DNA from: a virus
Strand: one strand, 5' to 3'
DNA: 31,944 nt
Virus record (IMG/VR): IMGVR_UViG_3300023181_000066
Location: 1-31,944 of that record
This document shows positions 1 to 31,944 of the stretch, piece after piece. Under the pieces are notes generated by a model. That model worked only from the letters and a program-made list of their open reading frames with translations, did no database searches and had not been told where the DNA came from. Position numbers and translations under genes: made by a program. Numbering within the stretch: the first letter of the stretch is position 1; each line of letters opens with the position of its first letter.

Positions 1-425
1 TTATTTTTTTTATCTTTTAAAAGATTAAAGGTTTTAGGGTTGCCTTTTGTTAAAACAAACATATATTCAAACACCTGGCCATATCTATTTGATTTATCAT
101 TAGCAGGATAAGCAGGGCTTTGTTTTTTATATATCATGGTATCGTGCAAATTAAACCCTATCTCTTTAAAAAATAAAGCCTGTTTAAAAGAGGTTCCTGT
201 TTCGCTTCCATTCACAACTGCATCACCAACAACCCAAACCAAAATGCCCCCCTGTTTTGTTGCCCTAAATAATTCTTTTGCAATACTTTCAAAGTCAAAA
301 GAATAACCGTTATAATTTCTTAAATCATCATAAGGCGGAGAGGTTATTGTCAAATCAATAAAATTATCGGGCATTTTTGCCATAGTAAAAAGGCAATTTT
401 CTGTATAAACTTTATTTAGCTGCAT
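1..425 (-). CDS. DNA methyltransferase (beta-class N4-C/N6-A type), 3' end cut by window edge
   Basis: A reading frame opens with ATG at 425 and stays open to the window edge, giving about 141 residues starting MQLNKVYTENCLFTMAKMPD. It carries the catalytic motif IV TSPPY (residues 28-32, preceded by DLTI) and a following GGILVWVVGD strand. The order TSPPY first, with the SAM-binding FxGxG not yet seen, is that of beta-class N4-cytosine/N6-adenine methyltransferases; motif I should lie beyond the left edge. It has its own palindrome-type promoter at 444-473 and a short AACAACAATTT leader, separate from the operon ending at 475. The likely role is phage DNA modification or anti-restriction; the target base cannot be told. 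Confidence 0.9.
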   Translation of the reverse strand, partial: MQLNKVYTENCLFTMAKMPDNFIDLTITSPPYDDLRNYNGYSFDFESIAKELFRATKQGGILVWVVGDAVVNGSETGTSFKQALFFKEIGFNLHDTMIYKKQSPAYPANDKSNRYGQVFEYMFVLTKGNPKTFNLLKDKKN

Positions 426-443
426 TGTTAAATTGTTGTTACG

Positions 444-473
444 CAAATATACATTTTATTTCCATAAATGGAA
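444..473 (-). promoter_or_regulatory. Palindrome-type promoter A (methyltransferase)
   Basis: Read on the minus strand, TTCCATTTATGGAA (473-460) is followed after 8 bp by TATATTTG (451-444), a perfect Bacteroidota -7 element, then by the leader AACAACAATTT and the methyltransferase ATG at 425. The palindrome occupies roughly the place of the -33 element. The same arrangement is seen at three other places in the window. Confidence 0.75.
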
Positions 474-474
474 T

Positions 475-888
475 TTATTTTTTAGCAACATAGAACGGCC
501 CGCCCTCGTCAACTAAACCCGCCAAAGCATCAAAAAATTGATCAGATTTAATTCTATGGTTATTACGGTGCAAATTATATTTTAATAGCCCCAGGTTAAT
601 TTTTTGAATTTTTGCTATTTCAAAATCAATTGGCAAACCCTCCTCAACAAACCTCATGATATCCCAGCGATCAGCAAATCCTTTTGCTTTAATGCAATCA
701 GCTAAATATTTTAGGTTATTGTAAACAGAAATATTTACCATACCTGAAAAGGCTGTTAATGATAAAATTTGCCTCAACAGCAAATCAGTTGCAGATAAAT
801 TAATTGCATTATAAAATGCATGGTGCTCTGCAAGTTTTGGAAATACGTTTTTAATAAAAGTTTTGAATTGTTTGAATAGCTTTTTCAT
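475..888 (-). CDS. Hypothetical protein, 137 aa
   Basis: Not recognised. It is a 137-residue, mixed-charge protein with a basic N-terminus (MKKLFKQFKTFIKN) and no clear signal peptide or membrane helix. It is the last gene of the accessory operon running from 4239 to 475; the ATG is preceded by CTAACAAC, a shortened form of the leader seen before other starts. Its stop lies at the edge of the promoter A palindrome, so transcription of this operon probably runs into the methyltransferase promoter. Confidence 0.7.
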   Translation of the reverse strand: MKKLFKQFKTFIKNVFPKLAEHHAFYNAINLSATDLLLRQILSLTAFSGMVNISVYNNLKYLADCIKAKGFADRWDIMRFVEEGLPIDFEIAKIQKINLGLLKYNLHRNNHRIKSDQFFDALAGLVDEGGPFYVAKK

Positions 889-906
889 GTTGTTAGTTTT
901 AATTGG

Positions 907-1164
907 TTAAAATTGAATATCTGTTATTTGTAAGCCGTTATTTTCAATTGATTTGTAAAGGTTTAAACCTCGAGGCAGGTAATCCTTTACAATATTGTTT
1001 TTAATGCGCTCAGTTGCTTGTTTTTGCCTCAAAATATAATCTAAAGCAATTATGTGCAGGCTATAACCTTTTTGCAAAATTTTTTGCTGCACCCTGGCAC
1101 TCATAAACCCGATTGCTACATCAATAGCAATCAGGTGTTTTTGGTTTTCGGTTAAATTCCGCAT
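907..1164 (-). CDS. Hypothetical protein, 85 aa
   Basis: Not recognised. An 85-residue helical, basic protein starting MRNLTENQKHLIAIDVAIGF. Its ATG (1164-1162) overlaps the stop of the upstream 451-residue gene by one base in a TAATG junction, so it is probably translationally coupled to it. No conserved metal-binding or catalytic motif is visible. Confidence 0.7.
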   Translation of the reverse strand: MRNLTENQKHLIAIDVAIGFMSARVQQKILQKGYSLHIIALDYILRQKQATERIKNNIVKDYLPRGLNLYKSIENNGLQITDIQF

Positions 1165-2519
1165 TAGAATTTTACTTTATATGTTTTGCCCTCTAAAGGC
1201 TCAAAAGCCTCATTGTTTAAGTTTGGATTTAAATACAATCTGCAATTATCATGTTTGCATCTGTAATAAGCTCCTTTAAAACAAACAAAATCATTTTTTT
1301 GATATACTTTACGCTGTTTAAAATAACCTCTATATGTAAGCTCTATTTCATCAACAGATTTTTTTAACTTTTCATCAAATAAATCTGTATTGAAAATTGG
1401 CATTTTAGAAACTCTGTTAATTTCTGTAACCGCAGCATTATGCAAATCAGCCTCCATTTTTGCAATGCCTTTTGATTTTATAAACTTTTTAACCAAATGA
1501 TAAAAAAGATCAGGACTTTCTTTAATTACGGATTTTAAATAAACATAGTCCGATTCATCCGCTGATAATTTAAAAAGCCTATCAAATGTTTCTGTAATTT
1601 GATGAGTAACATGATTTTTAACCCCTACTTTTTCGCCCTCTGAAACTGTAATACCATCAATTTTAATTTCGCCTTTGTAAATAGGTTTGCCTTTGTCGGG
1701 GCCTGAGGCAAAAACACCAATAACAGTTTTATCAGATCCTGATTTTGCAACATCAACACCGACTTTATAAATTTGGCTTGCATCAATTGGCCCAACTTTT
1801 AAATGATCAGTGTTTGCAAATGGATAACCATTTAAAATATCATTTGCTGATAGTTTTTTTAATGCCTCATTTAATTCACTGTAACGCTTTTCAGGATTGC
1901 AACGCTCGTTAAAAAAAGGATTTCCAGGGTAATACTTTTTAATTAAAGGATTAGGTATTGCAAAAACAGTTCTTTTTGTTTTTAAAGATTCTTTTGCCTC
2001 ATTAATTAAATCTTTAGCAGCTTTCTCTGCTAACCATGCTGATCTGCCCGCATCCCTGGCAATATTAAATGCAGATAAAGCAGATTTATCTGCCCTTTCT
2101 CCAATATGGATCATTGATTTATAGGCATCAGAAAGAACTGTTAACCAAAATTTATCCATTTTTTCGCTCATTTTGCTAAAATCAGCCTCAAATGATAAAC
2201 CGCCTGACTTTAAAACTTCAACAGTAGATTTGTGTTTTGACCAAAATCTACTTTTGCCTAACTCTAATTTATCATGCACCCCATAATAATCAGGGTTAAA
2301 AGGCAATATATGAGCATCCCAAATACCAAGACGATCATTTAATTTAACCTTTACAACCTCAGCAAATTCTTTTGGATTTATAACTTTATCTAAAACCCCG
2401 TTTTTCTTTAAAATGCCATAACCACGATCATCAATTGAATCAATCTCAATTACATCGCTAACTTTATCCTTATACCAATTGTAAGGATTTTCTGACTTTA
2501 AAATAATTACTCTTTTCAT
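1164..2519 (-). CDS. Unknown 451-aa protein with a TerL-nuclease-like GVDVA motif and a C-terminal CBM-like segment
   Basis: A large protein of unknown function. Three parts can be seen: an N-terminal region without familiar motifs; a central stretch around residues 255-270 reading YKVGVDVAKSGSDKTVIGVF, which resembles the first acidic strand of RNase-H-fold terminase nucleases (the TerL of this phage has GVDVAGMGRD); and a C-terminal segment with YQKNDFVCFKGAYYRCKHDN, similar in pattern to short aromatic-rich carbohydrate-binding or virion-decoration modules. No second or third nuclease acidic motif could be matched with confidence, so nuclease activity is only a possibility. It sits directly downstream of the PP-loop gene in the accessory operon. 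A virion or accessory protein is equally possible. Confidence 0.75.
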   Translation of the reverse strand: MKRVIILKSENPYNWYKDKVSDVIEIDSIDDRGYGILKKNGVLDKVINPKEFAEVVKVKLNDRLGIWDAHILPFNPDYYGVHDKLELGKSRFWSKHKSTVEVLKSGGLSFEADFSKMSEKMDKFWLTVLSDAYKSMIHIGERADKSALSAFNIARDAGRSAWLAEKAAKDLINEAKESLKTKRTVFAIPNPLIKKYYPGNPFFNERCNPEKRYSELNEALKKLSANDILNGYPFANTDHLKVGPIDASQIYKVGVDVAKSGSDKTVIGVFASGPDKGKPIYKGEIKIDGITVSEGEKVGVKNHVTHQITETFDRLFKLSADESDYVYLKSVIKESPDLFYHLVKKFIKSKGIAKMEADLHNAAVTEINRVSKMPIFNTDLFDEKLKKSVDEIELTYRGYFKQRKVYQKNDFVCFKGAYYRCKHDNCRLYLNPNLNNEAFEPLEGKTYKVKF

Positions 2520-2542
2520 GTTTTTATATTTAATTAAATTGT

Positions 2543-3709
2543 TTACACTAAATTAGATTCACATATATTATAAACGGAAACACACCCAGCAGCTCCGCCC
2601 AAAAAATCTGTTTGATTTGGATTTGCCAAAACATACTTTGCAACATCTTTAATTGTTGGAACTTTTACACGCCTAATGATGTATTCGTTTTCATCATCAT
2701 CTAAATACACAGGTATTTTATCATTTTTAAAATACATGTTGTATAATCTTTCCTCAGGATTTATTGGTTTTTCTGAATCAACAAAAACGCTGGTTTGATC
2801 TTTATTTATTTTTTTAGAAACTTTACCTCCGAATAAAGGAATTAAATCTTCTCTGTAAACTTTAACCTCAGCCGTTTTAGTGCAATACCTGGCGGGTATG
2901 TATAGAGGAGGAAAAAATGTTGAGTTTGCCAATTGCTCTAACTTATAGATTTGCTCAATCTTTTCAGGCTCATGCGTTGCAATCATCCTAATTTCTGAAA
3001 GCCTGCACATAATACAAGGGAAACAACCAACCCTCGACATGCCAGCGCGGTAAAGGGGGTTCCCAGGAGAATCATTTTCAAAAATGATATTAAAAACCTC
3101 ATTATGACTTAATTTTAAAATAGGTCTATAAACTGTTACATCATATTTTTCTAAATGGGCTAAAACATCAGCCTTTCGATAAGTATGAAATTTTGGTTTA
3201 CCTTTTTTATCATACCCATACGGTTCCAAATAAAATTTAAAATAATCATCACGAAATTTTAAATTGCGCCTCGCTTCTGATTCCTCTGCTCTAACACCTT
3301 GTATTATAATTAAATCATAATGACATTCATCTAAGATATAATCAATAACAGGTTTTACTTTTAGATCATCCGTACAAAAGCGGGCCTTTGTTGATGGGAA
3401 ACGGGTTCTATACATAATCATTTCAGCAAAAACATTTTCATAGCCGAAAATCTCAACTATTTGTTGCCTAATTTCATTACTTATTTTATCCTCAAAAAAT
3501 TTAGATCTAAGCTTTATAAATTTTTTACCAATTCTGCTTTCTAAATATTCTAAATGGCTATAAACATCTTTATGATCCCAATTTAAATCACTGAAAAGCA
3601 TATCCCAGCTATCAAAAGGTAAATTATGGTAGGCCCACCATGTTGCAGCCTCGGAATCTTTGCCCGTACTACTTAAAACTAAATGCCTAACTATATCGTT
3701 ATTGCTCAT
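2543..3709 (-). CDS. Phosphoadenosine phosphosulfate reductase family (PP-loop ATPase, DndC-like) protein
   Basis: A 388-residue protein with an N-terminal PP-loop SSTGKDS (residues 13-19), the family motif GVRAEES (138-144) and a FCTDDLKVKP segment (111-120) typical of PAPS reductase/DndC-type enzymes. C112, C229, C232 and C235 (the last three as CFPCIMC) could ligand an Fe-S cluster or zinc, and RYCT further on supplies another Cys. Members adenylate a substrate in sulfur transfer or reduction. In phages such genes often lie near DNA methyltransferases, as here, and a role in DNA modification or sulfur metabolism has been proposed for some; no DndD/E partner is seen. It is the third gene of the operon that starts at 4239. 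Confidence 0.88.
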   Translation of the reverse strand: MSNNDIVRHLVLSSTGKDSEAATWWAYHNLPFDSWDMLFSDLNWDHKDVYSHLEYLESRIGKKFIKLRSKFFEDKISNEIRQQIVEIFGYENVFAEMIMYRTRFPSTKARFCTDDLKVKPVIDYILDECHYDLIIIQGVRAEESEARRNLKFRDDYFKFYLEPYGYDKKGKPKFHTYRKADVLAHLEKYDVTVYRPILKLSHNEVFNIIFENDSPGNPLYRAGMSRVGCFPCIMCRLSEIRMIATHEPEKIEQIYKLEQLANSTFFPPLYIPARYCTKTAEVKVYREDLIPLFGGKVSKKINKDQTSVFVDSEKPINPEERLYNMYFKNDKIPVYLDDDENEYIIRRVKVPTIKDVAKYVLANPNQTDFLGGAAGCVSVYNICESNLV

Positions 3710-3712
3710 TTA

Positions 3713-4090
3713 TTACTTATATAAATTTATGAAATAATTAATATCCCGAGTGAAAGCAAGTAACTTGCCGTTTTCTGTTGCTATCAAATCATCATAGGAA
3801 TCGAGTTTATAGGTTTTGTCTTTAAAATATTGGGCGCTAAATTGAATTTTATAAAATTTAATAAACTCCTTAATTGTAAATTTATCCAAACCACCTAAAC
3901 CAAAATAATTTCTGTTTTCTTGGTAAGAATAAGAACGTTCAATTGTTAAATGCCTATATTCAAAAATAGCGGTTATAGGTTGTTTTTTCTTTGATAAAGA
4001 TAAATACCATGTAACTCTAACGACATTTTTTAAATCTGATGCTGTAGCAACATTTAGTTGAACGCAAGCAAGCAAAATTCTTTTTCTCAT
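3713..4090 (-). CDS. Hypothetical protein, 125 aa
   Basis: Not recognised. A basic 125-residue protein beginning MRKRILLACVQLNVATASDL, rich in Tyr, Phe and Lys, probably alpha/beta. The N-terminal hydrophobic run is short and is not a convincing signal peptide. It lies between a 48-residue gene and the PP-loop gene with only a few bases on either side, so it is part of the same operon under promoter B. Confidence 0.7.
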   Translation of the reverse strand: MRKRILLACVQLNVATASDLKNVVRVTWYLSLSKKKQPITAIFEYRHLTIERSYSYQENRNYFGLGGLDKFTIKEFIKFYKIQFSAQYFKDKTYKLDSYDDLIATENGKLLAFTRDINYFINLYK

Positions 4091-4092
4091 GA

Positions 4093-4239
4093 CTATAACT
4101 CAATTATTTCAAGGTTCCAAATTATACCGTCCTTTTGTTTTTGCTGATAGTATTCTAAATTATTTACCTCTTTAAGGTAGTGCTGTAATCTGTTACCTTT
4201 TAATTTATTAAATGCTGAGTATTGAATTATGTATATCAT
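4093..4239 (-). CDS. Small hypothetical protein, 48 aa
   Basis: Read directly from the sequence: ATG at 4239, TAG at 4095-4093, 48 residues beginning MIYIIQYSAFNKLKGNRLQH. It is the first gene after promoter B. Its upstream leader, AACAACAATTTAAAGATATG, is identical up to the start codon to that of the 14932 gene. The match of promoter, leader and start codon supports it as a real gene. Function unknown. Confidence 0.72.
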   Translation of the reverse strand: MIYIIQYSAFNKLKGNRLQHYLKEVNNLEYYQQKQKDGIIWNLEIIEL

Positions 4240-4259
4240 ATCTTTAAATTGTTGTTGAA

Positions 4260-4290
4260 CAAATATAAAAGTAATATTCCATATATGGAA
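4260..4290 (-). promoter_or_regulatory. Palindrome-type promoter B (accessory operon 4239 to 475)
   Basis: On the minus strand the perfect palindrome TTCCATATATGGAA (4290-4277) is followed after 9 bp by TATATTTG (4267-4260) and then AACAACAATTTAAAG and an ATG at 4239. Thirty-seven bases around it are identical to promoter D on the other strand at 18.03-18.07 kb. Confidence 0.8.
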
Positions 4291-4327
4291 ATATTAATTG
4301 ATATTTTTTTCAAAATAATTTTGCAAA

Positions 4328-4360
4328 TAAAAAAGCCTGAGATAATTAAACCTCAGGCTT
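4328..4360 (-). terminator. Intrinsic terminator after the 4380 gene
   Basis: The inverted repeat AAGCCTGAG/CTCAGGCTT (9 bp, 10-nt loop) is followed on the minus strand by a run of T. It lies just after the stop of the holin-like gene at 4380 and before promoter B, so it separates the two transcription units. Confidence 0.85.
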
Positions 4361-4379
4361 TGCAATATTTTAAGTTTTG

Positions 4380-4760
4380 TTACGTGGATTTAAAACCCTG
4401 CCTACTCTGATTTAATTCAGCCTTATATTTTCCCGCCTTAATATATTGCCAAATAGCAATAACGGTTGCCAAAGCCCCAGCAATCCAAGTTGCCCACTCA
4501 GTTGGGGTTGAGCCTTTTTCTGGCAATGCCTCAATTTGTTGTGCTGCACCGATCAATAAATCCTTTACCTGAGGTTGATCATCTGAAAAAGCATCAGCAA
4601 CAACCATAATACTATCAGGTTTGTTTTGTTCTGCACCCGTAAACTGAGGGTTAACAATTTGCAATGAATCCTGTTTTTGTAACGCCTTAGCATGGATCGG
4701 GCTAAGTGCTGAGGCAATAAACATAATGCTCAGCATTAAAGCAATTTTTAAACTCTTCAT
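4380..4760 (-). CDS. Small membrane protein with signal-like N-terminus (holin candidate)
   Basis: 126 residues with a hydrophobic N-terminal segment (about 5-20, with a possible cleavage site after A24, PIHA) and a second hydrophobic helix at about 89-108 (WATWIAGALATVIAIWQYI), followed by a charged C-terminal tail (KAGKYKAELNQSR). The region between is acidic and Gln-rich. Size, two membrane segments and position after the tail-fibre region fit a holin or other lysis-associated membrane protein, but no endolysin is visible next to it. Last gene before a strong terminator. Confidence 0.6.
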   Translation of the reverse strand: MKSLKIALMLSIMFIASALSPIHAKALQKQDSLQIVNPQFTGAEQNKPDSIMVVADAFSDDQPQVKDLLIGAAQQIEALPEKGSTPTEWATWIAGALATVIAIWQYIKAGKYKAELNQSRQGFKST

Positions 4761-4773
4761 GTTTCAAACTTAC

Positions 4774-4980
4774 TTATTTTTGATCAAAATCATGCATACC
4801 TGGGGGCACCATGTAAGCAAATGCCTCATTATACTCAAATGGGCATTCAGGATCAAATATAAAAACTCTCGAACCCCATATAATAACATCAGGCATTGGT
4901 TTAAAATCAGGCACCGTTGCATTTGCAACAAAATGAGTTCCCGTTTTTGTTTTAACTTTTAGTTTTACTTTTACAAACAT
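4774..4980 (-). CDS. Hypothetical protein, 68 aa
   Basis: Not recognised. 68 residues, beginning MFVKVKLKVKTKTGTHFVAN; the alternating pattern suggests a small beta-barrel or OB-like fold. It precedes the holin-like gene by 13 bp and probably forms a two-gene unit with it. A terminator-like hairpin lies just upstream (5003-5035). Confidence 0.65.
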   Translation of the reverse strand: MFVKVKLKVKTKTGTHFVANATVPDFKPMPDVIIWGSRVFIFDPECPFEYNEAFAYMVPPGMHDFDQK

Positions 4981-5002
4981 ATAATTGAATTTTTAGATAA
5001 TG

Positions 5003-5035
5003 AAAAAAAGCTTTCCCCATCCAGGCAAAAGCTTT
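5003..5035 (-). terminator. Terminator-like hairpin upstream of the 4980 gene
   Basis: On the minus strand an AAAGCTTTTGCC / GGGGAAAGCTTT hairpin is followed by a seven-T run. It could stop read-through from the RNA island, but it precedes a gene with no other obvious promoter, so it may act as an attenuator. Confidence 0.55.
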
Positions 5036-5070
5036 CGTTAAGATAAAAAAAATATAAAATAAAGTGCTTT

Positions 5071-5099
5071 AAAAATAGCGGGGGCCAATTACCCCCGCT
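5071..5099 (-). terminator. Strong intrinsic terminator closing the RNA island
   Basis: AGCGGGGG/CCCCCGCT (8 bp, 7-nt loop) followed on the minus strand by ATTTTT. It is the most GC-rich hairpin in the neighbourhood and ends the gene-free stretch that contains the tRNA. Confidence 0.85.
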
Positions 5100-5324
5100 T
5101 TACTTAATCCATAGCTTTTCAAATCTATCTCACATTGCCCCGCCAGCCTTTTGCGTATTTGCCACGTTTTGCAGGTGCTCAGCTCGCACCCCTCATTGGC
5201 CCTCTGTCTATATGGTTATCGCTATTAAAGCCAAAATCAAGTTTGTTGTACACCAAACTATCATTTTTTAGCTTTCAGATTTTTCGCCTACTCATTCGAG
5301 ATACTAAATACTGATAAAAAACTG

Positions 5325-5395
5325 AGTTCCCTAATGGATTCGAACCATTGGTAAAAGTTTTGCAGACTTTTGCATTGCCACTTTGCTAAAGGAAC
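5325..5395 (-). tRNA. tRNA-Cys (anticodon GCA)
   Basis: Minus-strand cloverleaf of 71 nt: acceptor GTTCCTT / AGGGAAC with one G-U pair; a short D arm GCA...TGC containing AGTGGCAA; anticodon stem AAAGT/ACTTT with loop CTGCAAA (U33, anticodon GCA); T arm AATGG-TTCGAAT-CCATT. The discriminator base is U73, the expected identity base for Cys. CCA is not encoded. The weak, three-pair D stem is typical of phage tRNAs. It is the only complete tRNA found in the window. Confidence 0.93.
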
Positions 5396-5602
5396 AATTT
5401 TAAGTTTTTAAAGAAAACGGCGCTGATCTTTTGAATCAGCAACCGTTTACCATCTAAATTAACGCTCTCACCTAAAATCCCCGCAACGAATTAACGAGGC
5501 GGGGCGTTTAGTGTTTTACCGCAAGCAAAACCTTTAATATTTTAGGGTTTTAAGTTCGCAACCCTTAGCGCATTTCAAAGGTGCAAATTAAATAATTCAA
5601 AT

Positions 5603-5630
5603 CAAAATTATATTGCAAATTATTTTCAAA
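5603..5630 (-). promoter_or_regulatory. Candidate promoter of the RNA island
   Basis: On the minus strand TTTG (5630-5627) is followed by TAATTTTG (5610-5603), a perfect TAnnTTTG -7 box, though the 16-bp spacing is shorter than usual. TAnnTTTG occurs often by chance in DNA this AT-rich, so support is weak. The 5600-5712 stretch otherwise shows nothing recognisable. Confidence 0.3.
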
Positions 5631-5712
5631 GTTTTTATCAATAACACAACAACTGATTGATTATCAGATAAATAATTTTCATTTATTCCTTTTAATCACA
5701 TAACCGTCACAT

Positions 5713-5745
5713 AAAAAAACCCTGATATTTTTAGGTATCAGGGTT
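5713..5745 (-). terminator. Intrinsic terminator after the KTSC gene
   Basis: AACCCTGATA/TATCAGGGTT (10 bp, 8-nt loop) followed on the minus strand by a seven-T run. It ends the tail-fibre operon about 85 bp after the KTSC stop codon. Confidence 0.88.
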
Positions 5746-5830
5746 TAACAAAATGAAAAAAGTTAAAATCAACATGCTATTTCACAACCGCATATCCTTA
5801 AAGAGTAATGTCAGAACTCAAATATATAAT

Positions 5831-6136
5831 TTATTCCTCAATTGGTATGAAAATTAAATCATCTATTTTTTTGAAATCAAATTTTTTCATTACTCGAGCA
5901 TGAATAAATGAGCCTACGCTTTCAGCTTTCATGATATCCTGCAAAACCTCCTCATCAACATTTGAATATAAATACTGAGATAATTTACTGCCTTTAAACT
6001 TTACAAAAAGCTCTTTTGTTTTTTGGTTTATAGCAATGCTTTCAACATTTTTACTCTCAGGACTTTCTTTAATTTTAAATCCTGATAAAGTTTCGTTTAA
6101 ATGATGGGGTTTACCCATATAATTAATATTCTGCAT
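5831..6136 (-). CDS. KTSC domain protein
   Basis: 101 residues. From about residue 28 to 92 it follows the KTSC domain pattern: S-(x)-I-A-I-(x)-(x)-K-T-K-E-L-F-V-K-F, then an aromatic YLYSNV turn, and a C-terminal AESVGSFIHARVMKKF resembling the family's A-x-S-x-G-x-(F/Y) ending. The domain takes its name from a lysyl-tRNA synthetase fusion and is common as a stand-alone phage or bacterial protein of unknown role. It is the last gene of the fibre operon, just before a terminator. Confidence 0.75.
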   Translation of the reverse strand: MQNINYMGKPHHLNETLSGFKIKESPESKNVESIAINQKTKELFVKFKGSKLSQYLYSNVDEEVLQDIMKAESVGSFIHARVMKKFDFKKIDDLIFIPIEE

Positions 6137-6153
6137 AATCGTTGTTAGTTAAA

Positions 6154-7521
6154 TTATTTTCTAATAAATACAGGTGCCCCAACATTGGGTATTTTGCTTT
6201 CTAAGGTGTTTAAATCTTTTACCGCTTTATCCCATGTAGGAAAATAATTATTATTTGATTCTTTTATGATTTTCGTGCCGCTCATATTGTTAATCATGTT
6301 GGTAACATTTTTTTGATATTGAACGGTTTTTAGATCAAACCCTAAATTGTTGTAATATTCAACAGTGCCTGAAAGTTCGTATAAATCTAATATTTGGCCC
6401 TCCCAATCTTTAGCGGTATTTAGCTGGCCCCCTGTATTGTTGTAAACTTTAGCATTTGCAAAAGTGGTTTTCCCATTCCAAATATTTCGGGCAAACTGCT
6501 GCAGCTCAAAAGCCCCATATTTTCGGGTATTGTAACAGATGTTATTATAAATTTCGTTTGTGTATGGGGTTGATCCGCGAGAATAAAGCCACATTCTAAT
6601 GCTGTTACCTTGATAATTTGTTAGCTTGTTATCGTGAAATTTGCCGTTACCCTGCATTAAAAAAATGCCGTTATGCAGATTATTGATAGTATTAAAATTA
6701 TCTACTATGTTATTAAAAATATCGTAATTCCAAACGTTTGACATACTAACAGCAGAGCCAGGGCTTGAATTTTTAAAAGTATTTCCTGATATCTCAACAT
6801 CTTTAAAAATACCAGCGTCCTCCCCTGTATTTACATCTATAGAATTACCTAAATTAATAGTGCCCGAATTATCAAAAACTGAATTAATTATTTTAAGACC
6901 TTTATTTAAAGTTGCATCAGAGCCATTATATTGCACTTTACTATTATTTGAGCTAATTACATAATCATCACAATTAATAAAAGTAAAGCCTTTTATTGTT
7001 AGGTTATTTAATGAAAAATCAAACCTGAACGCTCTGTATTTTTGAGTATCTAATATTAGGTTTAAAAGCGTTACGTTATTACCGCCGCCAACTTCAACAA
7101 CTGAGTTTTTAAATCGGGCGTTATTAAAGTCAATTGTTACATCATTAGCTTTTGAATAAGTAAAATAAACATTTTCGTAATTGCCAGGCGTAACTATTAC
7201 ATTTTTTGTTAAAACTCCCAAATCAGTAGTTTTGCCACTTACAGGCGTTACTGTAATACTGTTAACGGGCGGCGGCACCACCACAACAGGCGGTGTTGGC
7301 TTTTCTAAAGCTTTTTTATAAGCTGCTAAAACATCAGTTGCATTTGGAAAAGAAACGAGGCCAGGAAAAGATAAAACTGTTTTTTTATCATCCTGAATGT
7401 AAACTTTAATTGTATCAGCCTTTTTTGTGTAGGCTAATTTCTTACCTAAATAGTTAATTGTTTGGGCGTATGTACTGAATGAGATCAGCAACGCCAATAA
7501 TGTAAATAGTTGTTTTTTCAT
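6154..7521 (-). CDS. Secreted-type right-handed parallel beta-helix protein
   Basis: 455 residues. It starts with a clear signal peptide (MKKQLFTLLALLISFSTYA, likely cleavage after A19). A proline-rich linker follows (PTPPVVVVPPP, about residues 75-85), then some 15 short, Asn/Gly/Val-rich repeats (for example NDVTIDFNNARFKNSVVEV and NNVTLLNLILDTQ) that form a parallel beta-helix like those in pectate lyases and phage tailspikes. A tailspike would not normally carry a signal peptide, so it may be exported from the infected cell or be a cell-surface polysaccharide lyase or binding protein carried as cargo. Catalytic residues cannot be assigned. It lies downstream of the fibre genes and upstream of the KTSC gene. 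Confidence 0.8.
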   Translation of the reverse strand: MKKQLFTLLALLISFSTYAQTINYLGKKLAYTKKADTIKVYIQDDKKTVLSFPGLVSFPNATDVLAAYKKALEKPTPPVVVVPPPVNSITVTPVSGKTTDLGVLTKNVIVTPGNYENVYFTYSKANDVTIDFNNARFKNSVVEVGGGNNVTLLNLILDTQKYRAFRFDFSLNNLTIKGFTFINCDDYVISSNNSKVQYNGSDATLNKGLKIINSVFDNSGTINLGNSIDVNTGEDAGIFKDVEISGNTFKNSSPGSAVSMSNVWNYDIFNNIVDNFNTINNLHNGIFLMQGNGKFHDNKLTNYQGNSIRMWLYSRGSTPYTNEIYNNICYNTRKYGAFELQQFARNIWNGKTTFANAKVYNNTGGQLNTAKDWEGQILDLYELSGTVEYYNNLGFDLKTVQYQKNVTNMINNMSGTKIIKESNNNYFPTWDKAVKDLNTLESKIPNVGAPVFIRK

Positions 7522-7542
7522 GATTATTTTATTTTAAATTGT

Positions 7543-8127
7543 TTATTCGTATTCTCTTAATATTAAAGCTGAAATAATTGCATAAATAGCACCTGGGGCA
7601 CAATCAACAACCATTGTTAAAGTAGTAACACCCGTAATTTTATCGAAAAGCTGAATATAAGGCACATTTGCTGTAGATAATAGCAGCTGTTTAGTAACTC
7701 CGTTAATTGTTACATTCGTTTTATTTTCGCCCGCTGGATCATCATAATACAAAACCCCGACTTTTGGCTCATAATATTTTGCGGCATTTAGGCCCGTAAT
7801 GGTAATTGTTTTTGTTCTGCCTCCGTTATATGTATAAACAACACCTGCAAGGGCAGTAACAGAGAAATCCCCATCAGGAGAGGCAACATTACCAGGGTAG
7901 CTGTCAACATCCCAATCATCGCCTGAAACACTTATATAAAAATTAGTTAAAGCACCTGTAAAATTTGATAATTGAATATTGCTAAAACTTTGATCAATCG
8001 TATTCCAATTAGTATCAGTTCTAAAAGCACCATCAGCAGTAAACATAATTTTTACGGTTTGCAACAAAGTTGTGCCCCCTGCAGAAACTTTACCTAAAGC
8101 CTGAAACATTGCCCGCCTTAAACTCAT
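7543..8127 (-). CDS. Putative fibre-associated beta-sandwich protein, 194 aa
   Basis: 194 residues, Thr/Gly/Val-rich and beta-strand dominated, with stretches such as GAFRTDTNWNTIDQSF and TKTITITGLNAAKYYEPKVG typical of carbohydrate-binding jelly rolls. No family can be named. It lies one base from the upstream 8128 gene in the fibre cluster, so a virion or receptor-binding role is inferred from place and composition. Confidence 0.7.
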   Translation of the reverse strand: MSLRRAMFQALGKVSAGGTTLLQTVKIMFTADGAFRTDTNWNTIDQSFSNIQLSNFTGALTNFYISVSGDDWDVDSYPGNVASPDGDFSVTALAGVVYTYNGGRTKTITITGLNAAKYYEPKVGVLYYDDPAGENKTNVTINGVTKQLLLSTANVPYIQLFDKITGVTTLTMVVDCAPGAIYAIISALILREYE

Positions 8128-8463
8128 TTATGTACGTTGTTGTATTGAGTATATAATTTCTGTTGCATTGATATACATGCACCAAATGTAATTTATAACA
8201 CCTGTCACATAATTGCCTGATCCCGAAAGTTTTTTATACTTACTGTCAAAAGTTGGTGCCGTTCCGTTGTTATGAATAACAACGGAAACAACCCCAATCA
8301 AAGCATTTGTTGTAACACCTGTAATATTTCCCGTTAACGGACTGGCAATAGTACCCTGCACAGAATCCTGAGTAAATGTTAAAGCAACTAAAGTTCCTGT
8401 TGCCGCAGCAATATTTGCTTTTAAGGCTAAACCCTGCCTGTCAGCTATCTTTGTAGTTGGCAT
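8128..8463 (-). CDS. Putative tail-fibre accessory protein, 111 aa
   Basis: 111 residues beginning MPTTKIADRQGLALKANIAA, a pattern also seen at the N-terminus of phage fibre proteins. It is rich in Thr, Gly and small residues (GTIASPLTGNITGVTTNALIG) and ends in a beta-rich region. It lies between the 274-residue fibre and the 194-residue protein with almost no gap. Function inferred from neighbours only. Confidence 0.65.
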   Translation of the reverse strand: MPTTKIADRQGLALKANIAAATGTLVALTFTQDSVQGTIASPLTGNITGVTTNALIGVVSVVIHNNGTAPTFDSKYKKLSGSGNYVTGVINYIWCMYINATEIIYSIQQRT

Positions 8464-8468
8464 ATTAA

Positions 8469-9293
8469 TTATTTACGATATGTAACCCTAATTTTATCCC
8501 CGCTTAATAAAATAGCACCTGTAAGCATGGTAATTACCGCCCCTGAAATTGTATAATCATTACCCGCGCCCCTTTCTTGTAAAACACCATTAACATAAAC
8601 ATGCTCAGTATTTGCAGTTGGTGCATTTGCTAAAGTATAAGTTACATTAGATCCGTTTATTGCGCCTGATGGTATTTCCTGATCAACAAAATTTGCTGCA
8701 ACTAAACCTGTACTTGTATCTTGAACAAAAACAACAGCTGTTGTGCCCAATGTGCCACCATCATTTGAAGTACAAAACCATTTTGTATCAGGGTTAACAG
8801 TGCCCTCGTTTACACTAACCAATGATCCAGGAAGTTCTGCCCACTGATCAGCATCTGATGCTCTAACAGCCGCAACAGCTGCACCTTTCCATAAATAAAT
8901 GCCGTTTTCAGCTGGGGCCGTTTGATCTTTAGCTAAAAATCTATCATCAACAACCATTGTAACACCGTTAATTGTAGCGCCTGGGGCCGCTAAATTAATA
9001 TTAGAAACAGATGCTGTTCGGGCATTTCTGTATTTATACAAAGATGATAAATTACCTATTTGAGTATCAACATAGGTTTTATTTACTGCATCATTGCCAT
9101 TTGAGGGCGTTTGTACATTAATTACTTTTTGGTTGCCAGCATCAACATTACCTGTAAATGGTACGGTGCCGTCTTTTTTTACAAAATTACCACCGTCCTC
9201 GAGCTTTGAACTTTCAATAGCTGCACCTGCTGCAATTTTTTCTTTAGTAATTTGACCGTCACCGATCTGCCTGGTTTTTATTTGAGTGGCCAT
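8469..9293 (-). CDS. Phage tail fibre protein
   Basis: 274 residues. The N-terminus MATQIKTRQIGDGQITKEKI and the repeat-like DAVNKTYVDTQIGNLSSLYK segment are typical of phage tail-fibre shafts (the AVNKTYVD pattern recurs in many of them). The middle resembles a beta-rich ENGIYLWKGAAVAAVRASDA module widely found in phage fibres. The last 85 or so residues (IPSGAINGSNVTYTL...VYVNGVLQ) resemble the C-terminus of the neighbouring 133-residue protein, so the two share a domain. Probable receptor-binding or shaft component. Confidence 0.82.
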   Translation of the reverse strand: MATQIKTRQIGDGQITKEKIAAGAAIESSKLEDGGNFVKKDGTVPFTGNVDAGNQKVINVQTPSNGNDAVNKTYVDTQIGNLSSLYKYRNARTASVSNINLAAPGATINGVTMVVDDRFLAKDQTAPAENGIYLWKGAAVAAVRASDADQWAELPGSLVSVNEGTVNPDTKWFCTSNDGGTLGTTAVVFVQDTSTGLVAANFVDQEIPSGAINGSNVTYTLANAPTANTEHVYVNGVLQERGAGNDYTISGAVITMLTGAILLSGDKIRVTYRK

Positions 9294-9296
9294 AAT

Positions 9297-9698
9297 TTAC
9301 GCTTTTAAATAATTTATTAATATTAATTCGCCTGTTAAAGGGCTAAAGTTTAATTGTATTTGATTTGTTCCTATTGTGGTAAACTCAACAATAGGTTGTT
9401 GATTTAGCCCGTTTAAAATTACCTCAACACTTTCAGGCACAAAATTAAATGCACTTGTATAAAGCGCATTAGATCCATTAACCAAGCCCTGAGGAATTTC
9501 ATTTTTAATGAATGTAACACCACCTGAAACAACTTTTGCATTTACCTCATTTATTGCGGCAACTAAATTTGATTTATTAATAGTTTCTAAATCATTTCTG
9601 TTACCAATCATTGCGGGTGTTACGCCTGCATTCTGAGTAACTTGAACATAAATTTTATCAACTTTCTGAGTTACTAAAACCTGTATTTTATCAGCCAT
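9297..9698 (-). CDS. Tail-fibre/baseplate-associated protein sharing a C-terminal module with the fibre
   Basis: 133 residues. The N-terminus has two related short strands (KIQVLVTQKV and KIYVQVTQNA); then ETINKSNLVAAINEVNAKV, a helical element common in fibre proteins; then a C-terminal beta module (IPQGLVNGSNALYTS...VEVILNGLNQQ...INYLKA) matching that of the 8469 gene product. Between the 9709 and 8469 genes with gaps of only a few bases. Function inferred from position and the shared module. Confidence 0.72.
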   Translation of the reverse strand: MADKIQVLVTQKVDKIYVQVTQNAGVTPAMIGNRNDLETINKSNLVAAINEVNAKVVSGGVTFIKNEIPQGLVNGSNALYTSAFNFVPESVEVILNGLNQQPIVEFTTIGTNQIQLNFSPLTGELILINYLKA

Positions 9699-9708
9699 TT
9701 CTTAAAAA

Positions 9709-10101
9709 TTAAGGTGTAACATCATCTTTAATATTCCAAAACCCATCCCAAATGGTAATAGTTTCATTATCATTTTCGAGCATTTGCATATCGAATTTTT
9801 TTAAACCTTTTGGTATTCTAAAGGCGGGAATAATTACCGATCGAACAATGCCTGCTGACAAATCAACTTCTAAAAGTGAATGATTAGGCAAAGAATTTAC
9901 CTCATTTGAAAAAGTCCAATTAATTGTGCCGTAACAATCAGCAACTGACATTTCAAACTTTTTGCCGATTAAATCGAGTGGTATTTTTTCTGATTCGAGA
10001 TCCTCAGGATCAGCCAGGGTAAAAAGTTCAACCTCAAACGGCAATAACCTATCACCGTTTTTATGATCTGATAAATCGCCGCTTACTGTTGCTATTTCCA
10101 T
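9709..10101 (-). CDS. Putative baseplate/fibre protein (BppU N-terminal-like), 130 aa
   Basis: 130 residues. The pattern GDLLxFEVxLF... followed by PLDLIGKKFEMSVAD, beta strands and a final FDMQMLENDNETITIWDGFW recalls the N-terminal domain of baseplate upper proteins, which also begin with a ligand-binding-like beta-sandwich; this is a pattern match only. It opens the fibre operon, immediately downstream of a perfect inverted repeat at 10104-10125. Alternative: an unrelated minor virion protein. Confidence 0.65.
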   Translation of the reverse strand: MEIATVSGDLSDHKNGDRLLPFEVELFTLADPEDLESEKIPLDLIGKKFEMSVADCYGTINWTFSNEVNSLPNHSLLEVDLSAGIVRSVIIPAFRIPKGLKKFDMQMLENDNETITIWDGFWNIKDDVTP

Positions 10102-10103
10102 GA

Positions 10104-10125
10104 TGTAAATATAGAAATATTTACA
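10104..10125 (-). promoter_or_regulatory. Perfect inverted repeat before the fibre operon (operator, promoter or RNA hairpin)
   Basis: TGTAAATAT-AGAA-ATATTTACA (9-bp arms, 4-nt spacer) ends two bases before the ATG of the 9709 gene. The minus strand also reads TATATTTA here, close to the -7 box TAnnTTTG, but the distance to the ATG is only a few bases. The repeat could be a repressor operator, a leaderless promoter, or an RNA hairpin close to the start codon. No second copy was found. Confidence 0.5.
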
Positions 10126-10150
10126 TTATTAACTTACAGGGTATTAAGTT

Positions 10151-11284
10151 TTAGGATTTGCCGCCCACAATGCGACCAGGAACAATTTTGTAATTGTTAT
10201 TAATATCGGTATTATCTAAAATCCAATAGGGCAAAGTACCGTTCTTTTTGGCCCTATCTAATCTCTCTTTATTTTCCTCAACCCAATCAAAATAACCCTG
10301 ATGAGGTTTTTTAACTCTGTTAACAGATGCTTTTAAAGGTTCTTTACCCTCTAAAATTCTGATGTTATCCCGATCAATTTCATCTTGGGTTTTTAATACG
10401 GTTGTTACGTAGCAGCGGCAATTAGGATGCCTCCCCCTGAAAAGATAATCAGCAGGAAATAAACCAGCCATGCGGATGCATAACGGGCAATGATTAGGAT
10501 TATTTGAAAGGTTTACCTTTATGCCTACAACAAAATCAAAGTTCTGATATCTATTAAAATCAGCCGTTCTGTAACTCATATTTATTTCGGTGCGGGTTAA
10601 TCTTTGGTAATTTCTTACAGGATTATAATATTTGCCCGTACCTGGCCCAGGGTTTGCCGCTCTATATTCTTTTGCTGCTTTTGATAACCTGGTTTTAGGG
10701 TTGCCGTTTTTATCAATGTATTTTACTTTTCTAAATAACGGTGTTGGATCTTTTACAGCCTTTCTAATTTCAGATGCCAAATTTTGTGCAGATTTTCCTG
10801 AGGCAATACCCTGATCAATTCCAATTTCTGTAACCCTCTTAAATTCTTTGGTAATTTTATAAACTTTCGGGCTTAATTCAGATTTAATTTCCCTTGTAAC
10901 CGCAGCCTCTAAATTATGTATTTTATATTCAGCAATTTTTTCTTTTGGAATACGGTTTTTAAAGGCTTTGAAAACCTGATCAACTAAAGCATCGTTTTTT
11001 AAGTTTGCACGTGTTACAGCATCAGAAATACCCTCAACTAAAGTGTTAATTATTTTAGTGTTTGCTGCCAGCATGAGCTGAGCAATTTTATCTTTTAGAT
11101 ATGGGTAAGCATCAAAATCAAAAGTTACTGCAGTATTAATATTTGGGATATTTGAGGCAACGCGGGCAAACTCTACTAATAAGTTATCATAAATCTCATT
11201 TACTTTAGCTACATAGTATTCAATCTTTTGAAGATGTTTAACATTTGCCTCGTTTGGTGTAGGTTTTTTTATTCGCTTAGCCAT
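10151..11284 (-). CDS. Phage head morphogenesis protein (MuF/SPP1 gp7-like)
   Basis: 377 residues. The C-terminal half has the Mu F-like minor head signature: RTEINMSYRTADFNRYQ followed by the Cys/His cluster HCPLC...GRHPNCRC that marks the domain. The N-terminal half is helical and basic, as expected of a portal-associated internal protein. About 80 residues follow the Cys/His motif. The protein acts in procapsid assembly or DNA ejection. In most phages it lies right after the portal gene; here it is about 11 kb away, beyond the plus-strand block and a run of small genes. Its ATG overlaps the upstream 11269 gene. Confidence 0.85.
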   Translation of the reverse strand: MAKRIKKPTPNEANVKHLQKIEYYVAKVNEIYDNLLVEFARVASNIPNINTAVTFDFDAYPYLKDKIAQLMLAANTKIINTLVEGISDAVTRANLKNDALVDQVFKAFKNRIPKEKIAEYKIHNLEAAVTREIKSELSPKVYKITKEFKRVTEIGIDQGIASGKSAQNLASEIRKAVKDPTPLFRKVKYIDKNGNPKTRLSKAAKEYRAANPGPGTGKYYNPVRNYQRLTRTEINMSYRTADFNRYQNFDFVVGIKVNLSNNPNHCPLCIRMAGLFPADYLFRGRHPNCRCYVTTVLKTQDEIDRDNIRILEGKEPLKASVNRVKKPHQGYFDWVEENKERLDRAKKNGTLPYWILDNTDINNNYKIVPGRIVGGKS

Positions 11285-11541
11285 TTAGTTACCTGCATTT
11301 TAACATTATAATCAGTGCCTAAATCTGATAAAATAAACACATGAGGCTTTTGCTTTTCATTATCCTGAGCCTTATCAACAAACTCTGCAAAAGCCTTTTC
11401 TGAAAGCGACAAAAAAGGCTTAGGAAATTCTAACAAATATTCAATTCGCTCAGCAGCATCATGCCAATCATTAGAAAGCCATTTATTACTGATGTAATTA
11501 TTGTTTAACACAATAAATGTATGAATTACATATTGTTGCAT
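11269..11541 (-). CDS. Hypothetical protein, 90 aa
   Basis: Not recognised. 90 residues beginning MQQYVIHTFIVLNNNYISNK; mixed alpha/beta with no motif. Its stop overlaps the MuF gene start by 16 bp, which suggests translational coupling. Near-identical spacing continues upstream. Confidence 0.7.
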   Translation of the reverse strand: MQQYVIHTFIVLNNNYISNKWLSNDWHDAAERIEYLLEFPKPFLSLSEKAFAEFVDKAQDNEKQKPHVFILSDLGTDYNVKMQVTKWLSE

Positions 11542-11542
11542 G

Positions 11543-11758
11543 TTACCATTTATTAGAAATACCTGCTGCTAAAATCTTTTCCATTTCCGCAGCAGGTATT
11601 TTATATTTATTGATAAAATTACTTAATTTTTCATCAGGAAAATCAACAGTATTTACATATTGCAGATAAACCTTTTTATAAGCCAATGTTTTTAAATTAA
11701 CATATTCTTTCGGTTTTGTTTTAGAAACGGGCTTATATAACGATATTTTATTGATCAC
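11543..11758 (-). CDS. Hypothetical protein, 71 aa
   Basis: Not recognised. 71 residues, Lys-rich, with the C-terminal helix FINKYKIPAAEMEKILAAGI. Its ATG overlaps the stop of the upstream gene by one base (ATTAATG-like junction at 11758). Part of the long minus-strand run. Confidence 0.7.
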   Translation of the reverse strand: MINKISLYKPVSKTKPKEYVNLKTLAYKKVYLQYVNTVDFPDEKLSNFINKYKIPAAEMEKILAAGISNKW

Positions 11759-12153
11759 TAATTTAAATTAATATCATTCTTAGGATTTTCAACAGCATCT
11801 TTTGTTGCAATTAAAGCCTCTAAGTTTTTTGTTAACTTTAACTGAGCCTCGATATGCTGAGCAATATTTTGCTCTAAATAAAAAAGTCTTAAACCTTTTT
11901 CATCCAATTTACTCAACGTTGCGGGCTTTTCTAACTCAATTGCTATTGGTGCATAGTTATTGCCGAAAGTCCACTGAGTTACATAAAATTTACCCCCATT
12001 TGATGCAATTCTTTTTAATTGATCAGGGCTAAAAACAAATTGTGCTGTCATTGGCACCTCAGGCAATGCAGGATTTACATTTATTTCTAAAGTATTGTAC
12101 TCATCCTGATTTTCTGCTAACCTCATGTTAGATTCTAAAAAAACTTTTTTCAT
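11758..12153 (-). CDS. Hypothetical protein, 131 aa
   Basis: Not recognised. 131 residues; beta-rich first half (TLEINVNPALPEVPMTAQFV) and a helical C-terminus (FYLEQNIAQHIEAQLKLTKN). It lies between the 85- and 71-residue genes with essentially no gap. Confidence 0.7.
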   Translation of the reverse strand: MKKVFLESNMRLAENQDEYNTLEINVNPALPEVPMTAQFVFSPDQLKRIASNGGKFYVTQWTFGNNYAPIAIELEKPATLSKLDEKGLRLFYLEQNIAQHIEAQLKLTKNLEALIATKDAVENPKNDINLN

Positions 12154-12154
12154 T

Positions 12155-12412
12155 TTACTTTTTTCTTTTTTTGTTTGACTTATTAGCAGGTATGGGGCTA
12201 ACCCGCATATCTAACTTTAATTTTATGTTATTTATAGCTTTTTCTTGAAATGATTTAGCCTTATCAATTAAATCTAAAATCGTGTTGATATCGGCGGGCA
12301 CACAATCAATTGCTTTTTGAGCAATCCAGGGTTGAGCCAATTTCTCTTTTAACAAATTTTGTTCTCGAGGGCTAAGCTTTTCATAATGCTTTAAAAAATC
12401 CTGTCTATTCAT
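12155..12412 (-). CDS. Hypothetical protein, 85 aa
   Basis: Not recognised. 85 residues, mostly helical, with a very basic C-terminal tail (NKSNKKRKK), as in small nucleic-acid-binding phage proteins. Its ATG (12412-12410) overlaps the TGA of the upstream gene in an ATGA junction. Confidence 0.7.
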   Translation of the reverse strand: MNRQDFLKHYEKLSPREQNLLKEKLAQPWIAQKAIDCVPADINTILDLIDKAKSFQEKAINNIKLKLDMRVSPIPANKSNKKRKK

Positions 12413-12576
12413 ATTTTATCCTGACTTGTTAAATGATAACCGTTGCAAAACTCGCATAAATATGCCCTGCAGGGTTTTTTATATTTCCCTGGCCTTTTTC
12501 TAATCCGTTTTATTTCCTTATCAGCAGATTTTTCTGAAACAAATATAACTTTAAGAGTTGTAAGGCATTTTTGCAT
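12409..12576 (-). CDS. Small zinc-finger-like protein, 55 aa
   Basis: Read directly: ATG at 12576, TGA at 12411-12409, 55 residues. The C-terminal part reads CRAYLCEFCNGYHLTSQ, a compact Cys/His arrangement (C-x4-C-x2-C-x3-H) common in small phage proteins and likely to bind zinc. The preceding 20 residues are very basic (KEIKRIRKRPGKYKKP). A DNA- or RNA-binding role is plausible. The leader has TAACTAACAATC before the start. Confidence 0.72.
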   Translation of the reverse strand: MQKCLTTLKVIFVSEKSADKEIKRIRKRPGKYKKPCRAYLCEFCNGYHLTSQDKI

Positions 12577-12598
12577 GATTGTTAGTTAAAAGGCTAAT

Positions 12599-13027
12599 CT
12601 ATGAAATTGTTAGCATTTTTCTTTTTTTATTATAAAAACATAGCTGAAATTCTTTATGATAAATAATTACAGGATGGGAAAATAATTTGCTTTTAATTTT
12701 AATAGAAACAATTACCTCTTTTGTTTTTAATCTGCCAGCGCCGCATGTAGTTATATCAATATTGTTGATATCTCTGATCTTTACATCAAAAGCTTTTAAA
12801 TGATTTTTTTGAGGTTTACCCATCAGTAAGGCAATTTGATCAGCTGTTGGGGTGTTTAATATTTCAGGATTAAAATTTAAATCATTATCATCTATTTTAG
12901 ATAAACTTTCAAATCCTGCATTTCCAACAAAACCCACCTCAATTTTTTTACTTAATATTTGAGCGCCAATATTTAGGGCCCCAATTCCTGCAATAGCAAC
13001 TCTTTTAATTCCGACTGTATGTTTCAT
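12599..13027 (-). CDS. Hypothetical protein, 142 aa
   Basis: Not recognised. 142 residues with a hydrophobic, Gly-rich start (IKRVAIAGIGALNIGAQILS) that recalls a nucleotide-binding turn but lacks the rest of a Rossmann fold. The C-terminus is basic and beta-rich. The ATG overlaps the stop of the 13027-13191 gene by one base in a TAATG junction. Confidence 0.68.
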   Translation of the reverse strand: MKHTVGIKRVAIAGIGALNIGAQILSKKIEVGFVGNAGFESLSKIDDNDLNFNPEILNTPTADQIALLMGKPQKNHLKAFDVKIRDINNIDITTCGAGRLKTKEVIVSIKIKSKLFSHPVIIYHKEFQLCFYNKKRKMLTIS

Positions 13028-13191
13028 TAATTCATGCCCTCAACAATAGATTGAATAATTACTTTTTTAAGTGTAGGGAAATTTCTTTTAAAACCTGAAT
13101 AATCTTTTAAAATCATTCCTTTTAAAAAGTTCTTTTCAAAAATAGCCTCAGCCATTTTTTCTTTTATTTGGTCTTTATTTTCGTTTGCCAT
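13027..13191 (-). CDS. Small hypothetical protein, 54 aa
   Basis: Read directly: ATG at 13191, TAA at 13029-13027, 54 residues, MANENKDQIKEKMAEAIFEK then FKRNFPTLKKVIIQSI. Helical and basic. It fills the gap between two neighbouring genes with a one-base TAATG overlap downstream, which supports it as real. Function unknown. Confidence 0.68.
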   Translation of the reverse strand: MANENKDQIKEKMAEAIFEKNFLKGMILKDYSGFKRNFPTLKKVIIQSIVEGMN

Positions 13192-13192
13192 T

Positions 13193-13558
13193 TTAACGCC
13201 TCCTAAATTTATGTTGATTATGATAAGCTGATTTATTTTTTTTGCCGCCTTTATTTATATGGCTGGCAAAATTTGGTTTAAACTCTCTAAAATCATGATG
13301 ATGTATATTTTCAGCTATTTCTAAATCTGATACAGGAAATATGTTTTCAGGGTTTTCAAATTTTACAACATTATCAATTACCTTGTTTACTACATCAGAT
13401 ATTGATACACCCGCAGCGTTCGCGTATTCAATTAAATCATCCTGTAAAACGCTAACACCCGCTTTAAATAAAACTACATTTAAACCTTTTTCTAAACAAT
13501 GATTTTCAATTTCGCTCATCATTAAATCTGAGCCAATTAGTAAAATTTTATCTATCAT
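13193..13558 (-). CDS. Hypothetical protein, 121 aa
   Basis: Not recognised. 121 residues. It opens with an alternating strand-helix-strand (MIDKILLIGSDLMMSEIENH / GLNVVLF), continues helical, and ends in a His- and Lys-rich tail (SAYHNQHKFRRR). The tail could bind nucleic acid or metal. It overlaps the upstream gene by 4 bp. Confidence 0.68.
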   Translation of the reverse strand: MIDKILLIGSDLMMSEIENHCLEKGLNVVLFKAGVSVLQDDLIEYANAAGVSISDVVNKVIDNVVKFENPENIFPVSDLEIAENIHHHDFREFKPNFASHINKGGKKNKSAYHNQHKFRRR

Positions 13559-13767
13559 TTTTTAATTTTAATAAAAGGTTTATTACTTTCCTCAATAAAA
13601 ATTATATTTTCATTGGGGCCAATTGGTTTTGCAAATACGGTTGCCTTTTTGGTATGCTGGGGGCGTTCTAAAACTTTTACAGCAAAATCTGATGCTTTGC
13701 TTAGGTTTTCCATTCCTTTAGCAATATTCCGCAGCTGGCAAGGGGCTAATTTTTTCATATCCAACAT
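13555..13767 (-). CDS. Hypothetical protein, 70 aa
   Basis: Not recognised. 70 residues: MLDMKKLAPCQLRNIAKGME, then a strand-rich C-terminus. The second Met, three residues in (MKKLAP), is an alternative start that would reduce the overlap with the upstream gene. No motif is visible. Confidence 0.63.
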   Translation of the reverse strand: MLDMKKLAPCQLRNIAKGMENLSKASDFAVKVLERPQHTKKATVFAKPIGPNENIIFIEESNKPFIKIKK

Positions 13768-13967
13768 TCAACAATTACAGGATCAGTTTCTAATTTATTA
13801 CCAACATTTACAAAGCCTTTAGGTATATGTGCCCTGGCATCAGATAATGTTTCCTCAACAAATTTATGATCATCAGGAATTGAAATGCCGTCAATCATAT
13901 ACCATTTACGTACAACATACCTTTTTGGGTAATCAGTTGTATTAAAATATATAGCGTAACCGATCAT
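13755..13967 (-). CDS. Hypothetical protein, 70 aa
   Basis: Small protein with a beta-rich N-terminus (YAIYFNTTDYPKRYVVRKWY) and a DARAHIPKGFVNVG segment, a general pattern (rotated strands, then a 'DAR..IP.GF' turn) that I associate with small phage proteins of unknown function. It overlaps the downstream gene by 13 bp. Confidence 0.68.
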   Translation of the reverse strand: MIGYAIYFNTTDYPKRYVVRKWYMIDGISIPDDHKFVEETLSDARAHIPKGFVNVGNKLETDPVIVECWI

Positions 13968-13969
13968 AA

Positions 13970-14365
13970 TTATTTAAAGTCTTTTAGCGCCTCAGCAATT
14001 ACAGGTTGTAATTTTGCTTTCATACGATTAAAATAATCTGTTAATTGCTCATTTAATGAATCAATATCAGGCGCATCAAATTCTTTATCAATTATTTTGT
14101 TTTCGTATTCATCATCAAAGTTATAAATACCTACGTTACCACTCCAACCAAATTTATTAGTTTCCTCATGATAATACCGCCTAAATCTTGATGAAACATT
14201 TAATAAAGCACCGTCAAAATCTAATTTGAAATTGCAATCAAAACTAAATTGAGGCAACCAATCCTCATTAGAATTATTTAACTGATCTAAAAAAACAGGC
14301 GCCACTTTCCAAATCTGATCAATTGTACTATGATCATCTAAAATCATTTTGCTAATTAAATCCAT
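13970..14365 (-). CDS. Hypothetical protein, 131 aa
   Basis: Not recognised. 131 residues, acidic, with a beta-rich middle (NFKLDFDGALLNVSSRFRRY...NVGIYNFDDEYENK) and a helical C-terminus. It lies between a Cys-rich mini-gene and the 70-residue gene with 1-2 bp gaps. Confidence 0.7.
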   Translation of the reverse strand: MDLISKMILDDHSTIDQIWKVAPVFLDQLNNSNEDWLPQFSFDCNFKLDFDGALLNVSSRFRRYYHEETNKFGWSGNVGIYNFDDEYENKIIDKEFDAPDIDSLNEQLTDYFNRMKAKLQPVIAEALKDFK

Positions 14366-14366
14366 T

Positions 14367-14552
14367 TTAAAACCCCCTCATTTCTTTAAGTTCCTCAAGC
14401 GTTAAACAGCAAATGCCTGCAAATTTTTCGTGTTTGGCATCAGAGCCAAACAATGATCTGTTTGATGTAATAATAGGCCCGCCGCAGCGCCTGCAGTTTG
14501 AATTAATTAACTGAAATTTAGGTTTACCCTTGCGGCGTTTCTGTAGAAACAT
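14367..14552 (-). CDS. Small Cys-rich (zinc-ribbon-like) protein, 61 aa
   Basis: 61 residues with CRRCGGPI (C-x2-C), then GICCLT near the C-terminus, spaced as in small phage zinc-ribbon proteins of the DUF2688 type. The basic N-terminus MFLQKRRKGKPKF may bind nucleic acid. Family assignment is tentative. Confidence 0.68.
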   Translation of the reverse strand: MFLQKRRKGKPKFQLINSNCRRCGGPIITSNRSLFGSDAKHEKFAGICCLTLEELKEMRGF

Positions 14553-14554
14553 AA

Positions 14555-14932
14555 TTATAAAATTAAATCAGTTTCAGAAATTTCGCCTTTGATGAATCGG
14601 GCCAAATTTAGCTTATATGCCTCCTCGTCAGCTATATAACATTCAATAGGAGAGTATGCCCGCAAAATTCCTGAGCTACCATCTGCAAACCTATCATCGT
14701 CAGTATATACAAACTCACTTATACCATCAGAATAAGGAATGGCACATTTGTTTAATAACTCAATTGCTCTATCACTAAAACAATCACCCGTCATTTGTCC
14801 ATAAATGCACATTGAACCGTTATAAGGCAAAATTAACCTGGGATCTAATCTTTGAATTTCCTCAGGCGTAGCAAACTCTTTAATTTTTTTTGCCTCATCT
14901 AAAACAAGGGCTTTTAATTCTGTAGTTATCAT
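14555..14932 (-). CDS. Hypothetical protein, 125 aa (first gene after promoter C)
   Basis: 125 residues with GSMCIYGQMTGDCFSDRAIE, a segment I recognise only as recurring in uncharacterised Bacteroidota phage proteins. Acidic C-terminus. It is directly downstream of promoter C, with the leader AACAACAATTTAAAGATATG, identical to that of the 4239 gene; its 5' region therefore defines the start of the operon running to the MuF gene and probably beyond. Confidence 0.75.
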   Translation of the reverse strand: MITTELKALVLDEAKKIKEFATPEEIQRLDPRLILPYNGSMCIYGQMTGDCFSDRAIELLNKCAIPYSDGISEFVYTDDDRFADGSSGILRAYSPIECYIADEEAYKLNLARFIKGEISETDLIL

Positions 14933-14953
14933 ATCTTTAAATTGTTGTTAGAA

Positions 14954-14983
14954 TAAAGGTATAAATAATTTCCATAAATGGAA
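14954..14983 (-). promoter_or_regulatory. Palindrome-type promoter C (small-gene operon 14932 onward)
   Basis: On the minus strand TTCCATTTATGGAA (14983-14970) is followed after 8 bp by TACCTTTA (14961-14954), one base off TAnnTTTG, then CTAACAACAATTTAAAG and the ATG at 14932. Layout and leader are the same as at promoters A and B. Confidence 0.72.
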
Positions 14984-14991
14984 AAGATAAT

Positions 14992-15198
14992 TTAAATAGA
15001 TCCAATTTTTGAGCATTCATCAACATCAATACAAAACCAGCCTTTATAAAAACCTATGCTTTTTTGCCGATCATCATCATCACAAATAGCATAGCGGTAC
15101 TCAGTATATAAGCACTCAGAGCCTTTAATTATTAACCTTTGGCAATAATCGCAAACATGATCCTTTCGGGTTATTATGGGTTTGTATTGTGTTGCCAT
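14992..15198 (-). CDS. Small Cys-rich protein, 68 aa
   Basis: 68 residues. HVCDYCQRLIIKGSECLYTE and a later CDDDDRQ and CIDVDECS contain C-x2-C pairs consistent with zinc binding. It ends just upstream of promoter C, and so belongs to the preceding operon. Function unknown. Confidence 0.7.
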   Translation of the reverse strand: MATQYKPIITRKDHVCDYCQRLIIKGSECLYTEYRYAICDDDDRQKSIGFYKGWFCIDVDECSKIGSI

Positions 15199-15199
15199 T

Positions 15200-15376
15200 T
15201 TATTTATATTCAGGTATTTTTAAATAAGCAACGGCAAAAAAATAGGGTATTTCTTTTTTAACTTCTTTTGAATTTACTTCAAATTTGGTGTTATATCCGT
15301 TACCATGCCTTTCAACTCTAATAAGATACTCGCCTGTTTCTAAAACAGTTTTATGAGCGCATTTAATCCACTCCAT
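15200..15376 (-). CDS. Small hypothetical protein, 58 aa
   Basis: Read directly: ATG at 15376, TAA at 15202-15200, 58 residues starting MEWIKCAHKTVLETGEYLIR; beta-rich. It fits exactly between its neighbours with gaps of one or two bases, which supports it as a real gene. Function unknown. Confidence 0.7.
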   Translation of the reverse strand: MEWIKCAHKTVLETGEYLIRVERHGNGYNTKFEVNSKEVKKEIPYFFAVAYLKIPEYK

Positions 15377-15378
15377 AA

Positions 15379-15618
15379 CTAAAACATTTCTTTTCTCGTT
15401 GGAACAATAGCCCTCATAACTGTTGAGGGCATTAATTCGTTGTTTATCGCGTAAACCCTTACTCTAAACTGTTTATATTGTTTAAATGCCTCAGCTGGCT
15501 TTATTTTAGATTTATAATAATAATCTAAAACATCAAAATGCTGAGCCTCAACAATAATGTTCTCCTGGCTTGCAATAACTTGCATTTCCTCTAAATATTC
15601 GCAAAAATCACTTTTCAT
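15379..15618 (-). CDS. Hypothetical protein, 79 aa
   Basis: Not recognised. 79 residues beginning MKSDFCEYLEEMQVIASQEN; helix then strands, with a basic C-terminus. Part of the packed minus-strand run from 17940 to 14992. Confidence 0.68.
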   Translation of the reverse strand: MKSDFCEYLEEMQVIASQENIIVEAQHFDVLDYYYKSKIKPAEAFKQYKQFRVRVYAINNELMPSTVMRAIVPTRKEMF

Positions 15619-15622
15619 AGTT

Positions 15623-15874
15623 TTATTTAAGTTTTAATTTTTCAAACTCAACAACTTTTGAATAAATTTCTTTAATTGTAGTCCAACTAATAGGCACCTT
15701 TTGCAACATATATGGCTCAGCATCATCCTCTTGAATATCAATGCAAAAATCACATTTACCACACCCGCAATAATCAGGGTTTTGAACCTCAATTGTTTCA
15801 AAAAATTCGCCAATTAACAATGATTTGTGCCCTTCCTCTGCCGTCAAATTAATAGGCATTAAAATATTTTTCAT
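15623..15874 (-). CDS. Small Cys-rich protein, 83 aa
   Basis: 83 residues from the Met at 15874 (MKNILMPINLTAEEGHK). An upstream in-frame Met exists nine codons earlier but would overlap the previous gene by 20 bp, so 15874 is preferred. The middle carries CGCGKCDFCIDI, a C-x-C-x2-C-x2-C cluster likely to bind metal. Function unknown. Confidence 0.68.
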   Translation of the reverse strand: MKNILMPINLTAEEGHKSLLIGEFFETIEVQNPDYCGCGKCDFCIDIQEDDAEPYMLQKVPISWTTIKEIYSKVVEFEKLKLK

Positions 15875-15878
15875 ATTT

Positions 15879-16025
15879 TTATTTTTTAATTGGAACAATA
15901 AACAATAAGGACATTATTAAAGATAAAGCAACAATAACAGCCGTTTCAAAACCAAAAATCACTTTTACAAGGCATAAAATTATGTTAGCAATTATAACTA
16001 ACATTAAAAAGTTGTGAGTTTTCAT
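15879..16025 (-). CDS. Small membrane protein, 48 aa
   Basis: Read directly: ATG at 16025 (overlapping the upstream stop as TAATG), TAA at 15881-15879, 48 residues. Two hydrophobic helices (about 5-21 and 26-45; FLMLVIIANIILCLVKV and TAVIVALSLIMSLLFIV) with a short charged loop. One of four adjacent membrane or exported small proteins. Confidence 0.72.
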   Translation of the reverse strand: MKTHNFLMLVIIANIILCLVKVIFGFETAVIVALSLIMSLLFIVPIKK

Positions 16026-16357
16026 TATTCGGCTTTTTTAAACTGATTAAAAGGTATTTGAATTGTTTTGAAGTATTTACCGCCTTGAAAATAAAGATCA
16101 GCAGGGATGCCTTTTGAGGGCTTGAAAACATAGTTTGAAAAGTCGGTTATTTCGCGGCTATTATGAGTATAATAAACTTGATCATACTTTTGCTCAACCA
16201 AATAATAAAACATTGTATCAGGCTCATTAACATTCACATTTTTAATACGTGAAATGTAAACCCTGGCATCAATCGGCGGCGGGGTTTTAATTTCCTTTTT
16301 GCAGGAAATAAAAAGCAACCCAAATAGAGCTGCTAATATTAATTTTTTCTTAAACAT
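16025..16357 (-). CDS. Predicted lipoprotein, 110 aa
   Basis: 110 residues with a lipoprotein signal peptide: basic MFKKK, hydrophobic core LILAALFGLLF, and the lipobox FISC with Cys at 19 followed by KK. The mature part is basic with a TxPPP linker and no known domain. It would sit in the cell envelope. Phage-encoded lipoproteins often serve superinfection exclusion, but that is inference. It overlaps the 16339 gene by 19 bp upstream. Confidence 0.76.
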   Translation of the reverse strand: MFKKKLILAALFGLLFISCKKEIKTPPPIDARVYISRIKNVNVNEPDTMFYYLVEQKYDQVYYTHNSREITDFSNYVFKPSKGIPADLYFQGGKYFKTIQIPFNQFKKAE

Positions 16358-16497
16358 CTGTAAACTTTTTTAAGTTGATCAACAATAAATTGACAAATTC
16401 CGCAAATAGCACAAATAGGGATTGCCAGCGGCATTATTAAAATAACAAAAGGTGTTACCTTTCGATCCGTTTCTTTTTGCTCAGGTGTCAATGCCAT
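16339..16497 (-). CDS. Small membrane protein, 52 aa
   Basis: Start at ATG 16497 (MALTPEQKETDRK), which makes a TAATG junction with the upstream gene; a longer frame from 16548 exists but would overlap it by over 50 bp. Hydrophobic helix at about 16-40 (TPFVILIMPLAIPICAICGI), then a basic C-terminus (KKVYRCLRKN). Function unknown. Confidence 0.66.
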   Translation of the reverse strand: MALTPEQKETDRKVTPFVILIMPLAIPICAICGICQFIVDQLKKVYRCLRKN

Positions 16498-16718
16498 TAC
16501 CAAAATATATATAGTAAAATAAAAGCTACAATTAAAAAGTAAAAGCATTTAAATAGTTCTTTTGCTACAATTTTTGCAAGTTGATCCTGATATCCTGGCA
16601 CATCTGATTTATCAAAAGCATTCCAATACTCAGCTATCAATAAAACCATTTTAATAATCAAAACAATTATTAATAATATCGAGCAAACAAAGCCCACTTT
16701 TTCAATTTTTTCTAACAT
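16497..16718 (-). CDS. Two-helix membrane protein, 73 aa
   Basis: 73 residues; hydrophobic segments at about 9-29 (GFVCSILLIIVLIIKMVLLI) and 56-72 (FKCFYFLIVAFILLYIF) separated by an acidic loop. Size and topology fit a holin-like or small membrane effector, but there is no nearby lysozyme. Confidence 0.7.
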   Translation of the reverse strand: MLEKIEKVGFVCSILLIIVLIIKMVLLIAEYWNAFDKSDVPGYQDQLAKIVAKELFKCFYFLIVAFILLYIFW

Positions 16719-16720
16719 TT

Positions 16721-17104
16721 TTAAAGTTCCTCAACTGTTTTTATAATTTGGTTTAAAAATTCTGTTCTGTAATTCATGCCGTACTTTAAATCAATTTCAT
16801 GCATAAATAGTAATGAATCAAATTGATCTAATCTTTTATTTAATTTAACAGCAGCCTCATTTACTTTCTGATCAATAAAATCAAACAGATTATTATAAGG
16901 CTCAAAATCAATTTGCTCAGCTTCCATTTGATCAATAAAAGCCTCTGTTTTATGCCTTTTTTTAAGAAAGTCGAAAACTACATTGTAAAGTACATCAACA
17001 TCTGATGTATGCAGGAAACAAGGGATTTTAACAATGTTTTCGTTTTGGCCCGAATGAATGCTAACAGTTAAATCAGGATCTGAGGGGCGTATTAATTTAG
17101 TCAT
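16721..17104 (-). CDS. Hypothetical protein, 127 aa
   Basis: Not recognised. 127 residues; an N-terminal strand region (TVSIHSGQNENIVKIPCFLH) followed by a helical, acidic part. Gaps of 2 bp on each side place it in the 17940 operon. Confidence 0.7.
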   Translation of the reverse strand: MTKLIRPSDPDLTVSIHSGQNENIVKIPCFLHTSDVDVLYNVVFDFLKKRHKTEAFIDQMEAEQIDFEPYNNLFDFIDQKVNEAAVKLNKRLDQFDSLLFMHEIDLKYGMNYRTEFLNQIIKTVEEL

Positions 17105-17106
17105 GA

Positions 17107-17313
17107 TTATGTTTTTTTAATAAATAAAAGAGGAATTGATTTTTGATCATCTAACATTATAACACGCCTAACAACTACATAAGTAATCCCTGAAAATATT
17201 ATAACATCATCTTTTTGAGGACAAAAATCAAACTCTTTTATTATTGGTTTGTCAAATGCAGCAACTGAGCTATCAGGCTGTAAAATGCTTAATTGAAAAG
17301 GTGTTTTTAACAT
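17107..17313 (-). CDS. Hypothetical protein, 68 aa
   Basis: Not recognised. 68 residues, beta-rich (FDFCPQKDDVIIFSGITYVV), probably a small barrel. It directly abuts the cupin gene upstream (stop-start spacing zero). Confidence 0.7.
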   Translation of the reverse strand: MLKTPFQLSILQPDSSVAAFDKPIIKEFDFCPQKDDVIIFSGITYVVVRRVIMLDDQKSIPLLFIKKT

Positions 17314-17940
17314 TTATTTAACCGATTTAAAAGCCTCTATTAATTTTTTTAATTGCGCCGCAACCTTTTGGGCAACATCGTTTATTTGAAACATTTCGGG
17401 CTTATTATACAAGCTATCAGCAATAAAAGGAACCCCCAAAACTAAACTTGTTTCTGATTCAAAACCACACTCCTCAACTACCCAAATAGCACCTTTTTTA
17501 CAGCTTACCGTATGAAACTCAGTATTAGCCAATGATAACAAAGAACCCTCAGGAATAAGTTTTTCAGTTAATCTAACAGAAACATCCTCTTTAAAAGTTA
17601 AACCGTTACCACCCAACAAAAAGCTCTTATATTCAAACATGCTCATTAAGGCATCAGGTAGAATACTTTTAGGGTAAATTTCTGCTAAGTGGTGTTTAAA
17701 TTGGCCCTTTATTACGGTTATGTTTATACCATATCTATGGGTATGTAATTGTACATCAAAAGGGTTTAACTTTTTAGTTGCATAAAAAACCCTCGTTAAA
17801 TTACCTGGCTCAGTTCCATCAATTACCAATGAAAAAAGCCCGTCACTATGCACATCATTTAATGACATTGCTAAGCTTTCGGGGTTTGGGTTTTCTAACA
17901 TACCCAAAAAAGTTTCTACTTTTTGCTTTATATGGCTCAT
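17314..17940 (-). CDS. Cupin-fold protein
   Basis: 208 residues. The HTHR motif at 66-69 with the following GINITVIKGQFKHHL and, further on, LANTEFHTVSCKKGAIWVVEE give the two halves of a cupin barrel: the first-motif H-x-H and a second-motif His. A metal-dependent sugar- or amino-acid-modifying enzyme, or a small-molecule sensor, is possible. It is the first gene of the run from 17940, with its leader (AACAACAATAG before the ATG) in the divergent region next to the plus-strand cluster. The exact activity cannot be inferred. Confidence 0.75.
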   Translation of the reverse strand: MSHIKQKVETFLGMLENPNPESLAMSLNDVHSDGLFSLVIDGTEPGNLTRVFYATKKLNPFDVQLHTHRYGINITVIKGQFKHHLAEIYPKSILPDALMSMFEYKSFLLGGNGLTFKEDVSVRLTEKLIPEGSLLSLANTEFHTVSCKKGAIWVVEECGFESETSLVLGVPFIADSLYNKPEMFQINDVAQKVAAQLKKLIEAFKSVK

Positions 17941-17961
17941 ACTATTGTTGTTAATTTAAAT

Positions 17962-17992
17962 CAAAGTACAACATAATAAAATTGTAATCAAA
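17962..17992 (-). promoter_or_regulatory. Candidate promoter of the cupin operon
   Basis: On the minus strand TTTG (17992-17989) is followed after about 20 bp by TACTTTG (17968-17962), one base short of TAnnTTTG, then AACAACAATAG and the cupin ATG at 17940. It is divergent from promoter D, with whose palindrome it shares the 170-bp intergenic region. Weak on its own. Confidence 0.35.
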
Positions 17993-18034
17993 ATAATTAT
18001 TAAAATATTTTATCAAATTTATTTTCAAATATAT

Positions 18035-18065
18035 TTCCATATATGGAATATTACTTTTATATTTG
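18035..18065 (+). promoter_or_regulatory. Palindrome-type promoter D (plus-strand cluster)
   Basis: TTCCATATATGGAA (18035-18048) is followed after 9 bp by TATATTTG (18058-18065). The surrounding 37 bp is identical to promoter B, which lies on the other strand about 14 kb away. Downstream lie a possible 9-codon leader ORF (18068-18097) and the first plus-strand gene at 18112. The AACAACAATTT leader is missing here. Confidence 0.8.
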
Positions 18066-18111
18066 TTATGTCAATAGCAATGGAGCTAAAGACTTAAAAA
18101 AAATATAAAGC

Positions 18112-18552
18112 ATGAAATTAAGCATTTTAGGAAAAAGTAGAAGAGGGCGTAAGTCTTTCAATCTCGAATCCAAAACAGGTTACACAATAACCGCTGTTAA
18201 AAACGCTTATTCTAAATCCAATATGGAGATAGATAAGTTTTCAGGTATTACCTCAATTGAATGGGATTTTGCAGGCAGGGCTGTAAAACTTTCAACATTT
18301 GAAAAACCTATTGATTTTACCATTTATGATGAGGTAAAAATTGTTGAGGGTACTGATTTTAAACAAACAAAAGAGGTTACTTTAGGCATGGGTGTTGGTG
18401 TTAATCAATCCTTTTTCTTTGGCAATGTTAAGTTTGTTAAAACATCATCAATGAACGATACAGATGAGGATTATTCAGTAATATGCGTAATATTTGGCAC
18501 TAACAAAGCCGTAGCAATTATGAATACCTCAATTGTTGAAATTGAAATTTAA
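18112..18552 (+). CDS. Hypothetical protein, 146 aa
   Basis: Not recognised. 146 residues; beta-rich, beginning MKLSILGKSRRGRKSFNLES and containing VTLGMGVGVNQSFFFGNVKF. No catalytic motif. First gene of the only plus-strand block, under promoter D, and separated from the rest of the block by a terminator-like hairpin at 18624-18655. Confidence 0.72.
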   Translation: MKLSILGKSRRGRKSFNLESKTGYTITAVKNAYSKSNMEIDKFSGITSIEWDFAGRAVKLSTFEKPIDFTIYDEVKIVEGTDFKQTKEVTLGMGVGVNQSFFFGNVKFVKTSSMNDTDEDYSVICVIFGTNKAVAIMNTSIVEIEI

Positions 18553-18623
18553 TTAACCATTTGTTTAACCCGATTGCATTTTAAAGCATTTTTCAATTAG
18601 TCGGTGAAGATTGTGCAATCATT

Positions 18624-18655
18624 AGCCCCGCTCTGAAATAGAGGCGGGGTTTTTA
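18624..18655 (+). terminator. Intrinsic terminator inside the plus-strand block
   Basis: CCCCGC (18626-18631) and GCGGGG (18644-18649) pair, with a partly paired TCT/AGA inside and a TTTTT tail. It lies between the first gene and the other eleven. No convincing promoter lies after it, so the later genes may depend on read-through or antitermination. Confidence 0.8.
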
Positions 18656-18677
18656 GGTAAACAACAATTTATATATT

Positions 18678-18911
18678 ATGCAATCAACAATAAAAATTAC
18701 CCCTACATCAAATGTAGACAGCAAAAAATGTTTGATAAATCAAAACGATATTGAGGATCTAACTTTTGATTCTCATTCGGCTGTGTTAAAATTTTTTAAC
18801 GTAAAAGATAAAGAGCTCAGAAAAGATTTTTTAATAAATGTTTCTCTTTATGATGATCGTTTAGTTATATGCGGTCGGCAGTTTCACATTTTAACAATGT
18901 TTTCAATTTAA
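18678..18911 (+). CDS. Hypothetical protein, 77 aa
   Basis: Not recognised. 77 residues starting MQSTIKITPTSNVDSKKCLI. The ATG is preceded by AAACAACAATTTATATATT, the same leader motif as promoters A-C, though the region before it is a terminator and not a visible promoter. First of eleven closely packed genes. Confidence 0.68.
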   Translation: MQSTIKITPTSNVDSKKCLINQNDIEDLTFDSHSAVLKFFNVKDKELRKDFLINVSLYDDRLVICGRQFHILTMFSI

Positions 18912-18917
18912 AATATT

Positions 18918-19112
18918 ATGTCAGATACAATAGCAAAAAACGCGGTTTATATCGTAACATCTGAAATAGATTATTTAGGTGTAAAAATTATAAGCATTGA
19001 TACTGTTTTTGCAGATCAAAAAGCAGCTCAGAATTGCGCCGATATGTACAATGCTAATTCGAGCAATAACGGCAAAATAAAGTTTAAGGCATCAACTTAT
19101 TTTATAAGGTAA
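18918..19112 (+). CDS. Hypothetical protein, 64 aa
   Basis: Not recognised. 64 residues beginning MSDTIAKNAVYIVTSEIDYL; strand, helix (AAQNCADMYNAN), strand. It shares one base with the next gene: the stop TAA and the following ATG overlap as TAATG. Confidence 0.68.
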   Translation: MSDTIAKNAVYIVTSEIDYLGVKIISIDTVFADQKAAQNCADMYNANSSNNGKIKFKASTYFIR

Positions 19113-19312
19113 TGCTTAGCCTTTCAAACGATACTTTTGAGTACAGAGGTGCAGTTATTCAAATTACTGCAGGGCACTTTGGTAGCTTTTATGTTGGTGT
19201 ATGGGTAAAAGGTGATTGCCTTTATTTTGCTCAGTTTTGGGGCAAAAGTGTAAGTCTTTTATTATATGCCAGCGTTCAACTAATTAACCGAAATATTAAA
19301 TTAAATAAATGA
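19112..19312 (+). CDS. Hypothetical protein, 66 aa
   Basis: Not recognised. 66 residues with aromatic-rich strands (GSFYVGVWVKGDCLYFAQFW). The last residues, NIKLNK, are encoded by a short repeat that recurs at the end of the next gene. Overlaps the 19309 gene by 4 bp (ATGA). Confidence 0.66.
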   Translation: MLSLSNDTFEYRGAVIQITAGHFGSFYVGVWVKGDCLYFAQFWGKSVSLLLYASVQLINRNIKLNK

Positions 19313-19497
19313 AATCATTATTTCAATTAGAAATCGAGCTTTTAGAAACTGAAATGGCAATTGAGGCTTATGATTCTACTCGAATGGGTGTTGAGGGGGG
19401 TGCATACATTGAATTTTTACCTAATTGGTATGTTTCTGCAAATTTACGCCGTTTACGATTAATGAATGAAATACATATTATTAAATTAAATAAATAA
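19309..19497 (+). CDS. Hypothetical protein, 62 aa
   Basis: Not recognised. 62 residues, helix-strand-helix (LFQLEIELLETEMAIEAY, then RRLRLMNEIHIIKLNK). It ends in IKLNK like its upstream neighbour, from the same DNA repeat. ATGA overlap at its start. Confidence 0.66.
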   Translation: MKSLFQLEIELLETEMAIEAYDSTRMGVEGGAYIEFLPNWYVSANLRRLRLMNEIHIIKLNK

Positions 19498-19502
19498 CAA
19501 AA

Positions 19503-19748
19503 ATGGATAAAGAAACATTTTTTAAAGCTGAAAAGCTTTCGAGTGAAATTAAATTTTTAACTGATGTTAAAGAAAATTTTGTTGAAAGCTACGAAAATGA
19601 TGTAAAAATAGGTTTTACACTTAGGTTGCATTATAAAGATTCAACAGTTGAACTCTCTGAGCCTGTTGATTTTTTAACCTTTGATCAAATTAAAGGTATT
19701 TTACAAAACCATATTCATAAGGCTGAGAGCCTTTTTAAAGATTTATAG
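19503..19748 (+). CDS. Hypothetical protein, 81 aa
   Basis: Not recognised. 81 residues: helix (SSEIKFLTDVKENFVESY), strands (IGFTLRLHYKDSTVEL) and a C-terminal helix. Two-base gap to the next gene. No motif. Confidence 0.68.
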   Translation: MDKETFFKAEKLSSEIKFLTDVKENFVESYENDVKIGFTLRLHYKDSTVELSEPVDFLTFDQIKGILQNHIHKAESLFKDL

Positions 19749-19750
19749 CT

Positions 19751-20005
19751 ATGAATGAATTACAAAAATTAGTTTCTGATGAGGAAATAAAAAAGGTGTT
19801 TACAAATACAAATTTTGGCAATACACCGCACCGCGAAGTAATATCTGATACTTTGCTAAAATTGGCATCAGGTTACAGCTCAGGGCGCTTTGCTCATTGT
19901 TGCGTTGTTGAATTAGGTTTATGCAAATTTGATAAAAGGCAAAAATGTACTTTAACCCCAAAAGGAAAAGAGTATTTGTATGAGGCTTTTAAAGATAAAA
20001 TTTAA
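19751..20005 (+). CDS. Small winged-helix-like protein, 84 aa
   Basis: 84 residues. The layout FGNTPHREVISDTLLKLASG, then a Cys-containing helix, then CTLTPKGKEYLYEAFKDK at the C-terminus is a pattern seen in small Bacteroidota phage proteins; the LTPKGKEYLYEAF ending recalls the wing and last helix of a winged helix. DNA binding is possible but unproven. No known name. Confidence 0.68.
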   Translation: MNELQKLVSDEEIKKVFTNTNFGNTPHREVISDTLLKLASGYSSGRFAHCCVVELGLCKFDKRQKCTLTPKGKEYLYEAFKDKI

Positions 20006-20008
20006 ATC

Positions 20009-20350
20009 ATGACTATACTTCAATTTATAAATGCACTCAGAAAATCTGATTTTTATATTGAGGATATCTACACAATGGGCTCATGCTATCAATTTTATGT
20101 GCTTTTAAATAAGATGTATAAAGGATGCATACCTTTAATTAGCCCAACAAAAGATCATATTATCACTTTATACAAAGGTCGTTTTTATGATATAAAAGGG
20201 ATTGTTAAAGAAAAAACGGCCTTATATACTTTGCTTTCAGCTGAGGATCTTAAAATGGTTAAAAAATGGGGCTTTAGGAAAAATTGTCTAATTGGTTTAA
20301 CAGAATGCGAATTTTGCGAAGAGCCTATAATTTTTTATAGTAAAAGATAA
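20009..20350 (+). CDS. Hypothetical protein, 113 aa
   Basis: Not recognised. 113 residues; a Cys-rich C-terminus (KNCLIGLTECEFCEEPIIFY) could bind metal. Starts MTILQFINALRKSDFYIEDI. Three bases after the previous stop. Confidence 0.68.
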   Translation: MTILQFINALRKSDFYIEDIYTMGSCYQFYVLLNKMYKGCIPLISPTKDHIITLYKGRFYDIKGIVKEKTALYTLLSAEDLKMVKKWGFRKNCLIGLTECEFCEEPIIFYSKR

Positions 20351-20356
20351 ATAAAA

Positions 20357-20533
20357 ATGTCAACACTCAAATTAAATTACCAAAACAAAGGCTTTATTTT
20401 GGTTGAGCCAGCCAATAAAAAATCAAATTTGCATCATGTAAAAATATCTACATCAATGATGCCATACGAATTAACAAAAACTGAGGCAATAATTTTAATA
20501 AACCATTTGAAAAAAGAGTTAAATATTGATTAG
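20357..20533 (+). CDS. Small hypothetical protein, 58 aa
   Basis: Read directly: ATG at 20357, TAG at 20531-20533, 58 residues (MSTLKLNYQNKGFILVEPAN then KISTSMMPYELTKTEAIILI). It fits the gap between neighbours with spacers of 2-6 bp, which supports it. Function unknown. Confidence 0.7.
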   Translation: MSTLKLNYQNKGFILVEPANKKSNLHHVKISTSMMPYELTKTEAIILINHLKKELNID

Positions 20534-20535
20534 AA

Positions 20536-20733
20536 ATGAAAACTAAAACAAAACATTTTTTAATAAGAGTTCGGGCCGCTTTCGGGATCTTCTTTGCTAT
20601 TATTCGGGGCGAAAAAGGTTTTTATTGCGGTAATAAAAGGCTTTATGTAAACTGCCAAAAACAAAATTTAATTGAGGGGCATGAGCATTTAAAAGCTTAT
20701 CATGATTCATTAATAAAATATAAATCAAACTAA
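20536..20733 (+). CDS. Hypothetical protein, 65 aa
   Basis: Not recognised. 65 residues, very basic, with a possible membrane-proximal hydrophobic stretch (AAFGIFFAII) and two Cys (FYCGNKRLYVNC). Function unknown. Confidence 0.66.
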   Translation: MKTKTKHFLIRVRAAFGIFFAIIRGEKGFYCGNKRLYVNCQKQNLIEGHEHLKAYHDSLIKYKSN

Positions 20734-20734
20734 A

Positions 20735-20941
20735 ATGAGTAAAAAACAATGGATTGATCAATATGCAATGATGTTGATGAGTTCTTATTCAGCTATACAA
20801 TATGATCATAATTGTTTTGTAGGCTGGCGCGAAAAAGAGCAATATATGACTGCTGAGGATGCATATACATTAGCGGCAAAAGCTTATGAAAGGGTAAAAG
20901 AATTTAAAAAACTAAAAGATTATGAAAAAATTACTGAATAA
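20735..20941 (+). CDS. Hypothetical protein, 68 aa
   Basis: Not recognised. 68 residues, helical (WIDQYAMMLMSSYSAIQYD) with a charged C-terminal helix. Its stop overlaps the next gene by 20 bp. Confidence 0.67.
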   Translation: MSKKQWIDQYAMMLMSSYSAIQYDHNCFVGWREKEQYMTAEDAYTLAAKAYERVKEFKKLKDYEKITE

Positions 20942-21209
20942 CAAACCCCAGCTATTGCTGAAAGCAGCAGATCCTGATATTGTTTATTACGATCCCAGGG
21001 CAATAAATAAAAGCATTCAATTATTAGCTCTTTTAGATGTACAGGATAAAATTTTAAGAGTTAAAACCGTTTTAGAAATGGATTTATTTAGGATATCTGG
21101 CAACATTGATTTAATAGCTAAAGCTGATAGCTGGATTTATGAAAGGTTTAAAAATGAATGCTTTTGGCATTTTATGCCTCATGATTACGGTGTAATTTAC
21201 GACCGTTAA
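20922..21209 (+). CDS. Hypothetical protein, 95 aa
   Basis: Not recognised. 95 residues, helical, ending FKNECFWHFMPHDYGVIYDR. Last gene of the plus-strand block; a bidirectional terminator follows within 25 bp. The 20-bp overlap with the upstream gene is kept because no later Met gives a better start. Confidence 0.66.
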   Translation: MKKLLNNKPQLLLKAADPDIVYYDPRAINKSIQLLALLDVQDKILRVKTVLEMDLFRISGNIDLIAKADSWIYERFKNECFWHFMPHDYGVIYDR

Positions 21210-21230
21210 TTATTTATTTACCTCAAAAAT

Positions 21231-21263
21231 AAAAAGCCCTTAGCAATTAACTAAGGGCTTTTT
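21231..21263. terminator. Bidirectional terminator between convergent genes
   Basis: AAAAAGCCCTTAG and CTAAGGGCTTTTT form a 13-bp inverted repeat with a 7-nt loop and T runs on both strands. It separates the end of the plus-strand block from the end of the minus-strand packaging block. Confidence 0.88.
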
Positions 21264-21313
21264 AAATAAAATTACTTTATAAGTTGTAAATAATTATTTA
21301 CTGAAAGTTGTAA

Positions 21314-22108
21314 TTATTCGGGTTTTAACAACAAATGATCAGGCGCTGTTACATCCTCCCAAACATGTGTAGTTTTAATGCCCTCAGTTCTTACCTGAGC
21401 TTTGCTAAGATGATCAGCATGATAAACATATTTATCAGCATTATCTGAATTATCATTTTTATTTAATGATGCCTCATACGCTGCTATTTTAGCATCAATT
21501 TGCTCGTTATCATCAGTTAATTCAGCGCCTATTAAAGTTAAATAAGCTTTAAACTTTTCAATTGATTCAGGGCGTGTATCACCTACTTTAATACCTGCTT
21601 TTTCCAAATAAGGGAAACTATCAATATCAGATTGCTCAATTACCTGGTTTATTGATTCCTCAGCATTTTCAACAACAAATTGCTCCCATTTATCAGGATT
21701 CATAGTAATAACACCGTCAACAACAGTGCCCTCGATTAATATTTTTTCTATTGCATCAGGGCCAAATTCAACACCTTTAATTTTAAAGTTTCCGTTTTCT
21801 AAAGGCTCGACACCTGCTGCAGCCCAATCAATTGTGCCGTCCTCATTGCGTTTTATGCCGTCAGGATTTTGGTTGTTATCATTTTCCTGATCAGGATTAC
21901 GATCACCACCAGCCCCCTCAGGTTCGTTTAAAATATCATCAGCAGCCTTTGCAACATCGTTGTTTTCTGCATCAGATTCTTTTTGCAATTGGCCCTCAAT
22001 CGTGTTTGATTGCGGGGTGCCTGCTGTTGAATCAACAGGGGTTTGCCCCTGGCTATTCGCGGCGGCTTGTTTTTCCTGCTCTATTTGAGCTAATGATTTT
22101 CTGCCCAT
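21314..22108 (-). CDS. Acidic, low-complexity protein, putative scaffold-like (264 aa)
   Basis: 264 residues. The first 90 are low-complexity and rich in Gln, Asn, Asp, Glu, Pro and Gly (for example EGAGGDRNPDQENDNNQN); the remainder is helical and acidic (DAKIAAYEASLNKNDNSDN). Acidic, flexible proteins just downstream of the portal are often capsid scaffolds or head-decoration proteins, but no family can be recognised. It is separated from the portal by a 58-residue gene. Last gene of the packaging block, close to a terminator. Confidence 0.65.
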   Translation of the reverse strand: MGRKSLAQIEQEKQAAANSQGQTPVDSTAGTPQSNTIEGQLQKESDAENNDVAKAADDILNEPEGAGGDRNPDQENDNNQNPDGIKRNEDGTIDWAAAGVEPLENGNFKIKGVEFGPDAIEKILIEGTVVDGVITMNPDKWEQFVVENAEESINQVIEQSDIDSFPYLEKAGIKVGDTRPESIEKFKAYLTLIGAELTDDNEQIDAKIAAYEASLNKNDNSDNADKYVYHADHLSKAQVRTEGIKTTHVWEDVTAPDHLLLKPE

Positions 22109-22139
22109 AATTTATATTTTAAAAGTTGTTAATTAAAAA

Positions 22140-22316
22140 TTATTTGCCAGCATCAGCCTCTTTTGCTGCCTCAGCTTTGCGTTTGTCTAAATCCGCTTTA
22201 GCTGTTACTTTAGCCCAATTATAGCTATATGTAATGCCGTCTTTTACTTTATCTGCCTCAGATAAATAGCCCCCGTATCTTACCTCAGGCGCTGTGTTTT
22301 TTGTTTCTGTACTCAT
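22140..22316 (-). CDS. Small hypothetical protein, 58 aa
   Basis: Read directly: ATG at 22316, TAA at 22142-22140, 58 residues (MSTETKNTAPEVRYGGYLSE then helical WAKVTAKADLDKRKAEAAKE). Between portal and putative scaffold. Probably a head-associated mini-protein. Function unknown. Confidence 0.7.
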   Translation of the reverse strand: MSTETKNTAPEVRYGGYLSEADKVKDGITYSYNWAKVTAKADLDKRKAEAAKEADAGK

Positions 22317-22335
22317 GATTTAAATATTTAAGTTA

Positions 22336-23826
22336 TTAAAATGTAGGCTCTGTAACATCTACAATTTGCCTATCTTTTGTTTCTTTCAAAATACGGTCGT
22401 ATTCCTCCTGATCACCACCAGCCTCAATAACAGAGGTAATTTGAGATTTAACAATCTGCCCGCCGTTTAGTTGCATTAAAATATCAGCTTTTTCTTTATC
22501 ATCAGAGATCATGAAAGGATCTAAAGCATGATTAACCTCAGCAACATCAATAATTGTTTCTAACTTCTTATTAATTTTTGCCAAAAATGCCTGCTGTATT
22601 GATGTACGGCGCTGAAATACATCTAATAAAATACTTTCTTTATCTTTTACTGCTAAATGGGTATCCATAAATAATAATTTAATAGCAACACCTGAAACAG
22701 CGCCAAAGCCTTTTAAATTATCGAAATTGATATTCGGGGTTTGGGTTAAACTGTAAATTGTATTTAATAAAGTATCAATTTCAAGTTTAACAGAGGCCGT
22801 TGCATGATCCCAGGTTAAATATTTAGCATCAGCTTGGCCTTTTGCCTGAATAAGCATTGAGCTACTGCCTTTTTCGCCAAAACCTGTAATATTCTCAGCA
22901 TGGGTTAAAAGTATTTTAGGTGCACTATGATAATCGTTTACCTCAGCATGATTTGATAATAAAACCTCTAAACGTTTTATTGCCCTCGAGGCAACACGAT
23001 ACTCAGGCCACCTTTGCCAGCCGAAAACAATCGGCATTTTACCCAAATCATGATCATCATTTTTAACGAGCTCATATTTTGCTGCGGTAATTTGTTTATA
23101 CAGATAAATCTGCTCATCAGTGAAAACCTGAAAATAAACAACTTTTTTGCTACCCTCCTGTACTGAAAATTCTCTGCTAAAACAAATAAAATCTCCTAAC
23201 TCATTTTTTAACGGATAAAATTTTTCTCCGTTTTCGCGGCTGAATAAAGCAACTTTTAAACGTTCGTTTGCAGAAAAACCATAACGCTCAGTCGCTTTTG
23301 GCGTATCTTCTAAATACCAATACTCAGCAGCTTCGCAATAGGTAAATATATTACGGGCAAACTCTCGATCATGTGTTGCAATTTTGTTATCAAACAAAAT
23401 GCGCTCCAATGCAAATTGAAACGCTGCTAAATCGCTTTTTAAAGCCTCTTTGTTTTTGTCGTTAAGCCCTTTATATGTCCTGATTGCTGGGTTTGCTAAA
23501 CAGAATGAAACTCGCTTATTACAAATTAATTCCTGATAAGATAAGGCTATCCTGTTAACGGGCTCAACCCTTAATAATTCGGGTTCTTGCACCTCATCAG
23601 CTGGGCCAATATTACCCTGATATGGAATGCCTTTAGGTTTTTTACGGGCTGCATATATCTTTTTATCGGGCCTCAGAGTAGGGCTCATGATATCATGCAG
23701 ATCAATGTTAATTTCCTTTAAAATCTCTCTTAGTTTAACTTCGGGAAAACTACGATTTTTTAAAGCTTTAACAATTTCGTTTGGCTCTGCTGCCTCTGTA
23801 AGCTTAGCGGCTTCATAAACTTTCAT
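22336..23826 (-). CDS. Phage portal protein (SPP1 gp6-like)
   Basis: 496 residues. Evidence: position directly after TerL and a protein of portal length, with an N-terminal stretch (MKVYEAAKLTEAAEPNEIVK), VNRIALSYQELICNKRVSFC typical of the portal wing region, an FSREFSVQEG/VVYFQVFTDE beta section, a KFNFDNLKGFGAVSG-type turn (PNINFDNLKGFGAVSGVAIK), and a final helical crown. It forms the dodecameric DNA gate at the capsid vertex. Spacing to TerL is 7 bp. Confidence 0.86.
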   Translation of the reverse strand: MKVYEAAKLTEAAEPNEIVKALKNRSFPEVKLREILKEINIDLHDIMSPTLRPDKKIYAARKKPKGIPYQGNIGPADEVQEPELLRVEPVNRIALSYQELICNKRVSFCLANPAIRTYKGLNDKNKEALKSDLAAFQFALERILFDNKIATHDREFARNIFTYCEAAEYWYLEDTPKATERYGFSANERLKVALFSRENGEKFYPLKNELGDFICFSREFSVQEGSKKVVYFQVFTDEQIYLYKQITAAKYELVKNDDHDLGKMPIVFGWQRWPEYRVASRAIKRLEVLLSNHAEVNDYHSAPKILLTHAENITGFGEKGSSSMLIQAKGQADAKYLTWDHATASVKLEIDTLLNTIYSLTQTPNINFDNLKGFGAVSGVAIKLLFMDTHLAVKDKESILLDVFQRRTSIQQAFLAKINKKLETIIDVAEVNHALDPFMISDDKEKADILMQLNGGQIVKSQITSVIEAGGDQEEYDRILKETKDRQIVDVTEPTF

Positions 23827-23833
23827 ATATCAA

Positions 23834-25429
23834 TTAAAATAAATGGGATAAATCAATATTATCAGGAAAATAACAATCATCAAAAGTATTTGCTAAGCTA
23901 TCAAATAAATCTGTACTTTTCCCTAACCTTTTTTTAATATCCTCTTTTGGCTCAATCATGATTTTACCATTAGATTTAAAAAAATACTTTATCTCAGTGG
24001 CTTCCTCAATCAATTCATCACCTGGGGGCAACATTGCGCCACTGTTATTTTTTGGGTTTAACCAATCCCTTACAGCCCAAAATAAATAAGCTCTTTTATT
24101 CTCAAATTCATAAATATCAGTTAAATCTTTTAACGGTCGCTCATAAATATCAATCGCTTTATTACTGTATTTACAACTAAAAGAACGCCCACGTAAATAC
24201 TCATTTTGTTCCTCAGCTTCAATTTCCTGCAAGCGTGACCAAACCCCAGCACCCTCTCCAATGGTATCAATTATTGCAATGCTTTTTGGGTGTAAGTTAA
24301 ATTCATTTACAATTTTGCCAGCTATTTGCATGTGATTTGCAACCCCGCCCGAATTGATTTTATAAAATCTGTTTACAATATTTCCATATTTATAACACAA
24401 TACAGAGCTATCGCGGCCCATACCTGCAACGTCAACACCCAGGCGCAAACGCTCCTTATATAACATTTGCTCTGCATTGCCTCCATGATATTCTAACCAG
24501 CGGGCCTGAGCTGCCAAAATCCATTGCTCAGGTATTAATGAATCCTCAGAAACTTTTGGAAATTTACCAAGTATTTTAATTCTAAAAATGTCCTCAGGTC
24601 TATACCATTGGCCCATATATTGAAAATCATCCTCAGATTCTAAAACCTCATCAGGGCGTATTGGTTCGCACCAAAGCTGAATGCGCTCTTCTAACCATTC
24701 AACATTCACTTGACCAGGTATAATTTTTGCCCTTGCAACAATGTTTGGGGCATCCATCGAATTTAATCTAAACTTAGTCCAAAACTGAGATTTTTGAGAT
24801 TTGGCAGCATAACCAATTGTTTGATTTGGGTTAAATACCAATAAAATACAACTATTGTTCTGCAAATTACCCTCAATAGCTTCAAAAACTAAATCAGGCA
24901 TACCTGATGCCTCAGTAACAGCAAACATTGTATTTTCAGCATGAAATCCCGTCCATGCCTCTGTGCTATGTGAATCGGCTTTAAATCCTGTTAAAAACCA
25001 ATTTTCCTCATCTGTCCTGATATCATTTGCAACTAACCGACCAGGTAAATCAACACCGTTACGCTTTGCTGCAAGCCAATGCCTCACAAACTCAGGTTTC
25101 ATGATGTTTTTAATCTGCCTATCAGTCGGGGCGGTTAAAGCAACTTTAGTATCGTGAACTAAAACGCCTTTTGAATCCCAAACGGGTGTTTGGTACATAA
25201 AACACATAACAGCAACACCTGTTACATAATCTTTGCCCCTGGCAGTTCCTGAGGCAACAGATACACGTTTTTCGTGTTGTACGGCATCAATAATTTTTCT
25301 TTGTTCCCTATCCATTCGGGAATTGAAAACCTCAAACGCAAATTTGTTCCAATCATCCCGCCACGATTGAGCCAATGCAATGCCTTTTTTTATTAAATCT
25401 TCGTTTTCTTTATGGCTTAATCTGATCAT
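23834..25429 (-). CDS. terL: Terminase large subunit
   Basis: 531 residues. N-terminal ATPase: Walker A region ASGTARGKDY (59-68), Walker B MFAVTE (168-173, E173 as catalytic Glu), coupling motif VFNPNQ (198-203). C-terminal RNase-H-type nuclease: GVDVAGMGRD (331-340, D333), IAIIDTIGEG (384-393, D388) and TDLFDSLANT (506-515). The Walker A loop has Asp67 where Ser/Thr is normal. TerL powers headful or site-specific packaging of DNA into proheads. It sits between TerS and portal with spacers of 2-7 bp. Confidence 0.93.
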   Translation of the reverse strand: MIRLSHKENEDLIKKGIALAQSWRDDWNKFAFEVFNSRMDREQRKIIDAVQHEKRVSVASGTARGKDYVTGVAVMCFMYQTPVWDSKGVLVHDTKVALTAPTDRQIKNIMKPEFVRHWLAAKRNGVDLPGRLVANDIRTDEENWFLTGFKADSHSTEAWTGFHAENTMFAVTEASGMPDLVFEAIEGNLQNNSCILLVFNPNQTIGYAAKSQKSQFWTKFRLNSMDAPNIVARAKIIPGQVNVEWLEERIQLWCEPIRPDEVLESEDDFQYMGQWYRPEDIFRIKILGKFPKVSEDSLIPEQWILAAQARWLEYHGGNAEQMLYKERLRLGVDVAGMGRDSSVLCYKYGNIVNRFYKINSGGVANHMQIAGKIVNEFNLHPKSIAIIDTIGEGAGVWSRLQEIEAEEQNEYLRGRSFSCKYSNKAIDIYERPLKDLTDIYEFENKRAYLFWAVRDWLNPKNNSGAMLPPGDELIEEATEIKYFFKSNGKIMIEPKEDIKKRLGKSTDLFDSLANTFDDCYFPDNIDLSHLF

Positions 25430-25431
25430 CT

Positions 25432-25980
25432 TTATTCTCTATGATCAGGGATATAAGCCTCAGCTGCGGTTTCTGTTTCAGTTTTTGAATGATCTTTTAC
25501 CTCAATACCTGCAGGCTTTGTTTTCATTAAAAAATTATGAAATCCTAATGTTTCGCCATTACTTGTAACATCAATTTTAGTTGATGTTTTAAAGTTTTTA
25601 GCATCTGCATTGTTTAAGAAATATTGAATTAAACCAGGGTTTGGCTGAATGTGTTTTGTTGTTTTGGTACGGCTTTTTACTATGGGCTTATATTCATTTG
25701 AGCCTGGTATTTTCTCATAAACTATTTCAGCTTTTGTTTCATCAACAGAATATCCTGAAATTAATTTTTCTAAAGAAAGTTTTGCTTTTACTGTTATGTT
25801 ATCCCTGATAACATCATCCAATTCTGCTAATTTGTCAGAAAAGTCAGTTTTGTTTTTTTTCCAATGGTAGAAAGTTTCGCGGGTTATATTCGCTTTTTTG
25901 CAAATTTCATGTATTGTAAATTCATTTGTAACATACATTGAAAATATTATCTCTCTCGTTGCTTTATTATAACTCGCCAT
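25432..25980 (-). CDS. terS: Terminase small subunit (helix-turn-helix type)
   Basis: 182 residues. The N-terminal 60 residues form a helix-turn-helix, FTIHEICKKANITRETFYHW, of the kind found in phage TerS. The middle and end are strand-rich and low in similarity to anything I know. It recognises the packaging site and recruits TerL, whose gene follows after 2 bp. The spacing and neighbours make this the expected TerS. Confidence 0.82.
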   Translation of the reverse strand: MASYNKATREIIFSMYVTNEFTIHEICKKANITRETFYHWKKNKTDFSDKLAELDDVIRDNITVKAKLSLEKLISGYSVDETKAEIVYEKIPGSNEYKPIVKSRTKTTKHIQPNPGLIQYFLNNADAKNFKTSTKIDVTSNGETLGFHNFLMKTKPAGIEVKDHSKTETETAAEAYIPDHRE

Positions 25981-26041
25981 AGCTTTAGCCCTTTGATTCA
26001 GCCCCCTTAATTGATTGCCGCCCCTTTTTTTGTTCTAACTA

Positions 26042-26641
26042 TTATTTTAAAATGATATGATCAAAAGGTTTGATAATCATTTCAATTTGTTCTTTTATTT
26101 TTTCGTATTCCTCAAAATTACCTTTGAATACAATTTTTAAATCAATGTCGGTGTTAGCAACCTCGTTTGTTTCATCATCCTCAGGCACAAACTCATCAAA
26201 GTTTGGTATTTCTAAACCCCACTCCAAAAGATCAGCTGCATCGAAATCATTTGCAAGTAAATCAAAATCATCTGAGCCAAAAGCAATGTTATCTTTAATT
26301 AAATACTCTTTTAGCTTTTCAACAGGTGTTTTTGGATTTAAAACAATGCAAGGTACATCATGAAAACCTAAATGAATAGCGGCCCTAAATCTCATATTTC
26401 CGCAAAGGATTAAATAAGCCTCAGCATACGGGATAACAACCAACTTTCTAACATTTAAATATTCAGGTGCTGCCTGAATGGAGTTACAAAGCTTTTCAAA
26501 CCTTTCATCCTTTATAAAACGAGGGTTTGCAGGTAAATCATGCATTTGCCCTGTATTGGGGTATAGATCAACACATTCAATTGATTTTTCTTCAATTACT
26601 AATCTAAAATCATTCTGCATTAATTCGGTGCCTGTTTCCAT
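26042..26641 (-). CDS. ParB/Srx-domain protein
   Basis: 199 residues from ATG 26641 (METGTELMQNDF); a TTG three codons upstream would add MDK. The ParB N-terminal fold is seen in DLPANPRFIKDERFEKLCNS, an SIQ loop, then VVIPYAEAYLILCGNMRFRA with the box GNMRFRAA, and a following helix. Stand-alone ParB-domain genes are common in phages next to nucleases and methyltransferases and may act as NTP-dependent DNA-binding or nuclease proteins. The C-terminus is very acidic. Upstream of TerS, downstream of the HNH gene. Confidence 0.78.
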   Translation of the reverse strand: METGTELMQNDFRLVIEEKSIECVDLYPNTGQMHDLPANPRFIKDERFEKLCNSIQAAPEYLNVRKLVVIPYAEAYLILCGNMRFRAAIHLGFHDVPCIVLNPKTPVEKLKEYLIKDNIAFGSDDFDLLANDFDAADLLEWGLEIPNFDEFVPEDDETNEVANTDIDLKIVFKGNFEEYEKIKEQIEMIIKPFDHIILK

Positions 26642-26655
26642 TTTATCCAAATTTA

Positions 26656-27204
26656 TTAAATATATTCAAAATAATAACCTAAATGCTTTTTTCTTTGCCC
26701 GTAAAGAACTCTATCAATTGAAGTATGACGAGTATTTAAATGTTTTGCTGCAGCTGATATAGTGTCAAAATTTAACGAAATGTTATCATTAAACATTCTA
26801 ATCTTACGCGCCTTAAAATGATCTTTACCCGAAACACCAAACCCTTTTTGTAACCCAGCACTGTATGCATGTATTTGATTTTCTGATTGATCAGACCACT
26901 CTAAATTCCAATCATTATTATTTAATTTATTGCCGTCTAAATGATTTACCTGAGGCAAATTTTTAGGGTTTGGAATAAAAGCCATTGCTACTAATCTGTG
27001 AACTAAAAATGTTTTCCCTTTATGTGAAAATTGAATATGAGCATATTCTTTTTCGTTAATTTTTAATATTCGGCTTTTAACTAATCTTTTGGAATTACCC
27101 TTACAATTAACAATTCTATCTAAACCTTTTATTTTACCTGTGTTTGAAACTAAATGAGTTTCAAAATATTCCTTTATTGGAACAGGTTTCCATATTTCTA
27201 CCAT
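26656..27204 (-). CDS. NUMOD4/HNH homing endonuclease (free-standing)
   Basis: 182 residues. NUMOD4 at 1-45 (EIWKPV...YFETHLVSNTGKIKG), HNH core with HR at 69-70 and NHLDGNKLNN (87-96) plus N100, and a C-terminal NUMOD1-like DNA-binding part (ISAAAKHLNTRHTSIDRVLY). Homing endonucleases of this type insert into phage genes or intergenic sites. Its start lies 44 bp inside the upstream VRR-NUC gene, so it probably invaded there. No intron is seen. Confidence 0.9.
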   Translation of the reverse strand: MVEIWKPVPIKEYFETHLVSNTGKIKGLDRIVNCKGNSKRLVKSRILKINEKEYAHIQFSHKGKTFLVHRLVAMAFIPNPKNLPQVNHLDGNKLNNNDWNLEWSDQSENQIHAYSAGLQKGFGVSGKDHFKARKIRMFNDNISLNFDTISAAAKHLNTRHTSIDRVLYGQRKKHLGYYFEYI

Positions 27205-27538
27205 GCATTATATCGTTTAAAGTTTTGATTGCATCATCAAAACCATAACAAATATATGTGTTTATTCCGTTACTCCTCCAAATGTTATTTATATTATTTT
27301 GATGCTCTGAAACTTTGCCTTTTTCAGCTTTTAATTCAATCCCGTAAAGTGTTTTATTGTGAATCAATAGTAAATCAGGAACGCCAGGCAAAACACCCAT
27401 GCCTTTTAATTTTGCCGCCTCCTTTGCGTTTCTTTTACCTCCATTTGGGCAATGAAAAAAAAGTCCTTTTTTATGCGGGTACTGCAAAGAAAAATATGTA
27501 AAAACATTTTTCTGCAAATTATCTTCAATACCCCGCAT
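27161..27538 (-). CDS. VRR-NUC domain nuclease
   Basis: 125 residues. PD-(D/E)xK-type VRR-NUC: GVPDLLLI (52-59, D55), YGIELKAEKGKVSEHQ (65-80, E68 and K70, Q80). The last 15 residues overlap the HNH endonuclease gene in another frame and show no domain similarity, so they may be an artefact of that insertion. Probable role in DNA branch resolution or host DNA processing. TAATG-like junction with the upstream 27538 gene. Confidence 0.88.
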   Translation of the reverse strand: MRGIEDNLQKNVFTYFSLQYPHKKGLFFHCPNGGKRNAKEAAKLKGMGVLPGVPDLLLIHNKTLYGIELKAEKGKVSEHQNNINNIWRSNGINTYICYGFDDAIKTLNDIMHGRNMETCSNKGIF

Positions 27539-27840
27539 TATTCAGAAATTAAAACTTTACACTTTTGATTTTCTTTGCAGGCGCATTGCTTTTTGGTAAT
27601 CGGGCATTTTGATTTTATTGCATTGCTCAAAATTAAATTACATGCATTTTCATCAGTTGATATTGCAATAATTGTTTCAAATCCTGTTTTTTCAGAAACA
27701 TATTTTAAAAAATTAAATGTTGCTGATGCTTTTGAGGAAAAACCTTTTGTAATCATGATGTGCAAACGGTCTTCGTTTAACTCTACTTTTTCGACCTTAC
27801 CGAATTGGCCTAAGTCTTTTTTTAGCTCTTTTAAATCCAT
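27538..27840 (-). CDS. Hypothetical protein, 100 aa
   Basis: Not recognised. 100 residues; strand-rich N-terminus (KVEKVELNEDRLHIMITKGF), helix, and a Cys-rich C-terminus CPITKKQCACKENQKCK that may bind zinc. One-base overlaps with both neighbours indicate a tightly coupled operon. Confidence 0.7.
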   Translation of the reverse strand: MDLKELKKDLGQFGKVEKVELNEDRLHIMITKGFSSKASATFNFLKYVSEKTGFETIIAISTDENACNLILSNAIKSKCPITKKQCACKENQKCKVLISE

Positions 27841-28031
27841 TATAATAAATTATCTGTTTTAGTATCGAAAGGCCCAGCCTCAGGATAACGGGTTAAATTT
27901 TTAACGCAACTAAAGGCAATATTTCCAAAACCAAAGTACTCTGATAAAACTTCTACTTTATCGCCTTTAATGCCATAGCTTTTTTTAGATCCTGATGTTG
28001 CATTGCAATCAACTTTAAGGCGTTTTATCAT
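27840..28031 (-). CDS. Hypothetical protein, 63 aa
   Basis: Not recognised. 63 residues, beta-rich, MIKRLKVDCNATSGSKKSYG, likely a small barrel. It overlaps the next gene by 17 bp at its 5' end. Confidence 0.66.
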   Translation of the reverse strand: MIKRLKVDCNATSGSKKSYGIKGDKVEVLSEYFGFGNIAFSCVKNLTRYPEAGPFDTKTDNLL

Positions 28032-28401
28032 TTTTACCGATTTTTAAATACATAAGTGCCTCGCCGCCTTTATCAGCAATATTCTGTTTTGAATAATCAA
28101 AAACACCATAAAGAGGGCAATATATTTTGCCATTATTGTAAACAACCCAATGACTGCCTTTTTTATCCCATTTGATGATCAACATACACAACTCAGGCAG
28201 TTGCTTTTGCAAAATAAATCTGTATGCCTTTTTGCCAGGGTTTAACCCTAACTTTTTCAAAACTTCTATTACAGCCTTTCGGCGGGTTCCTTTGTCGTGC
28301 CCGAAAGCTGCAATGGATTCCTCAACAGAAATACCTGCAATCATTGCAACACAATGTTGCCCGCATGATTTACTGCCCTCAGGCTGATAAATATGTTTCA
28401 T
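28015..28401 (-). CDS. C39-like papain-fold protein
   Basis: 128 residues. An N-terminal GSKSCGQHCVAM with the likely nucleophile Cys13, then SHWVVY with His84, match the spacing of C39-type peptidases, which here would be a minimal domain. The Asp that normally follows the catalytic His (in a YYVYDP-like strand) is replaced by C95 in IYCP, so activity is uncertain. It may act as a small maturation or interaction module. It lies just downstream of the 289-residue replication-associated gene. Confidence 0.7.
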   Translation of the reverse strand: MKHIYQPEGSKSCGQHCVAMIAGISVEESIAAFGHDKGTRRKAVIEVLKKLGLNPGKKAYRFILQKQLPELCMLIIKWDKKGSHWVVYNNGKIYCPLYGVFDYSKQNIADKGGEALMYLKIGKNDKTP

Positions 28402-28403
28402 GA

Positions 28404-29273
28404 TTAAATATTTATTGTTTTTTGCTCATCAATCATTTCAGAAAAAATTTCGATATCAATATCCATTTCAATTAGATCAGCAAAATACTTTTCAACTGCC
28501 AGGCGCTTAGCATTGGATAAAACCAAACCAGCATGAGCCAATGACAAAATATCATTTGCTAAAGCTTTTGTTGTGAAATCTTTTAACTCGTTTTTTAAAC
28601 TTTGTCTTTTAATGTAATCGGGGCTATGTTTGGCTTTATCCTGCAGTAACAGAAAAACAACTTCCTTTGCCTTAGTTTGAAAAAAATCAATTTCAGGCTG
28701 GGTAATGGTTAATAATTTAATTTTAAAAAGGAAATCATAAGCGGGCGAACCGTATGTATCTGCACTTTTTTCTTTCAAAAACTTTTTAAAAGCTGATAAA
28801 GCATTTTGTTTACTCATTTCAAATACCTCAGCCTGATTTGGTATTTTATTGGTTGCAGGCGGTAAATTATGAATTTTTAACGCCTCCTCTCTGTCAATAT
28901 CTTTTAAATATTCGGTAATAAACATTGTTAAAGAAACAACATTTACCCCGTAATAGGCCCCGTATTTTGAATGTATGCCGTTATTGAAAGCAATTTGTAT
29001 TTCGTTGTTTCTCAGGTTAATTTTCCTTTTTTTAAGGGTATTTACCATTGAGGTACAAATATGCCTTTTATCGGGCTCAGAAAGTGTTTGTTTTAAATCT
29101 AAAAGAATTAAATCTAAGTTATCGGCAATTATATCATACAAATCATCTTCTGATGTAACATTGATCAGCTGGCTTTTTAGAGCGGGTAAAATATAATTTA
29201 CCTGGGCATCAGGATTTAAAAAAATTGCAATTTCTGACGGGTTTTTATTGATTGTTGTTATCTGATTGCTCAT
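28404..29273 (-). CDS. Replication-associated hypothetical protein, 289 aa
   Basis: 289 residues, helical. YGAYYGVNVVSLTMFITEYL and a long helical C-terminus recall uncharacterised proteins found beside replication genes in Bacteroidota phages. It overlaps the DUF1376-type gene by 29 bp, so the pair is probably co-translated and may act as initiator and accessory protein. No ATPase motif is seen, so it is not a DnaC-type loader. Confidence 0.7.
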   Translation of the reverse strand: MSNQITTINKNPSEIAIFLNPDAQVNYILPALKSQLINVTSEDDLYDIIADNLDLILLDLKQTLSEPDKRHICTSMVNTLKKRKINLRNNEIQIAFNNGIHSKYGAYYGVNVVSLTMFITEYLKDIDREEALKIHNLPPATNKIPNQAEVFEMSKQNALSAFKKFLKEKSADTYGSPAYDFLFKIKLLTITQPEIDFFQTKAKEVVFLLLQDKAKHSPDYIKRQSLKNELKDFTTKALANDILSLAHAGLVLSNAKRLAVEKYFADLIEMDIDIEIFSEMIDEQKTINI

Positions 29274-30078
29274 TTTGTGGTTTTCTAAAAGGGTTTGCTG
29301 CCTTAACTTTAATATTTGATTCTAAAGTTTCCTGCACATGCGATTTTTTTTCTGCATGTGTATTTTGCCTTAATTTAAATTGCTCTGTTTTGTGGGCCCA
29401 ATTTTCGGCATTCCAAGCCCCATCTAAGAAACTTTCTTTTGCGGTGCCTAACAGAGTATCAAATTTATGTATTGTTTCAGCTGATAAAGTTTTATACTCC
29501 TCATAATCTCTCAGAGAATCAATAAACATTTGCATTTGATTGTTGTAAGATAAAATACTTACTAACTCAGATATTTTTCGTTGCTGAGGTGCAAATCTCA
29601 TTTCGCGTATATTAAATTTATCCAACAAAGCATTTAATAATTCTAACTCAATTTTTTTTGAATTTTCGTCTTTATTATTTAATACATCATCTATATATAT
29701 ATTATCAATTTCATTTTCATTATCCATATGAGTAACATATGATTTTGATATGTTATTTATATCTGATTGTTGTAAATCTTCTTTCTTTTTTCTGTTATTA
29801 CGCCTTGATTCACTATACAAGCGCCTTTTTTTAATGCTGTCAACAACCCATTTTATACAAAACCCCTCATCGGTTTCTGTAAGCACCATTAGTAACTCCT
29901 CTTTTTCATCATCATTGAGCTTTTTTGTGAGAAACTTTAGTTGTTGCGGTGTAATACATATGTTTCTCATATGCTCGCACATAATCCTATCATAGGCAAC
30001 TTGCGATTTTTCAGATAGCACCTGAGTATCGCGCAAATAGTCACCTGGATAAAATATAAATCCTGGATCTTCTGCCAT
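29245..30078 (-). CDS. DUF1376-type phage replication protein
   Basis: 277 residues. The N-terminus FIFYPGDYLRDTQVLSEKSQ-VAYDRIMC fits the DUF1376/YdaU-like pattern, an N-terminal domain of phage replication initiation or replisome-organiser proteins. After a basic, flexible linker (RRNNRKKKEDL) comes a helical C-terminus (RFAPQQRKISELVSILSYNN). Role: origin recognition is inferred from family context only. It heads the replication block with the overlapping 289-residue partner. Confidence 0.75.
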   Translation of the reverse strand: MAEDPGFIFYPGDYLRDTQVLSEKSQVAYDRIMCEHMRNICITPQQLKFLTKKLNDDEKEELLMVLTETDEGFCIKWVVDSIKKRRLYSESRRNNRKKKEDLQQSDINNISKSYVTHMDNENEIDNIYIDDVLNNKDENSKKIELELLNALLDKFNIREMRFAPQQRKISELVSILSYNNQMQMFIDSLRDYEEYKTLSAETIHKFDTLLGTAKESFLDGAWNAENWAHKTEQFKLRQNTHAEKKSHVQETLESNIKVKAANPFRKPQNEQSDNNNQ

Positions 30079-30080
30079 AA

Positions 30081-30302
30081 CTATTTAAATTTATAAGCCA
30101 AGTATTTAACTGAGTAAAATGTATTGAAGCTTACAAGGCATCGGCCCTGAGTTTTATTAAATAAACTCATTGCCTCAATTTCGGTTGCAAAACGCTGCGG
30201 TTTTTCTAAACCCTCAGCAATTACTTTAAATGGTGTTGCCTCGTCTTTATGATTAAGCCTATACAGGCGTTTTTGGCTGGCTGTGAAGTTAGTTTTTTGC
30301 AT
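30081..30302 (-). CDS. Hypothetical protein, 73 aa
   Basis: Not recognised. 73 residues, basic, MQKTNFTASQKRLYRLNHKD. The leader CTAACAACAGTAC and a terminator lie just upstream, so it is probably the first gene of the replication block. Function unknown. Confidence 0.7.
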   Translation of the reverse strand: MQKTNFTASQKRLYRLNHKDEATPFKVIAEGLEKPQRFATEIEAMSLFNKTQGRCLVSFNTFYSVKYLAYKFK

Positions 30303-30328
30303 TTTAGTACTGTTGTTAGATTTGAATG

Positions 30329-30360
30329 TAAAAAAAGCCCTGAGGCAATTTCTCAGGGCT
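30329..30360 (-). terminator. Intrinsic terminator after the NdpA-like gene
   Basis: AGCCCTGAG and CTCAGGGCT (9 bp, 7-nt loop) are followed on the minus strand by a seven-T run. It lies eight bases after the NdpA-like stop codon and separates that gene from the replication block. Confidence 0.88.
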
Positions 30361-30367
30361 AAAATTA

Positions 30368-31417
30368 TTAATTTTCCTCTTTATAAAATAATTTATAAAA
30401 ATTTAAATTTTTATCGGTGTCAAAACCTTTTTGAATTAGATCTTTATTGCCCGAAATTGTTATCTTAAAATTGTTATCTAATTTTAGTTCGCTTTTAAAA
30501 GCTCTAACATTAGATTTTACAGCGGCCTCAGATATTTCAAAACTATCAGGTAATTGAGTTTGATACTCAGTTTCATAATTGACTTTATAGCTTTTAAACA
30601 AATCAGATGCCTCAGTATTACCTATTACTTCGCTGTTAAATTCGGATAAATCAAACGTTTCTTTTTCTTTAAAGTATTTAAAGGATCTATTAAGCAAATC
30701 AATTTTATCTGTTTTATTAATCTCATATTCATCATCCATTTTATGAACTACGAAATTTTTAAAAACAGACAGAATATTATTTGTTTTTGTATAGTTATCG
30801 TTTCTGATTTTTAACATCAAAAATTCATCTTTCCAATAGGCGGCAACATCAGATTTATTTTGATCAAAGCAAATAACTTTAAAACCATTTTCCTCATCAA
30901 TATTAAAGATTAAACAACCCTTGTCTAGCTTATTTATGCTTATTCCTTGATCTTCATACTCAATTTTAAATCCATCCATTTCAGGAAAAACTTTAAGGTA
31001 AGTATCTTTAGTTTCAGATTTAAATAAACCAATAGCAGGCAACTGCTCACCCTCAATTTGAACTTTGTCAAACAGGCACACATAAAACTCGCCTGATTTT
31101 ATTTTCGGATGATTAGCAACATCATACAAAAGCCTTGTAAGTCGCTCAGAAACTTCATGAAAACAATCTGAATCAGCAAAAATTTCTTTTGAAGAATCAA
31201 AAACCTCATTTAAATGCAAGTAATTAGGATGATAAAGGTTAAAAACCTCATTTGATTTTTCAAATGGTTTTAGGAAAAACTGCAAAAGCAAATTCTTTAT
31301 CGGTTCATCATTTAATTTTAAAGGCTCATTTGATAGCTTAAAATATTCTTCAAGCAATTTGTTACCAGTGTGGTGTACCGAAATGCTTATCAAATCGGCT
31401 TCAAAAAATGAAATCAT
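30368..31417 (-). CDS. NdpA-like nucleoid-associated protein
   Basis: 349 residues from the ATG at 31417 (MISFFEADLISISVHHTGNK). A longer frame begins at 31456, but its first codons lie in the probable promoter and AACAACAA leader. Similarity to the 37-kDa nucleoid-associated protein family (NdpA/YejK) is seen in the conserved N-terminal EADLISISVHHTGN and the LTRLLYDVANHPKIKSGEFY region. The family binds double-stranded DNA; a role in phage DNA condensation or host takeover is inferred. It is unusual in a phage of this size. Confidence 0.78.
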   Translation of the reverse strand: MISFFEADLISISVHHTGNKLLEEYFKLSNEPLKLNDEPIKNLLLQFFLKPFEKSNEVFNLYHPNYLHLNEVFDSSKEIFADSDCFHEVSERLTRLLYDVANHPKIKSGEFYVCLFDKVQIEGEQLPAIGLFKSETKDTYLKVFPEMDGFKIEYEDQGISINKLDKGCLIFNIDEENGFKVICFDQNKSDVAAYWKDEFLMLKIRNDNYTKTNNILSVFKNFVVHKMDDEYEINKTDKIDLLNRSFKYFKEKETFDLSEFNSEVIGNTEASDLFKSYKVNYETEYQTQLPDSFEISEAAVKSNVRAFKSELKLDNNFKITISGNKDLIQKGFDTDKNLNFYKLFYKEEN

Positions 31418-31453
31418 AATGTTATTTTTTAAATTGTGTAAGTTGTTGTTAAG

Positions 31454-31461
31454 CAAATTTA
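31454..31461 (-). promoter_or_regulatory. Candidate -7 element of the NdpA-like gene
   Basis: On the minus strand TAAATTTG (31461-31454) is followed three bases later by AACAACAA, then the ATG at 31417. The arrangement resembles promoters A to C, but there is no palindrome upstream. It overlaps the longer NdpA-like frame and so argues for the shorter start. Confidence 0.45.
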
Positions 31462-31473
31462 AATTAAAATCTT

Positions 31474-31626
31474 TTATAACCTAAGTTTATTTTTATCTCT
31501 TTTCCTTTTGGTTAACCAGCTGTTAACTTTGTAAACAATCCAACGGATAGGATAAGAAACAAATAAAATGATTTTAACTAATACGCCAATTGTTAGGGGT
31601 ATAATCCAATTTTTAAATATTTTCAT
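31474..31626 (-). CDS. Small membrane protein, 50 aa
   Basis: Read directly: ATG at 31626, TAA at 31476-31474, 50 residues. One hydrophobic helix (about 7-32, NWIIPLTIGVLVKIILFVSY) and a very basic C-terminus (TKRKRDKNKLRL). It lies 2 bp after the MBL-fold gene stop. A single-pass membrane peptide; function unknown. Confidence 0.7.
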   Translation of the reverse strand: MKIFKNWIIPLTIGVLVKIILFVSYPIRWIVYKVNSWLTKRKRDKNKLRL

Positions 31627-31628
31627 AA

Positions 31629-31944
31629 TTAGGCCCAGGGGTGTAAACCCCATTTTAAAGTTAAACCAGGTTTGGCAATATTAACTGTTTTAAAAGTTAG
31701 ATCCTCAACATCAGATTTAAAACGCCTTGAATCTGAATTTGTATCAGATAAATGTATTAACAGAATATTATTTACTGCAGTAAGATCATTTGCTTTTAAA
31801 ATGTCTTTACAATGCCTTAGGGATAAATGAGATTTAAAAATCCTATCTCTAAGGAATGCCTGCAAATAACCCTGATCAAAGCGCTCAATCATTATTTTTT
31901 CGCAAAAATTTGCCTCAATCATAATGTTATTGCATGGGGGAAAT
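31629..31944 (-). CDS. Metallo-beta-lactamase-fold protein, C-terminal part (5' end outside window)
   Basis: The frame stays open through the right edge, and the first in-window ATG (31922) is internal by similarity. The visible about 105 residues have HLSLRHCKDILKANDL and NILLIHLSDTNSDS, the C-terminal HLS and LIHLSD elements of YycJ-like MBL-fold hydrolases, where the second His binds a metal. The catalytic HxHxDH motif should be further upstream. Possible roles include nuclease or phosphodiesterase; phage copies of this family are known but not well understood. Confidence 0.8.
   Translation of the reverse strand, partial: FPPCNNIMIEANFCEKIMIERFDQGYLQAFLRDRIFKSHLSLRHCKDILKANDLTAVNNILLIHLSDTNSDSRRFKSDVEDLTFKTVNIAKPGLTLKWGLHPWA

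Follow-up and report, generated by a model that had tools for sequence, protein, structure and literature searches.

A phage-borne member of a Pedobacter small RNA family in a gene-free island beside tRNA-Cys

The minus strand of the viral record IMGVR_UViG_3300023181_000066 carries, at 5406-5469, a phage-borne member of a paralogous small RNA (sRNA) family of Pedobacter and related Sphingobacteriaceae, as judged from its sequence and from its match to a structure model of the host copies. The predicted family is multicopy in Pedobacter and has no match in Rfam, and its 18-nt motif appears, by sequence, to be carried recurrently by phages of unrelated type. The best explanation, which we consider likely, is that the phage expresses a seed mimic of this host family. 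The window, that is, the whole stretch of DNA that was analysed, comprises 31,944 nucleotides, with an SPP1-type portal and a terminase. It also encodes an auxiliary protein with a PAPS-reductase domain (PF01507) at 2543-3709 (-).

The copy lies in a gap in which the ORF list and the sequence reveal no plausible gene. This gap measures 850 bp (4981-5830) and is flanked by a gene at 4774-4980 and a KTSC-domain gene at 5831-6136. The first-pass annotation had described a 500-bp island as the only non-coding stretch above 300 bp; the ORF list of the window indeed holds no second gap of more than 300 bp, and the true extent of the island exceeds the stated size. On the minus strand, the terminator search places an intrinsic terminator of the operon of the upstream KTSC gene at 5717-5746 (z -3.2). 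It is followed by a putative sigmaABfr-type promoter (5576-5606) and by a hairpin, P1 (5472-5511), whose 3' edge lies 2 nt ahead of the conserved motif (z -3.97 for the 48-nt upstream segment). The motif itself, GAGAGCGTTAATTTAGAT, is an 18-nt single-stranded stretch and putative seed at 5452-5469. Directly behind it stands a terminator hairpin, P2 (5412-5451, z -4.5, within the structure-model match), with another terminator-like site inside it (5421-5441) and a T-rich tract on its 3' side (5406-5411), where the model match ends. The compound hairpin at 5415-5448, previously judged unlike a terminator, corresponds to P2: its stem is followed by TTTTCTTT, and it is homologous to the terminator hairpins of the host sRNAs. 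The single canonical tRNA-Cys and the strong terminator reported earlier were both recovered, the former at 5324-5395 (anticodon gca; ARAGORN, and Rfam tRNA with 62.1 bits), the latter at 5077-5099, closing the unit.

Folding of the minus strand across 5071-5600 is better than in 100 of 100 dinucleotide shuffles (z -3.1; plus strand z -1.7), in agreement with its earlier description as hairpin-rich. However, the signal is local. In 90-nt windows, z-scores of -2.1 to -2.8 are reached only across 5380-5550, with a second peak (-2.1 to -3.2) at the terminator of 5717-5746. For the long hairpin at 5227-5275 the value is about -1.1, and no above-chance structure is present across 5100-5320, the downstream half of the island. 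A short ORF in this hairpin region (5208-5264, minus strand) would encode an 18-aa hydrophobic peptide, MIVWCTTNLILALIAITI, possibly by chance.

These results bear on the original proposal of a single structured non-coding RNA of about 500 nt, ribozyme-like or resembling GOLLD or ROOL. The z-score of the complete minus-strand stretch speaks for such a molecule, and a promoter and the final terminator do enclose about 500 nt. Against it, Rfam yields only the tRNA in the window (for GOLLD, a 21-nt match that scores 9.8 bits, the gathering threshold being 150; for ROOL, none), and the structure is confined locally. Moreover, in a comparison of the motif flanks across phage contigs, from 300 nt upstream to 500 nt downstream of the motif, the upstream half and the sRNA had relatives and the stretch after the tRNA-Cys (5100-5320) had none. 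A 500-nt RNA is hence highly improbable; what stands of the proposal is that the island probably makes non-coding RNA, part of it absent from Rfam, the new part being a predicted small RNA with its conserved single strand between two hairpins and a tRNA-Cys behind them. The absence of a tmRNA, RNase P or group I/II intron consensus, noted before by inspection, agrees with the Rfam and ARAGORN models, which give no match to any of these in the window, and Rfam rules out a large ornate RNA or a tmRNA there. A degenerate tRNA array was also considered, because of a visual resemblance of the motif to a tRNA D-arm, and was dismissed, no second tRNA being found. DNA similarity of the island to known phages is limited to short chance-level matches, the best at the tRNA.

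The sRNA copy, on the contrary, has clear relatives. In phage L002, the product of the neighbouring 455-aa gene is 75% identical over the best segment, and this phage shares with the island one short stretch, GAGCGTTAATTT, followed by a hairpin with different letters and the same layout. A scan of viral contigs with the shared motif gave a match in the microvirus L017, and a scan of genome contigs with GNGAGCGTTAATTTNGANGGT found 110 places, of which nearly all belong to Pedobacter. Motif matches in L015, L016 and L018-L024 were discarded as chance, since the hairpin is absent and the flanking motif bases differ. A covariance model, R1, was then built from 29 Pedobacter chromosomal copies, with no phage sequence included. 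It matches the window at 5406-5469 (-) with 54.5 bits (E 2.9e-13), L017 with 39.7 bits (E 4e-10) and L002 with 25.1 bits (E 3.5e-5), the E-values of these covariance models being rough. A structure-model search was one of the checks suggested for the island, and related phages do show the RNA. The window is identical to the Pedobacter glyA-locus consensus over the first 21 nt (5449-5469), and its hairpin differs. It has the 5' motif and the terminator hairpin of the family; a promoter whose predicted start is the first G of the motif, a common and non-defining feature, is missing. Motif and P2 together match no Rfam family (E<=10 for the window, E<=5 for L002).

In each family member, a near-invariant run of 18 nt at the 5' end leads into a terminator hairpin, and a Pedobacter genome holds roughly 3 to 15 or more copies. 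In six genomes, the core, searched with mismatches, gave hits without any in the reversed control (G005, 15; G009, 10; G010, 7; G008, 5; G006, 4; G011, 3); in a seventh, G007, 4 hits stand against 2 in the control. R1 gives up to 19 hits at E<=1 in a single genome. Members were detected with R1 in 31 of 61 genomes of the bacterial family, a test that is not fully independent because the model contains the motif; irrespective of promoter, most strong members keep GAGAGCGTTAATTT or GAGAGCGTAAATTT. Across the class, only 4 of 295 genomes have the exact 18-mer, and all four are also in the family-level sample.

The best-conserved Pedobacter copy is flanked on one side by a lipoprotein or comF gene, which follows rlmN, and on the other by glyA or a neighbour, gene names that come from reading the translations. 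Gene order around it is the same across most Pedobacter species; in this set, the 18 nt are conserved partly because the search pattern demanded them, a dependence that is weaker for the mismatch counts of the core and for the R1 search. An ECF-like promoter (an AAAAC-type box, 16-17 nt, then CGTTTATAT) lies in the interval of about 52 bp from the upstream stop codon to the motif. It ends just ahead of the motif, and most columns of its -10 box are 90-100% conserved. Some host copies use TAnnTTTG promoters, likewise ending just ahead of the motif. In most host copies, the promoter ends at the first base of the motif (G), which would give small RNAs of about 55-66 nt. Covariation was another suggested check. 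The P2 hairpin covaries in the Pedobacter copies: 95% of the cells pair, 6 of 13 pairs change on both sides with pairing kept, and the score was reached by 0 of 500 shuffles. For P1, RNAalifold on the four closest phage sequences supports only two compensatory pairs. Beside the glyA-locus copy, the hosts L145 (1665) and L146 (1651) have paralogues with a shortened motif, GAGAGCGTTAATTTAAGGG. A hairpin resembling GCAAGGGGTGAGAGCCTTGC, common to the hosts L150 and L199 and the phage L433, sits before the motif instead of a promoter.

Besides the window, 30 IMG/VR contigs contain the exact 18-mer; with the window and L002, which has a variant motif, the records total 32. Seven proteins from seven of the motif-bearing contigs were scanned: four matched terminase, helicase or tail-measure families and two matched PHROG families of unknown function, while one had no hit. 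In the microvirus L017, the motif lies between the genes of a Phage_F capsid protein (E 5.6e-93) and of a replication protein. In L017, L413 and L430 alike, the motif occupies the gap that separates a capsid-sized gene from the gene after it, and TATATTTG lies a few bases upstream; among these three, Pfam confirmed Microviridae proteins for L017 alone. The window, L017 and the host have an identical motif and almost completely different P2 hairpins, which is what selection on the motif would produce.

Two layouts are found in the phages. In the first, promoter-like TATATTTG or TACCTT[TA] abuts the motif, and the 48 nt upstream are unstructured (in the nine flagged copies, z is -0.8 or higher). 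The second has a two-part hairpin, P1, which precedes the motif with a gap of 0-4 nt. P1 is strong in eleven copies (L408, L417, L418, L425-L429, L431, L435 and the window; z -2.1 to -5.5) and weaker in L415, L422, L424 and L436. Its stems remain paired despite differing letters, in a structure-by-structure comparison made without a single trusted alignment. L426 has a tandem arrangement at 2436-2515 (hairpin, motif, hairpin, motif, hairpin), of which the middle hairpin serves as P2 of the first motif and P1 of the second.

Linkage to tRNA genes is a further trait of the phage copies. The motif of the window starts 74 nt ahead of the tRNA-Cys; in L410, L422 (Ser, then Cys) and L424 (Cys) it starts 54-55 nt ahead of a tRNA, and in L423 it begins directly after a tRNA-Met. 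L415 and L436 look alike by eye, and no tRNA was called in either. The canonical tRNA-Cys of the island recalls the tRNA clusters of phages (Rfam RF00005), from which it differs in that an sRNA directly precedes the tRNA. In L410, a permuted tmRNA (RF04321; 52.4 bits, gathering 47) was matched at 7773-7993 (-), right after the tRNA and the sRNA. A weak tRNA hit in L003 (6611-6662), the 3' part of a tRNA by an integrase-like gene, is probably an attP copy of a host tRNA and unrelated.

The position of several copies directly before or after tRNAs, together with the terminal T-run of P2 in many phage copies, would suit an inherited cassette of terminator and pre-tRNA leader, in which the motif is kept by recent descent and has no function for the phage. 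We find this improbable, as unrelated phages keep the motif intact in front of P2 hairpins that are themselves unrelated, the microvirus of about 4.5 kb has its promoter exactly at the motif, and P2 of L425, L426 and L428 lacks a T-run.

Under the favoured reading of a phage-expressed seed mimic, the copy would run off its own promoter, independently of the ECF-like promoters from which most host copies are transcribed. No promoter adjoins the motif in the window, and the ECF matrix of the host copies gives nothing convincing there; an ECF-type promoter seen by eye about 20 nt upstream was abandoned, being outside the top-scoring sites of this matrix. A promoter-like site is instead found about 110 nt upstream of the motif, with P1 in between: TTTG (5603-5606), 19 nt and CACCTTTG (5576-5583). 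L408, L427 and L429 have a homologous region upstream of P1, and these three and the window all keep TTTG, 18-19 nt and (T/C)ACCTTTG. The cassette of the window would hence read promoter, P1, motif, P2, tRNA-Cys, with a transcript start predicted near 5570. Most transcripts would end after P2, at a length of about 165 nt that trimming at the foot of P1 could reduce; transcription continuing past P2 would produce a pre-tRNA-Cys ending at 5077.

The motif is taken as a seed, and the phage RNA as a mimic, by analogy, because the layout matches that of FopS. Members of this Bacteroides family of paralogous sRNAs use their 5' single strand to pair close to the start codon of susC mRNAs, whose translation is thereby blocked; the protein RbpB antagonises the repression and binds the 5' part with low micromolar affinity (PMC11697453). 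Bacteroides thetaiotaomicron has 14 copies of FopS with sigmaABfr promoters, and also has GibS (PMC11697453, PMC7366714). A FopS sequence has been reported in one Caudovirales phage, merely as a hint of gene spread, and the Bacteroidota are without the classical sRNA chaperones of Pseudomonadota (PMC11697453). The present RNAs share with FopS the 5' single strand and Rho-independent terminator, the many paralogues per host genome, the occurrence in a phage and a putative sigmaABfr promoter. They differ in host order (Sphingobacteriales), in the ECF-like promoters of most copies, and in the phage copies, which often have a 5' hairpin and a tRNA linkage and in some cases belong to Microviridae. 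The likeness is one of layout, the R1/R1' seed of FopS being shown in figures only; identity of the window sRNA with FopS cannot be claimed.

By this analogy, the exposed motif would, by pairing, target those host (or phage) mRNAs that the host copies target, and block their translation. SusC mRNAs were dropped as a target class, since 30 SusC leaders showed no excess complementarity to the motif as a class. In P. deserti (2.4 Mb), there is a weak excess of complements near gene starts: the 40 nt ahead of the starts contain 16 complements of at least 9 nt, against 8.2 +- 2.8 in shuffled controls. The best of 100 shuffles gave 15 and the reversed control 6, and at 10 nt the seed sequence itself is also in excess. 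Two outer-membrane beta-barrel-like genes of P. deserti with 11-nt complement sites were rejected as targets, as the sites are not kept in relatives.

That no strong mRNA targets were found would also fit a protein decoy, in which the motif binds an RbpB-like RRM protein of the host and the phage RNA titrates this protein or gains stability, without pairing to mRNA. RbpB does bind the 5' part of FopS sRNAs in Bacteroides (PMC11697453), and 18 nt that stay near-invariant across paralogues with different hairpins suit a protein site. The 5' end of the host copies exactly at the motif suits a seed instead, and the affinity of RbpB for FopS is low micromolar only (PMC11697453). A decoy is therefore a rather unlikely alternative to the seed mimic.

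With that mimic, the virus probably plugs into a host regulatory RNA circuit. The LhrC, Qrr and OmrA/B sRNAs (PMC11697453) likewise form many seed-sharing copies with presumed overlapping targets, in unrelated hosts. As with the phage-encoded regulatory sRNAs reviewed in PMC12197685, a phage-derived small RNA would take part in the phage-host interaction; here, the motif is common to a host sRNA family and many phage contigs. More tentatively, phages of Pedobacter and its relatives, from tailed phages to Microviridae, may repeatedly have taken up the host seed to seize a regulon during infection, expressing it from phage promoters or releasing it beside tRNAs, for example to lower surface receptors.

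What makes these observations of interest is the family, with its many copies and its recurrence in unrelated phages: an sRNA family without Rfam match is newly defined, multicopy in a large environmental genus and common to many unrelated phage contigs. If the phage copies act as sRNAs, phages would carry mimics of a host regulatory RNA family, and the exploitation of Bacteroidota sRNA circuits by phages becomes directly testable.
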